From: Arthrobacter sp. HY1533
Lineage (GTDB): Bacteria > Actinomycetota > Actinomycetes > Actinomycetales > Micrococcaceae
Reading direction: 5' to 3'
Length of the DNA stretch: 64,000 bases
Assembly (NCBI RefSeq): GCF_027568515.1
Contig: NZ_JANKZF010000008.1
Span: 124,001-188,000, forward strand
The notes beneath the pieces were generated by a model. That model saw nothing but the letters and a program-made list of their open reading frames with translations. It was not told the DNA's origin and ran no database searches. The translations under genes were made by a program, and so were the position numbers. This document shows positions 1-64,000 of the stretch, piece after piece; the first letter of the stretch is position 1, and each line of letters opens with the position of its first letter.

Positions 1-2
1 CC

Positions 3-458
3 GTCACCCTGCTGCCCGACGTCACCGACATCGACACCGACCTCACCACGGCCCAAAAGGCCGTCGCCGACCTCCTCGCCTCCAAGGGCAGCCAGATCAA
101 CGGCATCGTCTCCACCGCCTACAACCCGGCCGTCGCCGCGGCCACTGCCGTGAAGGAATCCAAGCTCCCCATCAAGCTCGTTGCCATTGACGACGACGCC
201 ACGATCGTCTCGGCGATCGAGGACGGCTCCGTCTCGGCAACAGTCGTGCAGAACCCCGCCGGCCAGGCCTTCGTGGGCTCCTACGCACTGGCCAAGCTCG
301 CCAGCAAGTCCTGCACCATGGCCACCAAGGGCCAGATCGTCGACTCCGGCTCCTTCATTGTCACCAAGGACAACGTCAAGACCTACGACGCCGAGCGCAC
401 GGCCAAGTCCGCCGAGCTGCAGAAGGACTTCGACTCGAAGTACCTGAACTGCAAGTAG
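3..458 (+). CDS. Sugar ABC transporter substrate-binding protein, C-terminal part (5' truncated)
   Basis: The reading frame is open from the window edge and ends at TAG 456-458, so only the last 151 residues are seen. The visible part has the second-lobe pattern of periplasmic binding proteins of the ribose/rhamnose type (peripla_BP_4): an alternating beta/alpha layout, a segment on whether a new site is occupied (NGIVSTAYNPAVAAATAV), and the IDDDATIVSAIEDGSVSATV stretch where the ligand-facing Asp usually lies. It sits directly upstream of an enolase-superfamily enzyme and two CUT2-type permeases plus an RbsA-like ATPase, so it is the exported sugar-capture subunit of that transporter. The sugar is inferred from the neighbours to be a 6-deoxyhexose such as L-fucose or L-rhamnose. 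The signal peptide or lipobox lies outside the window. Confidence 0.88.
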   Translation, partial: VTLLPDVTDIDTDLTTAQKAVADLLASKGSQINGIVSTAYNPAVAAATAVKESKLPIKLVAIDDDATIVSAIEDGSVSATVVQNPAGQAFVGSYALAKLASKSCTMATKGQIVDSGSFIVTKDNVKTYDAERTAKSAELQKDFDSKYLNCK

Positions 459-488
459 CACCCACCACCCGCTTTTCGAAAGGCCACC

Positions 489-1577
489 ATGCCCCGCATC
501 ACCCACGCCCGCGCCTACCTCGTCGACCTTGAGGTTGAGACCGTGCGGACCGACGCCGTCCAGAGTTTCCTGAAGCAGGAGACCATCTTTGTTGAGCTCA
601 AGACCGACGACGGCCTGACCGGCCTCGGCTACTCGTACACCATTGGCACGGGCGGCGCCGCCGTCCTGTCGATGCTGCGCGAGCACCTGGTTCCGCGGCT
701 GGTGGGCATGGACGCCGCCAACGTTGAGCAGATTTGGATGGACCTGTTCGCCTCGACCCGCGCCACGACCACAGGGGCCATCACCTCGCTGGCACTGGCC
801 GCCGTGGACACTGCCGTGTGGGACCTGAAGTCCAAGCGGGCCGCGGCGCCGCTGTGGCAGGTGGCCGGAGGCTTCCGCCAGGACGTGCCTTTGTACGACA
901 CCGAGGGCGGCTGGCTGCACCTGAGCACTGAGGAACTTGTCAGCTCGGCGAAGGCGTCGCAGGCCGCCGGCTGGCCTGGGCTGAAGGTCAAGATCGGCAA
1001 ACCGCACGTGTCCGAGGACGTGGAGCGGCTGCGGGCGGTGCGTGACGCCGTCGGCCCGCGCATGGACATCATGGTGGACGCCAACCAGTCCATGACGGGC
1101 CCCGAGGCCATCCGCCGGGCGCGGGCGCTGGAGCCGCTGGACATCTTCTGGATCGAGGAGCCCATGCCCGCCGACGACGTCTCCGGACACGTGCGCCTGG
1201 CCGAGGCCACCTCGATTCCCGTGGCCGTGGGCGAGTCCATGTATTCCGTGGCGCAGTTCCGCGAGTACCTCCAGCGCGGCGCCGCCGGCATCGTCCAGGT
1301 GGACGTGGCACGCATTGGCGGCATCACGCCGTGGCTGAAGGTGGCCCATCTTGCCGAGGCATTCAACGTGGCCGTCTGCCCGCACTTCCTCATGGAACTG
1401 CACGTGAGCCTGCTCGCGGCCATCCCGAACGGCCGCTATGTGGAGCACATCCCGCAGCTGCGCGCCATCACCAAGAGCGAGATGACCATCGCCGACGGGC
1501 GCGCGCTGGCGCCGAACACCCCGGGCCTGGGCATCGACTGGGACATGGACGCGATCGACAAGCGGGTGGTTGCATGA
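489..1577 (+). CDS. Mandelate racemase/muconate lactonizing enzyme family protein (sugar-acid dehydratase)
   Basis: This 362-residue protein belongs to the enolase superfamily, mandelate-racemase subgroup. It has an N-terminal capping domain followed by a TIM barrel. The visible catalytic set is complete: a Lys-x-Lys pair in GLKVKIGK, metal ligands in VDAN, IEEP and GES, and the Asp-His dyad in QVDVARIGG and CPHF. Members with this set abstract a proton alpha to a carboxylate and often dehydrate acid sugars such as L-fuconate, L-rhamnonate or galactonate. The gene lies between the binding protein and the permeases of a sugar ABC transporter, and its TGA overlaps the next ATG. The DUF718 mutarotase downstream resembles the pairing of L-fuconate dehydratase with a fucose mutarotase described in Xanthomonas. 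L-fuconate is therefore a reasonable guess, but the substrate cannot be fixed from sequence. Confidence 0.88.
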   Translation: MPRITHARAYLVDLEVETVRTDAVQSFLKQETIFVELKTDDGLTGLGYSYTIGTGGAAVLSMLREHLVPRLVGMDAANVEQIWMDLFASTRATTTGAITSLALAAVDTAVWDLKSKRAAAPLWQVAGGFRQDVPLYDTEGGWLHLSTEELVSSAKASQAAGWPGLKVKIGKPHVSEDVERLRAVRDAVGPRMDIMVDANQSMTGPEAIRRARALEPLDIFWIEEPMPADDVSGHVRLAEATSIPVAVGESMYSVAQFREYLQRGAAGIVQVDVARIGGITPWLKVAHLAEAFNVAVCPHFLMELHVSLLAAIPNGRYVEHIPQLRAITKSEMTIADGRALAPNTPGLGIDWDMDAIDKRVVA

Positions 1578-2692
1578 CACACGCCGCAAGCCCTGCCGGC
1601 GCGGAAAAGCGCCGGCAGGGCATCAACTTCAGGCGATATCTCACCTCGCCGCAGTCCTTCCTGGTGCTAATCATCCTGGTCCTGGTGGGCGTCATTGGCG
1701 CGGCCAAGCCCAATGCCTTCAACGGGGCGTTCGTTGTGGCGCCGCTGCTGACCAGCATCGCCATTTTCACCATTGTGGGCCTGGCCCAGATGATGGTGCT
1801 CTCGATCGGCCAGATGAACATCGCCGTGGGAAACATGGCCGCATTCGGCGCCATGTTCACGGGCATGGCCTTTGACCTGTGGGACATGCCGTTCCTGGTG
1901 GGGCTCCTTGTGGGCCTGGTGGCCGGGTCCATCATTGGCGGATTGACGGGCTGGATCATCGCGCGGACCGGCGTGAACTCCTTCATTGTCACCCTCGCCA
2001 TGAGCTTCGCCCTGCTGGGCCTGGTCCCCACCGTCTACTCCATGCTCAGCCCCGGATCCGCCTTCACAAGCAAGCCCGACGGCATGGAGTTCCTGGGCCG
2101 CGGCACCTTCCTTGATGTGTGCATGGTGGGCTATTGCGGCCCCGCAGCCATCCCCGTCATGGTGGTGCCCGTGCTGATTGTGGTCCTTTTTGTGGGCGGG
2201 CTCTACGCGCGCACCAAGCTGGGCCGCGAGATCCTGCTGACCGGCGCCAACATCAAGGCCGCCGAGCTCTCCGCCATCCCCACGAACAAGCGGGTGGTCC
2301 TGGTCCACGCCATCTCCGGCGCCCTGGCCGCCTTCGCCGGCATCCTGCTCGCCACCAGCACCGGCTCCTTCACCCCGGCCATCGGCAATGAGTTCATGCT
2401 GCAGTCCTTCCTGGGGCCGATCCTGGGCGGCACCCTGCTGGCTGGCGGCTACATCTCCGTGACCGGCACGTTCCTTGGCATCACCCTGGCCCTGCTGATC
2501 CGCCGCGGCCTGGAGCTGTTCGGCGCCGGCGTGGAGATGCTCAACATCTTCCTGGGCCTGATCCTGCTCGTGGCGCTTTCGGCAGAGCGCATACGCACGG
2601 TGCGCCGCCGTCGTCCCGTCGAAGTACCCGCCGAAACGCCGCCGGACACACCCAGTGAAAAAGAAGCCATCCCGAGCGGAGCCAGCGCATGA
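1574..2692 (+). CDS. Sugar ABC transporter permease (RbsC/CUT2 type)
   Basis: This 372-residue integral membrane protein matches the branched-chain/ribose-type permease family (BPD_transp_2). It starts with a short basic cytoplasmic N-terminus, followed by about ten hydrophobic segments from residue 33 on. The family signature around GLAQMMVLSIGQMNIAVGN is present, as is a coupling-type segment near TKLGREILLTGANIKAAELS. The start chosen is the ATG that overlaps the TGA of the dehydratase gene (ATGA), which implies translational coupling. The C-terminus is charged and proline-rich. It pairs with the next permease, whose ATG overlaps its stop, to form a heterodimeric channel. Confidence 0.92.
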   Translation: MTHAASPAGAEKRRQGINFRRYLTSPQSFLVLIILVLVGVIGAAKPNAFNGAFVVAPLLTSIAIFTIVGLAQMMVLSIGQMNIAVGNMAAFGAMFTGMAFDLWDMPFLVGLLVGLVAGSIIGGLTGWIIARTGVNSFIVTLAMSFALLGLVPTVYSMLSPGSAFTSKPDGMEFLGRGTFLDVCMVGYCGPAAIPVMVVPVLIVVLFVGGLYARTKLGREILLTGANIKAAELSAIPTNKRVVLVHAISGALAAFAGILLATSTGSFTPAIGNEFMLQSFLGPILGGTLLAGGYISVTGTFLGITLALLIRRGLELFGAGVEMLNIFLGLILLVALSAERIRTVRRRRPVEVPAETPPDTPSEKEAIPSGASA

Positions 2693-3735
2693 AATTCAAA
2701 CTGCCCGCAACCATGGGCTCCCAATACCTTGTCCTGATCGCCACCATTGTCCTCGGCGCCATCCTCCTGGGGGTCTCCTCCGGCGGCAACTTCTTTGGCC
2801 CCGTCTCAATGCAGACGTTCTTCCAGTTCCTGGCCGTGCCCATCCTGATCGGCCTGGCCCAGATGATCACGCTCGCGGTGGGCCAGCTGAACCTCGCCAT
2901 CGGCGCGATCGGCGGCGTCGCGGCCTGCCTGGCTGCCGTCATGGTGGCCGACTGGGGCTTCAACCCCTGGCTCGGCGGCCTGGTCGCCCTGGTGGTGGGC
3001 GCCGTCGCCGGGATTGCCAACGGCATCCTGGTGGTGGTCACCAAGATCAACGGCTTCATCGTCACGCTCGCCACCATGACGGTGCTGCTCGGCGTGCAGT
3101 ACGCGCTGGTCAACACCCGCACCATCTCGGCCGACAACTGGAAGTCCGTCGCGGCGCTCGGCAAGGCCAGCTGGTTTGGCCTGCCCGCCATCTTCGTGAT
3201 CGCCATCATCGTGGCAGTCATGGTGGGCCTCGCCTTCAAATTCACGACGACGGGACGTCACCTTTTGGCGTCCGGCGACAACGAGCATGCCGCCACCCTG
3301 GCCGGCATCTCCAACGACCGCAGCCTCACGATTGCCCACGGCGCCTCGGGCCTCATTGCCGGGTTCGCCGGCTTCATCTCCTTCACTTCGCTGCCCGGCG
3401 TGAACCAGAGCGTGGGCGGCGACTGGCTGCTCTCCAGCTTTGCCGCGCCCATCATTGGCGGCGTCTCGCTGACCGGCGGCACAGTGGCCGTGTTCGGCAC
3501 GGTCCTGGCCGCGTTCGTGGTCAGGCTCGTGGACAGCGCCCGCGCCGAGTTCCAGCTGGCCCCGGCCTGGGTGAACCTGGTGATCGGCGCCGTCATTCTC
3601 GGCACGGTGGCCCTGGGCCGCCTGCGCGAAACCCGCGAAACCGCCAAGGCCGGCATGCTCCGCGCCCGGGTGGCCAACCACCGCATCAACGCCGCCGCCG
3701 TTGAGAACACTGCTGCCGAAGAGGTCAAACTATGA
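2689..3735 (+). CDS. Sugar ABC transporter permease (RbsC/CUT2 type), second subunit
   Basis: This is a 348-residue multi-spanning permease of the same family as the preceding gene. The two share the GLAQMITLAVGQLNLAIGA segment and the cytoplasmic coupling region (TTGRHLLASGDNEHAATLAGIS). The ATG overlaps the upstream stop codon by four bases, and its own stop overlaps the ATPase start in the same way, so translation of the three transporter genes appears coupled. Having two different permeases is common in rhamnose-type CUT2 importers. Confidence 0.92.
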   Translation: MKFKLPATMGSQYLVLIATIVLGAILLGVSSGGNFFGPVSMQTFFQFLAVPILIGLAQMITLAVGQLNLAIGAIGGVAACLAAVMVADWGFNPWLGGLVALVVGAVAGIANGILVVVTKINGFIVTLATMTVLLGVQYALVNTRTISADNWKSVAALGKASWFGLPAIFVIAIIVAVMVGLAFKFTTTGRHLLASGDNEHAATLAGISNDRSLTIAHGASGLIAGFAGFISFTSLPGVNQSVGGDWLLSSFAAPIIGGVSLTGGTVAVFGTVLAAFVVRLVDSARAEFQLAPAWVNLVIGAVILGTVALGRLRETRETAKAGMLRARVANHRINAAAVENTAAEEVKL

Positions 3736-5249
3736 GCACCCCCATCCTCCAGGCCCGCAACGTCACCAAGAGCTACCCCGGCGTCAAGGCACTCGACAAC
3801 GTCAACCTGACGCTCATGCCGGGTGAGATCCACGCCCTGCTGGGGGAAAACGGTGCGGGCAAGTCCACCCTGATCAAGTACCTGACCGGCGTGCACCAGG
3901 CCGATTCCGGCACCCTGCTCATTGGAGGGGAGGAGCGGAACTTCGCCAACCCCTCCGATTCGACGGCCGCCGGCGTGGGCGTGGTGCACCAGGAACGCAA
4001 TGTGATCCGCGAATTCACCGTGGCGGAGAACATCGTCCTGAGCCGCACACCCAAAAAGTGCGGCTTCATCGACTGGAAGAAGGTGAACTCGGAGGCGGCC
4101 CGGTGCCTGGCCCTCATGGACCTGGACATCGACCCCGGCACGCCGATCTCCTCGCTGTCCTCGGCCCAGATCCAGCTCGTGGAAATTGCCCGGGCGCTCT
4201 ACACCGAAACCAAGGTGCTGCTGCTGGACGAGCCCACCGCCTCCATCAGCGACGCCGAGGCCGCCAAGCTCTTCAAGGTCATCCACCGCCTGAAGGCCGA
4301 CGGCGCCGCCATCCTGTTCGTCAGCCACAAGCTCGACGAGGTGTACGCGCACTGCGACACCGTCTCGGTGCTCCGCGACGGCAAGACTGTTTTGAGCGAC
4401 GCCGCGCTGGCCGACCACCCGCAGGATGAAATCGTCAACGTCATGGTGGGCCGCTCACTCGCGTCCTTGGTGACGCCGGAGCGGACGGTGGATTCGACGC
4501 AAGAACCCGTCCTGGAACTTCGCAACGTCACCACCACGGCCGGCCACGGCGGCATTTCGCTGCAGGTCCGCCCGGGGGAGATCCTGGGCCTGTACGGGCT
4601 GGTGGGTGCCGGGCGGACCGAGCTGGCGCACGCCATCCTTGGCCGCGAACGCATCACCGAGGGAGAGTTGCTGGTCAACGGCCATACCGCCAAGATCCGC
4701 AGTGTGCGCGATGCGCTGCACGAACACGGGATTGGCTACGTCACCGAAAGCCGCAAGGAAGAGGGCGTGTTCCTTGACCAAAACATCACCCGCAATGTCG
4801 CCGCCACCACGTGGGGCAAGCTGGCCGGGCCGCTGGGTGTGGTCGGTGCCGGCAGGGAGCGCGAGCTCGTGGCGAAGTACATTGACGAGCTCAGCATCAA
4901 GGTTTCCTCGCAGGACCAGCTGGCGGGGCAGCTTTCCGGCGGCAACCAGCAGAAGGTTTCGCTGGCCAAGTGGCTCGCGGCGGATCCCAGGATCCTCATC
5001 ATTGACGAGCCCACCATTGGCATCGACGTGCGCACCAAGAGGTCGTTCTACGAGCTGATCTGGGGCCTGGCCGAGAAGGGCCTGGCCATCCTGCTCATCT
5101 CCAGCGACCTGGCCGAGATGATCACGCTGGCGGACCGGATTGTCGTCATGGATTCGTTCACCCTGGCTGGAACCGTGGATAACACCCACCATTACGACAC
5201 CATGAGCCAGGACGTGATTCGTTTGATTCACGCCAAGGCCCTGGTCTAG
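3732..5249 (+). CDS. Sugar ABC transporter ATP-binding protein (RbsA type, two ATPase domains)
   Basis: The protein has 505 residues and two fused nucleotide-binding domains, as in RbsA/MglA/XylG. Domain 1 has a canonical Walker A (GENGAGKST), a signature region with SSAQIQLVEIARAL in place of LSGGQ, and Walker B LLLDEPTAS. Domain 2 has a degenerate Walker A (GLVGAGRTEL), a canonical signature LSGGNQQKV and Walker B ILIIDEPTIGID. This split of good and degenerate sites is typical of the family. It energises uptake through the two preceding permeases. The final gene of the transporter is followed after 12 bases by the mutarotase. Confidence 0.94.
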   Translation: MSTPILQARNVTKSYPGVKALDNVNLTLMPGEIHALLGENGAGKSTLIKYLTGVHQADSGTLLIGGEERNFANPSDSTAAGVGVVHQERNVIREFTVAENIVLSRTPKKCGFIDWKKVNSEAARCLALMDLDIDPGTPISSLSSAQIQLVEIARALYTETKVLLLDEPTASISDAEAAKLFKVIHRLKADGAAILFVSHKLDEVYAHCDTVSVLRDGKTVLSDAALADHPQDEIVNVMVGRSLASLVTPERTVDSTQEPVLELRNVTTTAGHGGISLQVRPGEILGLYGLVGAGRTELAHAILGRERITEGELLVNGHTAKIRSVRDALHEHGIGYVTESRKEEGVFLDQNITRNVAATTWGKLAGPLGVVGAGRERELVAKYIDELSIKVSSQDQLAGQLSGGNQQKVSLAKWLAADPRILIIDEPTIGIDVRTKRSFYELIWGLAEKGLAILLISSDLAEMITLADRIVVMDSFTLAGTVDNTHHYDTMSQDVIRLIHAKALV

Positions 5250-5261
5250 GAAAGGGTCGGC

Positions 5262-5756
5262 ATGCGCCAGAAACACCTGCAGATCATTGGGCTCAAGCCA
5301 GAACACCGGGAGGAATACCTCCGGCTGCACCGTGAGGTGTGGCCGGAGGTCGAGGCCCGGCTGCGCGCCAGCAACCTGGAACACTACACCATTTTCAACC
5401 ACGGGGACCTGCTGCTGGGCTACTTCGAATACACGGGCAGCGACTTCGACGCCGATATGGCGGCCATGGCTGCAGACCCGGCGACGCAAGAGTGGTGGAA
5501 GCTGACAGACCCCTGCCAGCAGCCACTGCCCTCCGCCATCGCCGCGTGCAAGCAGTGGGACGACGCCGAGCCGGTGTACGAGCTCCCGGACCGGGTGGTC
5601 GACTCGGCCCCGGTGGTCGAGCCTGTCGAGACCCCGGTGGTCGAGCCGCACCCGGTGGCCGAGCTGGCCCCGGTGGTCGAGCTTGTCGAGACCCCGCACC
5701 CGGTGGTCGAGCCTGTCGAGACCCCGCCCCGCCAACACGAACAAACAGAGGAATAA
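5262..5756 (+). CDS. L-rhamnose/L-fucose mutarotase (DUF718 family) with repeat-derived C-terminal tail
   Basis: Residues 1-103 form a complete DUF718 (RhaM/COG3254) mutarotase, the usual length for the whole family. The sequence shows the expected LHREVWPEV, NHGDLLLGYFEY and WWKLTDPCQQPL segments, the last with the aromatic active-site residues. The enzyme interconverts the alpha and beta anomers of a 6-deoxyhexose. A tail of about 60 residues follows, in which PVVEPVETP recurs. It is encoded by copies of the interspersed DNA repeat that elsewhere in the window lies between genes. The tail has no relation to the enzyme and is probably disordered. The start has a GAAAGG ribosome binding site. 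The position after the transporter and before a GH29 fucosidase favours fucose or rhamnose as the sugar. Confidence 0.87.
   Translation: MRQKHLQIIGLKPEHREEYLRLHREVWPEVEARLRASNLEHYTIFNHGDLLLGYFEYTGSDFDADMAAMAADPATQEWWKLTDPCQQPLPSAIAACKQWDDAEPVYELPDRVVDSAPVVEPVETPVVEPHPVAELAPVVELVETPHPVVEPVETPPRQHEQTEE
5594..5726 (+). repeat. Interspersed GGTGGTCGAGCCTGTCGAGACC-type repeat inside a coding region
   Basis: Three full copies (near 5610-5635, 5670-5695 and 5700-5725) and two degenerate copies of the window's interspersed repeat lie in frame at the 3' end of the mutarotase gene. They encode PVVEPVETP units. The copies are in the same orientation and are separated by short cytosine-rich spacers. The repeat core contains TCGA half sites five bases apart. 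Confidence 0.85.
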
Positions 5757-5766
5757 GGTAGCTGAC

Positions 5767-7110
5767 ATGACAGACGAAGTGGTTTGGGCAGACGAAAAGG
5801 TCCACGACCCCAAGGCCGATGCGCCGCTCTCGCCCCAGGCCAAGGAACACACGGCCGCATGGTTCAGCGCCGCCGGCCTGGGCATGTTTATCCACTACGA
5901 CCATGCCAGCCAGCAGGGCCTGGAGGCGTCGTGGCCCCTGCTCGGCGGTGTCGCCGGCCTCGGTTACAGTCCCACCGCCGCCGTGGCCGACTACCACCGC
6001 TCCGCTGCCACCTTCGATCCGGAACACTGGGACCCGGCGGAGCTGGCCCGGCACGCAGCAGCGGCGGGAATGCAGTACGCCGTGTTCACGGCCAGGCACC
6101 ACAGCGGATGGTCGTCCTGGCCGTCGAACGCCAGCGACAGGACCATCGCGACTTCTCCGTACGGGCAGCGCGGCGGAGACCTGGTCAAGGAATACACGGA
6201 GGCATTCCGGGCAGCCGGCATTCGCGTGGGGCTGTACTACTCGCTGTCAGACTGGGGCCACCCGGCCTACCCTGCCTTCACGGATGAGATGCGCCCGTAC
6301 CAGCACGGCGGCTATCCACGGTCTGGCCCCGGCGAGTGGGCGCGGTACCAGCAGTACCTCAAGGACCAGCTCACCGAGCTGCTCACCTGGTATGGGCCCA
6401 TCGACCTTTTGTGGTTCGACGGCGAGTGGGAACGTACCGCCGACGAGTGGGACACCGCCGGGCTGGAGAATCACATCCGTTCGCTGGCCCCGGACATTGT
6501 CATCAACGACAGGTTGATTGGCCGCGGCGACTACCGCACGCCGGAGCAGTTCATTCCTGCTCAGCCGCTCGCGGAGCCGTGGGAATGCTGCATGACCATG
6601 TGTGACACCTGGAGCTACGTCCCGGAAGACCAGAACTACAAGACCCTGCATGAGATTGTCCGGACCCTCGTGGAGGTGGCCGCCAAGGGTGGCAACCTGC
6701 TGCTCAACATTGGCCCCCGTGCAGATGGCAGCCTGGCGCCGGAACAAGCCCGGCTGCTGGACGGCCTTGCTGCCTGGATGCAGGGCAACAGCGCGTCGGT
6801 GCACGGGGTCCAGCCCGGGATGGAACCGTGGCAATACTACGGACCCAGCACCGCCGCAAACGACAATGTGTACTTGTTTGCGCTCGCCGAACCCGTGGAG
6901 ACTGTGACTGTGCGCAGCATTCCCGTGCGGCGGGTCAAGAGTGTGCGGCTGCTCCGGTCCGGGACCGAACTGCCGTTCAGCCACAGGACCACCCTGGACG
7001 ACCGCTTCCTCAGCGACCCGCTGGGCGAACTCAGCATTGACGTGTCCGGCCTGGAGAAAGGTGCTCTTGTCCCCGTTTTCGTGGTTGAACTGGAACCCAA
7101 GTCCGCCTAG
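5767..7110 (+). CDS. Alpha-L-fucosidase (GH29 family)
   Basis: This 447-residue protein has the GH29 (beta/alpha)8 barrel. Supporting segments are YAVFTARHHSGWSSWPS (the family's HHDGF region), VGLYYSLSDWGHP, and IDLLWFDGEWER, where Asp218 fits the catalytic nucleophile. NLLLNIGPRADGSL is the highly conserved end of the catalytic domain. It hydrolyses terminal alpha-L-fucosyl residues. No signal peptide is visible, so the enzyme is probably cytoplasmic and acts on imported oligosaccharides. The usual FIHWG motif is FIHYDH here, a deviation near the substrate pocket. The ATG at 5767 is preceded by AAGG eight bases upstream; an open frame further upstream is only repeat sequence. It closes the first transporter operon and converges on the ROK regulator. 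Confidence 0.9.
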   Translation: MTDEVVWADEKVHDPKADAPLSPQAKEHTAAWFSAAGLGMFIHYDHASQQGLEASWPLLGGVAGLGYSPTAAVADYHRSAATFDPEHWDPAELARHAAAAGMQYAVFTARHHSGWSSWPSNASDRTIATSPYGQRGGDLVKEYTEAFRAAGIRVGLYYSLSDWGHPAYPAFTDEMRPYQHGGYPRSGPGEWARYQQYLKDQLTELLTWYGPIDLLWFDGEWERTADEWDTAGLENHIRSLAPDIVINDRLIGRGDYRTPEQFIPAQPLAEPWECCMTMCDTWSYVPEDQNYKTLHEIVRTLVEVAAKGGNLLLNIGPRADGSLAPEQARLLDGLAAWMQGNSASVHGVQPGMEPWQYYGPSTAANDNVYLFALAEPVETVTVRSIPVRRVKSVRLLRSGTELPFSHRTTLDDRFLSDPLGELSIDVSGLEKGALVPVFVVELEPKSA

Positions 7111-7128
7111 GGCAAGGCCCGCGGCAGG

Positions 7129-8355
7129 TCAGTGGACCGGGTGCGGTTCTGCATCGGACAGGGCGGAAACAACAATTCCTGCCCTGTCCGCAAGGGGCAC
7201 ATTGAGGCTGATGGCGTTGTGCAGCGCCAGCCCTGCCGCGCCCACGGCATCCTCCGACTCGGTCCAGGCCTTGACCGTGATGTCCAGGGGCAGCAGGAAC
7301 TTCAGCACGGTTTCGCCGAGCCCGCGGTTGAACCCGCCGCTGAGTTCCTGCCACAAGGAGGTGGTTTGGCCGGCCACAATGACGGTGCCAATGCCCAGCA
7401 AATTGACCACGCCGCCTACAGAGCGGCCCAGCCGGTATCCAATGCCATCCAGGAACCCTGAAAGTTCGGCGTCGCCGCCGGCGACGGCCTGCTGCAGGCC
7501 GGCCAGTGATTGCGGACCCCCTGGGCCGGGTGCGGAGGCCAAGACCTCATCCAGGCCTGCGTACACCTGGAGGCAGCCATTGTTTCCGCAAACGCAGAGC
7601 GGTCCGTTGGGATCAACGGACATGTGGCCAAACTCGGTGGAGGAGCCGCCTGCGCCGAAAAAGACCCTGCGGCGGTTCACAATGCCCAGGCCCACGCCGT
7701 AGCCCAGGCCCAGCAACAGGAAATCGTCCTTGTTGCGGCCCAGCCCAAAGCTGACTTCCCGCGTGGACTGGGCAAACAGGTCATTCGAGACAAAGACGGG
7801 CAAGTTCACGGCACGCTGCAGACCGGCCCCCAGGTTGAAGTCCTGCCAGTTCAGTGTCGTGGAAATACGCACTGTGGACAGTGCCTGGTCCACGGCCCCA
7901 GAGACGGAGATGCCAACGGCCACCACGCGCTCGGGGTGGGCAAGTTCCGCGCGCTGGCGCCCAATGACGTCGGTGAATTGGGCCAAAACGGACGAAGAGG
8001 GGTCAAAGGTCAACGTTTGCGTGCCCACGATGGTGCCGTCAATGAGCATGGTCACGGCAAGCAGGCTTGTGGGCGTGACACTGATGCCCAGCACCACGGC
8101 CGCATCGGGAACCAGCTCCACGGGAACGCGCGGGCGCCCGGCCCCGGCACGGGAGTCAGCAGCCAGCTCCCGCACATAGCCGTCGGTCATCAATTTCCGG
8201 ACCTGCGCCGTAACAGTGGCAGGCCCCAGGCCGAGTTTTTTGGCGATTTCGCTGCGGCTCAGTTGGCCGGTTTGGCCCAGAATGCCAAGGATTTCGGCGC
8301 GGCTGACGGCGTCGCGCGTTGGACTGGTGTGTGGTCTAACCCGTGCAGATGAAAT
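7129..8355 (-). CDS. ROK family transcriptional regulator with apparent ATT start
   Basis: The family pattern is clear: an N-terminal winged helix (RAEILGILGQTGQLSRSEI, then GPATVTAQVRKLM) followed by a ROK sugar-binding domain. That domain has VSNDLFAQSTREVSFGLG and the zinc-type CVCGNNGCLQVYA cluster. The first ATG/GTG/TTG in this frame is TTG at 8193, which would delete the winged helix. The frame stays open upstream to a TAG at about 8363. The best start is ATT at 8355, with AGGGGG five bases upstream, giving 408 residues, the normal family length. A frameshift or a CTG start are alternatives. The gene is divergent from the CUT1 transporter operon and close to a 22-bp palindrome, so it probably represses that operon and may autoregulate, relieved by a sugar or sugar phosphate. 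Confidence 0.8.
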   Translation of the reverse strand: MSSARVRPHTSPTRDAVSRAEILGILGQTGQLSRSEIAKKLGLGPATVTAQVRKLMTDGYVRELAADSRAGAGRPRVPVELVPDAAVVLGISVTPTSLLAVTMLIDGTIVGTQTLTFDPSSSVLAQFTDVIGRQRAELAHPERVVAVGISVSGAVDQALSTVRISTTLNWQDFNLGAGLQRAVNLPVFVSNDLFAQSTREVSFGLGRNKDDFLLLGLGYGVGLGIVNRRRVFFGAGGSSTEFGHMSVDPNGPLCVCGNNGCLQVYAGLDEVLASAPGPGGPQSLAGLQQAVAGGDAELSGFLDGIGYRLGRSVGGVVNLLGIGTVIVAGQTTSLWQELSGGFNRGLGETVLKFLLPLDITVKAWTESEDAVGAAGLALHNAISLNVPLADRAGIVVSALSDAEPHPVH

Positions 8356-8367
8356 TGACGCCCCCTA

Positions 8368-8397
8368 TTGACCGCAACCAGCAAGTGTGATTATCCT
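8368..8397 (+). promoter_or_regulatory. Putative sigma-70-type promoter for the CUT1 transporter operon
   Basis: TTGACC at 8368-8373 and TATCCT at 8392-8397 are 18 bases apart and face the substrate-binding protein gene. The predicted start point, near 8404, lies just before the 22-bp palindrome. This is a consensus reading only. Confidence 0.45.
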
Positions 8398-8408
8398 AAC
8401 ATTGCGCC

Positions 8409-8430
8409 ATTAATTCGGCGCCGAATTAAT
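8409..8430. promoter_or_regulatory. 22-bp perfect palindrome, likely operator of the ROK repressor
   Basis: The left arm ATTAATTCGGC is the exact reverse complement of the right arm GCCGAATTAAT, with no spacer. It is AT-rich at the ends, unlike its GC-rich surroundings. It lies between the ROK gene and the binding-protein gene, just downstream of the putative promoter, where a bound repressor would block transcription. The assignment to the ROK protein is by position. Confidence 0.7.
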
Positions 8431-8476
8431 TGTAAACCCCAGGCCCCCGGGCCTCTGGTCCGGACAAAGGATTGAC

Positions 8477-9772
8477 ATGAAATTAGCAAAGAAGCTAACG
8501 GCCATCGCCCTTGGCGGGGCCCTCGTGCTGGGTGCCTCGGCATGTGGGGCATCCACACCCTCCGGCGGGGGAGAGGGTGCCGCAGCCGGCAACGTCACCC
8601 TTGACTGGTCCTTCTGGGCCCAGGGCGACGAGGGCAACAAGACCTGGAAGGACCTGGCATCCCAGGTCACCGCCAAGTACCCCAACATCACCATCAACCT
8701 CACCACGGCACCCTTTGCCGACTACTTCACCAAGCTGCAGTCGCAGCTGGCTTCCGGAACGGCCCCGTGCATCGTGAGCATGCAGAGCCTTCGCCTGCCG
8801 GCATTCGCCAAGGCCATGACCCCCATCGACGGAGACCTGGCCAAGGCTGCCGGATTCACCGAGAGCGAATGGGACGGCGGGGCATTGAAGGCCCTGCAGA
8901 ACGGCGACAAGCAGTACGCGCTTCCCTACGGCCTCTCAACCATGCTCATGTACTACAACAAGGACGCCTTCAAGGCGGCCGGTGTAGACGAGCCCAAGGA
9001 CGGCTGGACCACCGACGAGTTCGTCTCGGCTGCCGAGAAGATCACCAAGGCAACGGGCAAGCCCGCTTTTGGCCAGACCTTCTCCGACCTCCACATGTCG
9101 GCACAGCTTCTGGCCTACAACGGCGCCAAGCCGGTCTCCGACTCCGGTGAGCTGCAGATGACGGACCCGGCCTTCGAATCCGCCTTCACCTGGTACACGG
9201 GCCTGGCCACCGACAAGAAGATCAGCAGCATTCCGGCCAGCTCGGCAGACGTCCCCTGGGGTGAGCAGCAGTTCGTTGCAGGCAACGTTGCCATGGCAGT
9301 GGATGGCTCCTGGAACGTCAAGAGCAACGTCACTGACGCCGCCGGCTTCAAGGTGGGTGTGGTGACCCTGCCGCAGGGCCCGGACGGGGCGGGAACCTTC
9401 TCGGCGAACTCAGGCTTCGGCATCTCTTCAACCTGCAAGAGCAAGACGGAGGCCGCCCAGGCCATCGGTGTCCTCACCGACGCCACCTCACAGATGGCAT
9501 CCGCAAACTCGGGCAACCAGCCCGCCCGCACGGCCGCCATCCCGGCCTTCATCGATGGCCTGAAGAAGGACATTGACCCGAAGAACCCCGGCTACTCCGA
9601 GCAGGTTGCCGCCGTCACCAAGGCATCCTCGGCCAAGGCCGTTCCCTTCATCAGCACCAGCAACTGGGACAAGGTCACCAAGCTGATGGCCCAGCAGTTC
9701 CAGCAGGCTTACTCCGGCAAGAGCTCGCCGCAAGACGCCCTGAAGAACGTGCAGCAAAGCGGAGCGAAGTAG
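8477..9772 (+). CDS. Sugar ABC transporter substrate-binding lipoprotein (CUT1 type, SBP family 1)
   Basis: The protein has 431 residues. A basic start and hydrophobic stretch lead to a lipobox ending at Cys23 (GASAC), so it is a membrane-anchored lipoprotein. A Gly/Ser linker and a family 1 extracellular solute-binding fold follow (VTLDWSFWAQGDEG, then QLASGTAPCIVSMQS, then YGLSTMLMYYNKDAFKAAG). The ligand is likely an oligosaccharide, because CUT1 systems handle di- and oligosaccharides and a GH29 fucosidase and a sugar kinase follow in the same operon. An AAAGGA ribosome binding site precedes the ATG. It is the first gene of the operon and lies behind the palindromic operator. Confidence 0.93.
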   Translation: MKLAKKLTAIALGGALVLGASACGASTPSGGGEGAAAGNVTLDWSFWAQGDEGNKTWKDLASQVTAKYPNITINLTTAPFADYFTKLQSQLASGTAPCIVSMQSLRLPAFAKAMTPIDGDLAKAAGFTESEWDGGALKALQNGDKQYALPYGLSTMLMYYNKDAFKAAGVDEPKDGWTTDEFVSAAEKITKATGKPAFGQTFSDLHMSAQLLAYNGAKPVSDSGELQMTDPAFESAFTWYTGLATDKKISSIPASSADVPWGEQQFVAGNVAMAVDGSWNVKSNVTDAAGFKVGVVTLPQGPDGAGTFSANSGFGISSTCKSKTEAAQAIGVLTDATSQMASANSGNQPARTAAIPAFIDGLKKDIDPKNPGYSEQVAAVTKASSAKAVPFISTSNWDKVTKLMAQQFQQAYSGKSSPQDALKNVQQSGAK

Positions 9773-9821
9773 CTCTTGACGTTCCTTCCGCAGACCCCGG
9801 CCGTAGCAGAAAGGCACTCCC

Positions 9822-10754
9822 TTGACGGCAATAACCACTAACACCGTGCCCCGGCGGGACGTTGACCCGGCTGCGCCGAAAAAGCGGAAGAAGAACGACT
9901 CCCGTGCGGCGCTGGGGTTCCTGACCCCCAGCGCCGTGGGGATGACGGTGTTCATCCTTCTGCCCACCATCCTGGCGATCGCCACGAGTTTCTTCAACTG
10001 GCCCACCTTTGGCGAGATCAGCTTTGCGGGCCTGGACAACTACCGCAATCTCTTCGCCCCGGGCAGCCAATTCACCGCCGCGCTCATCAACACAGTTGTC
10101 TTCACGCTGCTGATCGTCCCCATCAACCTGGTGCTGACACTGTCCACGGCCTTCTGGGTCGCCAGCAGCCGGTTCAGCCGCCTGTACAGGGTCCTGTTCT
10201 TCCTGCCCGTGGTCACCCCCACGGTTGCCACGGCCGTGATCTGGAAGCTGATCTACCAGCCCAACGGCATTGTCGACTCCACCATGAACTCACTGTTTGG
10301 CATTCACCTGCCAAACCTGTTGGGCGACAGCAGCACCGCCCTGATCGCCGTCGTGGTGGTCATCGTCTGGCAGGGCTTTGGCTACAACATGCTGATCTTC
10401 TCCGCCGCGATCGACCAACTGCCCCAGGACATCATTGACGCCTCCAAGCTCGACGGCGCCCACGGGCTCACCCAGCTGATGCGCATCAAGATTCCGCTGC
10501 TGACACCGGCCATCTTCTTCGCCACGACCGTCACCATGATCTCGGCATTCCAGCTGTTCTCGGAGCCATTCGTCATGACGGCCGGCGGGCCCGGAACCTC
10601 CACGGTGACGGTCGTCATGAACGTCTACCAAACCGCATTCCAGGACGGCGAACTCGGTGCCGCCGCGGCACCTGCCATCATCCTCTTTGTCTTGATCCTG
10701 ATCGTCACCCTCATCCAGTGGATCGGTCAGAAGAAATGGGTCCACTATGACTAG
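9822..10754 (+). CDS. Sugar ABC transporter permease (MalF/UgpA type)
   Basis: The gene starts with TTG, behind AGAAAGG, and encodes 310 residues. A basic N-terminus is followed by six hydrophobic segments. The EAA-type coupling loop is visible around IDASKLDGAHGLTQLMRIKIPLLTP, where it docks to the ATPase. No ATPase gene is present in this operon, so a shared MsiK-like ATPase encoded elsewhere is likely, as is usual in actinobacterial CUT1 systems. The 3' end overlaps the next permease by eight bases. Confidence 0.92.
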   Translation: MTAITTNTVPRRDVDPAAPKKRKKNDSRAALGFLTPSAVGMTVFILLPTILAIATSFFNWPTFGEISFAGLDNYRNLFAPGSQFTAALINTVVFTLLIVPINLVLTLSTAFWVASSRFSRLYRVLFFLPVVTPTVATAVIWKLIYQPNGIVDSTMNSLFGIHLPNLLGDSSTALIAVVVVIVWQGFGYNMLIFSAAIDQLPQDIIDASKLDGAHGLTQLMRIKIPLLTPAIFFATTVTMISAFQLFSEPFVMTAGGPGTSTVTVVMNVYQTAFQDGELGAAAAPAIILFVLILIVTLIQWIGQKKWVHYD

Positions 10755-11652
10755 CAAGCAGATCCAGGCACGCACCACCCGACAGCAGGCACTGCACGGA
10801 GCGGAAGCTGCCGGCAAGGCCACGGGCCGCTTCCGCCCCCTGAAACTGGGCAGTGAAGTCCTGTTGGGGATCGTGGTGCTACTCTTCCTGTTCCCCATCA
10901 TTTTCACCTTCTTCTCGGCCCTGAAGCCCAACGGCGAGATCTTTGCCCAGCCGCCGTCACTCATCGGTTCGGAAATCCGGTGGCAGAACTTTGTTGAGGT
11001 CTTCAACTACACGCCGTTCTTCCGCTTCATCTTCAACGGCTTGGTTGTTTCCCTCGCCGGCACCATCATTGTGGTGGCCGTTTCCTCCCTGGCCGCCTAC
11101 AGCTTTGGCATCCTGAAGTGGCGCGGCCGTGACAAGTTCATGCTGCTGTACCTGGCCACCATGATGATCCCCCAGGAAGTCCTGGTCATCCCCATGTTCC
11201 TGCTCATGCAAAAGCTTGGCTGGATCAACACCTGGCAGGCCCTGATCCTGCCGTGGGCCTTCGGCGCATTCGGTGTGTTCCTGCTGCGCCAGTTCTTCAT
11301 CAACATCCCTTACGAACTGGTGGAGGCATCCCGCGTGGATGGCTGCAGCCAGTGGCGGACCTTCACCCGGATCATCCTGCCGCTGGCCAAGCCGTCGCTG
11401 GCAGTCCTGGGTGTCTGGACGTTCATCACGTTCTGGAACAGCTTCCTGTGGCCGCTCATTGTGGTCAACGACGTCAATGAACTGGGTAATGTTTCCCTGG
11501 GACTGCAGACCTTCTTCGGGGAGCACGGGAACTCGTGGAACCTGGTCATGGCGGCATCCGTCATTGCCATCCTGCCCACACTGATCCTTGTCATCATTCT
11601 CCAAAAGCACCTGGTCAAGGGAATCGCCACCGTCGGCCTGGCCGGACGCTAA
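10747..11652 (+). CDS. Sugar ABC transporter permease (MalG/UgpE type)
   Basis: This 301-residue membrane protein has a 40-residue cytoplasmic N-terminus and six predicted helices. The EAA loop is seen as ELVEASRVDGCSQWRTFTRIILPLAKP. It partners the preceding MalF-like subunit. The 8-base overlap between the genes indicates coupled synthesis. It is followed after 32 bases by the second GH29 gene. Confidence 0.93.
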   Translation: MTSKQIQARTTRQQALHGAEAAGKATGRFRPLKLGSEVLLGIVVLLFLFPIIFTFFSALKPNGEIFAQPPSLIGSEIRWQNFVEVFNYTPFFRFIFNGLVVSLAGTIIVVAVSSLAAYSFGILKWRGRDKFMLLYLATMMIPQEVLVIPMFLLMQKLGWINTWQALILPWAFGAFGVFLLRQFFINIPYELVEASRVDGCSQWRTFTRIILPLAKPSLAVLGVWTFITFWNSFLWPLIVVNDVNELGNVSLGLQTFFGEHGNSWNLVMAASVIAILPTLILVIILQKHLVKGIATVGLAGR

Positions 11653-11684
11653 CCCCACCTCTCTTCAACACACAAAGGCAAGCA

Positions 11685-13022
11685 ATGATCAACTTTGAAG
11701 ACCGTGTTGGGCCAGATTTTGGTGAACACAACCCCAGCTACCCGGACTGGGAATTCCCCTCCTGGCTGGCGGATGCAAAATTTGGCATCTTCGTCCATTG
11801 GGGCCTGTACTCGGTGCCCGCCTGGGCCGAGGTTGCCGGTTCGCCCACCGCCGTCGAGGACGCCTACCGCGACCACCAGTATGCGGAGTGGTACGGCAAC
11901 ACTGTGCGGATCGAAGGCAGCAGCGCGCAGGCCTACCAGCGGGCCAATTTTGGCCCCGGGAGCAGCTACGAGGATCTCGCCGATGTGTGGACGGCGGAGA
12001 AGTTCGACGCCGGTGCGGTCCTTGAGTTGTTTCGTCAGGGTGGTGCCAAGTACGTTGTGCCAACGGCAAAGCACCATGACGGTTTTTGCCTGTGGGACAC
12101 GGCCACCACGCCGTTCAACAGCGCAGCCCGCGGCCCACGCCGGGACCTGATGGCGGAGTTTGCCACGGCAAGCCGCGCTGCGGGGCTCAAGTTTGGGGCG
12201 TACTATTCCGGCGCCCTGGACTGGCATGTCAGTGACTTCCGCGCCATCGATGCCGATCCTGACATCTTCCGCCTGCGCCGCAATGACGAGGACTTTGCCC
12301 GTTACTCCCACGCCCAGGCCTCCGAGCTCATTGAAAAGTTCGCCCCGGACATCCTGTGGAACGACATTGAGTGGCCGGACGCAGGAAAGTCGGACGTCGA
12401 CTTTGGGGTGGCGGCGCTGTTCACGCAGTACCTGCGTGCAGTGCCCGGGGGAATCGTCAACGACAGGTGGGGTGTGCCCTCACACGGCTACCTGACCCGT
12501 GAGTACAGTGACATTGGCGGGCTTTCCGAACAGCACTGGGAAAGCTGCCGCGGCCTGGGCCGATCCTTCGGTGTCAACCAGCAGGAGACTGCTGCGGACG
12601 TCCTCAGCGTGGCCGAGTTGGTCCAGCACCTTGTCTCGGTGGTGTCCCGCAACGGAAACCTGCTGCTGAACATTGGCCTGGCCGCCGACGGCACGGTCCC
12701 GCAGATCTACCGCGAACGCCTGCTGGGCCTGGGCGCCTGGCTGGCAATCAACGGTGACGCGATCTACGCCACAAGGCCCTGGGCCGGGGCACTCACCGAA
12801 CTGCAGGCTAAGCACTATGCCGTGACCGTGGGCAGGGACGCCACCTACCTGTGCGTCCTGACCCCGGACGCGCAGCTTCCGCCGGCGCCCCTTGGCTTTG
12901 CCGGGGGATCCTGGCTCGGCACGGGCATTGCTGCCGGCGAAACCCTGGACGTTCCGTCCGCACTGGATGGCCAGCCCGTGGCCGTGCTGGCCATCCCGCA
13001 CCTTGCCGGGGCGCAGCCATGA
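11685..13022 (+). CDS. Alpha-L-fucosidase (GH29 family), second copy
   Basis: This 445-residue GH29 protein is only distantly similar to the first. It has the standard FGIFVHWGLYSVPAW, VPTAKHHDGFCLWDT and GAYYSGALDW segments. Asp227 in DILWNDIEWP fits the nucleophile, and NGNLLLNIGLAADGTV marks the end of the barrel. A C-terminal beta domain follows. There is no signal peptide, so it likely acts on fucosylated oligosaccharides brought in by the preceding CUT1 transporter. The ATG at 11685 has AAAGG six bases upstream. Its TGA overlaps the ATG of the ROK kinase. Confidence 0.93.
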   Translation: MINFEDRVGPDFGEHNPSYPDWEFPSWLADAKFGIFVHWGLYSVPAWAEVAGSPTAVEDAYRDHQYAEWYGNTVRIEGSSAQAYQRANFGPGSSYEDLADVWTAEKFDAGAVLELFRQGGAKYVVPTAKHHDGFCLWDTATTPFNSAARGPRRDLMAEFATASRAAGLKFGAYYSGALDWHVSDFRAIDADPDIFRLRRNDEDFARYSHAQASELIEKFAPDILWNDIEWPDAGKSDVDFGVAALFTQYLRAVPGGIVNDRWGVPSHGYLTREYSDIGGLSEQHWESCRGLGRSFGVNQQETAADVLSVAELVQHLVSVVSRNGNLLLNIGLAADGTVPQIYRERLLGLGAWLAINGDAIYATRPWAGALTELQAKHYAVTVGRDATYLCVLTPDAQLPPAPLGFAGGSWLGTGIAAGETLDVPSALDGQPVAVLAIPHLAGAQP

Positions 13023-13921
13023 CCGCGCAGCTGTGGACGGGGGTGGACATTGGCGGCACCAAGATTGCCGCAGGAACCGTGGACTCGGCCGGCCGTGTGC
13101 TGGCCCGGGCCCAGCGGCCAACCCCTGAGGGGGAAACGGCCATTGCCCAGACCGTCGCGGCGCTCATTGAGGAACTCAACGGTTCCGGCGACGGATCCGT
13201 GGTGGGCATCGCCGTGCCCGGCTACGTTTCCACGGACCACCGCTCGGTGCTGTACGCGGCCAATCTGGAGCTGCAAAACACCCGGCTGGCGGACCTGGTG
13301 GAGTCCAGGGTGAACATCAATGCCCTGGTGATCAATGATGCCAACGCCGCACTCTGGGCAGAGCACAGGTTCGGTGCCGCCCGGGGTGAGCAGAATGTTG
13401 CCATGGTGACGGTGGGCACCGGCATCGGCGGAGGGCTGCTTGTCAACGGCCAGCTTGTGGTGGGCCAGAACGGCTGGGCAGGGGAAATTGGGCACATGGT
13501 GGTGGACCCCGGAGGCCGGGCCTGCGGCTGCGGAAGCCGCGGCTGCCTGGACAGGTACGCCAGCGGCAGCGCCCTGGAAAAAGAGGCCCGCACGGCAGAG
13601 GATTTTGCGCAGATTGCCCACTGGCTCGGATTCGGCCTCAGTCAGGTCTCCATGCTCCTGGACCCCGGCCTGGTGCTCCTGGGCGGCGGCGTGAGTGCGG
13701 CCGGAGAGGCACTGGCCCAGCCAACACGCAGCAGGCTGGCCCAACTGCTGGCCGAACACGGGCGCGACACCGCGCCGCTGGTCCGCACCGCCGCGCTGGG
13801 CCCGGACGCCGGGTTTATTGGCGCGGCCGCCTACGCGGCAGACCACGCCTCTGCCGCCTACGCGGCAGACCACGCCTCTGCCGCCCTGGGGCAGGGCGCC
13901 ATGCTGGCAACGGAACGCTGA
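13019..13921 (+). CDS. ROK family sugar kinase
   Basis: The protein has 300 residues and the ROK kinase pattern: the phosphate-binding VDIGGTKIA near residue 9, the catalytic Asp107 in VINDANAALWAE, GTGIGGGLLVNG, and a zinc cluster in GRACGCGSRGCLDRYAS. It lacks a DNA-binding domain, which separates it from the regulator at 7.1-8.4 kb. It likely phosphorylates a hexose or amino sugar released by the neighbouring glycosidase; glucose, GlcNAc or similar are possible. Near the C-terminus nine residues (AAYAADHAS) are repeated exactly, because of a 27-bp tandem duplication in the DNA. The ATG overlaps the previous stop codon. Confidence 0.87.
   Translation: MTAQLWTGVDIGGTKIAAGTVDSAGRVLARAQRPTPEGETAIAQTVAALIEELNGSGDGSVVGIAVPGYVSTDHRSVLYAANLELQNTRLADLVESRVNINALVINDANAALWAEHRFGAARGEQNVAMVTVGTGIGGGLLVNGQLVVGQNGWAGEIGHMVVDPGGRACGCGSRGCLDRYASGSALEKEARTAEDFAQIAHWLGFGLSQVSMLLDPGLVLLGGGVSAAGEALAQPTRSRLAQLLAEHGRDTAPLVRTAALGPDAGFIGAAAYAADHASAAYAADHASAALGQGAMLATER
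13826..13879 (+). repeat. Perfect 27-bp tandem duplication within the kinase gene
   Basis: Two identical 27-base units (13826-13852 and 13853-13879) lie head to tail in frame. They duplicate AAYAADHAS in the C-terminal helix of the ROK kinase. Perfect identity at all codon positions points to a recent slippage event. Confidence 0.95.
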
Positions 13922-13933
13922 ACTGGAAGAAGC

Positions 13934-15454
13934 ATGAACCAAGAAAGGCAGGTGGGTCCCGTGGCGGCCCAACCCAACGTTGTTGTGGTGCTGGCAGACG
14001 ACCTGGGCTGGGGCGATTTGTCCTGCTACGGCGCGGAACGGATCCACACCCCCAGCCTGGACAAACTGGCTGAAGGCGGGGTTCGGTTCACCGACGCGCA
14101 CGCCTCGTCGGCCGTGTGCACGCCCAGCAGGTACAGCCTCATGACGGGGCAGTATCCGTGGCGCAGCCCGCTCAAGAGCGGCGTGCTCGGCGGGCTGGAC
14201 CCGGCCATCATCGGCCCTGGTGCGCAGACCCTGGCGCGGGATTTCCAGCAGGAAGGCTACGCCACGGGGGCCTTCGGGAAATGGCACCTGGGGCTGAACT
14301 GGAGCAACCTAGACGGGTACAGGCGCGATGCCTTTGAACCGGGCTTTGCCGCGCAGATGCAGGGGAACGGGCGGGAGATCGACTACCAGGTCCCCTTTAC
14401 CGGCGGCCCCGTGGATCTTGGATTTGAACGCTACTTTGGCATTGCCGGCTCACTGGACATGCCCCCGTACTGCTTCCTGGAGCAGGACCGGGCCACCGGC
14501 CTGCCACTTGAGGAAAAACTGGACCTCGTGACCTCGCAGCGTCCGGGCCTGCAAAGCCCCGGCTGGCAGGACGACGCCGTGGACACCACTGTGGTGGCCC
14601 GGGCGTCGGACTGGATTCGTCAGCAGCGCCAGGGCACCAAACCCTTCCTTGCCTATGTGGCCACGGCGGCCCCGCACCGTCCGTGCGTGCCACCGGAATT
14701 CATTCAGGGCAGCTCCCAGGCCGGGCCACGCGGCGACGGCGTGGTGCTGGTCGACTGGATGGTGGGCCAACTGCTTGAGGCACTTGGCGACGACCTGGCC
14801 AACACCATCTTTGTGTTCACCTCCGACAACGGGGCCCCCACCATGTTCCCCGAAGACGGCGACGTGCTCGTGCACCGGCCCAACGGCCCGTGGCGCGGGC
14901 AAAAGGCAGATGCCTGGGAAGCCGGCCACCGGGTCCCATTGATAGTGGCAGGCCCCGGCATCACAGAAGGGGCGGTGAGCGCCCAACTGGTCAGCCTTAT
15001 GGACCTGAGGGCAACACTGGCCCAGCTGACACATGCAAAAGGTGTGCTGGCTGCCGCGGACGCTGAGCGGCGAGGGGACGGTGTCTCCTTCGCCCCGGCG
15101 CTGCTGGCGCCGGCAACGGAACCCGGTAGTGCGGAACCCGGGGGTGCAGACAGCGGCCCCGGTGGCGGGCCCGGCGTCGACCGTGAATCTGGGCGGGTGC
15201 TGGGCCACCAGGCCTACGACGGGACTTTGGTCCTGCGCAGCGGTTTGGGCAAGGCAATCTTTGGCACGGGATCGGGAGGTTTCTCCGAACCCGTGGGGGC
15301 TCCCGATGACACCGGGCACGGACCGGGCCAGTTCTATGACCTTGCCCGCGATCCTGCGGAGACCACCAACCTGTGGCCCGCCAATGCCGGCACGGCCGCG
15401 GCCATGATTGACACTTTTGAGCGCTCCACAGGATTCAAGCGAGGAACACGATGA
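13934..15454 (+). CDS. Sulfatase (Cys-type, formylglycine-dependent, arylsulfatase-like)
   Basis: This 506-residue protein has a sulfatase alkaline-phosphatase-like fold. The metal-binding pair is Asp22-Asp23 in VLADDLGWGD. The activation motif is C-T-P-S-R starting at Cys62, the residue that must be converted to formylglycine. Further family segments are GKWHLGL and FTSDNGAP. It removes sulfate esters from a sugar. No clear signal peptide is seen, so it would act inside the cell on imported sulfated oligosaccharides. A region near residues 393-420 is glycine- and proline-rich and looks like a variable loop. Its position between a fucosidase/kinase operon and the SulP transporter further down suggests a sulfated fucose-containing glycan, which is inference. 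The end overlaps the M81 gene (ATGA). Confidence 0.93.
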   Translation: MNQERQVGPVAAQPNVVVVLADDLGWGDLSCYGAERIHTPSLDKLAEGGVRFTDAHASSAVCTPSRYSLMTGQYPWRSPLKSGVLGGLDPAIIGPGAQTLARDFQQEGYATGAFGKWHLGLNWSNLDGYRRDAFEPGFAAQMQGNGREIDYQVPFTGGPVDLGFERYFGIAGSLDMPPYCFLEQDRATGLPLEEKLDLVTSQRPGLQSPGWQDDAVDTTVVARASDWIRQQRQGTKPFLAYVATAAPHRPCVPPEFIQGSSQAGPRGDGVVLVDWMVGQLLEALGDDLANTIFVFTSDNGAPTMFPEDGDVLVHRPNGPWRGQKADAWEAGHRVPLIVAGPGITEGAVSAQLVSLMDLRATLAQLTHAKGVLAAADAERRGDGVSFAPALLAPATEPGSAEPGGADSGPGGGPGVDRESGRVLGHQAYDGTLVLRSGLGKAIFGTGSGGFSEPVGAPDDTGHGPGQFYDLARDPAETTNLWPANAGTAAAMIDTFERSTGFKRGTR

Positions 15455-17040
15455 CCACCCAGACCCACAGCACCCCACTTCCTGACCAGTCGGAGGTGTG
15501 GTGCCCGCCGCTTGGACCGGTGCAGGAGGGCGGCCTGGCCCGGCCGCGCATCGGAATTGCCGGCATTGCCATTGAGTCCAGCACGTTCTCGCCCCACATC
15601 AGCGGCGTCGAGGCATTCACCGTGCGGCGTGGGGCGGAACTCACCGCCTATTACCCGTTCCTCGAGGAAGGGCAGGAGCTGCGCGACGCCGCCGAATGGG
15701 TTCCCCTCATGCACGCCCGGTCCCTGCCAGGCGGTGCCGCGGACCCGGAGCTGTACGAGGCTTTCCGGGGTGAAATTGTGGAACGCATCAAGGGCGCCGG
15801 CCACCTGGATGCCCTGTTCTTCGACATCCACGGAGCCATGAGCGTGCTGGGCCGCCAGGACGCCGAAGGCGACTTGGCCCAGCATGTGCGCCAAGCCCTC
15901 GGTGACGGCGTGCTGGTTTCAACCTCCATGGACCTGCACGGCAACGTCTCCTGGGAGCTGCTGGAAAGCGTCGACCTGATCACGTGCTACCGGATGGCCC
16001 CGCACGAGGACGAGGTGAACACGAAGGAGCGGGCCGTCCACAACCTGCTCACCCGGCTGCGTTCCGCCGACGGCGCTGATGTGCACAAGCGTTGCCCGCT
16101 CAAGGCCTGGGTGCCGGTGCCCGTGCTGTTGCCCGGCGAGAAGACCAGCACCAGGATTGAACCGGCCAAGTGCATCTACGACCAGGTGCCCGGCGTCGCC
16201 GCTCTGGACGGTGTGGTGGATGCTGCTATTTGGGTGGGCTATGCGTGGGCCGATGAACCCCGCTGCCAGGCGTACGTGGTGGTGACAGGCGACGACGAAA
16301 CGGTCATCACGCGCGAGGCGGAGCGGCTGGCACGCCTGTACTGGGACGCGCGGGAGGACTTTGCCTTCGTAGCGGAGACGGCAACCCTGGCGGACGGCAT
16401 CGAGGCGGCCATTGCCCCGGAAGCCCCGCGCCCCTATTTCCTCTCCGATACCGGGGACAACCCCACGGCCGGTGGCGCAGGTGACGTCACGTGGACCCTG
16501 GCCCAGTTACTGGCCAGCGAACCGCTGGCTGCTGCCCCGGTGCGGCTGGTTCACGCCTCGATCTTCGACGCCGGCGCAGTGGCCCAGGCCGTTGCGGCCG
16601 GGGTGGGCACCGCGGTGGACGTGGAGGCCGGGGCCCGCGTGGACCACAACGCCCACGGCCCCGTCCGGCTGCGCGGAACCGTGTATTCAATCACCGAGGG
16701 GGATCCGGTGGCCGGCACGCAGGCCGTCATCCAGGTGGGCAATGTCTTCGCCATTGTCACGGAGCGCCGCAAGCCGTTCCACCACGTTTCAGACTTCACC
16801 CAGTTGGGCCTGGACCCGGCGGAGTTTGGGATCATCGTGGTCAAGATCGGCTACCTCGAGCCCGAACTTTTCGAAGCCGCGGCCGGCTGGAAACTGGCAC
16901 TGACCCCGGGCGGCGTCGACCAGGACCTGCTGCGCCTGGGACACTCGCACCTGGCCGACGGCGTTTTCCCCTTTGCGAATCCGGAAGAGGCTCCTGCCTT
17001 GCGCGCAACCATTCACCGCCGGCAACCGGCAGGAAGCTGA
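15451..17040 (+). CDS. M81 family metallopeptidase (MlrC/microcystinase C-like)
   Basis: The 529-residue protein matches the two-domain MlrC family: an N-terminal DUF1485 region and a C-terminal MlrC_C region. Visible metal-ligand segments are the Asp-Ile-His of FFDIHGAMS, MDLHGNVSWE and the MAPHEDEVNT region, as in the zinc-binding N-terminal domain. LSDTGDNPTAGGAGD is the conserved start of the C-terminal domain. In Sphingomonas the family cleaves linear microcystin fragments, but homologues are widespread in sugar and amine catabolic clusters and their natural substrates are mostly unknown. The first 30 residues are a proline-rich extension. It is translationally coupled to the sulfatase gene. 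Confidence 0.87.
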   Translation: MTTQTHSTPLPDQSEVWCPPLGPVQEGGLARPRIGIAGIAIESSTFSPHISGVEAFTVRRGAELTAYYPFLEEGQELRDAAEWVPLMHARSLPGGAADPELYEAFRGEIVERIKGAGHLDALFFDIHGAMSVLGRQDAEGDLAQHVRQALGDGVLVSTSMDLHGNVSWELLESVDLITCYRMAPHEDEVNTKERAVHNLLTRLRSADGADVHKRCPLKAWVPVPVLLPGEKTSTRIEPAKCIYDQVPGVAALDGVVDAAIWVGYAWADEPRCQAYVVVTGDDETVITREAERLARLYWDAREDFAFVAETATLADGIEAAIAPEAPRPYFLSDTGDNPTAGGAGDVTWTLAQLLASEPLAAAPVRLVHASIFDAGAVAQAVAAGVGTAVDVEAGARVDHNAHGPVRLRGTVYSITEGDPVAGTQAVIQVGNVFAIVTERRKPFHHVSDFTQLGLDPAEFGIIVVKIGYLEPELFEAAAGWKLALTPGGVDQDLLRLGHSHLADGVFPFANPEEAPALRATIHRRQPAGS

Positions 17041-17043
17041 ACA

Positions 17044-17775
17044 ATGACTGATTTGGAAATAGCTGTGCAGGACGCAACCGGAGCTGGAGCTGCCCTTTCC
17101 GGCGGCGCCACCCGCGTGGAGCTGTGCACGGCACTGAGGATGGGCGGGCTGACTCCATCGCAGGGAAGCGTTGAGGCCGTCCTGGATCGGGTGCAAGGGC
17201 ATCCGAACTTTGTCCACGCCCTGGTGCGTTCCCGTGGGGGAGGGTATGTCTACTCTGACGAGGAGATCTCCACCATGGCCCGGGAAATTCGGCACCTGAA
17301 GAACGCCGGAGTCCACGGCGTTGTTGTGGGCGCGCTGACGGCCGAAGGCGCCATCGACCTCGCCGCCCTGGAACAGTGGGTTGCGGCCGCAGACGGCCTG
17401 CCTGTGACGTTCCACCGCGCCATCGACGCCACCGCGGATCCGCTGGTGCAACTGGCGCGGTTGGCCGGGACTGGGGTGGGGCGAGTTCTCACCTCCGGCG
17501 GTGCCGTGAACAGCATTGACGGAAGCAGCGTCCTTGGGGCGATGGTGAAGCAGGGCCCGGCGGGCATCGAGATCATGGCAGGCGGTGGGGTGCGCATCCC
17601 CGACATCCCGGCACTGGTGGGCCTGGGGGTGGATGCCGTCCACCTGTCTGCGCGGGTCCCGCACCTTGACCCGTACCCCGCCGGGCCGGGCGGCGGCGCG
17701 CAGGAGCTGGATTGGACCAGTTCCGAACTCGTGGCCCAGGCCAGGGCCGCAGTGTCCCAACTGGCCCACAGCTAG
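17044..17775 (+). CDS. cutC: CutC family protein
   Basis: This 243-residue TIM-barrel protein has the CutC signature: LEIAVQDATGAGAALSGGATRVELC at the start, then LVRSRGGGYVYSDEE, VTFHRAIDAT and GVGRVLTSGGAV. The family was named for copper tolerance in E. coli, but a general copper role is disputed, and it is often found in glycoside catabolic clusters as here. Only three bases separate it from the M81 gene. It converges with the AraC regulator. Confidence 0.92.
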   Translation: MTDLEIAVQDATGAGAALSGGATRVELCTALRMGGLTPSQGSVEAVLDRVQGHPNFVHALVRSRGGGYVYSDEEISTMAREIRHLKNAGVHGVVVGALTAEGAIDLAALEQWVAAADGLPVTFHRAIDATADPLVQLARLAGTGVGRVLTSGGAVNSIDGSSVLGAMVKQGPAGIEIMAGGGVRIPDIPALVGLGVDAVHLSARVPHLDPYPAGPGGGAQELDWTSSELVAQARAAVSQLAHS

Positions 17776-17789
17776 GGCGGCCACGGCCG

Positions 17790-18617
17790 CTATCCTCCGC
17801 CAAAACGGCTCTGCTCCCGCCGGAACTGCGACGGCGGCATGCCGGTCCGCTGCGAGAAGAGCCGGCTGAAGTAGGCGGGGTCCTCGTACCCCACCAGGCG
17901 GGCGATCCGCTCGACGGCATGGCTGGACTCGGCCAGCAGGGACTGGGACCGTGAAATGCGCATCTGCAGGACGAATTCCTTGGGCCCGATCCCGGCTGCC
18001 CGCTGGACATGCCTGCGCAGTTGGGACTCCGAGAGCCCCAGTTGGGCGGCCTGCTGGGGCAGGGCAAGAGGCTGGTAGGCGATTTCTCCAAGTTTCTGCA
18101 GCGTGTCCTCGGACTTGCTGCCGTTCCTGATGCCGCTGCTGTGCCTCCCGGCAATGGCCAGGAGTTGTTGGGTGTGGATGGAAGCCTGCAGGTCTGCCAG
18201 CGGACCCTCTGCCCGCAGGCATTTGCGGAGCACCACGAACGAGTCCAGCAGCTGCGGATCCGGGCCTGACATGTGGACCAAGGGCTGCCCGCGGCTGAAG
18301 CAGCCGAGTTCCTCATAGGCACGTACGCCGGCACCTGAGAACAGAACCCAATGTTCGGTCCACCCGCGGGCATCGGGACCGTAGCCGTGTTCCATCCCAG
18401 GGTGGATCCAGATCAGGGCAGGGGACTGGACGGGGTGCATGCTTCCGGCATGCTCCATCCATCGACGTCCTTCGCTGATGTAGACCATGGCGTGGGAGGA
18501 AAGCCGCCGGTTCTTGAAGGATGGAAGGTGCCCGCCCTGTTCGCCGGCGCCCAGGCAGCCCAAGCCAAGGTCGCGAAGCGCCGGGGCAATGGGCCGGTAT
18601 GTTGACCAGTTTTCCAT
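17790..18617 (-). CDS. AraC family transcriptional regulator
   Basis: The protein has 275 residues: an N-terminal cupin-like sensing domain (residues 1-160, with WIHPGMEHGYGPDARGWTEHW) and a C-terminal pair of helix-turn-helix motifs. The last 50 residues (VERIARLVGYEDPAYFSRLFSQRTGMPPSQFR) match the AraC second HTH closely. It is divergent from the PhyH dioxygenase gene and shares an 86-base region with it, so it most likely controls the dioxygenase/propeller genes and perhaps the sulfatase operon. The inducer is probably a sugar, as for RhaS-like members. Confidence 0.92.
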   Translation of the reverse strand: MENWSTYRPIAPALRDLGLGCLGAGEQGGHLPSFKNRRLSSHAMVYISEGRRWMEHAGSMHPVQSPALIWIHPGMEHGYGPDARGWTEHWVLFSGAGVRAYEELGCFSRGQPLVHMSGPDPQLLDSFVVLRKCLRAEGPLADLQASIHTQQLLAIAGRHSSGIRNGSKSEDTLQKLGEIAYQPLALPQQAAQLGLSESQLRRHVQRAAGIGPKEFVLQMRISRSQSLLAESSHAVERIARLVGYEDPAYFSRLFSQRTGMPPSQFRREQSRFGGG

Positions 18618-18703
18618 GAACCCAATCTACAGTGTAAGAAAAGTCCAAGAACGGCTGAAATTAGTCCATTGGCTTGACGGCCGGCATTGGGAAAACTGGT
18701 GGA

Positions 18704-19555
18704 ATGCTTACATCAAACGGCTATGTTCTCGATGAGTCCGAGCGCCGCCTCGGCCGCCTCGAACCGGTACCCACTGAGGAACGCCATGACAAGGATGCGC
18801 TCTGGGGCCGGCTTCGCCGCGACGGCTACCTGTACCTGAAGGGCCAGCTGTCAGCGGACCTGGTCAACAGCTTTCGCAGTTACTATTTTGCGGCGCTCGC
18901 CAACGCCAACGTGACCAGGCCCGGCACGGATCCGTCCCTCGGCATCTCCGCGGACGGGCCCATCGACCGCGCCGAAATGCGCCGCGCACTTTTTGACACG
19001 GTTGTGCCCGGAGCCGAATATGCGGACCTCTGCAGCACGCCGGCCATTGCCGACTGGTTCAGCTGGTTCTTCGAGGATGACATCCACCTGCACAAGCGCA
19101 AGATCATCCGCCACACCAGGGCAGGCGAAACGGGCATTGGCACCTCCACCCAGGCCCACTACGACCTGGTTTATTTGCGCGGCGGCAGCGACCGGGTCCT
19201 GTCCATGTGGATCCCGCTGGGGGACTGCCCCGTAGAGCGCGGGGGACTGGCGTATCTGGAGGGAAGTCACCTCTGGGTCCTGGCCCAGGAGCGGGAGGGG
19301 CGCCTGCAGCAGCCCGCCGCCTCCATTACGGCGGACCTGCCCGGCCTGGCGGAGGAGCATGACACCCGCTGGCTCGTCACCGACTACGAGGCGGGCGACG
19401 TCGTGGTCCACTCCGCGCACATCGTCCACGCCGGCACCGACAACGAGGATCCCGACGGCATCATGCGCCTGTCCACCGACATCCGCTACCAACGCAACAG
19501 CGAGCCCATCGACTGGCGCTGGCAGGACCACTGGCACTACGCCGACGGCTTGTAA
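18704..19555 (+). CDS. Phytanoyl-CoA dioxygenase (PhyH) family protein
   Basis: This 283-residue protein is related to Fe(II)/2-oxoglutarate dioxygenases of the PhyH family. The iron ligands appear as His-x-Asp in QAHYDLVYL and a distal His in DVVVHSAHIVHAG, with a following Arg (IMRLSTDIRYQ) for 2-oxoglutarate. The substrate is unknown; members hydroxylate lipids, amino acids, ectoine or sugar derivatives. The ATG at 18704 was chosen because GGTGG precedes it and translation upstream reads into the regulatory region. Its position next to a sugar-responsive AraC gene suggests a catabolic role. Confidence 0.88.
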   Translation: MLTSNGYVLDESERRLGRLEPVPTEERHDKDALWGRLRRDGYLYLKGQLSADLVNSFRSYYFAALANANVTRPGTDPSLGISADGPIDRAEMRRALFDTVVPGAEYADLCSTPAIADWFSWFFEDDIHLHKRKIIRHTRAGETGIGTSTQAHYDLVYLRGGSDRVLSMWIPLGDCPVERGGLAYLEGSHLWVLAQEREGRLQQPAASITADLPGLAEEHDTRWLVTDYEAGDVVVHSAHIVHAGTDNEDPDGIMRLSTDIRYQRNSEPIDWRWQDHWHYADGL

Positions 19556-19603
19556 ACAATTCATCAAGCAAGAGCAGGAACCAACAATGTCTGGAGCAGC
19601 AAT

Positions 19604-20686
19604 TTGACGCAGGCCAAGCAGGACGCACCCCGGGGCGGGACTGAATTCGAGGCGGGACACCACCTCACCGTCGGGGACAAGAGCTACCGCTGGGACAACA
19701 TTTGGGCTGGCTATGAGGGGACCGGCTGGTCGCATTCCGGCATTGCCGCCCTGCAGGACGGTTCGGTGGTTTTCGCCCATCCGGAGGGCCACAGGCTGGT
19801 GCGGGTGCTTCCCGGCGGCGAAGCCCAGGAAATCCACACCGAGCTGACGGAAATGCACGCCATTGTCGCGGCGCCGCTGGCGGGCCGGGAAGCCCTGTGG
19901 GTGGCCGACAACGGATCACGCTACTGCCACGGCACGCCCGATTACCACGAGGAACTGAATGTGGGCCGCGTGGCGGCACTGGACATGGACGGCGCGATCC
20001 GCCAGGAAATCCACTGCCCGGACCTGCCGGCCTACGCAGAAAACGGCTGGCGGCCCACAACCGTTGCAGTGGACGGACAGACAGGCGACATCTGGGTGGG
20101 CGACGGCTACGGTGCCAGCCTGGTCCACTGCTTCGACGCTGCCGGGCAGTTGCGGTTCACCCTGGACGGCACCGAGGCGGGCAAGCACTTTGCCAGCCCG
20201 CACGGCATCCACATCCGTTTGGGCGGGGGAGAGCGGGAGGTTTATGTTGCCGATCGAGGCAACCGGAGGATCGTGGTCTACGGGCTCGACGGCGCCTTCC
20301 GCCGGGTGGTCGGCGTCGGCCATCTCAGCAGCCCCTCGAGCCTGGCCGAACTGGACGGAATCCTGCTCGTGACCGAGCTTTCCGGCGCACTGGCCATGTT
20401 CGACGGCGACGACTTCCGCGGCCATGCGGGGCAAAGCGGCCGCAACACTGCCGATGAAGGGTGGCCCAACCAACGCAGCCACGACGGCAACGTCACCAGG
20501 GCTTCGACCCCGCCCGGAGTGTTCAACAGCCCCCACGGCATTGCCGTGCAAGGTGGCCACATCCTGCTGACCGAATGGATGGTCGGCGGCAGGTTCACCC
20601 GCCTGTCACCGGATGCCTGTGTCACAGCGCCACTTTGTTCCGGCCATGTGGTTGATTTGAAGCATGAGCATTCCGGAAATTCTTGA
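19604..20686 (+). CDS. NHL/SMP-30-like beta-propeller protein of unknown function
   Basis: The protein has 360 residues. Repeated blades are visible: GIAALQDGSVVFAHPEGHRL, then ALWVADNGSRYCHG, DIWVGDGYGASLVHCFD, SPHGIHIR...VYVADRGNRRIVVYG and SPHGIAVQGGHILLTEW. This is the NHL or gluconolactonase-like propeller pattern. No signal peptide is seen. A lactonase or sugar-acid binding role would fit the locus, but no catalytic residues can be assigned with confidence. The start is TTG at 19604 behind GGAG. A six-codon frame (ATG 19587, MSGAAI) ends at the TGA overlapping this TTG. The 3' end overlaps the next gene by 23 bases. Confidence 0.75.
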   Translation: MTQAKQDAPRGGTEFEAGHHLTVGDKSYRWDNIWAGYEGTGWSHSGIAALQDGSVVFAHPEGHRLVRVLPGGEAQEIHTELTEMHAIVAAPLAGREALWVADNGSRYCHGTPDYHEELNVGRVAALDMDGAIRQEIHCPDLPAYAENGWRPTTVAVDGQTGDIWVGDGYGASLVHCFDAAGQLRFTLDGTEAGKHFASPHGIHIRLGGGEREVYVADRGNRRIVVYGLDGAFRRVVGVGHLSSPSSLAELDGILLVTELSGALAMFDGDDFRGHAGQSGRNTADEGWPNQRSHDGNVTRASTPPGVFNSPHGIAVQGGHILLTEWMVGGRFTRLSPDACVTAPLCSGHVVDLKHEHSGNS

Positions 20687-21365
20687 CGCACACCACATCA
20701 ACGAAGCTGCAAGCTTGGTCAGGGATTACTACACACAGATCCACCGGCACGGCGCCCCCATGACAGGTGCACGCTTCGATTCATGGGCCGGCGGCGGGGA
20801 CAACGGCCAGGCCGTCAACACCATCACAGCGGACGACCTGATTGCCGTGACATTTCTGTCGGTGGAGATTCCCGCCGCGGCCGCCATAGGAATTCTGGAG
20901 ACATACAAGGAACGGATCTCGGAACTGCTGGAACAACTGCCGGCAGACGTGGATCTTGGCACGCTCCCGCAGGAGAAGTTCGATGAACTGCTGGGTGATT
21001 GCGGCCCCGCGCAGGAGCTGTGGCAGCTCCTGCGCGGGGACACCAGCGACCGCTGGGGCATCGGCCCCACAACAGCCAGCAAGATCATGGCGCGGAAGCG
21101 CCCGCGGCTGATCCCCATCTACGATTCGGTGGGCGGTTCACTCATGGGCCTGGAGAACTCCCTGCGCCAGTGGACCGTCTGGCATCAGGCCCTCAGCGGG
21201 GACACGATGCTCCAAGACCGGCTGGCAACCATCCAGGAACTCTCCGGCGTCGCCGCAGACGCCTCCGCGCTGCGCATCATGGACGTGGTCCTGTGGAAGC
21301 ACGGCAAGAACCTCGCCTACGAAATGAAGCAGTTGGCCAACGCGGAAGCCAGCCTGGTGCCGTAG
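20664..21365 (+). CDS. DUF6308-like protein of unknown function
   Basis: This 233-residue cytoplasmic protein resembles the DUF6308 family of actinobacteria in layout: RFDSWAGGGDN, DDLIAVTFLSV, then WGIGPTTASKIMARKRPRLIPIYDS. The GIGPTTASKI segment looks like a helix-hairpin-helix, as in DNA glycosylases and other DNA-binding proteins, so a nucleic-acid role is possible. No function is known. It overlaps the propeller gene by 23 bases but faces no obvious pathway partner. Confidence 0.7.
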   Translation: MSIPEILDAHHINEAASLVRDYYTQIHRHGAPMTGARFDSWAGGGDNGQAVNTITADDLIAVTFLSVEIPAAAAIGILETYKERISELLEQLPADVDLGTLPQEKFDELLGDCGPAQELWQLLRGDTSDRWGIGPTTASKIMARKRPRLIPIYDSVGGSLMGLENSLRQWTVWHQALSGDTMLQDRLATIQELSGVAADASALRIMDVVLWKHGKNLAYEMKQLANAEASLVP

Positions 21366-21418
21366 CCAACAGTTGGACGGATCCGCCTGCCGAAACGTCC
21401 CTGGGTTAAGGTGGAGAA

Positions 21419-21454
21419 GCCCCGTGGCCGGGAGATTGCACCCGGCCAAGGGGC
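21419..21454 (+). promoter_or_regulatory. Long hairpin in the leader of the SulP gene
   Basis: An arm at 21419-21432 (GCCCCGTGGCCGGG) pairs with 21441-21454 (CCCGGCCAAGGGGC) with a single mismatch and an eight-base loop. No thymine run follows, so it is not a typical terminator. It lies 65-100 bases upstream of the SulP start, in a 154-base non-coding stretch, and could be an RNA regulatory element. I do not recognise it as a known riboswitch. Confidence 0.5.
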
Positions 21455-21519
21455 ACGGACAGGCGCACCCGCTGCATGGAAAGGCCCGTTCGGTTGACCA
21501 ACTTGGAACGGAGCCAGCC

Positions 21520-23022
21520 ATGGCAGTGACAACAAAGCAGGCGGCCCCAACACCTGAACAGCTCCAGTCCGTGTGGGGTGCGTTGAAGTCCCCGCGCAGG
21601 CTCAAGACCGAGGTTCTCGGCGGGCTTGTTGTGGGTCTGGCCCTCATCCCGGAAGCCATCGCCTTCTCCGTGATCGCCGGAGTTGACCCCCGGATCGGGC
21701 TCTTCGCCGCGTTCACCATGGCAGTCACCATTGCCTTCACTGGCGGCCGCCCCGCCATGATCTCTGCGGCAACAGGGGCCGTGGCGCTGGTCATCGCACC
21801 CTTGGTGAGGTCGCACGGCGTCGACTATCTCATTGCCTGCGTGATCCTGGCCGGAGTCCTGCAGATCATCCTGGCCCTGGCCGGCGTTGCAAAGCTCATG
21901 CGGTTCATCCCCCGATCGGTCATGGTGGGCTTCGTCAACGCCCTGGCCATCCTGGTGTTCATCGCGCAGCTGCCCGAGCTCATTGGCGTGCCGTGGCTGG
22001 TCTACCCGCTCGTCGCCGCGGCCCTGCTGATCATGTTTGTCCTGCCCCGCTTCACCCAGGTGGTCCCTGCGCCCCTCGTGGCGATCGTGGTCCTGACGCT
22101 CGTTGCGGTCCTCGCGAACATTGCTGTCCCCACGGTGGGCGACAAGGGCGCCCTGCCGGATTCGCTGCCGACGGCGATGGTCCCCAACGTGCCGCTGACC
22201 TTCGAAACGCTCCAGGTCATCTTCCCGTTTGCGCTGGCCATGGCGTTCGTGGGCCTGCTCGAATCGCTCATGACCGCCAAGCTGGTGGATGACATCACCG
22301 ACACCCGCTCCAGCAAGACCCGCGAGGCCTGGGGCCAGGGCGTGGCGAACATCGTGACCGGTTTCTTCGGCGGCATGGGCGGCTGCGCCATGATCGGCCA
22401 GACCATGATCAACGTCAAGGCCTCAGGCGCCCGCACCCGGATCTCAACGTTTTGCGCCGGCGTCTTCCTGCTTCTGCTCGTGGTGGTGCTCGGCGACGTG
22501 GTCTCCCTGATCCCCATGGCGGCCCTGGTCGCGGTCATGATCTTCGTCTGCTGGGCCACGTTCGACTGGCACAGCATCCGCCCGCGCACCCTGAAGGCCC
22601 TGCCCAAGAGCGAATCATTCGTCATGGTCGCCACCGTCGTCGCCACGGTCGCCACCAACAACCTGGCCATCGGCGTGGGTACTGGAACCGTGCTGGCCAT
22701 GGTCATGTTCGCCCGCCGCGTGGCCCACTTCGTCACGGTGGAGCGCATCGAGGGCGACGGCGTAGCCACCTACGTGGTGAACGGCGAACTGTTCTTCGCT
22801 TCTTCCAACGACCTCTACACGCAGTTCGCCTACGCGCTGGACCCCGAACGGGTCGTCATCGACATGCGCAGCTCCCACCTCTGGGACGCCTCCACCAGCG
22901 CCACCCTCGACGCCATCACCGACAAGTACCGCCGCCACGGCAAGGATGTGGAAATCGTGGGCCTCAACCAGGCCAGCACCGAGATGCGCCGCCGCCTCGC
23001 CGGGAAGCTCGGCGGCAACTGA
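21520..23022 (+). CDS. SulP family inorganic anion transporter with STAS domain
   Basis: This 500-residue protein has about 10-12 transmembrane segments from residue 30 to 390. The SulP signatures are GLVVGLALIPEAIAFSVIAGVDPRIGL and the ATGAVALVIAPLV segment. GFFGGMGGCAMIGQTMINVKASGARTRIS is the conserved central motif. Residues 410-495 form a STAS domain (YVVNGELFFASSNDL...VVIDMRSSHLWDASTSATLD), which regulates transport. Substrates in the family include sulfate, bicarbonate and other anions. Near a sulfatase it may handle liberated sulfate, although bicarbonate is equally possible. The ATG at 21520 follows GGAACGGAG. Confidence 0.93.
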   Translation: MAVTTKQAAPTPEQLQSVWGALKSPRRLKTEVLGGLVVGLALIPEAIAFSVIAGVDPRIGLFAAFTMAVTIAFTGGRPAMISAATGAVALVIAPLVRSHGVDYLIACVILAGVLQIILALAGVAKLMRFIPRSVMVGFVNALAILVFIAQLPELIGVPWLVYPLVAAALLIMFVLPRFTQVVPAPLVAIVVLTLVAVLANIAVPTVGDKGALPDSLPTAMVPNVPLTFETLQVIFPFALAMAFVGLLESLMTAKLVDDITDTRSSKTREAWGQGVANIVTGFFGGMGGCAMIGQTMINVKASGARTRISTFCAGVFLLLLVVVLGDVVSLIPMAALVAVMIFVCWATFDWHSIRPRTLKALPKSESFVMVATVVATVATNNLAIGVGTGTVLAMVMFARRVAHFVTVERIEGDGVATYVVNGELFFASSNDLYTQFAYALDPERVVIDMRSSHLWDASTSATLDAITDKYRRHGKDVEIVGLNQASTEMRRRLAGKLGGN

Positions 23023-23040
23023 CACAGTCACGTGGGGTTG

Positions 23041-23517
23041 CTAGGAAGCCCCCGGAACGAAGAATGTGGCGGCCGCAATCCGGGCGCCGTCCAGCATGAC
23101 GACCCATTCGTAGGTGGCGCCGATTGGCAGTGGCAGCCCGCCGGGGAAGTTCAGCACAATGTTGGAACTGCCAGGGAAGCCGATGGGCGGCTGCTGATCG
23201 TTGGGGCCGGACACGGGGCGGAAGTCCACGTCCTGGCTGAAGCGCATGGTGTTCTCGCCGTCGGGGCTGGGCACTATTACCGGTTGCCCGTCGGTGTCGA
23301 CCAGGAGCACTTCCACCGCGCCGGAGGTGTCCTCGAAAACGGGGATGCTCACCGTGACATTCACGAAGACGGCAAACGGGGCCGTCATCCCGGTTTCGGG
23401 GTCGCCGCCCAGGAACTGGATGCCGCCGCCCACAATGTTGACCTTGCCGGCCGCATCCACATTGACGAAGTCGCCAATCAACACGATTCCGCTGGCGGTG
23501 CCTGAATTCATCGTCAT
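23041..23517 (-). CDS. Conserved hypothetical protein (DUF6941-like)
   Basis: This is a 158-residue soluble beta-rich protein. The N-terminus (GIVLIGDFVNVDAAGKVNIVGGGI) and the later FPGGLPLPIGATYEWVVMLDG resemble the DUF6941 type of actinobacterial hypothetical proteins, which carry a cold and dry two-sheet core of unknown role. The ATG at 23517 is preseded by GGAGG seven bases upstream, so the longer open frame beginning near 23589 is not used. It is a single gene between SulP and GH95, with no functional link that I can see. Confidence 0.65.
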   Translation of the reverse strand: MTMNSGTASGIVLIGDFVNVDAAGKVNIVGGGIQFLGGDPETGMTAPFAVFVNVTVSIPVFEDTSGAVEVLLVDTDGQPVIVPSPDGENTMRFSQDVDFRPVSGPNDQQPPIGFPGSSNIVLNFPGGLPLPIGATYEWVVMLDGARIAAATFFVPGAS

Positions 23518-23659
23518 GTGCGGGCCTCCAAGGCTCTGGGCAAGACCCCGGACGGGGACACTCCCAACAATAGGGGCACGGGCTGGCAACCCGCTCCCAA
23601 GGTGATGCGGCGTTGGCCGAAAAGGCGCAGGAGGTGATGCGGCGTTGAGGTGGGACGCT

Positions 23660-23699
23660 AACGGGCCGGGCTTGCCACTTGCGTGGCAGGCCCGGCCCG
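23660..23699 (-). terminator. Strong hairpin downstream of the GH95 gene
   Basis: The arms 23660-23677 and 23682-23699 form an 18-bp stem with one G-T wobble and a four-base loop (TTGC). It begins 36 bases past the GH95 stop on the minus strand. There is only a weak T tract, as is common in actinobacterial terminators. Confidence 0.75.
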
Positions 23700-23734
23700 T
23701 CAGTTCAAGCAGGGGATCAGTGTCCCCCCAACCG

Positions 23735-26700
23735 CTAGCTCGGTGAGAACGGCTTGGTCTTGTGGCCCGGCTTGGTGGGCTTGACCTTGTAATCCTTGCC
23801 GTTCATGGCCACGGTGATGTTGCCCTGGTTGGGGGACTTGTCGCCGATGACCTCAACGGACGTGACTTTCCCGTCCTTCCAGGTGCAGTTCAGCTCGTAG
23901 CCGCCGCGGGCGCGCAGGCCCTTGAAGGAGCCGTCCTTCCAGCCAGCGGGCAGGGCGGGCAGCAGCTCGATCTTGCCCGTGTGGCTCTGGATGAGCATTT
24001 CCGCCACGCCGCCGGTGATGCCCAGGTTGCCGTCAATCTGGAACGGCGTGTGGGTGGTGAACATGTTGGGCATGGTGTTGAAACGCAGCAGTCCGCGGAG
24101 CATGTACTGGGCACGCTCGGCATCACCCAAGCGGGCGAACAGGCCAACGCGCCACGGCCAGGTCCACGAGCGGCGGCTGTCGCCGGACACCGAGGCCTCC
24201 GTGAACGGCACGCCTTCGCGCTCGCCGCATCGGGCCTTCAAAGACACCAGGGCCGCGGCTGCCAGCTCGGGGTTTTCCTTCAGGTTGATCTGGCGTCCCG
24301 GGTACACGGCGAACAGGTGCGAGGTGTGGCGGTGGATGTCGTTGGGATCATCCCGGTCCGTCTGCCATTCCTGCAGCTGGCCCCACTTGCCGATCTTGTT
24401 CGGGGCCAGGCGTGACTGCATGTCCTTGACCGTGGCCCGGTAGGAGGGGTCGGACTGGGCGGCGTCCTCCAGGTCAATGTAGTTCTGGAACAGGTCCCAA
24501 ATGATCTGCTGGTCGTACATGACCCCATCTTCGGTGGGGCCGTGCTCGGGCGACCAACCCTTCGGCGACACCAGCTTGCCGTTGGTGTCTTCGACCAGGC
24601 GGTCTTCCCAGAACTGGCAGATCTCCTTGATCATGGGCAGCGCGGTCTCGCGCAGGTACTTCTCGTCCTGTGAGAAGGCCCAGTGCTCGTAGATGTGCTG
24701 GGCGTACCAGGCGCTGGAGACAACGTTCCATTCCCAGGAGTTGCCGCCGAAGATGCTCTGGCTGGTGCGGGCCGTCCAGCCGCGGGTCTCGGCGCCGAAG
24801 GCGTTGCGCGTGGCAACCCTCGAGGGCACGGCGACCTGCTTCACGTACTCAACCAAGGGCAGGTGGCTTTCGGACATGTTGGTGGTTTCCGCGCCCCAGT
24901 AGTTCATCTGGACGTTGATGTTGGTGTGGTAGTCCGAAGCCCACGGGGGAGTGTTGCTTTCGTTCCACACACCCTGCAGGTTGGCTGGCAGCCCGCCCTG
25001 GCGGGAGGAGCCCAGGAGCAGGTAGCGGCCGTAGGCAAACAGGGTCTGTTCCAGGCTCGGGTCGTCCTGGCCCGCGCCGTAGGCTGCCAGTCGGAGGTCG
25101 GTGGGCACCTTGGCGACCGCATCCGGCGTCGTGCCCCAATCCACGGACACGCGCTGCATCAGTGCGGAAAGCTCGCCCTGGTGTTCGTCGCGCAGTTCCT
25201 TGTAGCTGCGGCGGCCGGCCGCGGCAATGGCGGCGGTGATCCGGGGTTCGGGATCGGTGCTGCGCCAGCCGGCCGCGGCGTCCATCTTGTAGTTGGTGCG
25301 TGCATCCAGGATGAGCGTCATGAAGGAGGCGCCGGAGACGCGCAGGGTGGCACCTTCGCCAGTGACGCTGCCGTCGGTGTCGACGATGCTCAGGGTTGCG
25401 GCGTGCTTGAGCTTGTTGGCCATTTCGCCTGAGAAGCGGACCGACTTGGCGGCGGCGTCGGCAGTGGTGGTGACGCCGTCCTGTCCGGAGGTCATGCCCA
25501 AGGTGCCGTTGAGCCCGCCGGGGCGTTCGGTCTCGTAGCGGAGCACGATCACGTCTGCGAGCTTGCTGGCGAAGCCTTCACGCAGCACGCGGTTGCCGGT
25601 GGTGCCGAACTGGGTCAGGTGGAGGCCGATCGAGGGGTCCAGTGCGCGCCTGTAGTCGGCCACGGCCGAGGTTGCACGGGAATCGAAGCCGTTGCCCAGC
25701 AGGACCACTTCGGCGATGCGCAGGCGTGTGGAGGGTCCGCGCAGGGTGAGGCGGTAGGAGCTGTAGGAGCCGCCGGGGAGCGGGAAGCTGGCGGTTTCGC
25801 CGCGCGTTGCGAAGGGCTTGCCGGGGGAGCGGCTGTCCAGCGCAGTCCAGTTGCGGCGGTCCTTGGAGCCTTCCAGGACCCATGAGGTGGGGTCCTCGCC
25901 GGCGTTGTCCGCGGCCGAGGTCAATGCGTAGGAGGTCAGGGCCACGGCCTTGCCCAGATCTGCCTGCCATACGACGCCGTCACCCGCCTTGGGTGCCACC
26001 CAGGCGGTTGCAGCGGAGCCGTCCAGGGTGCGCAGGATGTCGCTGCCCGTGCCGTCGCCGTCGGAATGGCCGGTGGGGGAGGAGACGTACAGGGCCGACT
26101 GTGCGCCCATGCTGACGCCGCCCAGCGAGATCTCCGAGACCTGGAAGTGGCTGACGCCGGCCTTGGGGGAGAAATCGAACTTGTAGAAGGGGTACGCGGT
26201 GGTGTTGGCGGCGGTGAATTCCTTGGCCTGCTTGCGGTTCTCGAACGGGCCCTGTTCGCGGCTGTCCAAAGCGGTCCAGGTGGTCCCGTCCTGTGAACCG
26301 GAGAACGTCCATTTCTGGGGGTCTCGGGCGGGGACGTCGTTGGCGCTGGTGAGGGTGTACCGGGAAACCACGACGGCGGTGGACAGCTTCATCTGCCACG
26401 TCACCGTGGAGGGCGGGCCGTCGATGCACCACTTGGTGCCCGTGTTGTTGTCCACGGAGGCGTCAACGTCCTCGGCGCCCCAGATCTTGTAGGGGCCCCC
26501 GGGGGCGGTGACCACGGGCGGGGCGGCCTGTTCGCCGAGGGTGACCACCACGTTGCCGAAGTTCCGGTAGGAACCGAAGCCGGTGACGCTGGTGTCGTAG
26601 GCGCCGTCGGGCTGGCCGGCCAGGGCGTTGTCGTAGTTGTTGACGCCGCCCCAGAGGCTCTCTTCGTTGAACTGGATCCGGTCGCGGGTGGGGTCGCCGT

Positions 26701-26938
26701 AGAACATGGCGCCGAGGCGGCCGTTGCCCACGGGCAGTGCCCCGGATTCCCAGACCGTGGCAGGCTGCTGGTACCAGAGCGCGTGGGTGGACAAGGCGGG
26801 GTGGGGTGCAAGGACGGCCGTGGGCTGCAGCGGTGCAGCGGAGGCGGACCGGGCAATGATCTGTGTGGCGAGGGGCGTGAGGGCCAGCGCTCCTCCAAGC
26901 TTGAGGAAGTTGCGGCGGCTGGGTGATGCGAAGGACAT
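23735..26938 (-). CDS. GH95 family alpha-L-fucosidase, Tat-exported, with two inserted F5/8 type C domains
   Basis: The protein has 1067 residues. The N-terminus carries a twin-arginine signal (SRRNFLK, residues 7-13, then a hydrophobic stretch and ARSASAAP). The GH95 N-terminal domain begins at LWYQQPATVWESGALPVGNGRLGAM (residue 54). It is interrupted after about residue 135 by two discoidin/F5-8C modules (about 145-275 and 290-417) and resumes near 420. The helical barrel shows NVQMNYWGAETTNMSE, the catalytic Asn-containing region. It also shows the WEWNVVSSAWYAQHIYEHW segment with the probable acid Glu, and RHTSHLFAVYPG. GH95 enzymes release alpha-1,2-linked L-fucose or L-galactose. The product probably works outside the cell to feed the fucose transporters upstream. 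The ATG at 26938 follows AGGAG; the upstream open frame is only repeat DNA. Confidence 0.93.
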   Translation of the reverse strand: MSFASPSRRNFLKLGGALALTPLATQIIARSASAAPLQPTAVLAPHPALSTHALWYQQPATVWESGALPVGNGRLGAMFYGDPTRDRIQFNEESLWGGVNNYDNALAGQPDGAYDTSVTGFGSYRNFGNVVVTLGEQAAPPVVTAPGGPYKIWGAEDVDASVDNNTGTKWCIDGPPSTVTWQMKLSTAVVVSRYTLTSANDVPARDPQKWTFSGSQDGTTWTALDSREQGPFENRKQAKEFTAANTTAYPFYKFDFSPKAGVSHFQVSEISLGGVSMGAQSALYVSSPTGHSDGDGTGSDILRTLDGSAATAWVAPKAGDGVVWQADLGKAVALTSYALTSAADNAGEDPTSWVLEGSKDRRNWTALDSRSPGKPFATRGETASFPLPGGSYSSYRLTLRGPSTRLRIAEVVLLGNGFDSRATSAVADYRRALDPSIGLHLTQFGTTGNRVLREGFASKLADVIVLRYETERPGGLNGTLGMTSGQDGVTTTADAAAKSVRFSGEMANKLKHAATLSIVDTDGSVTGEGATLRVSGASFMTLILDARTNYKMDAAAGWRSTDPEPRITAAIAAAGRRSYKELRDEHQGELSALMQRVSVDWGTTPDAVAKVPTDLRLAAYGAGQDDPSLEQTLFAYGRYLLLGSSRQGGLPANLQGVWNESNTPPWASDYHTNINVQMNYWGAETTNMSESHLPLVEYVKQVAVPSRVATRNAFGAETRGWTARTSQSIFGGNSWEWNVVSSAWYAQHIYEHWAFSQDEKYLRETALPMIKEICQFWEDRLVEDTNGKLVSPKGWSPEHGPTEDGVMYDQQIIWDLFQNYIDLEDAAQSDPSYRATVKDMQSRLAPNKIGKWGQLQEWQTDRDDPNDIHRHTSHLFAVYPGRQINLKENPELAAAALVSLKARCGEREGVPFTEASVSGDSRRSWTWPWRVGLFARLGDAERAQYMLRGLLRFNTMPNMFTTHTPFQIDGNLGITGGVAEMLIQSHTGKIELLPALPAGWKDGSFKGLRARGGYELNCTWKDGKVTSVEVIGDKSPNQGNITVAMNGKDYKVKPTKPGHKTKPFSPS

Positions 26939-27127
26939 GGAAACTCCTGAGCTGCATTGGTCTGGTGTCTGTACTGCATATTGTGCGGATCTAGTGTGAC
27001 CCGCGCGACACGAAGCCAATTTTGGCATGGCTAACATCGGATGTCTACGCCGTGCTGGGAGATGATCCGAAAGGGCAGGAATGCCGCGACTTACAAAACT
27101 TTCGCTTGTCACAACTTGACAAGGTTC

Positions 27128-27211
27128 GGTGGTCGAGCCCGTCGAGACCCGACACTCCGGTGGTCGAGCCCGTCTAGACCTGACAGTCGGTGGTCGAGCC
27201 TGTCGAGACCC
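27128..27211 (+). repeat. Three copies of the interspersed GGTCGAGCC(C/T)GTCGAGACC-type repeat
   Basis: Copies lie at about 27128-27150, 27158-27180 (with a TCTAGA variant) and 27189-27211, all in the same orientation. They occupy the 359-base gap between the GH95 start and the GH95 remnant, which contains no other gene I can see. Confidence 0.85.
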
Positions 27212-27228
27212 GATCGGCAAAAGGAAGA

Positions 27229-27260
27229 GCCGGACCCGCCACGTTCATGGCGGGTCCGGC
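27229..27260 (-). terminator. Hairpin downstream of the GH95 remnant
   Basis: GCCGGACCCGCCA (27229-27241) pairs perfectly over 13 bp with TGGCGGGTCCGGC (27248-27260) around a six-base loop. It stands in the same place relative to the truncated GH95 3' end as the strong hairpin does behind the intact gene. Confidence 0.65.
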
Positions 27261-27297
27261 CTTCAGCCGCTTCTGCGGCGGCTACATGCTCGCAGCT

Positions 27298-27427
27298 TTA
27301 GCTCGGCGAGAATGGCTTGGTCTTGTGGCCCGGCTTGGTGGGCTTGACCTTGTAATCCTTGCCGTTCATCCGCACAGTGATGTTGCCCTGGTTGAGTGAC
27401 TTGTCGCCAATGACAACAACCTCGGTC
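27298..27427 (-). pseudogene. C-terminal remnant of a second GH95 fucosidase gene
   Basis: The last 42 codons before TAA at 27298 read TEVVVIGDKSLNQGNITVRM, then NGKDYKVKPTKPGHKTKPFSPS. This differs at only a few positions from the last residues of the intact GH95 protein. DNA identity over about 125 bases is also high, including the codons around the stop. Upstream of about 27427 the similarity ends abruptly at the less GC-rich islet. The stretch has no start codon with a ribosome binding site and is best read as the 3' scar of a duplicated GH95 gene whose body was lost or replaced. Confidence 0.85.
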
Positions 27428-27475
27428 ACCAAGTCGCCAATCAACTTGGCCACGACACGGATGAGATCGCGTGGG

Positions 27476-28189
27476 TTACGGGATCGTCTCCACAGACACG
27501 GCTCGGAGCCAGCCATCTGTAGTCTCGCCGTTGATCGTCGCTTCACCGCTCTCCAGCACCATATGGACCTTCGTGCCGTCGCGCCACTCGGAGGTCTCAG
27601 ACTTGTCAACGAACACTCTAAGATCCTGGGCTCCCCCTTGAGCCTTTAGCAATACTGAGAACTCTCCGGTCACGCCGGTCGTCCAAAGGTCGGACATGAA
27701 CAGTTCGCCAGTCAGTTGAAACTGGTCCCCGTTCTTGATCCCGCCCAACTTGGCGGAGTTGAGTTTGTCCAGCAGGTCATCGACTGTAATGGTTGTGATT
27801 TTGGGGGAGACAATTGTTGACGCGGCTGATGGCGTGGCTGCTTCAGGCAGCACAGCTGATGGCGTAGCTGCTTCAGGTACCACGGCTTGGGTTGCAGATT
27901 GCGTCGGTACGGGCTCTGCAGCATTGCCCGAGCTGTCACCGCCCCCGAGTGCAGTGATGATGGTGATCATGATGGCCAAGAGTGCAAGTAGTCCACCGCC
28001 GATGCCGACCAGTTTCCACGGGATCTCTGGTTTCCGGCGCCGGAATATCAGCTCCGACCTCACTTTCCCTTGGGTCTGAGATACGAATTCCCAGCCCTCG
28101 TTCTCCAGCTTGGTCCTGATCCTTGATTCCAGTCCGCGAACCGTCTTTACAGACCTCGTCGCGTACTTCGCATCTGTAGCTGTCGTCAT
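27476..28189 (-). CDS. DUF4839-like single-pass membrane protein
   Basis: The protein has 237 residues. The N-terminal part (about residues 1-56) has the pattern RSVKTVRGLESRIRTKLENEGWEFVSQ...LIFRRRKPEIPWKL seen in DUF4839-like actinobacterial membrane proteins. One transmembrane segment follows (LVGIGGGLLALLAIMITIITAL). Next comes a Pro/Ala/Thr-rich linker with two near-identical ten-residue units (EAATPSA repeats), then an external beta-rich domain with GDQFQLTGELFMSDLWTTG and a tRNA-anticodon-like fold pattern. The gene is 42 bases downstream of the helicase on the same strand and shares its lower GC content, so it may belong to the same transcription unit. Function unknown. Confidence 0.72.
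   Translation of the reverse strand: MTTATDAKYATRSVKTVRGLESRIRTKLENEGWEFVSQTQGKVRSELIFRRRKPEIPWKLVGIGGGLLALLAIMITIITALGGGDSSGNAAEPVPTQSATQAVVPEAATPSAVLPEAATPSAASTIVSPKITTITVDDLLDKLNSAKLGGIKNGDQFQLTGELFMSDLWTTGVTGEFSVLLKAQGGAQDLRVFVDKSETSEWRDGTKVHMVLESGEATINGETTDGWLRAVSVETIP
27825..27884 (-). repeat. Two 30-bp tandem units in the linker of the membrane protein
   Basis: Units at 27825-27854 and 27855-27884 differ by few bases and encode the repeated EAATPSA segment of the extracellular linker. Confidence 0.8.
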
Positions 28190-28231
28190 GCTGTTCCTTA
28201 ATGGCATCGATATCAAGTACTCGCATAAAGC

Positions 28232-31126
28232 CTAGAGTGCTGCGGCGATGTACTCAAAGAGTCCGTCTTCGATGGGACTCACGAAATCCAGACTCATTGT
28301 GACGACGTCCAGTTCCTTGCCGCCATCACCTAACATCGTGGTTTGCACCGCATCCCTGGAGCCGGCCTGACCTAGATAGTAGAAGTCGGATCCTTCTGCA
28401 TCGTCTTTCTTGACGAATACGTGTAGTGGAACCTCGCCGTCGACGATGGAACGAACTTCTCCGCTCTTAAGCGTGCGTTTGCTCCTCGTGAACCACTTGA
28501 GAGTTGAAGCATCCACAAATTCGTCTTCGTACTTGGTGCTCTCGGTAACGTGATCGGCTTTGTGGTAGGTAACGAAGATCGGGCAGGTCTGGGAGAATGC
28601 GTCTACCTTGTAGCCATACATGGTGCTGTATTCGTTGGCTTTCCAGTTCAGGAGTCGGCAAACATCCTTGCGGGAGTACATTTTGCCAATTTGCAGGCGG
28701 CCTGATGGATGGTAGCGGTGGCGGGAAAGGTACAAGCCCGTGGACACCAAGTCGTCGATGTGTGTTCTGAGCTTCTTCGATCCTCGAAGCAATGAGCGGG
28801 CGCTATCAGACAAGCTGAAGACGCCGTTTTCGGTCACAACGACGGGTCCCGCACCGTACTTGCTTCGTTCAGCTGCCGTGAAGAATTCGAGGGACATGAT
28901 GCGCTGGACCGAATCAATGGTCGCGTCATCGTGGGTGCAACCCTTCGAGTGCAGAAGATCTCGATAGTCGTCGCGACTGATGTGTGCGGTTCGGATCAGG
29001 TGTTCAAGCAGCAATAGCTCGTGTGCGCGCTTGCCGTTCAGAAGCTCTGAAGACAGGAAGTTTAGGAGCGCCGCTTCAGGTTCTGTGGGAAGTGTGGCTT
29101 CCTCTTTGAACTTGTTCTGGAGGATCCAGTAGTTCTTACTTTTAGTGGCAACCACTACGGGATCGGCGCTGTCGAACCGGGCAAAGTCGTGCAGCATGGG
29201 TGGGCGTCCCAGCCGATGCTTGAGGGCAACGAAGGCAGACTTGAGATTGGCCATGCTGTCCAATGATGTGATGGCCAGCGACTGAAGTACCCGATCCCGC
29301 GAAACTTTGTCGAAGTTAACGCTGGAAAGCCCGGAAATCGTGCCGGCTTGGTCAGCGTTTATCAACTTCTTGCGGATTACATCCTTGTTGAGCGAGCTGT
29401 CGCCAACCAAGGCAATAGGAATGAGAAAGTTGTTTGCGTAGTTTCCTATGAAGTCGATAACGCGAAGATGGTCTTTGCCAGGTGCTTTGCGGAGACCACG
29501 TCCCAATTGCTGTGTGAAGATGATGCTTGATTGTGTTTGCCGCAGCATGACCACTTGGTTGACCGATGGAATGTCGATGCCTTCATTGAAGATGTCGACT
29601 GTCAGGATGTAGTCGAGACCGCCTGCTTCCAGGCGTTCGACCGTTTCGTTTCGGAATTCGACCGAGTCTTTGCCCGTCAGGACTTGTGTGCGCAATTTGG
29701 CGCCATTGACGAAGTATTCGTTCAGTAGACGGGACAGTTCGTGCGCTTCATCGCGGCGACTGCAGAACATTAATCCACGGGTTGGACCGACATGACCATA
29801 GGTCTTGATGGCTTGGATCAAATATGCAACTCTTTCAGGTGCCACAAGCCGCGAAAGGTTGGAAGTCTCATCGACAGTTGTGCCGTCCGCTTCCACATAG
29901 TCGGTTACGCCGTAATAGTGGAACGGTACGAGCATCTCTGCTTCGAGCGCCGCCTGCAACCGAATTTCGTAGGGGACGTTGTAGTCGAATAGGTCGAACA
30001 CATTGAACTCATCAGTTCGTTCTGGCGTGGCAGTCAGACCCAACAAGAAATTTGGGCGAAACCAGTCAATCATTCGACGATAGCTGTCGGCGCCGGCCCG
30101 GTGGACCTCGTCAATCAAGATGTAGTCGAAATGATCCTTGTTGATGCTTTCCAGGGTCTCCGGCTTGGACAGAGACTGGATCGTTGCGAAGACGTATTGC
30201 CGGTCTATTTCGCGTCTGGCCCCAACGAACTTTCCAAACTGGGTTTCGTCGACGCCAAGGACTCGCTGAAATTCTTCCATGGCCCGGTCCAGGATCTGCT
30301 CACGGTGGACGACAAAGAGCATTCGCTGCGGATTGACTGCGCGAACATCGAGGGCAGCGAGGATGGTTTTACCGGTGCCTGTTGCAGAGATGACCACGGC
30401 ACGGCGTTCCCCAGTCTCACGAACCTCGCTGATTGCCTCCAGGGCCTCCATTTGCATGGTGTTGGGAAAAATCTTTTGTAGGCCGAGTTTTACATCGGGT
30501 TCCAGCGCAGTTGGGTGGTCCTCTGCAAGGGTCTGCGAGTTTTGAACATACGATTCTTCGTATGTATCAATCCATGATTCCGTGAGTGTTTGTGAGGTGT
30601 CGATTTGGCGCCTAATGGCACCGTGGAGTTGCTCAACGATGTCGCCGCCGGGGAGTGCCGAGAACCGGAGATTCCATTCCAGGTTCTTGAGTAGGGCTTT
30701 GGAAGTGAGGTTCGAACTCCCGACGATTGCCGTGGTCGCGTCTGTTTGACTAAAGACGTATCCCTTGGCGTGAAATCCGCCAGGCGATCCAGGGTGGATG
30801 TACACGTCAACGTTGTTGAGTGTGAGCAGTTCCCGGAACATTTCTGGGGAATTGAAGTCCAGGTACGTCGAGGTGACTATGACACCGGAGCCCTGGAAGT
30901 CCAGCAATGCCTGCTTCAACAGTGCGATGGCTCCAGTTGTCACAAATGCCACTGAGACGACGAAGTGTTCGGAGCGCTGCAGTTCCTGACGGATGGCACG
31001 CAGCATGGTGTTCTCATCTTCGTTTGAGATGAGGACTGGGTGGAACAACTGTTTGGATTCGGTAGCCGAGTCAATGAAGCCAAAAGCGGTGTCAGCCCGC
31101 ACGCCACCGGCCAAACTGAAACTCAT
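28232..31126 (-). CDS. PLD-like nuclease / DEAD-box helicase / DUF3427 fusion protein
   Basis: The 964-residue protein has three parts. Residues 25-180 are a PLD-like domain with FHAKGYVF (His119, Lys121) and GSSNLT, as in restriction-type phospholipase D nucleases. Residues 215-560 are a superfamily-2 helicase: Walker A SATGTGKT at 247-254, DEVH at 339-342, motif III LTATPER and motif VI QLGRGLR. The C-terminal third is DUF3427 (MYSRKDVCRLLNWKANEYST, then CPIFVTYHK...FTRSKRTLKSGE). Such COG3886-COG1061-DUF3427 proteins recur in mobile and defence islands and are predicted to act on foreign DNA. Start ATG 31126 overlaps the NUDIX stop by four bases, so the two proteins are co-translated. Base composition is clearly less GC-rich than flanking genes, suggesting horizontal transfer. 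Confidence 0.92.
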   Translation of the reverse strand: MSFSLAGGVRADTAFGFIDSATESKQLFHPVLISNEDENTMLRAIRQELQRSEHFVVSVAFVTTGAIALLKQALLDFQGSGVIVTSTYLDFNSPEMFRELLTLNNVDVYIHPGSPGGFHAKGYVFSQTDATTAIVGSSNLTSKALLKNLEWNLRFSALPGGDIVEQLHGAIRRQIDTSQTLTESWIDTYEESYVQNSQTLAEDHPTALEPDVKLGLQKIFPNTMQMEALEAISEVRETGERRAVVISATGTGKTILAALDVRAVNPQRMLFVVHREQILDRAMEEFQRVLGVDETQFGKFVGARREIDRQYVFATIQSLSKPETLESINKDHFDYILIDEVHRAGADSYRRMIDWFRPNFLLGLTATPERTDEFNVFDLFDYNVPYEIRLQAALEAEMLVPFHYYGVTDYVEADGTTVDETSNLSRLVAPERVAYLIQAIKTYGHVGPTRGLMFCSRRDEAHELSRLLNEYFVNGAKLRTQVLTGKDSVEFRNETVERLEAGGLDYILTVDIFNEGIDIPSVNQVVMLRQTQSSIIFTQQLGRGLRKAPGKDHLRVIDFIGNYANNFLIPIALVGDSSLNKDVIRKKLINADQAGTISGLSSVNFDKVSRDRVLQSLAITSLDSMANLKSAFVALKHRLGRPPMLHDFARFDSADPVVVATKSKNYWILQNKFKEEATLPTEPEAALLNFLSSELLNGKRAHELLLLEHLIRTAHISRDDYRDLLHSKGCTHDDATIDSVQRIMSLEFFTAAERSKYGAGPVVVTENGVFSLSDSARSLLRGSKKLRTHIDDLVSTGLYLSRHRYHPSGRLQIGKMYSRKDVCRLLNWKANEYSTMYGYKVDAFSQTCPIFVTYHKADHVTESTKYEDEFVDASTLKWFTRSKRTLKSGEVRSIVDGEVPLHVFVKKDDAEGSDFYYLGQAGSRDAVQTTMLGDGGKELDVVTMSLDFVSPIEDGLFEYIAAAL

Positions 31127-31548
31127 TGGCCGTGTTCCCTTACAAGCCGGTCGACGGCGGGAATATCAGCGGGTGCCCATTCCAGCGTGGGAAGGTCGGG
31201 TACAGGAACCCATCGGATGTCTTCGTGCTCTGTCAGCTGCGGGACGCCCTCAATCAGGTGACAAAAATAGGTGGTCAGGATGACAATGCCGAAGTCGTAC
31301 TCGTATTCAGTAGTCTCGAGATGATCACCGATCTCTGCGGTGCACAGGAGCTCCTCTTTGAGCTCCCTGCGGAGGGCGTCTTGTGGGGATTCCCCAACTT
31401 CGATCTTGCCGCCGGGAAACTCCCACATGCCAGGGAGAGACATGGACTTTCCACGTTTTGCAGCAAGAATAGTTTCGCCGTCCACTAAAACAGCCCCTAC
31501 AACATTGATGCGCTTCTTGGGTTTGGGGTTCGAATCGTGACTTGTCAT
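31123..31548 (-). CDS. NUDIX hydrolase ((deoxy)nucleoside triphosphate pyrophosphohydrolase, MutT-like)
   Basis: This 141-residue protein has a clear Nudix box starting at Gly47 (GGKIEVGESPQDALRRELKEEL), with the metal-binding RE-x-x-EE group at residues 61-66. The usual Gly in the last part of the box is Leu. MutT-type members hydrolyse (d)NTPs or damaged nucleotides to monophosphates. The ATG at 31548 is used because the upstream frame runs into the 5' region without a ribosome binding site. It is the first gene of the islet operon and overlaps the helicase start (ATGA). This tight coupling suggests a joint function, for example nucleotide depletion or product clearance linked to the nuclease-helicase. 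Confidence 0.92.
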   Translation of the reverse strand: MTSHDSNPKPKKRINVVGAVLVDGETILAAKRGKSMSLPGMWEFPGGKIEVGESPQDALRRELKEELLCTAEIGDHLETTEYEYDFGIVILTTYFCHLIEGVPQLTEHEDIRWVPVPDLPTLEWAPADIPAVDRLVREHGQ

Positions 31549-31711
31549 AATCGACCAGGCTAGCAGTTGATACCTCTTGAAGGCCCAATCCGTGCGGTCA
31601 TCGGGGGCTCGGTCAATTGGCGTATACAACCTGCGCGGTTCGTCACGTACTGCGCAGTAACAATCCCGCATGCCACAGTGGATCCGTACCCGCTGCTACA
31701 GGAGGACCACT

Positions 31712-32518
31712 GTGACCATTCGAGACAACACCAACCGTCGGCTCAAGGAAGTTCTGGACATCATGGCCGCGGGGTCGTGGCTGGATGAGAAGCCAAACGG
31801 GGGCGAAGTCCTGGCGGAAGCTGCCAAGCGTGTCCCGTTCACCAAGGAAGAGTCCGAGCTCCTCTCCGGAGGCATTCCCCGCGGGCACAAGAACCTCACC
31901 AAGGCCACTGCAGACCTGGTCAAGGCCGGCTGGATCACCAAGGGCCGGGCCGGCTGGGAAATCACCGACAATGGACTCCGCGCCACCGTCGCCTTCAACA
32001 CCGTGGACACCCTTGCCGATGCCCTCAGCAACGGAACCTTGATTCCGGCAGAGACGCCGCTGCCCGAAAAGCCTGCCGACAATCCGGCCAAGAAGCCTGC
32101 GGCCAAGAAGGCCCCCGCCAAGAAGCCCGCTGCGAAGAAGACTGCCGCCAAGGCGAGCACCGCCAAGGCCGCGGCCAAGGCTGGGGCGGAAGCTCCCGCC
32201 GTCGTGCTGGGGGAGCAGCCGGCAACCGTTGCCCTCGCCGGTGACTTCGGCACGCTTCTGGGCGCCCTCGAAGACTGGGACCACAGCCACGGCAATGTCC
32301 AGATGCAGCTCGATTCCACGCTCGGCACCTGGAAGCTCACGGCCGACCTCCCCGCCGGGCAGTACAGCTACAAGGCCGTGGTGAACGGGTCGTGGGATGA
32401 AAACTACGGCGCGTTTGGCATTGCCGACGGCGCCAACCACGAGTTCTCGCACGACGGCGGACCCGTCACCTTCCACTACAACCACGCCACCAAGGACGTG
32501 CTGCGCGCCGACATCTAA
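31712..32518 (+). CDS. Winged-helix / Lys-Ala-rich linker / X25 (CBM48-like) domain fusion protein
   Basis: The protein has 268 residues and starts at GTG 31712 behind AGGAGG. Residues 1-95 form a winged helix (RRLKEVLDIMAAGSW...NLTKATADLVKAGWITKGRAGWEITDNGLRATV), similar to Mrr N-terminal or MarR-like modules. Residues 115-165 are a histone-H1-like tail of AKKPA repeats, expected to bind DNA. Residues 172-265 match the pullulanase X25 domain (VALAGDFG, LPAGQYSYKAVVNGSWDENYGAFG, then VTFHYNHATKDV), which normally binds starch-like glucans. A DNA-binding front joined to a glucan-binding module is unusual. A nucleoid-associated or carbohydrate-responsive regulator is possible, but no function is established. 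Confidence 0.8.
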   Translation: MTIRDNTNRRLKEVLDIMAAGSWLDEKPNGGEVLAEAAKRVPFTKEESELLSGGIPRGHKNLTKATADLVKAGWITKGRAGWEITDNGLRATVAFNTVDTLADALSNGTLIPAETPLPEKPADNPAKKPAAKKAPAKKPAAKKTAAKASTAKAAAKAGAEAPAVVLGEQPATVALAGDFGTLLGALEDWDHSHGNVQMQLDSTLGTWKLTADLPAGQYSYKAVVNGSWDENYGAFGIADGANHEFSHDGGPVTFHYNHATKDVLRADI

Positions 32519-32525
32519 GCGCGCA

Positions 32526-32559
32526 GGGGCGGTTGGTTTAGTCGCTTGCCAGCCGCCCC
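32526..32559 (+). terminator. Hairpin after the X25 fusion gene
   Basis: GGGGCGGTTGG (32526-32536) pairs with CCAGCCGCCCC (32549-32559) over 11 bp with one wobble. It follows the stop by seven bases; no T run follows. Confidence 0.55.
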
Positions 32560-32573
32560 GTTAACCTTGGAGC

Positions 32574-33473
32574 ATGACACTGGACGCGGGCGATGCCCCC
32601 CTGAGCGCTGCCCCGGCCGCAGCCTGGCAGCCGGATGGCGGCAACCTGGTGGCAGAGGGGGACAACCTCAGCTTCCTGCGCACGCTCCCGGATGAAAGCT
32701 TCCGGCTGATCTACATTGACCCGCCTTTCAACACTGGCAAGGTCCAAGCCCGCCAGAACATGACGAACGTGCGCAGCGAGACCGGTTCCCGCGTGGGGTT
32801 CCAGGGCCGCAGCTACGAGACCATCAAGGGCCTCACGCTCAGCTACAACGACTCGTTCGGTGACTACTGGGAGTTTCTGGAACCTCGCCTCGAGGAAGCA
32901 TGGCGCCTGCTCGCCGACGACGGCACCCTCTACGTGCACCTTGACTACCGCGAGGTCCACTACGCCAAGGTGTTGCTCGATGCGTTGTTCGGCCGCGAAT
33001 GCTTCCTGAACGAGATCATCTGGGCCTACGACTACGGCGCCCGGGCCAAAAAGAAGTGGCCGGCCAAGCACGACAACATCCTTGTCTACGTCAAGAACCC
33101 CAAGACGTACTACTTCAACAGCGAGGAAGTGGACCGCGAGCCGTACATGGCACCCGGCCTGGTCACACCCGAGAAGGTGGCGCTCGGCAAGCTGCCCACC
33201 GACACCTGGTGGCACACGATCGTGTCTCCCATGGGCAAGGAAAAAACCGGCTACCCCACCCAGAAACCACTCGGCATCCTGCGCCGCATCATCCAGGCGA
33301 GCACCGAGCCCGGCGACTGGGTCCTGGACTTCTTCGGCGGCAGCGGAACCACGGGCGCCGCCGCGTTGGAGCTGGAGCGCCGATTCGTCATGGTTGACCA
33401 GAACCCCGAGGCGATCGAGGTCATGCGCACGCGTCTGGACCAGGACACAGTGACGTTCATAAAGCACGTTTGA
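32574..33473 (+). CDS. Site-specific DNA methyltransferase (beta class, N6-adenine or N4-cytosine)
   Basis: This 299-residue protein has the catalytic motif IV IDPPFNTG near residue 48 and the SAM-binding motif I DFFGGSGTTGAAALE near the C-terminus. A target-recognition region lies between them (about residues 130-220). This order defines the beta class; DPPF is typical of amino methylation, more often N6-adenine. No restriction endonuclease gene is adjacent, so it appears to be an orphan methylase with a regulatory or epigenetic role. It is followed directly by the 30-bp repeat array. Confidence 0.93.
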   Translation: MTLDAGDAPLSAAPAAAWQPDGGNLVAEGDNLSFLRTLPDESFRLIYIDPPFNTGKVQARQNMTNVRSETGSRVGFQGRSYETIKGLTLSYNDSFGDYWEFLEPRLEEAWRLLADDGTLYVHLDYREVHYAKVLLDALFGRECFLNEIIWAYDYGARAKKKWPAKHDNILVYVKNPKTYYFNSEEVDREPYMAPGLVTPEKVALGKLPTDTWWHTIVSPMGKEKTGYPTQKPLGILRRIIQASTEPGDWVLDFFGGSGTTGAAALELERRFVMVDQNPEAIEVMRTRLDQDTVTFIKHV

Positions 33474-33480
33474 GTTAAGT

Positions 33481-33763
33481 GGTGCCAGGGTCTCGACAGG
33501 CTCGACCACCGGTGCCGGGGTCTCGACAGGCTTGACCACCGGTGCCGGGGTCTCGACAGGCTCGACCACCGGTGCCGGGGTCTCGACAGGCTCGACCGCC
33601 GGTGCCGGGGTCTCGACAGGCTCGACCATCGGTTCCGGGGTCTCGACAGGCTCGACCATCGGTTCCGGGGTCTCGACAGGCTCGACCATCGGTTCCGGGG
33701 TCTCGACAGGCTCGACCATCGGTTCCGGGGTCTCGACAGGCTCGACCACCGGTGCCGGGGTCC
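33481..33763. repeat. Array of nine 30-bp direct repeats plus a partial copy
   Basis: Units start every 30 bases from 33481 to 33721, with a partial unit at 33751. Each carries the core TCTCGACAGGCTCGACC, flanked by CACCGGTGCCGGGG or the variant CATCGGTTCCGGGG. The four middle units share the second variant, showing stepwise internal expansion. There are no unique spacers. Because the period is a multiple of three, several frames stay open through it, but there is no evidence that it is translated here. It lies between the convergent methyltransferase and membrane protein genes. Confidence 0.95.
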
Positions 33764-34159
33764 CTATGCGAACGGGATGATCCAGCCGAACAGCACGTAG
33801 GCGAATGCGGCCAGCGACAGCGCCCCGGTGGTGATGGCCCAGATCCAGAGCGCCCGGCGTCGCGTCTTCACGGCGAAACCGAGCAGCGGCGGGAATGTGG
33901 CCATGGCCGCAACCATCAGGAATCCGGCTGAGCCGACGGCAATTGATTGGGCCGCCTCTGCGCCGCCGGAGGAGTCGCTCACAATGATCAACAGAAGCAT
34001 GGCCAGCAGGAATGCCGGATATGCCAGGAGTGCCCAGCCGGCAAGGGTGATGCCGACCGCCCACCACTTGGAGCGTTGCGGTTTCGGGGCAGCGCCGGGC
34101 AGACTGGTGCGCGCGACGGCCAGGCGCTGGGACGGGATCTCGCGGTGGGGTCGGGGCAT
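33764..34159 (-). CDS. Small membrane protein of unknown function (first of three similar)
   Basis: This 131-residue protein has a basic N-terminus followed by about three or four hydrophobic segments (WWAVGITLAGWALLAYPAF, LLAMLLLIIV, SAGFLMVAAMATFPPLLGFAV, ALWIWAITTGALSLAAFAYV). The layout resembles the next two small membrane proteins on the same strand, suggesting tandem duplication. No function is known. The last codons run up to the end of the repeat array. Confidence 0.65.
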   Translation of the reverse strand: MPRPHREIPSQRLAVARTSLPGAAPKPQRSKWWAVGITLAGWALLAYPAFLLAMLLLIIVSDSSGGAEAAQSIAVGSAGFLMVAAMATFPPLLGFAVKTRRRALWIWAITTGALSLAAFAYVLFGWIIPFA

Positions 34160-34244
34160 GGAAATATCCTGCCACGCAAGCCTGAAAAACTTCTAAGCGC
34201 GCGACATTCTGAAGGGCGGAGGATGCCCCCAGGCAGGGCCTTGG

Positions 34245-34631
34245 CTAGGCCACGGCCCCCGCGATGGTTCCGTAGACCACGAAAGCCGCGATGACGGCGG
34301 GAATGGCTGCACACGTGGCGATTGTCCACATCTTGGTGCTTCGAGCCGTGGATGCGATCGCCAGCAGTGCCGGTGCGCTCAGCAGACCCAGGATGCCGAC
34401 AACGCACATGAACGCGCCAAAACCGTTGCCGCCGGAATCGTAAGGGCCGGGGCCTCCGAACCAGCTGAGGAGGCCAAGCAGGGCCATGCCCAGAATCGGA
34501 ATCGCACCCACCGCGTAGCCACCGACCGCTATGAACAGGCCCAAATAGGGATTTCCGGGCTTGTCCTGGGTGGCTGGGGAAGCGTTTGAACCGGCTTGCT
34601 GGTCCAGGGGTTCCTGCATGGATTGGGACAT
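34245..34631 (-). CDS. Small membrane protein of unknown function (second of three similar)
   Basis: This 128-residue protein has a 25-residue Gln/Pro-rich cytoplasmic start and four hydrophobic segments, with a Gly-rich loop (WFGGPGPYDSGGNGFG). The pattern of a basic turn followed by MWTIATCAAIPAVIAAFVVYG matches the last helix of both neighbouring proteins. Function unknown. Confidence 0.65.
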   Translation of the reverse strand: MSQSMQEPLDQQAGSNASPATQDKPGNPYLGLFIAVGGYAVGAIPILGMALLGLLSWFGGPGPYDSGGNGFGAFMCVVGILGLLSAPALLAIASTARSTKMWTIATCAAIPAVIAAFVVYGTIAGAVA

Positions 34632-34702
34632 GGAGTTGTCGACCCGTCTTCGAAGCTAGTTATTCCAACGAATGGATAATAGCCTATCTGGCGGCCCGGG
34701 GA

Positions 34703-34791
34703 TGGTCTCGACAGGCTCGACCACCGGGGACGGCTCGACCACCGGGTCTCGACAGGCTCGACCACCGGGTCTCGACAGGCTCGACCAGCGG
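34703..34791. repeat. Interspersed TCTCGACAGGCTCGACC-type repeats (three full copies, one partial)
   Basis: Copies at about 34704-34724, 34745-34765 and 34768-34788, with a shortened CGGCTCGACCACC copy at about 34731-34743. They fill the gap between two of the small membrane protein genes and have the same unit as the nine-copy array. Confidence 0.85.
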
Positions 34792-34804
34792 GCCAGCTTG
34801 GGAA

Positions 34805-35170
34805 TTAGCCCAGGTTGCTCAGAAAACGGAAAACGAAGTACCCAACCACGCACGCGGCCGGAATGCCGGTGATGATCGTCGCCCGCCACATGGCCCGCTC
34901 CTTGAACCGCACTGCCTGGCCCAGCAGGTGCGGGGCGGCAATCATGCAGAACAGCAGCAGCGCGCCACCGACCATGATCGCGATGTTGCGGATGTCGGCG
35001 ATGCTGCGGCTGGGATCCAGGACAGCGGTCAGGATCATGAGCGTCAGCAGGATGAACGGGACAAACGCAATGGCCCAGCCGGCCAATGCGGCAAGGGAGC
35101 CCGCGAGCTGCGAGCCCTGCGCCTGCAGTTTTTCGCCGTGCGGGGTGGACGGGCTGGGAGTGTCGGTCAT
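34805..35170 (-). CDS. Small membrane protein of unknown function (third of three similar)
   Basis: This 121-residue protein has four hydrophobic segments after a polar 20-residue start. The segment RAMWRATIITGIPAACVVGYFVF corresponds to the last helix in the other two. Spacing and topology suggest a small paralogous family. No partner or function is evident. Confidence 0.65.
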   Translation of the reverse strand: MTDTPSPSTPHGEKLQAQGSQLAGSLAALAGWAIAFVPFILLTLMILTAVLDPSRSIADIRNIAIMVGGALLLFCMIAAPHLLGQAVRFKERAMWRATIITGIPAACVVGYFVFRFLSNLG

Positions 35171-35391
35171 GCTCTATTTCTACCAGCAATGTCCGGGAAT
35201 GATCAGTTCGTTGCACGGCGGTCCGCGTCGGGAAGTCCCGCTGCGCTGCCAAGCCGCGTGCCGCCGTCGTGCTCAATGTCCAGGAAAACTGTGGACCGCA
35301 TCCCCGACTGGGTGTAGCTTGCGTCACCGCCTATAGTGGCCTGGGCGACATTGGTGGGATGTCCCATGACTAATCTTGAAAGAGGAGCACA

Positions 35392-36903
35392 GTGCACGAT
35401 CGAATTCGCCATGCGGGGTTGTTGGAGAAGCGCATGTCAGCTGAGGCGGCCGCTGCGCTGATCAAGCCCGGGATGACCGTGGCCATGAGCGGCTTCACCG
35501 GTGCAGGCTACCCGAAGGCGGTGCCGCAGGCGTTGGCCGCGCAGATGGAAAAGTCGCACGCACAGGGTGATTCGTTCAAGATCAAGGTCCTCACCGGCGC
35601 GTCCACCGCACCCGAGCTCGACGGCGTGCTCGCCAAGGTGGGCGGCATGGAGCTGCGCCTGCCGTACATGTCCGATCCCGCGCTGCGCAAGCGGATCAAC
35701 GACGGCGAGCTCGACTACATGGACATCCACCTGAGCCATGTTGCCCAGCACACCTGGTTTGGCTTCTACGGCGGCATCAACATTGCCATCATCGAGGTTG
35801 TGGGCATCCGCGAGGACGGCACCCTGATTCCATCGTCGTCCGTGGGAAACAACAAGACCTGGCTGGACATGGCCGACGCCGTGATCCTCGAGGTCAACAC
35901 GCAGCAGTCCGAGCTCATGGAAGGCATGCACGACGTCTACTACGGCACGGCCCTGCCGCCGCACCGCCAGCCCATCATGCTGACCTCGCCCGAGGACAGG
36001 ATCGGCCAGCCCTACCTGAACGTGGACGTGGACAAGGTCATCGCGGTCGTCGAGACTGACGCCCCGGACAGGCTCTCCGCCTTCGCCGCCCCGGACGAGG
36101 CCTCCAACATGATCGCCCAGCACCTGCTGGACTTCCTGGACGGCGAAATCAAGGCCGGCCGCATGACCGACAAGCTGCTGCCGCTGCAGTCGGGCGTGGG
36201 TAACATTGCCAACGCCGTGCTGGCAGGGCTGTCGCGCGGCGGCTACCGCGGGCTCAAGGCCTACACCGAGGTCATCCAGGACGGCATGCTGGACTTGATC
36301 AAGGACGGCACCATCGAGTTCGCCTCCGCCACCTCCTTCTCCCTGTCCGAGGCCGGCATCGAGGAGTTCAACCGCAACGTGGACTTCTACCGCGACCGCA
36401 TTGTGCTGCGCACCCAGGAAATCTCCAACCACCCCGAGCTCATCCGCCGCCTGGGCTGCATTGCCCTCAACGGCATGATCGAGGCCGACATTTACGGCAA
36501 CGTCAACTCCACGCATGTGGTGGGATCGCACGTCATGAACGGCATCGGCGGCTCCGGCGACTTCGCCCGCAACGGCTTCCTCGGCGCCTTCATGTCCCCG
36601 TCCACGGCAAAGGGCGGCCGCATCTCCGGCATCGTGCCCATGGCCAGCCACGTGGACCACACCGAGCACGACACCATGCTCCTGATCACCGAGCAGGGCC
36701 TGGCCGACATGCGCGGCCTCGCGCCCAAGCAGCGCGCCCGCCTGGTCACCGAGAAGTGCGCGCACCCGGACTACAAGCCCATGCTGGAGGACTACTTCGA
36801 GCGGGCCTCCCGCGAGTCCTACGGCAAGCACACCCCGCACCTGATGGGCGAGGCCCTGTCCTGGCACCAGCGCTACATCGAAACCGGGGACATGCGCCTG
36901 TAG
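35392..36903 (+). CDS. Acetyl-CoA hydrolase/CoA-transferase family protein (succinyl-CoA:acetate CoA-transferase type)
   Basis: This 503-residue protein is of the Cat1/AarC type. The start is GTG behind AGAGGAG. Visible features are the oxyanion-loop region MSGFTGAGYPKAVP, QSGVGNIANAVLAGL, and Glu293 in AYTEVIQDGML, which fits the CoA-thioester-forming Glu (Glu294 in AarC). GIGGSGDFARNGFLGAFMSPSTAKGG completes the set. It moves CoA between acyl groups, for example succinyl-CoA and acetate, linking acetate use to the TCA cycle. It stands alone with its own hairpin downstream. Confidence 0.93.
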   Translation: MHDRIRHAGLLEKRMSAEAAAALIKPGMTVAMSGFTGAGYPKAVPQALAAQMEKSHAQGDSFKIKVLTGASTAPELDGVLAKVGGMELRLPYMSDPALRKRINDGELDYMDIHLSHVAQHTWFGFYGGINIAIIEVVGIREDGTLIPSSSVGNNKTWLDMADAVILEVNTQQSELMEGMHDVYYGTALPPHRQPIMLTSPEDRIGQPYLNVDVDKVIAVVETDAPDRLSAFAAPDEASNMIAQHLLDFLDGEIKAGRMTDKLLPLQSGVGNIANAVLAGLSRGGYRGLKAYTEVIQDGMLDLIKDGTIEFASATSFSLSEAGIEEFNRNVDFYRDRIVLRTQEISNHPELIRRLGCIALNGMIEADIYGNVNSTHVVGSHVMNGIGGSGDFARNGFLGAFMSPSTAKGGRISGIVPMASHVDHTEHDTMLLITEQGLADMRGLAPKQRARLVTEKCAHPDYKPMLEDYFERASRESYGKHTPHLMGEALSWHQRYIETGDMRL

Positions 36904-36909
36904 TTCCAG

Positions 36910-36981
36910 TGGTTGAGCCTGTCGAAACCGTGATTTCGACAGGCTCAATCACCGGGCCGGTGATCGAGCCTGTCGAGATCC
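36910..36981 (+). terminator. Inverted pair of interspersed repeats forming an 18-bp hairpin after the CoA-transferase gene
   Basis: TGGTTGAGCCTGTCGAAA (36910-36927) pairs with TTTCGACAGGCTCAATCA (36934-36951), with one wobble and a six-base loop. A third copy of the repeat follows at about 36960-36981. Here the interspersed repeat is in inverted orientation and could act as a bidirectional transcription stop. Confidence 0.7.
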
Positions 36982-37141
36982 ACTGCACCGGAAAGCACGA
37001 CGGCGCTCGGCCGGCGGTTATGTTTCCATCCCCGGCAAATTGCAAAGTTCATTTGGTAGTATCCGGTGACCCGTGACCGGGCCGCCAAAGAACCGGTGCA
37101 TGAATCCCTGTCCACGCGACAGCCACAGAATGGAATGCCAC

Positions 37142-37843
37142 GTGAAAGACAACGCCAAGGCCGAATCCGGGCTGAAGACGTCCAAGATCATCGTTTGGTC
37201 CCTGCTCGCAGCCGTCATCATCGCCGCCGTGGTTGCCGTGATCATGGCCCAGTCGGGCCCCAAGGCCAGCGACAGTGCCAACGCGGCGCCGGAAGGTACA
37301 GCCTCACAGGCCTCTTTGGTGGTGCGCGAGAACAGCCACATCCTGTCCCAGGCCAAGGACGAAAAGGCCGTCCTGGTCGAATTCCTGGACTTTGAATGCG
37401 AGTCCTGCGGTGCGGCCTACCCCTTTGTGGAGGAACTGCGCAGCAAGTACGGGGAGAATGTCACGTTCGTCCAGCGCTACTTCCCGCTGCCCGGCCACTT
37501 GAACTCGATGAACTCCGCCGTGGCCGTGGAAGCCGCGGCCCAGCAGGGCTCACATGAGGCCATGTACAAGAAGATGTTTGAAACCCAGTCCCAGTGGGGT
37601 GAATCGGCGGACAACAAGAGCGCCGTGTTCCGCGGCTACGCCGAGGAGCTCGGCCTGGACATGGCCGCCTTTGACAGGGCCGTGGCCGACCCCGCCACCA
37701 AGGCCCGCGTGGAGTTCGACAAGGCAGACGGCCAGGCCCTGGGCGTCACCGGAACCCCCACGTTCTTCCTGGACGGGGAGCTCCTGAAGGTCCAGAGCCT
37801 GGAACAGTTCGATGCCGCCGTTGCCGCAACCGCGGCGAACTAG
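37142..37843 (+). CDS. Membrane-anchored DsbA-family thiol-disulfide oxidoreductase
   Basis: The protein has 233 residues. A short cytoplasmic N-terminus is followed by one transmembrane helix (IIVWSLLAAVIIAAVVAVIMA), then an extracellular thioredoxin/DsbA domain. The active site is C-E-S-C in LDFECESCGAAYPF. The cis-Pro loop is VTGTPTFFLDG. It likely oxidises or isomerises secreted proteins. GTG at 37142 is preferred; an ATG at 37130 would add four residues. The VKOR gene follows nine bases after its stop and probably reoxidises it, replacing DsbB as is usual in actinobacteria. Confidence 0.9.
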   Translation: MKDNAKAESGLKTSKIIVWSLLAAVIIAAVVAVIMAQSGPKASDSANAAPEGTASQASLVVRENSHILSQAKDEKAVLVEFLDFECESCGAAYPFVEELRSKYGENVTFVQRYFPLPGHLNSMNSAVAVEAAAQQGSHEAMYKKMFETQSQWGESADNKSAVFRGYAEELGLDMAAFDRAVADPATKARVEFDKADGQALGVTGTPTFFLDGELLKVQSLEQFDAAVAATAAN

Positions 37844-37852
37844 GGCCTGACC

Positions 37853-38437
37853 GTGCCCCGCTTTGCCCAACAACGGGCCTTCGGCCTCGTCCTGCTGGTC
37901 ACGGGCGCCGTGGGCTGGGTGGCCTCGGCCATCCTGGTCCTCGAGCGGTTCGCCATGTACAAGAATCCGGGCCACGTCACCAGTTGCGACGTCAACCCCT
38001 GGGTGTCCTGCGGACGCGTCATGGGCACCTGGCAATCGCAGTTGTTTGGCTTCCCCAACCCGCTGATTGGGATCGTGGCCTTTGCCATTGTGCTGGCCAC
38101 GGCCATGGCCGTCCTCGCCGGTGCAGACCTTGCCCGGTGGTACTGGCTCGGGCTGCAGGCGGGCGTGGTGCTCGGGGCAGTGTTCGCCGTGTGGCTGTGG
38201 AGCCAGGCGCTCTTCGAAATCTACGTCCTGTGCCTGTACTGCATGGTGGTCTGGGCGGCCATGGTTCCGCTGCTGGTGCTGCTCACGGTGCGCAACCTGG
38301 TCCACGGCGTCATCCCCGCCCCGAAAGCCGTGACTGCCTTCGCCACCACCTGGGCCGGAACCATCGTGGCGGCAATCTATGTAGTTGTTGCCCTGTCAGT
38401 GGTCGTGCGCTTCTTCCCGGCCATCACGGGAGGATAG
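37853..38437 (+). CDS. Vitamin K epoxide reductase (VKOR) family protein
   Basis: This 194-residue protein has five hydrophobic segments. The redox centre CLYC (in VLCLYCMVVW) and a second Cys pair in the first loop (SCDVNPWVSCG) are both present, the full VKOR set. It passes electrons from the DsbA-like partner to menaquinone and so drives disulfide formation outside the membrane. The start is GTG at 37853. It ends in a hairpin terminator. Confidence 0.93.
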   Translation: MPRFAQQRAFGLVLLVTGAVGWVASAILVLERFAMYKNPGHVTSCDVNPWVSCGRVMGTWQSQLFGFPNPLIGIVAFAIVLATAMAVLAGADLARWYWLGLQAGVVLGAVFAVWLWSQALFEIYVLCLYCMVVWAAMVPLLVLLTVRNLVHGVIPAPKAVTAFATTWAGTIVAAIYVVVALSVVVRFFPAITGG

Positions 38438-38438
38438 C

Positions 38439-38463
38439 CCGGGCACCCGCGGCGGGTGCCCGG
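38439..38463 (+). terminator. Hairpin terminator of the DsbA-VKOR operon
   Basis: CCGGGCACCC (38439-38448) and GGGTGCCCGG (38454-38463) form a perfect 10-bp stem with loop GCGGC, directly after the VKOR stop. No T run follows. Confidence 0.65.
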
Positions 38464-38571
38464 CGTCGTGCGCTGGAGTTCAGAGCGGATGGCGCACGGT
38501 GCGAGAATTGAACGGACGTGCCGGCAGAGGCATGGGGTGGCCGCATCGAAGGCGGTGCAAAGGGGAGCGCA

Positions 38572-41500
38572 GTGGATCTTGCAGTTGACGGGCAGACGGC
38601 GCCGGGGCGGCTGCACAGCCAGATGAAGGCGTGGCGCGAGGACCTGTTGGCGCTCGACCGGCGCCAGAAGCTCCTGTATTTCCAGCACCCCAAGGTGGGT
38701 TCGCTGGAGTTCGTGCTGCCCGCGATGGGCGAGATCGAACGCTGGCTGGAGCGCGGCCGCGTCCACCTCCAGCCCGCAGCACCCGAACCCGGAACCGCGC
38801 AGCCGGCCAAGGCCGCCAAGAGCCGCACCGCGACCGTCCTGGACAAGGACGACGCCGCGCTGCAGGCCACCTGCCGACGCCTGCACCAGCGCTCCGAACA
38901 GGAGTACGCAGACCGCGGCGTCTGGATCCTCTACGTTGGCCTGGGCATGCTCAATTGGGTTGACCCCGCCGACGGCAAGCCCGCCGGCAGCCCACTGAAG
39001 CTGGTGCCCGTGCGGCTGGAACGCACAGGCAGCACCTTCGCGCTGCACCGCACCCGCGACGAGGCCCAGGTGAACTCGGCGCTCGCGCTGAAGATGCAGC
39101 GCGACTTCGGCATCGAGCTGCCGGCCTTTGAAGATCCCGACTTCACCGTGCAGGAACTCACCACGCTGCTCCGGGACGCCATTGCCGGCGAGCCGGACTG
39201 GTCCATCGACGCCCGCAGCATCCTGATGACATTCACCTTCCACAAGGAGGCCATGTACAAGGACCTGGCGGACAACGAGGCGCAAATCCTGGCCAGCCCG
39301 CTGATCCAGGCCATGGCGCTGGGCCCCGACGCCGGGCAGGAAGAAAACCTTGCCTTCGAACTGGCCGACGACGCGTCCCTGGACAATCTGGTGCCGCCCG
39401 AAACGCTGCACAGCATCCTGGACGCCGACTCCAGCCAGCGAAAATGCATCATTGCCGCCCGGGAGGGCCGCAGCTTTGTCATGGACGGCCCTCCCGGCAC
39501 GGGCAAGAGCCAGACCATCGCCAACATCATCGCCGAACTGATGGCGGTGGGGAAGACGGTCCTGTTTGTCAGCGAGAAGGCCGCCGCACTGGATGTGGTC
39601 CGGGACCGCCTGGCGGCGCAAAACCTCAGCCCCTTCCTGCTGGAACTCCACAGCCACAAGGCCACCCGCAAGCACGTGGTGCAGGCGCTCAGCAGGGAAC
39701 TGTCGCAGCGCCCTGTGGGCCGGCACACCCTTGACCCCACCGACCGTTCCCGGCTGGAAAGCGCCCGGGAGGAGTTGAGCGGATACGCCGCCGCCATGAA
39801 TGAGGTGCGGCAGCCGCTGGGCCGCAGCCTGCACAGTGTCCTGGGCCGGTTGGTGCAGCTCTCCGTGCATGGGCAGATTCCCACGGGGGAGCAGGCCCGC
39901 TTCGCCACCCTCGATGCGGAGCTTCTGGGCATGATCCAGCGCAGGGCCGGGGAGCTGTCCCGTGCCTGGCGGCCCGCCGCGGAGGGTGCAGACTTCACCT
40001 GGCGCGGCCTGGCCGGGGACCAGCCCGACGCCGGCGGGATCCGCGACGCTGCCGGCGCCGCCCTGGACATGGCGGATTTGTCACAAGAGCTCAACGACCA
40101 GGCCCTGAACCTGGACAGCCGGCTGCCATTCCTTGACGTTCCGCTCAGCCGCTCCGGCGTGGAGCAGCGCCTCGCCGTGCTGGACCTGCTGGCCCGCCGC
40201 CCGCAGACACCTGACGGGTGGCTGGGCGGCGACTTCGACGCCGTCGAATCCCGCGTGCGCGGGTGGCTGGACAGCGTCGAGCTGAGGAAGCAGCTGGCAA
40301 CCACCATCGGCACCTCCTTCACGGCATGGACCCCGGCGGACCACGCCATGGCCGCGGAACTCAAGCTCGCCATCCGCAACACCGAAACGGTCCCCGTGCC
40401 CGGCGGCATTGGCCAGGCCACGGTGGCGCGGGCAACTGCACTGCAGCAGGAAATCCGCCCCATCACCGCGGAAATCCAGGCATTGGAAGCTGACGCGGCA
40501 CAGATCGCCTTGCTGTTCCGCACCGAGGCGGCAGCGCTGGGCATGCGCAAGCTCCGGGTGCTGTGCGCGCTCGCAGCCATGAGCCAGGCCGGCAACCGCC
40601 CCGAGGCAGACTGGCTGGACACCTCCGTCCACGCCTCGCTCGAGGAGGGCGTGCTGGTGCTCGGCGGTGCCACGGCCAAGGTGCTCCGCTTCGAACAGCA
40701 GCTCCGGGCCACCTTCACCCCGGACGTCCTCAACCTCGACCTCGAAGGGCTGGCTGACCGTTTCGCCCACGTCCACGACGGCTTCTTCAGCCGCTGGTCC
40801 GCCGCCGCCCGCGCCGACCGCAACACCCTGCGCGCCGCCACCCCGCGCGGCACCGTCAACCGCGAGGTCATCGACGCCCTGCCGGCCGCCATGGCCTGGC
40901 GCGATGCCCTGCAGGAGCTGTACGCCGCCGAGCGCACGTACGGGCCGAGGCTCAAGAGCTACTACCAGGGCCTGCACACCGACTTTGGCCGCATCCGCCA
41001 GGCCATCGACCTGGCCCGGGAGGCGTCTGTGGTGGCCGGGGACGACGTGGGGCTGGACGGCCTGGCCGCACAGCTCTCCACCAACACCGAGCCCGACCGC
41101 CTGCTCATGCCCATCGCCAACGCCATCACGGAGCGCCTTGACCGGATCGAACGGCTCATGGGTGCCAGCCTTGGCCCCGACTTCCGCGGCTGGGCCCCGA
41201 ATGCAACGCTGGCCGAACTCACGCACCACACGGGGGACTTCGCTACCCGGCTGGCCGCTGCGGACTCCGCCCTGGCCCGCCTCACCGCCATGGGTGCCGC
41301 GCCCCTGACACTCACCGAAGCCGTCGGCGCGCTGGACTCGATCGGCCGGCTCGCGGAGCTGGATGCTAGGAACCGCGCCTGTGCTGCCGCCGACTCCGCG
41401 CTGCTGGGCCACCGCTTCGCCGGGCTGGCCACCGACTGGGCCGCGCTGGAGCATGACCTGGCCTGGTGCCGGGAGGCACGACGCAACCTGCAGGCACCGC

Positions 41501-44043
41501 TGGACGCAACCGCCCTGGGCATCCTGGGCGGGTTCACCGGCGTCGGGCCCGGCCTGGCAACGGCCGCCGCCGCATGGGACTCAGGGCTGGAACGGCTCGC
41601 GGGACACTTTGAACCGGAACGCCACGCGGGCCTGGCTGCGGAACTGGGCCGGGACCTGCCGGAGACCGTGGAGCTGGCACAGGCCATGCACCAATCCGCG
41701 GCAACGGACATCGACGCGTGGTTTGAGTTCAAGCGGCTCCGGGATTGGGCCGTGGCGCACGGCCTCGGTGACGCGGTCGCCGGGCTGGAGGCTGCCGGGG
41801 CCACTGCCGAGGATGTGCCCGGGGCGCTCGAGCGGGCGGCCCTGGAGCCATGGGCGGAATCGGTCGTCGCCGCCGATGGCAGGCTGGCCGAGTACCGCTC
41901 CGGAAACCGTGACGCATTGGTGGCGGAATTCCGCGCGCTGGATGAAAAGCTCATCCGCTCCGCCTACAGCTCGGTGGTGCAGGCCTGCGCCGCCCGCCGC
42001 CCGCGGACCAGCATTGGCGCTGCGGCCGTCATTGTGCGCGAGGCGGAGAAGAAGACCCGGCACAAGCCCATCCGCACCATCCTGGAACAGGCTGGCGACG
42101 TGGCCCAGGCGCTCAAGCCCTGCTTCATGATGAGCCCGCTCTCGGTGTCCCAGTACCTGCCCGGGAACATGCGCTTCGACGTCGTAATTTTCGACGAAGC
42201 GTCCCAGGTCATGCCGGCCGACGCCGTCAACTGCATCTACCGCGGCAGCCAGCTCATCGTGGCCGGAGACCAAAAACAGCTGCCGCCCACGGCGTTCTTC
42301 ACCACGGTCGCCGGCGAGGGTGAGGACGAGGAGGCACCCGACACCTTCGACAGCGTCCTTGACCTGTGCAAGGCCTCCGGCGCCATCACTTCGCTGCCCC
42401 TGGCCTGGCACTACCGCAGCCTGCACGAGGACCTCATCACCTACTCCAACTACGGCTTCTACGAGGGGCGGCTCAACACCTTCCCGGGCGCGGTGCAGGA
42501 ATCGCCGGAGCTGGGCGTGCACCACGAATACGTGGACGGGGTGTACCTGCGCGGCGCCGGGGCCAAAAACCCCATCGAGGCCGAACGCGTGGTGGACCGC
42601 GTCATCGCGCACCGCACCCAGAACCCCTCGCTGTCTCTGGGTGTTGTCACCTTCTCCACCGCCCAGGCCGACGCCATCTTCGACGCCATTGAGCGCCGCG
42701 CCTTGGCGGAACCGGCGCTGGCCGGGCTGCTGGATGACAGGGACCGCCTGCACGGATTCTTCGTCAAGAACCTGGAATCCGTGCAGGGCGATGAGCGCGA
42801 CATCATCATCTTCAGCGTGGGCTACGGCCCGGACGAAAACGGCACCTTCGCCATGAACTTCGGCCCGCTGACACGCAGGGGCGGGCAGCGCCGGCTCAAC
42901 GTGGCCATCACCCGTGCCCGCCGCCGCGTGGAGATCGTCAGTTCCTTCCACGCAGCCCAGATCCGCGAGGGCACCTCGGAAGGCAACCGCCACCTGAAGA
43001 ACTACCTGGACTTTGCCGCCCGCGGCAGCGTGGCGCTTGGGCTGGACGCTGCAGCCGACGGCGCGGGGGAGGACGGCTTCCTGCTGGAGTCCCAGGTCCG
43101 CGCGGCCATTGAAGAACTGGGCTATGAAACCGTGCCGCGCGTCGGCTCGGCCGGCTACCGCGTGGATATTGGCGTGAAGCACCCGCACCAGCCCGGCACC
43201 TTCCTGCTCGGTGTGGAGTGCGACGGCGGGACGTACAGTTCCGCCAAGTCCACACGGGACCGCGACCGCCTGCGGGCCGCCGTGCTGGGCAACCTGGGCT
43301 GGAACATGCTCCGTGTGTGGGGCCTGGCCTGGTACCGCGACCCCGCAGGGCAGCGCGCACTGCTCAAGGACGCACTGGAACAGGCACTGGCCGGGACAAC
43401 GGCCGCCGTCCGCCCGGATTCCGTGCAGACGCAGGGTGCGCCAGCTCTGGACTTCGAGGACGTGGACCTGTTTGGCGCCCCCGACTGGACGGTGGAATAC
43501 CGGCAGGCACAATTCACGCGCACCGGCACCCACCAGCCGGGATCGCCCGCCGCCCTGCCGGAACTCATCGATTTTTGCACCAGTGTGATCGGGCTCGAGG
43601 CGCCGCTCCACCTGGACACGCTGCAGGCCCGGCTGCGCGACACCTGGGGTGTTGGCAGCATCGGCACCCGGATCCGGGCCAATCTGCTGGAGGCCCTGGG
43701 CCGCACGAGCGTCGACGGCGTATTTGCACGCCTCGACAACGATTCCTTCATTCGGCTGGGCCCGCCCGGTGCCGTGGCCGTGCGCCGCACCGGACCGGGC
43801 GGGGTGTCGCGCCGGGCCGGCGCCATTCCGCCGGAGGAGTTCGATGCAGCCGTGGAGCTGGTGCTCCGCGATTCCATGGGCGCCTCCGCGGACCAGGTCC
43901 TAGCCGCCCTGCGCCGCGTCTTCTCCTGGTCCCGCAGCGGGCCGGAGATCCAGGCCGCCGTGAGCAAGTCCCTGTACCGCTGCGTGGCCAGGGGACTGTG
44001 TGCCCAGGATGCGGAGGGCGTCTACCGCCTGCTCAGCCCGTAG
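38572..44043 (+). CDS. Very large DUF4011 / SF1 helicase / Vsr-like nuclease / DUF3320 protein
   Basis: The protein has 1823 residues when started at GTG 38572 (AGGGGAG four bases upstream); a GTG at 38518 is also open. The N-terminal DUF4011 region (about 20-150) is followed by a superfamily-1 helicase split by a long helical insert. Walker A GPPGTGKS is at 306-313, and Walker B DEAS at about 1208-1211 is followed by GDQKQLPPTAFF. The second helicase half has WHYRS and VQGDERDIIIFSVGYG, then TRARRRVEIVS. Residues about 1515-1600 hold a DUF559/MTES_1575-type PD-(D/E)xK nuclease (GYRVDIGVKHP, then GVECDGGTY), and DUF3320 is near the C-terminus. Similar helicase-nuclease giants occur in defence islands; Mokosh type II is one described COG1112 helicase-nuclease. 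The antiviral role is inference. Confidence 0.9.
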   Translation: MDLAVDGQTAPGRLHSQMKAWREDLLALDRRQKLLYFQHPKVGSLEFVLPAMGEIERWLERGRVHLQPAAPEPGTAQPAKAAKSRTATVLDKDDAALQATCRRLHQRSEQEYADRGVWILYVGLGMLNWVDPADGKPAGSPLKLVPVRLERTGSTFALHRTRDEAQVNSALALKMQRDFGIELPAFEDPDFTVQELTTLLRDAIAGEPDWSIDARSILMTFTFHKEAMYKDLADNEAQILASPLIQAMALGPDAGQEENLAFELADDASLDNLVPPETLHSILDADSSQRKCIIAAREGRSFVMDGPPGTGKSQTIANIIAELMAVGKTVLFVSEKAAALDVVRDRLAAQNLSPFLLELHSHKATRKHVVQALSRELSQRPVGRHTLDPTDRSRLESAREELSGYAAAMNEVRQPLGRSLHSVLGRLVQLSVHGQIPTGEQARFATLDAELLGMIQRRAGELSRAWRPAAEGADFTWRGLAGDQPDAGGIRDAAGAALDMADLSQELNDQALNLDSRLPFLDVPLSRSGVEQRLAVLDLLARRPQTPDGWLGGDFDAVESRVRGWLDSVELRKQLATTIGTSFTAWTPADHAMAAELKLAIRNTETVPVPGGIGQATVARATALQQEIRPITAEIQALEADAAQIALLFRTEAAALGMRKLRVLCALAAMSQAGNRPEADWLDTSVHASLEEGVLVLGGATAKVLRFEQQLRATFTPDVLNLDLEGLADRFAHVHDGFFSRWSAAARADRNTLRAATPRGTVNREVIDALPAAMAWRDALQELYAAERTYGPRLKSYYQGLHTDFGRIRQAIDLAREASVVAGDDVGLDGLAAQLSTNTEPDRLLMPIANAITERLDRIERLMGASLGPDFRGWAPNATLAELTHHTGDFATRLAAADSALARLTAMGAAPLTLTEAVGALDSIGRLAELDARNRACAAADSALLGHRFAGLATDWAALEHDLAWCREARRNLQAPLDATALGILGGFTGVGPGLATAAAAWDSGLERLAGHFEPERHAGLAAELGRDLPETVELAQAMHQSAATDIDAWFEFKRLRDWAVAHGLGDAVAGLEAAGATAEDVPGALERAALEPWAESVVAADGRLAEYRSGNRDALVAEFRALDEKLIRSAYSSVVQACAARRPRTSIGAAAVIVREAEKKTRHKPIRTILEQAGDVAQALKPCFMMSPLSVSQYLPGNMRFDVVIFDEASQVMPADAVNCIYRGSQLIVAGDQKQLPPTAFFTTVAGEGEDEEAPDTFDSVLDLCKASGAITSLPLAWHYRSLHEDLITYSNYGFYEGRLNTFPGAVQESPELGVHHEYVDGVYLRGAGAKNPIEAERVVDRVIAHRTQNPSLSLGVVTFSTAQADAIFDAIERRALAEPALAGLLDDRDRLHGFFVKNLESVQGDERDIIIFSVGYGPDENGTFAMNFGPLTRRGGQRRLNVAITRARRRVEIVSSFHAAQIREGTSEGNRHLKNYLDFAARGSVALGLDAAADGAGEDGFLLESQVRAAIEELGYETVPRVGSAGYRVDIGVKHPHQPGTFLLGVECDGGTYSSAKSTRDRDRLRAAVLGNLGWNMLRVWGLAWYRDPAGQRALLKDALEQALAGTTAAVRPDSVQTQGAPALDFEDVDLFGAPDWTVEYRQAQFTRTGTHQPGSPAALPELIDFCTSVIGLEAPLHLDTLQARLRDTWGVGSIGTRIRANLLEALGRTSVDGVFARLDNDSFIRLGPPGAVAVRRTGPGGVSRRAGAIPPEEFDAAVELVLRDSMGASADQVLAALRRVFSWSRSGPEIQAAVSKSLYRCVARGLCAQDAEGVYRLLSP

Positions 44044-44983
44044 CCACAAGAGGCTCCGCCGCGTCGAAGGCGGCCACGTCGGCGGCCAGCTCCGCCGCGA
44101 TCATGTCCATGTTGATGGCAACCCCTGCCATGGCGCCGGCGTAGGCGGCGGCCAGCACGGTTGCCCGCATGTCTGCCACGTTGCCGGCGGCCCACACGCC
44201 GGGAATGGCGGTCAGGCCGTTGCCGTCCACCTGGAGCAGCTCGCCAAACTCGCCGGGTACGGGTGCCAGCCCCAAGGTGGTGAGGAAGGAAGCCCTCGCC
44301 ACGACCCGCGACTGTGCGGTCAGTGCGTCAACGCGGTGCAGTGAACCGTCGGCGAGCTCAACTCCCGATACGGCGCCGTCCGTGCTGTGGATCCGGGCCA
44401 CCGCGCCTTCCACCAGCCGGACGCCGCGGGCCGCCAGTTGCCGGCGTTCCGTGGCAGCCGGTTCGGGTGCGCTGTTCAGGAACAGCGTGATGTTGGGCGA
44501 CCACTGGCGGAACAGCAGGGCCTGGTGGACAGCCATGGAGCTGCTGCCGATGACCCCGATGGCATGGTCGCGGATTTCCCAGCCGTGGCAGTAGGGGCAG
44601 TGCACCAGGTCGTGGCCCCAGCGCTCGGCCAGTCCGGGAATGGCGGGCAGTTCATCCACCACGCCGGTCGTGACCAGCAGCCGGGGCGCCTCGATGGAGG
44701 TTCCATCGGCCAGGGCAACGTGAAAAACACCGTCCATTTTCTCGGCGGAAACCACCGTCCCGTCAATGACGCGTACGTCGTAGAGTTCCAGGTCCGCCCG
44801 TCCCAGCCGGGTCAGCTCGTGGGGAGCAACGCCGTCGCGCGTCAGGAATCCGTGTGCGGCCGGCGAGGGCGCATTGCGGGGCTTGCCGGCGTCGACCACT
44901 GTCACGGTGCGGCGTGAGCGTCCCAGCTGGAGGGCCGCGCTGAGTCCGGCCGCGCCGCCGCCAATGATGATTGCGTCTTGCAT
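44033..44983 (-). CDS. NAD(P)/FAD-dependent oxidoreductase, thioredoxin-reductase-like
   Basis: This 316-residue flavoprotein has the FAD-binding IIIGGGAAGLSAALQLGRS at the start. The redox motif region CPYC in HCPYCHGWEIRDH fits thioredoxin reductase, and AAGNVADMRATVLAAAYAGAMAG is the second FAD contact. The NADPH-binding segment (IGVIGSSSMAVHQALLF) is atypical: GSSS replaces GGGDSA. The ATG at 44983 follows AGGTGG. It overlaps the 3' end of the giant helicase gene by 11 bases on the opposite strand. It is divergent from the XRE-cupin gene, its likely regulator. The disulfide substrate is unknown. Confidence 0.9.
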   Translation of the reverse strand: MQDAIIIGGGAAGLSAALQLGRSRRTVTVVDAGKPRNAPSPAAHGFLTRDGVAPHELTRLGRADLELYDVRVIDGTVVSAEKMDGVFHVALADGTSIEAPRLLVTTGVVDELPAIPGLAERWGHDLVHCPYCHGWEIRDHAIGVIGSSSMAVHQALLFRQWSPNITLFLNSAPEPAATERRQLAARGVRLVEGAVARIHSTDGAVSGVELADGSLHRVDALTAQSRVVARASFLTTLGLAPVPGEFGELLQVDGNGLTAIPGVWAAGNVADMRATVLAAAYAGAMAGVAINMDMIAAELAADVAAFDAAEPLVATG

Positions 44984-45081
44984 GGTGTCCACCTTGCTGT
45001 TCGTGTTTATGGGGTGCTTCCAGCGTGCGCGCCGGGCCGCGGCACTGGCAATCTTTGTTGCCGGAATGGCAAACTGGGGCC

Positions 45082-45663
45082 ATGGCTGATGAAACTGAAC
45101 AGGTGCTCTCCGGTGTTGGACCCAGGCTGAGGGCCCTGCGCCTGCAACGCGGGCGCACCTTGGCGGAGCTGGCCGAGGCCACGGGAATTTCGCTCAGCAC
45201 GCTGTCGCGGCTGGAGTCAGGCCAGCGGCGGCCCAACCTGGAACAGCTGCTGCCGCTGGCCCGCGCGCACGCCGTGCCCTTGGATGAGTTGGTGGGCGCC
45301 CCGGCCACGGGCGATCCGCGGATCCACCTGCGCCCCGTCAAGCGCAACGGGCAGACGTATGTGCCGCTGGGCAGTGGTGCGGGCGGGCTGCAGGCCTTTA
45401 AGATCATGTTGCCGGGCGGACCTTCGCTGCCGCAGCCCGATCCCCAGGTCCACGAGGGGCACGAGTGGATGTATGTGCTGCGCGGAAGCCTCCGGCTGGT
45501 GCTGGGGGAGCGGGACTTTGTGCTCAAGCAGGGCGAGGCGGCGGAGTTCGACACCCGCACGCCGCACTGGTTTGGCCGGGCCACCACGGAAAGCGCCGAG
45601 TTCCTGACGCTCTTTGGCCCGCAGGGCGAACGCATGCACGTGCGGGCGGCCCCGGCCAGGTAG
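45082..45663 (+). CDS. XRE family transcriptional regulator with C-terminal cupin domain
   Basis: The protein has 193 residues. An HTH_3 domain at about 13-67 (LRALRLQRGRTLAELAEATGISLSTLSRLESGQRRP) is followed by a cupin domain at 115-185 (HEGHEWMYVLRGSLRLVLGERDFVLKQGEAAEFDTRTPHWFG) that binds a small effector. The ATG at 45082 is only 99 bases from the divergent thioredoxin-reductase-like gene, so it is likely to control that gene. Class members often respond to amines, polyamines or redox-active molecules. Confidence 0.93.
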   Translation: MADETEQVLSGVGPRLRALRLQRGRTLAELAEATGISLSTLSRLESGQRRPNLEQLLPLARAHAVPLDELVGAPATGDPRIHLRPVKRNGQTYVPLGSGAGGLQAFKIMLPGGPSLPQPDPQVHEGHEWMYVLRGSLRLVLGERDFVLKQGEAAEFDTRTPHWFGRATTESAEFLTLFGPQGERMHVRAAPAR

Positions 45664-45710
45664 TGCGTTTTCCACCTGATACATTGGGGCAAAATGGCGA
45701 GGAGGCTGGC

Positions 45711-46409
45711 ATGGTGGCAATGGTTTTGGTGCACGGGCTGTGGTCCGACGGGTCAAGCTGGGCCAAGGTCATCTCGGAGCTGCGCGCCATGGGCCACGAG
45801 CCCGTCGCCGCCCAGCTGTCACTGGAAACCATGGACGACGACGTTGCCTCCGTCCGGCGCACCCTCGCCACCGTGGATGGTCCGGTGCTGTTGGCCGGCT
45901 GGTCCTACGGAGGGGCGGTGGTGGGCGAGGCTGCCCTGGGCGTTGACTCCGTGAAGGCGCTGGCCTACGTGGCAGCGTTCGCGCCCGCCGAGGGGGAGTC
46001 CGTCAGCGGGCTGTCCCGCAAATACCCCGGCAGCCTGGTGGGTGAACACGTGGTGGTGGCTGGAAACTACACCTATATACACAGGGACCATTTCGGTGAA
46101 GTGCTCGCCGCCGATGCCGCGCCCGCAGACATTGCCGTTGCCGCGGCCACGCAGCGCCTGGTGCGCATCGGCGTCGACCGCGTCAAGGTGGGCCCGCCCG
46201 CCTGGCTGGACTTGCCGGCCCACTATCTTGTGGCAACGCAGGACCGCTGCGTCCCGCCGGTGTTGCAGGGCGAGATGGCCGCCCGCATGGGTGCTGCCGT
46301 CACCGAGCTCGATTCCAGCCACGCCCCAATGATCTCGCGCCCGCGAGAGGTGGCCGAGTTCTTGGACAGGGCCGCCACGGCCATGTTGGAAGCTGATGGT
46401 GCACAGTGA
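45711..46409 (+). CDS. Alpha/beta hydrolase
   Basis: This 232-residue alpha/beta hydrolase has VLVHGLWSDGSSW with the oxyanion His-Gly, the nucleophile elbow GWSYGG, and a late catalytic His in DSSHAPMISRP. It belongs to the EstC/hydroxynitrile-lyase-like group. The substrate is unknown. A GGAGG ribosome binding site stands five bases from the ATG. The 3' end overlaps the next gene start by four bases. Confidence 0.9.
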   Translation: MVAMVLVHGLWSDGSSWAKVISELRAMGHEPVAAQLSLETMDDDVASVRRTLATVDGPVLLAGWSYGGAVVGEAALGVDSVKALAYVAAFAPAEGESVSGLSRKYPGSLVGEHVVVAGNYTYIHRDHFGEVLAADAAPADIAVAAATQRLVRIGVDRVKVGPPAWLDLPAHYLVATQDRCVPPVLQGEMAARMGAAVTELDSSHAPMISRPREVAEFLDRAATAMLEADGAQ

Positions 46410-46840
46410 GCTTTGACCTGGACCGTTTTCTGGTGGCGCAGGATGGCGTCTACGACGACGTCCAGAACGAGCTGGGCGCGGGGCTGAAGACCACGCACTG
46501 GATGTGGTTCGTGTTCCCGCAGGCTGGGGGCCTGGGCCGGAGTGGCACCGCCAGGTACTACGGGATTGGTTCGCTGGAGGAAGCAGCGGCGTATGCCGAA
46601 CACCCAGTCCTGGGTGCCCGTTTGAGGGAATGCTGCCGCCTGCTGCTGGGAACCTCGGGCCGCAGCGCCGGGCAGATTTTCGGGCACACGGACGAACAGA
46701 AGCTGCGTTCCTGCATGACGCTGTTCCAGGCTGTGGCGCCGGATGGGCACGTCTTTGGTGAGGTGCTTGGCCGCTTCTACGGTGGAAGGCTGGACCCCGC
46801 CACCGAGGAGATCCTGGCCGGCTGGCGCTCGCAGCCCTGA
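46406..46840 (+). CDS. DUF1810 domain-containing protein
   Basis: This 144-residue protein covers the whole DUF1810 domain: RFLVAQDGVYDDVQNELGAGLKTTHWMWFVFPQ, then GLGRSGTARYYGIGSLEEAAAYAEHPVLG and FGHTDEQKLRSCMTLF. The family is widespread and of unknown biochemical role. GTG start, overlapping the hydrolase stop, so probably the same operon. Confidence 0.93.
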   Translation: MSFDLDRFLVAQDGVYDDVQNELGAGLKTTHWMWFVFPQAGGLGRSGTARYYGIGSLEEAAAYAEHPVLGARLRECCRLLLGTSGRSAGQIFGHTDEQKLRSCMTLFQAVAPDGHVFGEVLGRFYGGRLDPATEEILAGWRSQP

Positions 46841-46879
46841 TGGTCCGTCTGTGGGAACGCACCCGGATACTGTGGAGCC

Positions 46880-47344
46880 ATGAAGATCTACGGTTCGGGC
46901 ATCCCGTTTGGCATCCCGGCGCGCACCTTCGTTATCGACGGCCAGGTGGCGCACCCCGTCCTGCCGTTTGTGCAGGTGCTGGAGAAGGAGAAGTTCAAGG
47001 TCACTTCGGCGCCCGGGGCGAACCCAATCAGGCTGCGGTATGGCAACTTCTGGAAGGACATGGTGGCCGACACCGAGTTCTTCCCCAGTTTCCTGCTGCC
47101 CGAGAAGCTGCAGCGCTGGGAGCTGACAGTCGAGGCCCTTCTCAGCGTTGAACGCGACGAACACGGCAATCATGCTGTAACTGTCACCGGCAACGGGATG
47201 CCGCGGCGCGGCAACGATTTCCTGTTTGACACCATTGCCAAGGCCGCCGACTCCTACGCCCAATCCGGCCAACTGCTCCACTGGACCGAGTTCTTCCAGG
47301 GCGACCCCGCATCTGTGAAACGCCGGGGCAAGGCACCCAAGTAG
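46880..47344 (+). CDS. Conserved hypothetical protein
   Basis: This 154-residue soluble protein has no signal peptide. It shows an alternating pattern (TFVIDGQVAHPVLPFVQVLE, YGNFWKDMVADTEFFPSFLLPEKLQRWELTVEA). I do not recognise the family. It is the third gene in a run with the hydrolase and DUF1810 proteins, 39 bases after the latter. Confidence 0.7.
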   Translation: MKIYGSGIPFGIPARTFVIDGQVAHPVLPFVQVLEKEKFKVTSAPGANPIRLRYGNFWKDMVADTEFFPSFLLPEKLQRWELTVEALLSVERDEHGNHAVTVTGNGMPRRGNDFLFDTIAKAADSYAQSGQLLHWTEFFQGDPASVKRRGKAPK

Positions 47345-47391
47345 CCGGCCCGCCGGGGCGCAATCCTTGACGCACGGCGTAGCCTGTTGCC

Positions 47392-49068
47392 ATGACCGCC
47401 ACCGATGCCGACATGCCCGCCGCGCCCGCCAGCTTCAGCCAGCCGACAGCCCATGAAACGCACGGTGTCCTGAACCAGCCCCCGCCGCGCGTGGACATCA
47501 ATGAGTTCACGGCCAACATCCCGCTCCAGGACTACCTCCTCTCGGTGGGCGAAGCGGAAGGTGACGCGGAGCTGGAGGCGAGTGGCGCCGTCGTCGGTTC
47601 GGCGCAGTTCCAGGACGACGCCCGGCTGGCCCACAGGAACCCGCCCATCCTGCACACTCACAGCAAATACGGCCAGCGGATCGACGAGGTGGAATGCCAT
47701 CCGGCCTACCACCGGATCATCGAGCAGGCGGTCGCGGCGGGTGCGCACACCTCCGCGTGGGAGAGCCCGGGCAAAGGCGCCAACGCGGCCCGGGCCGCGC
47801 AGTTCATGCTGTTCGCGCAAGTGGAACCCGGGCACGCCTGTCCCATTTCCATGAGCCACGCCGCCGTCGAATCCCTGCAGCTGGAACCCAGCCTGGCGGG
47901 GGAGTGGCTGCCGCGGCTGTATTCGCGGGACTACAGCCCGGAGCTCGCCGCCGGCAAGGCGGGTGCGTTGTTTGGCATGGCCATGACGGAGAAGCAGGGT
48001 GGCTCGGACGTGCGCGCCAACACCACCCGCGCCGAGGCCGCGGACGGCCACCACTTGTTGACAGGGCACAAGTGGTTTTGCTCGGCCCCGATGAGCGACG
48101 CGTTCCTGGTTCTCGCGCAGGACGACGCCGGGCTGGGCTGCTTCCTGGTGCCGCGTGTGCTGCCCGACGGAACCCGCAACACCTTCATGATCCAGCGGCT
48201 CAAGGACAAGGTGGGCAACCGTTCCAACGCCTCCAGCGAGGTTGAGTTCAGCGGAACGCACGGCTGGCGGATCGGCGAACCCGGCCGCGGCGTCCGCTCC
48301 ATCATGGGCATGGTGGGCCAGACCCGGCTCGACTGCATCCTGGGCACTGCCGCCGGCATGCGCCAGTCCGTGGCCGAGGCCGTCTGGCACGGCCGGCACC
48401 GTCGCGCCTTTGGTGCCCGGCTGATCGACCAGCCGGCCATGACGAATGTCCTTGCCGACCTGGCCCTGGAATCCGAGGCCGCCACAGTGGTCTCCATGCG
48501 CCTGGCCCGCGCCTTTGACGACGACGCCGGACCCTCCGAAATTGCCTTCCGCCGCCTTGCCACTGCCGTCACCAAATACTGGGTGTGCAAGCGCGGCCCC
48601 AACCACGCCTATGAGGCCATGGAATGCCTGGGTGGCAACGGCTACACCGAGGACTTCCCGCTTGCCATGCGCTACCGGGAGCAACCCGTCATGGCGATCT
48701 GGGAAGGCACGGGCAATGTGATTGCCCTGGACGTGTTGCGGGCCATGGCGAACGAGCCGGAATGCGTTGACGCGTTCTTTGCCGAGCTCCGCATGGCCTC
48801 GGGCCAGAGCCAGGTCTTCGACGACTTCACCGCCGAACTGCGAGAGCAGGCCGCCGTGGTGGCGAAGTCGCCGGCAGACTTTGCGGGGCAGGCCCGCAAC
48901 CTCGTGGAAGGGATGGCGCTGGCGCTGCAGGCAGCGCTGCTGGTCCGCTTCGCCCCAGCGGCGGTCTCAGATGCGTTTGTGGATTCCCGGCTGGGCCCCG
49001 GGAGGCGGTTCAACTACGGAAACCTGGCCCCGGCGGCCGATCTTGCCGGGATCCTGGCCAGGGCATAG
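47392..49068 (+). CDS. AidB-like acyl-CoA dehydrogenase family protein
   Basis: This 558-residue flavoprotein matches AidB in order. It begins with a typical N-terminal extension (HETHGVLNQPPPRVDINEFTANIPLQDYLL), followed by the ACAD alpha domain and the FAD-contact motif MAMTEKQGGSDVRANTTRA. Later segments are TGHKWFCSAPMSDAFLVLAQ and the C-terminal helical domain with ECLGGNGYTEDFPLAMRYRE. E. coli AidB is induced by alkylation damage and binds DNA, with weak isovaleryl-CoA dehydrogenase activity. Whether this one protects DNA or oxidises an acyl-CoA is not visible. It is a single gene. Confidence 0.92.
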   Translation: MTATDADMPAAPASFSQPTAHETHGVLNQPPPRVDINEFTANIPLQDYLLSVGEAEGDAELEASGAVVGSAQFQDDARLAHRNPPILHTHSKYGQRIDEVECHPAYHRIIEQAVAAGAHTSAWESPGKGANAARAAQFMLFAQVEPGHACPISMSHAAVESLQLEPSLAGEWLPRLYSRDYSPELAAGKAGALFGMAMTEKQGGSDVRANTTRAEAADGHHLLTGHKWFCSAPMSDAFLVLAQDDAGLGCFLVPRVLPDGTRNTFMIQRLKDKVGNRSNASSEVEFSGTHGWRIGEPGRGVRSIMGMVGQTRLDCILGTAAGMRQSVAEAVWHGRHRRAFGARLIDQPAMTNVLADLALESEAATVVSMRLARAFDDDAGPSEIAFRRLATAVTKYWVCKRGPNHAYEAMECLGGNGYTEDFPLAMRYREQPVMAIWEGTGNVIALDVLRAMANEPECVDAFFAELRMASGQSQVFDDFTAELREQAAVVAKSPADFAGQARNLVEGMALALQAALLVRFAPAAVSDAFVDSRLGPGRRFNYGNLAPAADLAGILARA

Positions 49069-49112
49069 CCGCCGGCGCGCCGCCCACTCAAGGCTGGCGC
49101 CGTCGTGCGTGC

Positions 49113-49577
49113 CTACCGGGCGGCCGGAACCTTGCAGGCATTCTCCTGCGAGATACGGCGCAGCAGGGCCCAGCCCAGCAGCCCCACCGAGAGCAGGGCC
49201 AGCAGCGGCTGGACCGGCTCGAAGAACTTCATGGCACCCGTGGTGCCCAGCGCCAACAACACCAGCTTGTTGCAGACGGGGCAGCCCACGGCAAAGAACG
49301 CGAGCACCGAGCCGAGCAGCCCGGACTTGTTGGTGGCGCCGGTGCGGGTGATGGGGGAAGCCACATACGTGGCCACGAGCAGGCCGGTCAGCAGTGCGGT
49401 GGCAGCCAACGCGGCGTGCGACCACCAGGTGGGTGGAATTTCCCGGCCAAAGTACGGGTTCGGGATGAGGTCCGTGGGGATGGCGACCACCACGTAAACC
49501 AGCGCGGCCACGCCGGCGGCCACCCACCAGCGGCGCGGAGGCCAGACGCGCAGGTTGTGCCCAAGCGTGGAGATCAT
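49113..49577 (-). CDS. Membrane protein with C-P-V-C motif, linked to CcdA
   Basis: This 154-residue protein has four hydrophobic segments. A CxxC pair sits in VLAFFAVGCPVCNKLVLLALG, at the edge of the third segment, and a lone Cys lies near the C-terminus (ENACKVP). It begins two bases after the ccdA stop, so it is the last gene of the DsbA-CcdA operon. A role in passing electrons or holding a metal at the membrane is plausible. No named family is recognised. Confidence 0.78.
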   Translation of the reverse strand: MISTLGHNLRVWPPRRWWVAAGVAALVYVVVAIPTDLIPNPYFGREIPPTWWSHAALAATALLTGLLVATYVASPITRTGATNKSGLLGSVLAFFAVGCPVCNKLVLLALGTTGAMKFFEPVQPLLALLSVGLLGWALLRRISQENACKVPAAR

Positions 49578-49578
49578 G

Positions 49579-50433
49579 TCAGTTCCCGCCCGCCGGATTG
49601 CCGGGAGCAGCCGAGTCAAGGGCAACGGCCCGCCGCGACCGCCACCAGTACAGTCCGCCGGCCAGCAGCAAAACCACCAGCGCGGTGACCCCGAACCACA
49701 CGTTGGAGATCCCGGAGGAGAACCCCACAACCCACGACTCGGCCGCAAACTGGGCATCGATGCTGAGTATTCCGCCCAGCGACGACGTGCCCGAGGTGGC
49801 CAGCAACAGCGCGCCAATGCCTATCGACAGCACGCCCGAGACCACCATCCACACCGAGTTTTCCCAACGGCCCAGCTTGAAGCGGCGTGGCTTCAGCCAG
49901 CCGCGCTCGCCCAGGCGCAGCCGCGTCCACAGCAGGGACAGGACACCCAGCGGCAGCGCCATGCCCAGAGCAAAAATTGCCAGCATGATACCGCCGTACA
50001 GGGGGCTGCCGCCGGCCGCGGCCACCGCCAGCACGGAGCCCAGGATGGGTCCCGCGCAGACGCCCGCCACGCCGTACACCGAGCCCAGCACAAAGACGGA
50101 GACCGCGGAGGTGCCATCGGCGCCCGCCCGCCGGCTCAACCCCGGGAACTGGACCCCGGCAATCTGCAGCACCCCAATGAGGATCACAATGCCGGCGGCG
50201 ACAGACACCAGAAGCCCCCGGTTCTGCGCAATGAGCGATCCTGCCAGGCCCGCCAGCAGGCCCAGCGGTACAAGGGTTGTCAGCAGCCCTGCATAAAACA
50301 GCGCCGTCCGGCCCAGCAGCTTGGTGGGACTGGCGAACGCGTAGGCAAAGAAAGCGGGCAGCAGCATGACCGAGCACGGGCTCAGCAATGTCAGGATGCC
50401 GCCCAGAAAAGCACCTGTGTAGCCAATGTCCAT
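49579..50433 (-). CDS. ccdA: Cytochrome c biogenesis protein CcdA (DsbD-like transmembrane thiol transporter)
   Basis: This 284-residue protein has six or more transmembrane helices. The two redox cysteines typical of CcdA are present in GGILTLLSPCSVMLLPAFFAYAF and GVAGVCAGPILGSVLAVAA. It carries reducing power from cytoplasmic thioredoxin to extracytoplasmic thiol proteins. The C-terminus is longer than in short CcdA proteins, with two extra segments. It lies between the DsbA-family gene and the CPVC membrane protein, which it probably serves. Confidence 0.9.
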   Translation of the reverse strand: MDIGYTGAFLGGILTLLSPCSVMLLPAFFAYAFASPTKLLGRTALFYAGLLTTLVPLGLLAGLAGSLIAQNRGLLVSVAAGIVILIGVLQIAGVQFPGLSRRAGADGTSAVSVFVLGSVYGVAGVCAGPILGSVLAVAAAGGSPLYGGIMLAIFALGMALPLGVLSLLWTRLRLGERGWLKPRRFKLGRWENSVWMVVSGVLSIGIGALLLATSGTSSLGGILSIDAQFAAESWVVGFSSGISNVWFGVTALVVLLLAGGLYWWRSRRAVALDSAAPGNPAGGN

Positions 50434-50435
50434 GG

Positions 50436-51161
50436 CTACTTGGCCTTGGCCAGGGCTTCGTCAATGATCTGGGTGAACACTTCAATTGGTTGCGCACCCG
50501 GAATTGACTGGTTGCCAATGACAAAAGTGGGTGTGCTGTTCAGCCCCAGACCCGTGCCCTCGGCGTGGTCGGCCTTGACCCGCGCCAGCAATTCGGGGCT
50601 CTTCAGGTCCGCGGCGAACTTGGCCATGTCCGGCACCCCGGCCTTCTGGGCAAACGCCAGCAGTTCGGGCTCTTTCAGTTCTGCCTTGCCGCGTTCGGGT
50701 GCGGCGGCGTACAGGGCCTCGTTGAACTCCCAGAACTTGCCCTGCTCCCCGGCTGCCCGGCCGGCAACTGCGCCGGCCATGGAGGCTTCGCCGAACAGCG
50801 GCAGGTCGCGCCATTCAATGCGCAGCTGGCCGGTCTCCACGTACTTCTTCACAATCTCCGGCTCGGTCTTGCGCGCATATGCCCCGCAGAACGGGCAGCG
50901 GTAGTCCGAGTACTCGACCATCACCACTGGCGCATCCACAGCGCCCATGGCAAGGGGATCCTCCGGCGTGCGCCGCGCCAGCGTGAATTCAGGCTCCGCG
51001 CCTGTGCCGGTTGAGGCCTGCGGAGCCTTGGGCCCGGCCACCTCACCGGCACCCTTGAGGCGGTTTTCCTGCGCGGCGGCGCCAACAAAAACAATGGTCA
51101 GGACAAGGACGGCTCCCAGCACCAGGGCCAGGATCATGTTTCGGGTTTTCTTCGCGGTCAT
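50436..51161 (-). CDS. DsbA-family thioredoxin protein, membrane-anchored
   Basis: The protein has 241 residues. A basic start (MTAKKTRNM) leads into one transmembrane helix (ILALVLGAVLVLTIVFVGAAA), followed by an extracellular DsbA-like domain. The active site is C-P-F-C in YSDYRCPFCGAYARKTEP, and the cis-Pro loop is LNSTPTFVIG. The stop is two bases from the ccdA start, so the pair is co-expressed. With CcdA as reductant it may act as a reductase or isomerase, in contrast to the DsbA-VKOR oxidase pair at 37-38 kb. Confidence 0.92.
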   Translation of the reverse strand: MTAKKTRNMILALVLGAVLVLTIVFVGAAAQENRLKGAGEVAGPKAPQASTGTGAEPEFTLARRTPEDPLAMGAVDAPVVMVEYSDYRCPFCGAYARKTEPEIVKKYVETGQLRIEWRDLPLFGEASMAGAVAGRAAGEQGKFWEFNEALYAAAPERGKAELKEPELLAFAQKAGVPDMAKFAADLKSPELLARVKADHAEGTGLGLNSTPTFVIGNQSIPGAQPIEVFTQIIDEALAKAK

Positions 51162-51315
51162 GGAACAACTTTCGGCAATTGCGCAGGCGCAGCACTTCAA
51201 CGGCCGCGGGGTACGCGGGCCGGCAGCGCGCCGTGCATGTATATATAAGGACACGTTCGACGCCGGGCACCCGCCTTGCGCTGTTTCGCTGGCATGGGTG
51301 CGGGGCGGACCGGGT

Positions 51316-51738
51316 CTACGTCCGCACTATCCCGAGGTCCAGGTGGCTGGGGGAGGCCGGAATCCTGCCGTCCAGCACGGCGGCGCCCACGGCGGTTTGC
51401 TGGCCGCGAGGGAGTGGCGCAACTGCGCTGCCTGATGAAGGCTGCTGGTGAACCGGGTTGGGGAGAACGGCATCGCCTTCCACCCGGGACTTGCCGCGGC
51501 CCGGCATGCAGGTGGTCTGGACGTGGCCGGCGGTTGCCACGAGCGCGGTTTCCGGCCCGGACCCGGCCGCCTGGGGTGCAGCGAGCTGGGCTACGGATGC
51601 GACGGCGGCGGATGCGGCGGGCAGGGAAGCGGAGCTGGCCTGCGCACCCGTGCAGCCAAGGACCACGAGCATGAGCGAGGCAAGGGCCAAAACAAGGGCG
51701 CGGGCACCGGCGCGAACAAGCGCAGCAGTCCCTTGCAT
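51316..51738 (-). CDS. Putative secreted protein of unknown function
   Basis: This 140-residue frame starts with a typical signal peptide (two Arg, then ALVLALASLMLVVLGCTGAQA); the Cys could be lipidated, although the lipobox is imperfect. The mature part is Ala-rich and of low complexity, with no recognised domain. An AAGGGA site is at a fitting distance from the ATG. It lies upstream of the DsbA-CcdA operon on the same strand and might be co-regulated. The low complexity makes chance coding possible. Confidence 0.5.
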   Translation of the reverse strand: MQGTAALVRAGARALVLALASLMLVVLGCTGAQASSASLPAASAAVASVAQLAAPQAAGSGPETALVATAGHVQTTCMPGRGKSRVEGDAVLPNPVHQQPSSGSAVAPLPRGQQTAVGAAVLDGRIPASPSHLDLGIVRT

Positions 51739-52061
51739 TTGCTCGTCCCTTCACCCTGGTGGTGCCGATTCTGGCTGCCGGAGACCGTCCGGCACATTTC
51801 GACCCACTATACGTCAGCTCCCTTGGGCCGCCGGGTGCTGCCGGAACAGGCGCAAGCAGGGGCCGCCGTCGTGCCTGCCGGGCATATGAGGGGGCAAAAA
51901 CGTCGAATTCCGCGACATGCCCGGTGAACACAAGTTTAACTTTGCGTGTCATGGCTCTCGATTGGCCGCAGGATCCGCGGATATACGGGAGGAAGCAGGG
52001 CCACTTGAAGGTTAAAGTGACGCACCTCTCAGATTTAAGTGGCACGAGGCTTTCTGGCATG
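51739..52061. other. Non-coding stretch upstream of cspA
   Basis: I see no gene in these 323 bases. The part from about 51900 to 52061 is AT-richer than the surroundings and contains CACTT/AAGTG inverted elements. It should hold the promoter of the minus-strand secreted protein and upstream elements of cspA. Confidence 0.5.
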
Positions 52062-52067
52062 TATACT
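52062..52067 (+). promoter_or_regulatory. Putative -10 element of cspA
   Basis: TATACT preceded by TG gives a good -10 hexamer. No clear -35 box is at 17 bases. The implied start near 52074 would give a leader of about 140 bases, as in other csp genes. Confidence 0.5.
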
Positions 52068-52102
52068 TGGACGTAGTTGTAGTGTTGCGTTTTTTGTAGT
52101 TG

Positions 52103-52133
52103 AAGCGACGCCGCCCTTTGGGGGACGTCGCTT
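52103..52133 (+). promoter_or_regulatory. Terminator-like hairpin in the cspA leader
   Basis: AGCGACG (52103-52109) pairs with CGTCGCT, with an inner CCGCCC/GGGGG stem and a TTTT run after it. It lies about 80 bases before the cspA start. Such a structure inside a leader can act as an attenuator or a temperature-sensitive fold. Confidence 0.6.
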
Positions 52134-52213
52134 TTCTGGAGAAGCGGACTTACACCGTAAACGGAGGCCCGAAGGTCGGGCGGAATCTCCAACTTCAGAA
52201 GGAAATAGAAACA

Positions 52214-52417
52214 ATGGCAACAGGTACCGTCAAGTGGTTCAACGCTGAAAAGGGCTTCGGCTTCATCTCTCCCGATGACCAGTCCCAGGATGTCTTCGCG
52301 CACTACTCCGCGATCAACTCCTCCGGCTACCGCTCCCTCGAAGAGAACCAGAAGGTTTCCTTCGATGTTGAGCAGGGTCCGAAGGGTCCCCAGGCAGTCA
52401 ACATCCAGGCTATCTAA
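52214..52417 (+). CDS. cspA: Cold shock protein (CspA family)
   Basis: This 67-residue protein is a complete cold shock domain with RNP1 KGFGFISP and RNP2 VFAHYSAI, and binds single-stranded RNA or DNA as a chaperone. The ATG at 52214 has AGAAGGAAA upstream. A long structured leader and a strong terminator flank it, so it is monocistronic and controlled after transcription starts. Confidence 0.97.
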
Positions 52418-52468
52418 TTCTAAAGAAAACCGGTGGGCAACCACCAATTCTTTAGGCCAAGTGGCTTG

Positions 52469-52510
52469 AACAAATAGGGTCCGGGTTCATCCCGGGCCCT
52501 ATTTGTTTTT
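52469..52510 (+). terminator. Strong intrinsic terminator of cspA
   Basis: AACAAATAGGG plus CCGGG pairs with CCCGG plus CCCTATTTGTT around a five-base loop, followed by TTTTT. This is the clearest Rho-independent terminator in the window. Confidence 0.95.
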
Positions 52511-52587
52511 AAGCCGCCCATCCTGTGGCCAATTCCACCGGCGGTGTTCGCGGCCGTGCGCCCCGCCGTATGGCACCATTGAAGACG

Positions 52588-53922
52588 ATGAACTCCAAAG
52601 CAGCACGGCCACAACGCGACGGAATCCCCATGCCGCTGTGGCTGCAGGGGGCATTTGAGGCAGCCCAGATGTTTGTCATCTCGGCCCTGATTGTCGCCAT
52701 CCCGCTGGCCGCCACCTGGTTTGCCGGCGGCTTCGCCGAGAAGGACGGCTCCGTCATTGCCCGGCTCGCCGGCCAGATCTGGCTTCTGGGCCACGGCGTC
52801 CCGCTCAACCTGACCCTGGCCAGCGGCCCCAGCTCCGCTTCCGTGCAGACCGGTGTCTTCAACCTTCTCCCGCTGGGCCTTGTCCTGGTCCCCTTCTTCC
52901 TTTCCTGGCGTGCCGGGCGCCGGCTGGCCCGCGCGTCCTACACGGACCAGCTGTGGCAGCCGCTGCTGGGTGCCACCATCACCTACGCGGCAGCCGGCCT
53001 TGCCACAGGCTACGTGTGCAGCGCCCCCGGCATCCAGGCCTCCCTCATGGCCAGCATGCTGGTGCCGCTCATCCCCGCCGTGTCCGGGCTCATCATCGGC
53101 TCCCGCCTCGAGGCTGGCTCCTGGAGCCGGCTCATCGGCATGAGCGCCGCCGACTGGATCGCCCGGACCAGCCAGGACCAGCGCTGGGCGGGCTCCTACC
53201 TGTGGACCGTAGTGCGCTCCGGCTTCGTGGCCGTCATGGCCTCACTGTCCCTCTCGGCGTTCCTGCTGGCCGTCAACCTCGCCGCCCGGTGGGCAGACAT
53301 CGCCGCCGTCTACCAGGCGCTGCGGCCCGGCCCCTTGGGAGGGGCGGCCCTGACGCTCGCCCAGCTGGCCTACATGCCCAACTTCGCGGCCTGGACCATG
53401 TCCTGGGCCGGTGGCGGCGGGTTCAACCTGGGCGCCGGATCCACCGTCACGCCGCTGGGCACCTCAGTGGCACCCGTGCCCCCCATCCCCGTCCTGGCCG
53501 CCCTGCCCACGGGCGAGATGCCCCTGGGCTTCGCCGCCCTGCTGATCCCTGTCGTGGCCGGTGTCCTGGCCGGCTGGTGGTTTGTGCGCGCCGGCGAGAA
53601 CCACTTTGACGAGTGGCTCTCGCTCAAGGTGCGCCAGCGCTGGTTGTCGCTGCCCGGCTCAACCCTGTTCCTGGGCGCCGTGATCGGCATTGCCGCAGCC
53701 GCCATGGCATGGGTGGCGTTCTGGATTTCGCAGGGCTCCCTGGGCATCGGCCGCCTCACGGAGGTGGGGCCCGACCCCACCACGGCGGCACTGTGGATTG
53801 GCGTGGAGGTGGCGGCCGGCGTCGTGATTGGCTCACTCGTGGGGCCGTGGCTGGAGGGCGACGGCGCCGGTGTCCCGCTGCTGCGCCGCCAGGAACCGGC
53901 CAGCCAGGCCCGTCCCGAATAG
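52588..53922 (+). CDS. DUF6350 family membrane protein
   Basis: This 444-residue protein has about ten transmembrane segments, starting with LWLQGAFEAAQMFVISALIVAIPLAATWF and including VFNLLPLGLVLVPFFLSWRAGRRLAR. This is the DUF6350 pattern of actinobacteria, typically encoded just before purN as here. Function is unknown; links to envelope growth have been suggested for neighbours of this family. ATG 52588 was chosen; an in-frame ATG at 52570 would add six residues. It ends 34 bases before purN. Confidence 0.88.
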   Translation: MNSKAARPQRDGIPMPLWLQGAFEAAQMFVISALIVAIPLAATWFAGGFAEKDGSVIARLAGQIWLLGHGVPLNLTLASGPSSASVQTGVFNLLPLGLVLVPFFLSWRAGRRLARASYTDQLWQPLLGATITYAAAGLATGYVCSAPGIQASLMASMLVPLIPAVSGLIIGSRLEAGSWSRLIGMSAADWIARTSQDQRWAGSYLWTVVRSGFVAVMASLSLSAFLLAVNLAARWADIAAVYQALRPGPLGGAALTLAQLAYMPNFAAWTMSWAGGGGFNLGAGSTVTPLGTSVAPVPPIPVLAALPTGEMPLGFAALLIPVVAGVLAGWWFVRAGENHFDEWLSLKVRQRWLSLPGSTLFLGAVIGIAAAAMAWVAFWISQGSLGIGRLTEVGPDPTTAALWIGVEVAAGVVIGSLVGPWLEGDGAGVPLLRRQEPASQARPE

Positions 53923-53956
53923 GGCCTGCCCGCCCGTTGCCCCTAAAATTGGTGGC

Positions 53957-54520
53957 ATGCGCATAGTTGTCTTAGTCTCCGGATCCGGATCCAACCTCCA
54001 AGCCGTCATCGACGCCGTGGCCAGCGGCAGCCTGCCGGTGGAAATCGCCGCAGTGGGCGCAGACCGCCCCGGCACCTTCGGCATTGAGCGTGCCGCCGCC
54101 GCCGGCCTGGACACGTTCGTGGTGAACTTCAAGGACCACGCCGCACGCACCGACTGGGACGCCGCGCTGCTGGAGGCCGTGGCCGCCTACAAGCCCGACT
54201 ATGTTGTCTCCAGCGGCTTCATGCGCATCGTGGCACCGGGCTTCATCGACGCCTTCGAGGGCCGCTACGTGAACACGCACCCGGCGCTGCTGCCGTCGTT
54301 CCCGGGCGCCCACGGCGTCCGCGACGCCATGGCCTACGGCGTGAAGGTCACCGGCTGCACCGTCCACTTTGCCGACGCCGGCGTGGACACTGGCCCCATC
54401 ATCGCCCAGACCCCCGTGGCCATCCTGCCCGGGGACACCGAGGACATCCTGCACGAACGCATCAAGGTGGCCGAACGCGAGCTGCTCATCAAGGTTCTTG
54501 GGGACCTGGCCGCGGCCTAG
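53957..54520 (+). CDS. purN: Phosphoribosylglycinamide formyltransferase
   Basis: This 187-residue GAR transformylase performs the third step of purine synthesis using 10-formyltetrahydrofolate. Visible parts are the phosphate-binding VSGSGSNLQAVIDAV, the folate-binding SGFMRIVAPGFIDAF, and the catalytic Asn and His in YVNTHPALLPSFPGAHG, with the third catalytic residue in FADAGVDTGPIIAQ. It starts soon after DUF6350 and ends at a terminator. purH, usually adjacent in relatives, is here 8.7 kb away. Confidence 0.97.
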   Translation: MRIVVLVSGSGSNLQAVIDAVASGSLPVEIAAVGADRPGTFGIERAAAAGLDTFVVNFKDHAARTDWDAALLEAVAAYKPDYVVSSGFMRIVAPGFIDAFEGRYVNTHPALLPSFPGAHGVRDAMAYGVKVTGCTVHFADAGVDTGPIIAQTPVAILPGDTEDILHERIKVAERELLIKVLGDLAAA

Positions 54521-54531
54521 CCTGTTGCTGC

Positions 54532-54574
54532 GCCCCTGCCGCGTCTTGGACGTGGCGGGGGCTTTCTTTTTACC
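54532..54574 (+). terminator. Intrinsic terminator of purN
   Basis: GCCCCTGCCGCGTC pairs with GACGTGGCGGGGGC (one wobble, loop TTG), followed by TTTCTTTTT. It also lies at the tail of the convergent DedA gene. Confidence 0.93.
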
Positions 54575-54584
54575 GCGCGGCGGC

Positions 54585-55208
54585 TTACCGCACGACGGCG
54601 GGATTGCCCCTGAGGTGCTTGCGGTCCAGGAACCATGTGGAGACTTTTCCAACGAGCCAGCCCAGCACCATGGAGAACACGATCGCGACCACCACGGCCA
54701 TCTGCGTGGAGATGTTGGGCCAATGCCGGGTGAGCATGCCAATCCCCACCGAGTACAGCGACCAGACAGTGGCCGACACCAGGGAGAACATGGTGAACGC
54801 CCGCAGGGGGTAGCCCGCCACGGTGGCCGCAATGTTCGATGACAGCCGCCCCAGCGGGATGAACCGCGAGGTCAGCATGAACATGTAGGGGCGCTGGCGC
54901 AGCCGCCGGGTTGCGGCGTCGACGGCGCGCTGTCGCCGGGGCCCGCGGACGCTGCCCCACTTGCTGTTGCCGAACATCTTGGTGCCCCAGAAGGTCAGCA
55001 GGTCCCCGGCCAGTGCCCCGGCCATCATGGCGACGACCAGGGGGAGCGCCTCCGGGCCGCCCTCGAGGCCGGCAATGGCCCCCAGCCCCACGAAGACGGT
55101 GGTGCTGGGCACAGGGGGAATGATGGCAGAGACCATGACGAACGCCCCGCCCATGACGTAGACCCAAAAGCTCGCCAAAAAGCCGGTTGTGTCGGCTGCG
55201 AGTTCCAT
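54585..55208 (-). CDS. DedA family membrane protein
   Basis: This 207-residue protein has the DedA/SNARE-associated pattern: a first hydrophobic stretch, then ALAGDLLTFWGTKMFG, RRLRQRPYMFMLTSRFIPLGRLSSNIAATVAGYPLRAF with the conserved Arg and Gly residues, and two last helices. DedA proteins recycle lipid carriers such as undecaprenyl phosphate across the membrane. The ATG at 55208 was chosen for spacing from AAGGA; an in-frame ATG lies at 55217. Confidence 0.88.
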   Translation of the reverse strand: MELAADTTGFLASFWVYVMGGAFVMVSAIIPPVPSTTVFVGLGAIAGLEGGPEALPLVVAMMAGALAGDLLTFWGTKMFGNSKWGSVRGPRRQRAVDAATRRLRQRPYMFMLTSRFIPLGRLSSNIAATVAGYPLRAFTMFSLVSATVWSLYSVGIGMLTRHWPNISTQMAVVVAIVFSMVLGWLVGKVSTWFLDRKHLRGNPAVVR

Positions 55209-55328
55209 GGGGTCCATTTCCTTGGGAGGGCGGTGGCGGGCAAAGGTTGCCTGAGCGTTAAAGTCTACGGCCCCTTGTGCAAGGGGCCGGTCAAACACTG
55301 TGGGCGCCGTTCCTGCAACGGCTCCGCG

Positions 55329-55631
55329 CTACTTCTTGCTGCGCCCCAACACGAGCGAGGCCAGCACTGTGGCACCCGTGACGGTGTAGACGGCGGGCCA
55401 GGAACCCAGCTTCTTGGCCAGCGGGTGCGAGCCGCCGAACGCTGCCACATAGGTGGCCGTCAGGGCCACGGCCGTGCCGGTTCCGGCGTTCTTCTTCCAG
55501 CCCAGGAATGCGGCGGCGCCGGCAGCAGCCAGGACGGCGCCACCCAGCTGGCGGTTCTTGGTGGCGCGGGCGGTTTGGTAGCCGCCCAGAAGTCCGGTGG
55601 CGGCGAAGGCGGTGGGAAGCAGTGCACTCAT
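55329..55631 (-). CDS. Small membrane protein of unknown function
   Basis: This 100-residue protein has three hydrophobic segments (LPTAFAATGLLGGYQTA, LGGAVLAAAGAAAFLG, VYTVTGATVLASLVLG) and a basic C-terminus. No known motif. It lies between the DedA gene and the lipoprotein gene on the same strand. Confidence 0.72.
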   Translation of the reverse strand: MSALLPTAFAATGLLGGYQTARATKNRQLGGAVLAAAGAAAFLGWKKNAGTGTAVALTATYVAAFGGSHPLAKKLGSWPAVYTVTGATVLASLVLGRSKK

Positions 55632-55716
55632 GGCTGGTCCTTTGTGTCTGGGCAATTCGAGGTCGGGATCAGGCTATCGGCCAAAAATGGACGAATGCTG
55701 GGCGCCGAGCGCAAGC

Positions 55717-56418
55717 TCACGGGAGCTGGAATCCGATCGGTGCCCGGCCGTACTCGGCAATCTCCGCCTGGACATCCGGGTCGTAGTAGCCGGGGGCAAT
55801 CATGGCGGAGAACTGCAGGACCTGCACGGGGGAGTCCTTGTCCCAGTGGACCTTCAGGTAGATGGCGGTGCCGTTCCTGACCCCCATGCCCAGGCCCTGC
55901 GTGCCGTCGCCGCCTCCGGACATGAAGTCCTTGGCGTCCCAGGCGGCCAGCTTTGTGGCGGCGAAGCCAAACCGTTCGCCGGCAGCGGCGACGGCGGCAT
56001 CCAGTGCCTCCAGTCCGTCCACGGTTTCAAACCAGGTGACGGTGTCAACGTAGCTGTTGGCTGCGGCGGCTGACATCTTGAAGTCGCTTGTATGGACCGT
56101 CAGCGTGTCCTGCGGAAGCTCCAGCGTGATTTCCACGGGCTTGTCGACGTCGGTGGCAAGGTAGGCCACCTCATTGACCCCGGGTGCCAGTCCCACGGAC
56201 TCTTTCGGCACGGAGGTGGCGGTCAGGTCGAACCGGCCCACGCCGTCGTTCTTGATCTTCTTGATCCCGGCCTTGTCCATCATGGAAGTGCTGGTGCCCA
56301 CGGAAGTCTCCTGTGTGGTGTTGGGCCGCGTTGGGAGCGGCAGGGAACATGAGGCAAGGGCCAGCACGGCGGCCAGGGCCAGGACGATCAACGCCAACGG
56401 GCGGCGGCTACTTGCCAT
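55717..56418 (-). CDS. Putative lipoprotein of unknown function, overlapping the WXG100-like gene
   Basis: The protein has 233 residues. The N-terminus SSRRPLALIVLALAAVLALASC fits a lipoprotein signal with a lipobox at ALASC. The mature part is a mixed alpha/beta domain with no family that I recognise. The ATG at 56418 overlaps the end of the upstream 513-residue gene by 11 bases, showing translational coupling. Because it is coupled to a WXG100-type protein, an immunity or accessory role is possible. Confidence 0.77.
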   Translation of the reverse strand: MASSRRPLALIVLALAAVLALASCSLPLPTRPNTTQETSVGTSTSMMDKAGIKKIKNDGVGRFDLTATSVPKESVGLAPGVNEVAYLATDVDKPVEITLELPQDTLTVHTSDFKMSAAAANSYVDTVTWFETVDGLEALDAAVAAAGERFGFAATKLAAWDAKDFMSGGGDGTQGLGMGVRNGTAIYLKVHWDKDSPVQVLQFSAMIAPGYYDPDVQAEIAEYGRAPIGFQLP

Positions 56419-57949
56419 CGAAGGGATTCCCGTCGCCAACCACGAGCTGCTCCGCGACGGATTCCCACCGGTTGATGAGCCGGTTGGAATCGACGGCGTC
56501 CTGGTAACCCTGGTCGGTCACCTGCCGCTCGATGATCTCCCGCAGGCGGTCGGGGTCGTTGGCAAGCTCCATGTAAGCAGGGTACGTGTCGTTGGTGATG
56601 AACTCCCAACGCTGGTCCCTGTCGGCAATGTTGCCGTCGGGCAGGGGCGTCTCAACCACCACGTCGTCGTGCCACGGGTTGGGCACGTCAACATGCGGGC
56701 CCCAGGGGCCGAACGGGCCCACCGGAACCGACTCGGGGGTCGGGTGCAGGATCAGCGGATTGGCCTGCGAGTACGACTGGGCGCCGGGGATGGACGGGGT
56801 GCCCACAATGGACATGGCCAGGGTGAAGGCCTCACCCTGGGGGCCACGACCGCGCATGGCGTCATAGTTGTTGGCGATGACCACGTTTTGTTCGAAGTTG
56901 GCCATGTTCATGGTGCCGGCGGCCAGGGATTCGGGGGTGCCGGTGTTGAAGTTTTGCCACGCCTGAATGCTCAGCGGGTCATCGACCACCCCGGCCCTGA
57001 CCAGCCTGTTGATCTCATCCATGCCGCCGTCGGCGAAGGCCTGGTGCTGGTAGCCGATGTCATTGAAGATCTCCTGCTGCATTTCCAGCAGGCTTGTCTC
57101 GAAGACGGCCGCCTCGGCGTCAGTCATGTTGGCCAGCGCCAGCCACTGTTCCGGTGTCAGGGGGGACATGCCGGGCACCACAAAGTCGCCCACGGCCCCG
57201 CCTTGCAGCAGCGTGCGGGCAACGTCGCGCATCATCCGAACATCGGCGAACCCTGCGTCCAGGCCCGGGCCAACCATGTGGGCAAAGCCCGCCCACTGCA
57301 TGCGCGGGTCCTGCAAATACAGTTCGCCGTAGTACTTGTATACGGCCGCGATGGTGTCCCGGTTGTAGGCGTAGCCGCGGGAGGGATCCCACTTGTCAGG
57401 GTCGATGCCCGCCTCCCGCATGGCGGCCAGCAGCCAGTAGTCCTTGAGGAAGGCGGCGTAGCCCCCGTCCGCAAACTGGATTTGCCCGGAGTCGGCCATG
57501 GCGTCCAGGACTTTCTTGGCCTCCTCGGGGTGCTGTGCGGCCCAGTCCTTGAACGCCGGGGACTTGAGGTACGCCTCGCGCTCGGCCGGCGTCATGCCAT
57601 CCAGCTTGGACTGGAGTTCCTCGGCGGCGCCGTTCGTGGACTGCGGGTGCCCAGCGCCGCCGGGCCCGCCCAGGCCTGCGGCGGAGCTGGCCTTGTCCTG
57701 TTCATCGGCCTGGACCTTGAGCTGTGCGGCCACCTCGGACAAATTCGCGGCCGTGCGCCGCAGCAGGGGGACGTGCACGGCGGTGGCGGTGTGCGTGAAA
57801 CGGGCCGCGTCGGGACCACGCCAGCTCCTCAGCGGCGACACCAGGGCACTGAGCATGCTCGCCTGGGTGGTGAATCGCTGCGCCGAGTTGGCAAAGGCCT
57901 TGGACAGCTCCCGCAGTTGTGCAGTGTCGGCCCCGAGAAATTCGGACAT
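56408..57949 (-). CDS. Large WXG100-like protein, possible type VII secretion substrate
   Basis: The 513-residue protein has an N-terminal helical domain of about 90 residues with a Trp-x-Gly turn (SPLRSWRGPDAARF), as in ESX/type VII substrates. A Gly-rich linker follows, then a large helical C-terminal part (YWLLAAMREAGIDPDKWDPSRG, MQWAGFAHMVGPGLDAGFADV, a Pro-rich GPFGPWGPHVDVPNP region, and a charged end). No toxin family can be recognised. It is the first gene of a unit with a lipoprotein gene overlapping by 11 bases. No ESX secretion machinery is in the window. Confidence 0.75.
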   Translation of the reverse strand: MSEFLGADTAQLRELSKAFANSAQRFTTQASMLSALVSPLRSWRGPDAARFTHTATAVHVPLLRRTAANLSEVAAQLKVQADEQDKASSAAGLGGPGGAGHPQSTNGAAEELQSKLDGMTPAEREAYLKSPAFKDWAAQHPEEAKKVLDAMADSGQIQFADGGYAAFLKDYWLLAAMREAGIDPDKWDPSRGYAYNRDTIAAVYKYYGELYLQDPRMQWAGFAHMVGPGLDAGFADVRMMRDVARTLLQGGAVGDFVVPGMSPLTPEQWLALANMTDAEAAVFETSLLEMQQEIFNDIGYQHQAFADGGMDEINRLVRAGVVDDPLSIQAWQNFNTGTPESLAAGTMNMANFEQNVVIANNYDAMRGRGPQGEAFTLAMSIVGTPSIPGAQSYSQANPLILHPTPESVPVGPFGPWGPHVDVPNPWHDDVVVETPLPDGNIADRDQRWEFITNDTYPAYMELANDPDRLREIIERQVTDQGYQDAVDSNRLINRWESVAEQLVVGDGNPFDGK

Positions 57950-58092
57950 GGCACCCCTCGTCAGTAGGTTCCCCAGCCTAGGGGCGCCCCGTGGCCGGGT
58001 TCAATGGGCACAACTCCCCGCGGGCTCGCACTTGTTGTCCAATTCCGGCGCGGGACGGGGCAACAAGTGCGAGTTCACGGGGCATAAGAAGG

Positions 58093-59445
58093 TCAGTGCA
58101 GGGCCGCGCCCTTGGTTTCCGGGGCGGCCAAGGCCATCCAGATGACGGCCAGCAGCACGAGCCCACCCGTCAGGGCAAACGTCAGGGGCAGCCCCAGCAC
58201 GGGCCACAGCAGCGAGCCGAAGATGAGCGGCACAAGGCCTGCGCCCACGCGGGAAATGGTCGAGGCCCAGCCGAAGCCCGTGGCCCGCAGCTCGGTGGGG
58301 TACAGCTCGGAAACATAGGTGTACAGAACGGGGATGGCCACTTGGATGACAAAGCCAAACACCAGCAGCCACACTTGGGCGGCCGCCGGGGCGTCCAGCA
58401 CCAGCGCAAAGATGACCAGCGACAACGCCGCGAGGGGGCCCGTGATGCCCAGGATCCACTTGCGGCCCAGCCGCTCCACGAGCAGCGCGGCGGCGATGAC
58501 GCCCACCAGCCCGATCCCGGTCATGGAAGCCGTGGCCATGAACGCCTTGTTTTCCGCGTAGCCCGTGGCCACCAGGATGGACGGCATCCACGTGAGCGCC
58601 CCGTAGTAGACCAGCAGGATGGTCAAGAACAGGGACCACGCGACGCCGGTGATCCGCCAGTTGAAACGCCACAGCCCGGCCAGCTGGTCCGTGACCTTGC
58701 CCAGCGAGAGCTTGGGGGCGTCAGCCGCATCCGGCAGCGTCCACGCGCCCACGGTGGCACCCGTGCGCTTGATCAGGGATTCAATGACGGCCTTCGCCTC
58801 GGCCGGCCGCCCCGCCCGCACCAGGTACAGCGGCGATTCCGGCACGCCCACTCGCACCCAGAACACCAGGAGCGCCGGCAGCACCATGACGAGCATGAGG
58901 TAGCGCCAGTTCCCAAAGGAGGCCATGAGCACTGCTGAGACCACCCCGCACAGCGTGGCGCCAATGGGCCACCACGCGTCCATGGCGGTGAGCACGCGGC
59001 CGCGGTGCTTGCGCGGGGTGAACTCGCCCACCAGGGCATAGTCCACCGGGATGCAGCCGCCCAGGCCAAAGCCGGCCATGAAGCGGAACACGCAAAACAG
59101 CACAATCTCGTTGGAGAACGCGCCCAGGACGGTGAACACGGAGAAGATCAGCAGCGTGAGCGTGAACGCCTTCTTCCGCCCGATGATGTCCGCGATGGAC
59201 CCCCAGGCGAACGCACCCACGGCCATGCCGATCAAGTTTGCGGTGCCGATCCATGCGGCCTGCCCGGGCGTGAGTCCCCATTCCTTGGACAGCAGCGGGA
59301 TCAGGAAGCCGTTGAGCGTCACGTCCCAGGCGTCGAACATGAAGCCCAGGCCGCCGATCAAGAAGATGCTGCCCTGCACCCGCCAGCGCCAGGGCAGTTC
59401 CTGGACCACGCGGTCGCCGGTCAAAATTGCGGTGGGGGTGCTCAT
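58093..59445 (-). CDS. MFS transporter (sugar porter-like)
   Basis: This 450-residue protein has 12 predicted helices. The family markers are GSIADIIGRKKAF (loop 2-3), FTPRKHRGRVLTAMDAWWPIGATL, VPESPLYLVRAGRPAEA and ELYPTELRATGFG, typical of sugar and acid symporters. It is the last gene of a unit with nagZ, murQ and a serine hydrolase. A role in uptake of cell-wall-derived sugars such as MurNAc is therefore inferred. The ATG at 59445 is 13 bases after the previous stop. Confidence 0.9.
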   Translation of the reverse strand: MSTPTAILTGDRVVQELPWRWRVQGSIFLIGGLGFMFDAWDVTLNGFLIPLLSKEWGLTPGQAAWIGTANLIGMAVGAFAWGSIADIIGRKKAFTLTLLIFSVFTVLGAFSNEIVLFCVFRFMAGFGLGGCIPVDYALVGEFTPRKHRGRVLTAMDAWWPIGATLCGVVSAVLMASFGNWRYLMLVMVLPALLVFWVRVGVPESPLYLVRAGRPAEAKAVIESLIKRTGATVGAWTLPDAADAPKLSLGKVTDQLAGLWRFNWRITGVAWSLFLTILLVYYGALTWMPSILVATGYAENKAFMATASMTGIGLVGVIAAALLVERLGRKWILGITGPLAALSLVIFALVLDAPAAAQVWLLVFGFVIQVAIPVLYTYVSELYPTELRATGFGWASTISRVGAGLVPLIFGSLLWPVLGLPLTFALTGGLVLLAVIWMALAAPETKGAALH

Positions 59446-59458
59446 GCTGCCTTTCGAT

Positions 59459-60553
59459 TCACTTGGCAAAAGAATAGACGACGTCGGACACGGCCTTGCG
59501 CAGTGCCGTCGCGTCATCCCCGTCCCGGCTGGGGCTCACCCGGTTGGCCAGCAGCGAGACCACCACGCCGCGGGACCGGTCCACCAGCAGGGAGGTTCCG
59601 GTGAAGCCGCCGTGCCCGCGTGCCTCGGTGCCTTCGGTGCCCATCCACGGCTGCTGGTTGATGCGCAGCCCCAGCCCGTGTCCAAATCCGGGGTCTGCCG
59701 GGTTGAAGTTTGCCCCCAGAACTTCGGGGAGCTGGCTGCGCCACATCTCCGCGGCCAGCGCGGGGGTGAGGATGCCGGGCAGCCCGTCCAGCAGTGCCAT
59801 GCCGAAGACGCGCAGACCGTCGGCCGTGGCAAACATGCCGGCGTTGCCGCTGAGTCCGCCCAGGGACCACGCGGCCTCGTCGTGCACGATCCCGCGCACC
59901 AGGCCGCGCCCCAGCCCCGGCTGGAACTCCGTGGGGGCGGAGTGTTCAATGCGCGGCGTGCCCGTGATGCCGTCGGTGGGCAGCTGGTAGAGCAGGCGTT
60001 CCTTGACCAGCTGACCCCACGGCGTCTTGGTGGCATGCTCGGCCAGCGCCATGATGGTGTTGAACCCCGCGCAGGAGTACTCGAAGCGGGTGCCTGGCGC
60101 GGCTTCCAACTCTGTGGCCAGCAGCTCCGCCACGAGGGCCCGGCGCCGGAAGCCGCGTCCCTCCGACAATGCGGCGTGCCAGCCACGCCATTCGGACGGC
60201 AGCCCGGAGGTGTGGGTCAGCAAATGCCGCAGCGTGACCTTCGCCTTGTCGCCGGACGCGTAGGCCGGCAGCCGCCTGCCAATGGGGGAGTCCAGCTCCA
60301 GCACGCCGCTGTCCACCAGGAGCAGTGCGGTGACAGTGGTGAACAGCTTGGTCACGGAGGCCAGGTCGAAGTACGTCCCTTGCCCGGCGCGTCCCGCCGT
60401 GAGGACGGGGAATTCCCGCCTGCCCGCCCCGGGCCCGCCCAGCACCACGGCGCAGCTCACCGCGGGTGCCACGCCGTCCTTGACTGCCGCGTCCAGCAGG
60501 GCCTGCAGCTTGCGTCGCCCGTCTGTTGCGGGGAAGTGGTGCGGTGCGTTCAT
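59459..60553 (-). CDS. Serine hydrolase, beta-lactamase/penicillin-binding-protein class C-like
   Basis: This 364-residue protein has the SxxK motif in FDLASVTKLFTT, YSCAGFN for the Y-x-N element, and RHLLTHTSGLPS. The third box is HGGFTG. There is no signal peptide, so it is likely cytoplasmic. Given its partners NagZ and MurQ, it may cleave muropeptide stems or amide-linked MurNAc. This combination is a known arrangement in Gram-positive muropeptide recycling (NagZ-amidase pairs). The start ATG at 60553 lies 34 bases from the murQ stop. Confidence 0.9.
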   Translation of the reverse strand: MNAPHHFPATDGRRKLQALLDAAVKDGVAPAVSCAVVLGGPGAGRREFPVLTAGRAGQGTYFDLASVTKLFTTVTALLLVDSGVLELDSPIGRRLPAYASGDKAKVTLRHLLTHTSGLPSEWRGWHAALSEGRGFRRRALVAELLATELEAAPGTRFEYSCAGFNTIMALAEHATKTPWGQLVKERLLYQLPTDGITGTPRIEHSAPTEFQPGLGRGLVRGIVHDEAAWSLGGLSGNAGMFATADGLRVFGMALLDGLPGILTPALAAEMWRSQLPEVLGANFNPADPGFGHGLGLRINQQPWMGTEGTEARGHGGFTGTSLLVDRSRGVVVSLLANRVSPSRDGDDATALRKAVSDVVYSFAK

Positions 60554-60587
60554 GGGTGGGTCCCGCCGTCGTGCGTGGATGGGTCGG

Positions 60588-61535
60588 TTACGAGGTGGCG
60601 CCGGCGTCGATGGCTGCCGGCAGGAAACCGCCGTTCTCGGTGAGGAGTTCGGCGGCACGTTCGGTGGGCAGGCCAGTGAGGATGGCCAGGATTGCGGTCT
60701 TGACGTGGCCGTCGGCCGCCGTGAGTGCCGCGGTGGCGGTGGCTGCGTCGCAGCCCGTGACGCCCATGAGGGTGCGGGTGCTGCGGGCGTGCAGCTTGGC
60801 GTTGGTGGCGCGCAGGTCCACCATGACGTTCTTGTACGTCTTGCCCAGGCGGACCATGGTGATGGTGCTGATCATGTTCAGCACCAGCTTCTGGCAGGTG
60901 CCGGACTTCAGCCGCGTTGAGCCGGTCAAGAATTCCGGGCCCACCTCAATTTCCAGGGCGGCATCGGCGGCGGCACCCAGCGGCGAGCCGTTGTTGCAGG
61001 CAAATCCCACTGTGTAGGCGCCGGCGGCCCGGGCGGCATTCACGGCGGCAATCACGTAGGGGGTGCGGCCGGATGCGGCAATGCCCACCACGGAGTCATC
61101 GGGGCCAATGGTCAGCGCGGCCATGTCGGCGGCGCCGGCTTCCTCGCTGTCCTCGGCGTTTTCCACGGCCTGGTCCACGGCTGCCTGGCCGCCGGCAATG
61201 ACGCCCACCACCAGGGACGGGTCGGTGCCGAAAGTGGGCGGGCATTCGCTGGCATCCAGGATGCCCATGCGGCCCGGCGTGCCGGCGCCGACGTAGATGA
61301 GGCGCCCACCGCGCAGCATGCGGGCGGCAATCTCATCGATGACAGCGGCAATGGTGTGCTGTTCGCGGGCGATGGCCGCCGGGACCAGGGCGTCCTCGCG
61401 GTTCATGCCGGCCACGAGCTCGGCCGTGGACAGGGCGGCCAGGTCGGGGTAATTCGGGTTGGACGCCTCGGTGACAAGGGTGCCGATCTGGTTCCGGACG
61501 GCGTCAATGGTGGAGGGAGTTTCGGGGGTGCTCAA
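60588..61535 (-). CDS. murQ: N-acetylmuramic acid 6-phosphate etherase
   Basis: This 315-residue SIS-domain enzyme removes D-lactate from MurNAc-6-phosphate to give GlcNAc-6-phosphate. Strong motifs are YVGAGTPGRMGILDASECPPTFG, IAGGQAAVDQAVENAEDS and VVGIAASGRTPYVIAAV, then TGSTRLKSGTCQKLVLNMISTITMVRLGK. It starts with TTG at 61535 behind AAGGA. It lies 38 bases after nagZ. Confidence 0.95.
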   Translation of the reverse strand: MSTPETPSTIDAVRNQIGTLVTEASNPNYPDLAALSTAELVAGMNREDALVPAAIAREQHTIAAVIDEIAARMLRGGRLIYVGAGTPGRMGILDASECPPTFGTDPSLVVGVIAGGQAAVDQAVENAEDSEEAGAADMAALTIGPDDSVVGIAASGRTPYVIAAVNAARAAGAYTVGFACNNGSPLGAAADAALEIEVGPEFLTGSTRLKSGTCQKLVLNMISTITMVRLGKTYKNVMVDLRATNAKLHARSTRTLMGVTGCDAATATAALTAADGHVKTAILAILTGLPTERAAELLTENGGFLPAAIDAGATS

Positions 61536-61573
61536 TGGATTCCTTCTTGCAACTGGGGGAGGGAGCGGGCAGG

Positions 61574-63130
61574 CTAGGCGGTTTCGAGCAGGCTGACCAC
61601 GGCCTCGGCGGTGACGCGGCTGAAGCCGTGGCAGTGGATGGCCGGGAACGTGGTGGGTGCGTCGGGGGCCAGGCCGGCGTTGATGCACACGGCTGCAGGG
61701 GCGGTGGCAAAGGCAAGTTCCAGGGTTTCCTGCTGCTCCGCGGACGCCAGGGAATCGACAAGGACCAGCACGGCGCCTTGCGACTGCATGAGTGCCACCT
61801 CCAGCTCGGCGCCGGACAGCTCAGCGGCCAGCAGCTCCGTCACGGCGTAGTTGCCCAGCGCGGTGGCCACGAAGTTGTCCGTGGGGCCGGCCGCCATGTT
61901 GTGCCCCGTGCGGGCATCGACCAGGGTGACGACCCCGGAACCGGCCAGCACGGGGCCGGTGCCCAGTGAATCGACGCGGCAGGCGCGGGCAGCGACGGAA
62001 ACCCATTCGACGCCGTCGTCCGCGGTGGCCGAAACGTCCCCGGCCGACCACAGCGCCAGGGCCTGGACGCGGGCGGCGGCGCGGCGCAGCAGCTCCACGG
62101 GCAGGCGGCCCGCAAGCACCGCGGCGTGGAGTGCGTCGTAGACTTCCACGTAGCAGGACTCGTCATCGCGGCCGGTGGTGTAGGCGTTCAGCGGGTTGCC
62201 CACGCACAGCAGGTCGTTGCCGGCGAGCAGGGCCAGCACGCCGCCCTCGCCGGGGCCAACCGTGGCGCGCACGGCAGCCATGTCCAGCGCGTCGGTGATG
62301 AGCACGCCCTCAAAGCCCATGCCGCGCAGCAGGGCCGCGGCGGCCGGGTTCAGCGTGGCGGGGGCCTCGCCCAGCTCGGGGATGATGATGTGCGCGCTCA
62401 TCATGGACGCGACGCCGGCCTCCACGGCGGCCTGGAACGGCGGCAGGTGGAATTCGGCCATCTCGGCCAGGCTCAGGTCCACGCGGGCGGTGTCCATGTG
62501 CGAGTCCGCCACGGTGTCACCGTGCCCCGGGAAGTGCTTGGCGCAGGCTGCCACGCGCAGCTCCTGGATGCCCTTGACGGCCGCTGCGGTGTGCACGTTC
62601 ACCAGCTCCGTGTCGGCGCCGAACGCGCGCACGCCGATCACCGGGTTGAGCGGGTTCGTGTTGACGTCGGCCACGGGCGCAATGGTCAGGTTGATGCCGG
62701 CGTCGCGGCACAGCCGGCCAATGGCGCGCCCTGCCGCCTCAGTGGTGGCCGGCTCGTTGAGGGCGCCCAGCACGGCGGCGCCGGGGATCGTGGATCCGTC
62801 GCGGGCCTGCAGGCGGGTCACATTGCCGCCCTCCTCGTCCACGCCGATCACGGCGGCCGGGTTGGCCCCGCGGATCTCGGCGGACAGCGCGGCCACCTGG
62901 CCGGGCGCATCGGGGTCAATGTTGTGGCCAAAGTAGACCACGCCGGCCAGCCCCTCGCGGAGGGCGCCTTCCAACCACTTTGGCACGGTTGTGCCAACAA
63001 ATCCCGGGAGGATCACGGAGTTGATCAGGCGCGGCAGGTCCGCGGGAATTTCCGGGGACACGGAGGCGGCTTCTTCGGCCTGCGCGGTCGCGGCGGGGGA
63101 CGGGGCGTGGTGCAAATCACTGGAGGTCAT
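61574..63130 (-). CDS. nagZ: Beta-N-acetylhexosaminidase (GH3, NagZ-type)
   Basis: This 518-residue GH3 enzyme has GVDEEGGNVTRLQ, then CAKHFPGHGDTVADSHMDT with the His of the catalytic Asp-His dyad typical of NagZ, and the nucleophile Asp in GVLITDALDMAAV. It splits GlcNAc from MurNAc in wall fragments. The N-terminal 30 residues are Ala-rich, with no signal peptide. A C-terminal extension beyond the barrel (residues 380-518) resembles the second GH3 domain. It is the first gene of the cell-wall-recycling operon; AGGA precedes the ATG. Confidence 0.94.
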   Translation of the reverse strand: MTSSDLHHAPSPAATAQAEEAASVSPEIPADLPRLINSVILPGFVGTTVPKWLEGALREGLAGVVYFGHNIDPDAPGQVAALSAEIRGANPAAVIGVDEEGGNVTRLQARDGSTIPGAAVLGALNEPATTEAAGRAIGRLCRDAGINLTIAPVADVNTNPLNPVIGVRAFGADTELVNVHTAAAVKGIQELRVAACAKHFPGHGDTVADSHMDTARVDLSLAEMAEFHLPPFQAAVEAGVASMMSAHIIIPELGEAPATLNPAAAALLRGMGFEGVLITDALDMAAVRATVGPGEGGVLALLAGNDLLCVGNPLNAYTTGRDDESCYVEVYDALHAAVLAGRLPVELLRRAAARVQALALWSAGDVSATADDGVEWVSVAARACRVDSLGTGPVLAGSGVVTLVDARTGHNMAAGPTDNFVATALGNYAVTELLAAELSGAELEVALMQSQGAVLVLVDSLASAEQQETLELAFATAPAAVCINAGLAPDAPTTFPAIHCHGFSRVTAEAVVSLLETA

Positions 63131-63207
63131 GATGGAAATCCTACCGGCGCGTAGTGGCCTAAACTTTATGTGTCGCCATCATCAAGCCACCCTTACGGAG
63201 ATTTTCT

Positions 63208-64000
63208 GTGACCAGCGTTCCTCTCAACCGTGTTCCCATCCGCCGGGCATTGATCTCGGTCTACGACAAGACTGGTTTGGAGGAGCTCGCCGCCGGCCTG
63301 CACGCCGCCGGTGTTGCCATTGTTTCCACCGGCTCCACGGCATCGAGGATCGCTGCTGCAGGCGTGCCCGTCACCGAGGTGTCCGAGGTGACTGGCTTCC
63401 AGGAATGCCTGGACGGCCGCGTCAAGACCCTGCACCCGCTGATCCACGCCGGCATTCTGGCTGACCGCCGCCTGCCAGACCACGTCCAGCAGCTGGCCGA
63501 CATGAACATTGAGCCCTTCGACCTGGTCGTGGTGAACCTGTACCCGTTCGTCGACACCGTCAACTCCGGCGCCGGCCAGGACGCCGTCGTCGAGCAGATC
63601 GACATTGGCGGCCCGTCCATGGTCCGCGCCGCCGCCAAGAACCACCCCTCGGTGGCCGTTGTGGTTGACCCGGCCCGCTACGGCTCCGTCATTGCCGCAG
63701 CAGCCGAAGGCGGCTTCACGCTCGCCGCCCGCCAGCGCCTGGCCGCCGCCGCCTTCGCACACACCGCCGCCTACGACAACGCCGTGGCAGCTTGGACCTC
63801 CGCCCAGTTCCTGGACGAGGACGGCGACGGCATCATTGACTGGCCCGCCTACGCCGGCTTCTCGCTGGAACGCTCCGAGGTGCTGCGCTACGGCGAAAAC
63901 CCGCACCAGCAGGCAGCCCTGTACGTGGACAAGGGTGCACCCTCGGGCATCGCCCAGGCCGACCAGCTGCACGGCAAGGCCATGAGCTACAACAACTTCG
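63208..64000 (+). CDS. purH: Bifunctional AICAR formyltransferase/IMP cyclohydrolase, 3' truncated by window
   Basis: The first 264 codons of purH are present. The N-terminal MGS-like IMP cyclohydrolase domain is seen in [55 protein letters not shown] and NLYPFVDTV, followed by the [10 protein letters not shown] start of the formyltransferase domain. It performs the last two steps of IMP synthesis. The start is GTG at 63208 behind ACGGAG. It is divergent from nagZ. Confidence 0.97.

Follow-up and report, generated by a model that had tools for sequence, protein, structure and literature searches.

SauUSI is the described enzyme that comes closest to the locus studied here. According to the accessible text of PMC3874153, SauUSI has the same three domains as the large protein reported below, acts on DNA carrying 5-methylcytosine (m5C) or 5-hydroxymethylcytosine (hm5C) but not glucosylated hm5C, and works at two Sm5CNGS sites with ATP or dATP. 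The cloned enzyme is active alone in E. coli (PMC3874153), indicating that cutting can proceed without a NUDIX hydrolase; E. coli itself encodes NudG. The TagI enzyme, as far as the available literature describes it, also cuts m5C/hm5C DNA. NUDIX genes have been recorded beside SauUSI-type genes twice: a figure legend in PMC7641849 places MutT homologues beside SauUSI homologues in Streptococcus, and in S. suis the defence candidate PDC-S07 and a type IV restriction system co-localise in 23/23 cases, according to the part of PMC12813430 at hand. The adjacency is therefore already known from two papers, and the proposed role of the NUDIX enzyme is what is new here. In a literature search that covered few subscription papers and preprints, we found no published proposal of a role for NUDIX beside type IV enzymes, and no occurrence of the word "nudix" in 11 papers on SRA-HNH methylcytosine enzymes.

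Here, we analysed a 64,000-nucleotide stretch of the Arthrobacter sp. HY1533 genome (the window), in which an islet at 27.4-31.6 kb carries three minus-strand genes encoding a NUDIX hydrolase, a PLD-SF2-DUF3427 protein and a transmembrane (TM) protein (Table 1). The layout agrees with that given in an earlier note on this DNA: the NUDIX stop at 31123 lies in a 4-nt overlap (ATGA) with the nuclease gene, and 42 nt separate the nuclease stop from the ATG of the TM protein. The low GC content that it described was also found, with 0.535-0.570 per islet gene against 0.665 in the remaining window, and among the 22 1-kb steps listed, the 16 with the lowest GC have their starts within 27251-31001; so was the truncated GH95 copy at the border, which in whole or in part matches the 3′ ends of GH95 genes in three genus members. 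The longest possible reading frame of the NUDIX gene begins at 31671 and touches the divergent gene at 31670, while homology to solved NUDIX proteins begins at residue 52 of this long frame; the ATG at 31548, giving 142 codons including the stop, is therefore the likelier start. A scan for promoters and terminators gave counts near those of shuffled sequence. Elsewhere in the window, tandem repeats at 33532-33780 appear in the ORF list as a VEPVETP array on the minus strand.

Table 1. Features of the islet, its flanks and the NUDIX fusion proteins compared with it.
Feature	Position	Strand	Evidence
NUDIX hydrolase (PDC-S07; NudG/MutT2-like), proposed 5-methyl-/5-hydroxymethyl-dCTP pyrophosphatase	31123..31548	-	Pfam NUDIX 3.4e-20; PADLOC PDC-S07 2.2e-51; relatives 5x1x/3gwy/5zrc; tree; AF2 fold
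SauUSI-family type IV restriction enzyme (assigned by homology), 964 aa	28232..31126	-	PADLOC mREase_IV 1.1e-239 (residues 16-961); PDB 7CLG 1.7e-230 (residues 15-960)
PLD nuclease domain, residues 18-156, FHAKGY ... GSSNLT	30659..31075	-	Pfam PLDc_2 1.4e-8; motif also in 7CLG alignment
SF2 ATPase, ResIII + Helicase_C, ATGTGKT, DEVH	29489..30466	-	Pfam ResIII 1.1e-38, Helicase_C 1.5e-11
DUF3427 domain, predicted modified-base reader	28247..29059	-	Pfam 1.1e-83; reader role predicted in PMC7159879 (accessible part)
TM protein, C-terminal beta-rich part (low-confidence model), taken as passenger outside the module	27476..28189	-	0/80 homologous loci; AF2 pLDDT 55
GH95 3′ end remnant, 132 bp, islet edge	27299..27430	-	blastn 90-92% to GH95 tails, three genus members
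Mrr_N/X25 gene, divergent, insertion-site marker, flank outside the module	31670..32518	+	match at E<=0.001 in 22/23 genus genomes, own included; same neighbour in G012
Type IV SRA-HNH-like nuclease part with C-terminal NUDIX, single proteins	L277:2167-3438, L278:1128-2561, L279:2173-3645, L280:1995-3461, L281:1176-2423		

The best solved-structure match of the 964-aa protein was PDB 7CLG ("Putative helicase"), which aligned end to end at 770 bits and which we take to be SauUSI of S. aureus. Consistent with this, an S. aureus record contains a 51-residue stretch of 7CLG without a single mismatch, and the homologue in that record aligns with the window protein in three pieces, the two larger ones at 45% and 53% identity and the third at 40%. 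PLDc_2, ResIII, Helicase_C and DUF3427 lie in one chain with full-length SauUSI-type homology, and H119, K121, GSSNLT, ATGTGKT and DEVH, which are invariant in a four-sequence alignment (A1), align with 7CLG, indicating that the catalytic PLD and Walker motifs are intact. No cognate methyltransferase was present among the three islet genes; the methyltransferase gene at 32574 lies on the opposite strand and goes together with the conserved X25 gene of the flank in further members of the genus. Homology assigns the large protein to the SauUSI family of type IV restriction enzymes, which depend on 5-methyl/5-hydroxymethylcytosine, and from its relatives its substrate would be m5C/hm5C DNA, cut in an ATP-dependent manner. 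The domains named in the earlier note (PLD, SF2 ATPase, DUF3427 and NUDIX) were thus all recovered by Pfam, and its assignment of the locus to defence is right by family, namely SauUSI type IV restriction. The large protein belongs to a known family (7CLG, mREase_IV), and the idea of the DUF3427 helicase as an undescribed defence protein was rejected on the full-length 7CLG match.

The linkage between the NUDIX and nuclease genes was followed across genomes. The nuclease scan covered one genome per species with the four-sequence alignment as the query, and the best 80 of at least 556 confirmed relatives were kept, of which 76 have a family label (15 families) and 74 a genus label (41 genera). 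Among these best 80 of at least 556 loci, a NUDIX gene was located within about 210 bp of the nuclease in 78: directly upstream in 73, ending within 100 bp of the called nuclease ORF or overlapping its start (for L121, which has no called ORF, the distance was taken from the match), downstream on the same strand in 2, and downstream and convergent in 3 (up to about 210 bp). The NUDIX gene lay 2.6 kb away at one locus, and at another (L159) there was none on the contig and one elsewhere in the genome bin. An overlap of exactly 4 nt was observed in 18 of the 72 upstream-NUDIX loci with a called ORF, again among the best 80 of at least 556, and the NUDIX gene is probably translationally coupled to the nuclease gene. 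Three genomes from the same family as the window, namely G030, G034 and G012 (the last with the locus at the same chromosomal site), all carry the NUDIX gene directly upstream; the G012 locus, from the same genus, is 84% identical, lacks the third gene and appears to be already included among the 80 (as L095). The NUDIX of L095 (NZ_JADHDY010000004.1) falls among actinobacterial sequences, and the Sporosarcina title of this record may be wrong.

Two further samples were chosen independently of similarity to the window. Among 398 genomes of Bacillota, the nuclease model matched 16 proteins above 500 bits, of which 14 had a NUDIX gene within 160 bp (upstream in 5, downstream and on the same strand in 3, convergent in 6), the exceptions being G703, with a NUDIX 14 kb off, and G629, with none at the threshold. 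In 396 Actinomycetota genomes, all six other proteins above 500 bits were paired, five convergently and one with the NUDIX upstream. On plasmid records, the NUDIX gene was directly upstream in 5 of the 6 best matches (S. aureus, Hymenobacter and three lactobacilli) and absent in Fusobacterium, and among 50,697 phage records NUDIX matches occurred in 8, none of them annotated. The NUDIX hydrolase is a regular partner of the SauUSI-type nuclease, in three arrangements, and a neighbour kept through such changes of gene order argues for a function. The coupling of the NUDIX enzyme to the large protein, assumed in the earlier note, is thus a recurrent adjacency, and "rarely adjacent" is clearly the wrong description of this pair; the conserved gene order stands for the pair and fails for the third gene.

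The same measurement was made for related and unrelated nucleases. Distant DUF3427 proteins of about 1050 aa had a NUDIX gene within 5 kb in 8/25 cases in Bacillota, and were paired in 0/9 cases in the window's genus and 0/4 in Actinomycetota; that this class is mostly without NUDIX counts against the explanation that we prefer below. For shorter relatives in Bacillota the count was 3/40, two of these owing to an adjoining full-length pair. McrC had a NUDIX gene within 5 kb in just 1/35 cases, in a sample of 194 genomes that is smaller than the NUDIX sample (398), and on this count we rejected the idea that the linkage reflects defence islands in general. The sole McrBC-NUDIX neighbourhood among the 35 McrC matches (G637:C61, L249) consists of consecutive McrC, NUDIX and distant DUF3427 genes. 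In the genus members examined, the same side of the Mrr_N/X25 gene carries a distant DUF3427 protein or neither; a distant PLD-ResIII-DUF3427 protein of about 1050 aa, without NUDIX, was seen at the insertion site beside this gene in L068, L070, L071, L075, L076, L077 and L081.

The window NUDIX matches PADLOC model PDLC04899 (PDC-S07), and the glutamates of its NUDIX box, GGKIEVGESPQDALRRELKEEL, are invariant in 96 nuclease-linked sequences. Asp169 is present in 96/96 linked sequences and in the unlinked set too, and is Asn in E. coli MutT. Trp165 is found in 97% of the linked set versus 14% of 37 unlinked sequences, and also in 3gwy, MutT2 and 5x1x, and Glu148 in 98% of linked versus 19% of unlinked NUDIX. 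Unlinked here means not next to SauUSI: the set holds 37 of the 96 NUDIX from Bacillota that have no nuclease within 5 kb; of these 37, one (L235) has no gene call and four adjoin SRA-HNH genes. Among solved structures, the closest to the window NUDIX is 5x1x, a protein of methicillin-resistant S. aureus that carries the annotation "MutT", and 3gwy comes next. On an S. aureus plasmid record, the NUDIX adjoining the SauUSI homologue agrees with 5x1x at all 128 positions of the matching stretch, with 43 bp between its end and the start of the aligned part of that homologue, indicating that 5x1x is the SauUSI partner in that record. For 3gwy (B. fragilis Q5LBB1), the accessible part of PMC5158307 gives kcat/Km values of (4.8 +/- 1.0)e6 on 5-Me-dCTP, (4.4 +/- 1.0)e6 on 5-MeOH-dCTP and (8.5 +/- 1.4)e4 on 5-OH-dCTP, with canonical NTPs much lower.

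Phylogeny placed these proteins together. In a first tree (142 rows, few columns), 3gwy and 5x1x shared a group with value 94/96 with 95 of 96 linked sequences, and MsmMutT2 and the linked L126 fell just outside. In a second tree (89 sequences), which included 34 of the 96 linked sequences, has few columns and drew a warning of long branches from the tool, all 34 SauUSI-linked NUDIX grouped with 3gwy, MsmMutT2 and 5x1x at 97/83; this group also holds five unlinked sequences, one Vsr-fused sequence and one of three linked to the distant class. Outside it were E. coli MutT and NudG, and the position of NudG, itself a 5-methyl-dCTP enzyme, counts against the preferred explanation. So does the presence of five of 37 unlinked NUDIX inside the linked clade: among them, L213, L224 and L235 have no nuclease-model match on the contig, L234 has a distant-class match 24 kb off and L248 a full-length match 14 kb off; Pfam searches on the neighbours of three of the five were uninformative. 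The AF2 model of the window NUDIX reached a pLDDT of 93.7, and its first Foldseek hit was MutT2 with 5-methyl-dCTP bound; 3gwy, 5x1x, NudG and BdRppH were also among the first ten, and MutT was at rank 32. Taken together, these comparisons favour, but do not prove, a 5-substituted cytidine triphosphate as the substrate. Against this assignment weigh the poor transfer of NUDIX specificity by homology and the presence among the top folds of BdRppH, a guanine enzyme that elsewhere in the Foldseek list was solved with GTP and dGTP.

A NUDIX domain was also found joined to another kind of type IV nuclease. All five long-frame Bacillota NUDIX matches examined carry the NUDIX at the C-terminus (Table 1). 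In the three that were scanned with PADLOC, type IV models match the part before the NUDIX, and the same three have a Pfam HNH domain; no Pfam SRA domain was found at E<=0.001 in the five fusions. The pre-NUDIX part of L277 matched 6ghc ("5-methylcytosine-specific restriction enzyme A") at 7e-19 over the HNH part, an entry that we assume to be TagI. It also matched McrA (5zmm/5zmn), including over an N-terminal stretch that is presumably the SRA domain of McrA, and L279 did likewise. When this part of L277 was used as the query in the 398 Bacillota genomes, 18 proteins were obtained: 6 are fused to NUDIX, another 6 have an unfused NUDIX gene upstream at no more than 170 bp, 1 has a NUDIX at 2.1 kb and 5 have none, a pairing of 13/18 that is biased upward by the query being itself NUDIX-fused. 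In the second tree, the fused NUDIX make up a distinct clade (value 99/91) away from the SauUSI-linked sequences, and the six unfused NUDIX beside SRA-HNH genes are scattered outside it; these separate clades point to a recruitment to SRA-HNH enzymes separate from that to SauUSI. A long NUDIX ORF at L131 was considered as a fusion and set aside, as it looked like a stop-free run instead. On a Collinsella aerofaciens plasmid record (NZ_OY725717.1, L266:2929-3969), a NUDIX is fused to a Vsr mismatch endonuclease, which is also tied to 5-methylcytosine.

Given the SauUSI homology, from which the restriction step is drawn, we propose a two-gene type IV module in which the C-terminal DUF3427 domain would find 5-methyl- or 5-hydroxymethylcytosine in incoming DNA, the SF2 motor would move the nuclease on DNA and the PLD domain would cut. 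SauUSI-like enzymes come without a companion methyltransferase, and the host would be safe only while its own DNA is unmarked; incorporation from the dNTP pool would be a route by which its genome could gain the mark without a methyltransferase. The NUDIX enzyme, by analogy with its relatives, would convert 5-methyl-dCTP and 5-hydroxymethyl-dCTP into their monophosphates; modified cytosines, whether released from degraded foreign DNA or made by an infecting phage, would thereby be kept out of the host chromosome, sparing it from the nuclease. We infer that such self-protection is the reason for the pairing, and we lean towards this module as a whole, rating it somewhat above even. The weak point of this reading is that McrBC, which also cuts m5C DNA, is mostly without a partner, indicating that such enzymes do not all need a pool sanitizer. 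A broader proposal, which we put forward tentatively and rate a little below even, is that of an unnamed self-immunity arm, in which some type IV enzymes would carry a pool enzyme instead of a protecting methyltransferase, drawn on at least two occasions from distinct NUDIX lineages, for SauUSI-type and for SRA-HNH-type enzymes, the latter even as a fusion. If true, the linked pool sanitizer would be an antidote, which would give a role to the defence candidate PDC-S07 and to the solved S. aureus "MutT" (5x1x), and a cell lacking the NUDIX would be expected to suffer harm from the nuclease once it is given modified deoxycytidine.

The main rival is that the NUDIX is an offensive partner, which would destroy the modified dCTP pool of the phage and so starve cytosine-replacing phages, while SauUSI cuts the modified DNA that is still made. 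The same substrate evidence and the linkage to a restriction enzyme fit it equally, and a dual use, with both readings holding, is conceivable. However, m5C that methyltransferases add once DNA has been replicated is also a target of SauUSI and SRA-HNH enzymes, and a pool enzyme would be useless against it; we regard the offensive role as unlikely, though a serious contender. Less probable still is an ordinary house-cleaning NUDIX, acting on 8-oxo-dGTP or oxidised dCTP in answer to oxidative or repair stress around the cuts, with no link to modified bases. The window NUDIX does score on the models NudG (90.6 bits), PRK08999 (89.7) and MutT (80.1), all below the cut-off, and generic relatives do lie among unrelated genes: at 36 NUDIX loci not next to SauUSI, the 138 neighbours match mostly assorted house-keeping families among those listed (25/54 PADLOC and 25/147 Pfam, with ORF L237:2-3769 left out), the best-represented type IV model having 3 members among the matches listed. 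PDC-S07 as a purely defence family was rejected on these neighbours. Against a house-cleaning role stand the strong linkage with two modified-cytosine cutters and not with McrBC, and a tree and fold that place the NUDIX with cytosine enzymes and MutT outside. A regulatory or structural partner, which would bind or degrade a nucleotide that gates the ATP/dATP-dependent nuclease, or contact the nuclease itself, would fit the 4-nt coupled overlap and the C-terminal SRA-HNH fusion; we consider it very improbable, since the NUDIX-box glutamates are fully conserved, convergent and uncoupled arrangements are common, and SauUSI works without NUDIX according to the accessible text of PMC3874153.

A three-gene system with a membrane effector is scarcely credible, although the third gene follows closely on the same strand with similarly low GC, because homologues of its product (E<=1e-20) were found at 0/80 nuclease loci (best 80 of at least 556), the 84% identical G012 locus lacks it, and its relatives lie apart from the module. 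Close relatives among 98 genomes were limited to G001 (65%, elsewhere in the genome) and G009 (broken pieces, elsewhere), with four further matches that are weak (1.1e-4 to 7.5e-4). The three-part antiviral system suggested in the earlier note thus loses its third member, and the label "DUF4839-like" was not supported either, as the TM protein matched no Pfam family at E<=1. From this distribution we take the TM gene as a passenger outside the module. The ORF adjoining the G001 relative looks integrase-like by eye.

Compared with SauUSI, the window nuclease has the same PLD-SF2-DUF3427 order at full length and the same catalytic and ATPase motifs, whereas SauUSI is presented as a single polypeptide, with no mention of a NUDIX in the accessible literature. 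The partner falls within PADLOC PDC-S07, a phage defence candidate whose model also catches generic relatives, with matches in 115/398 Bacillota genomes. With Q5LBB1/3gwy, MsmMutT2 (5zro) and E. coli NudG (2rrk), the window NUDIX shares the MutT-like fold and the Asp that replaces the Asn of MutT, at fold-alignment identities of 35-38% to 3gwy and MutT2 and 34% to NudG; these three differ in having been studied as house-cleaning enzymes, with no restriction link reported in the accessible sources. SRA-HNH enzymes of the McrA/TagI type are likewise m5C/hm5C cutters, some relatives of which have a fused or adjacent NUDIX, but their nuclease and reader are unrelated to those of SauUSI and their fused NUDIX is of another lineage.
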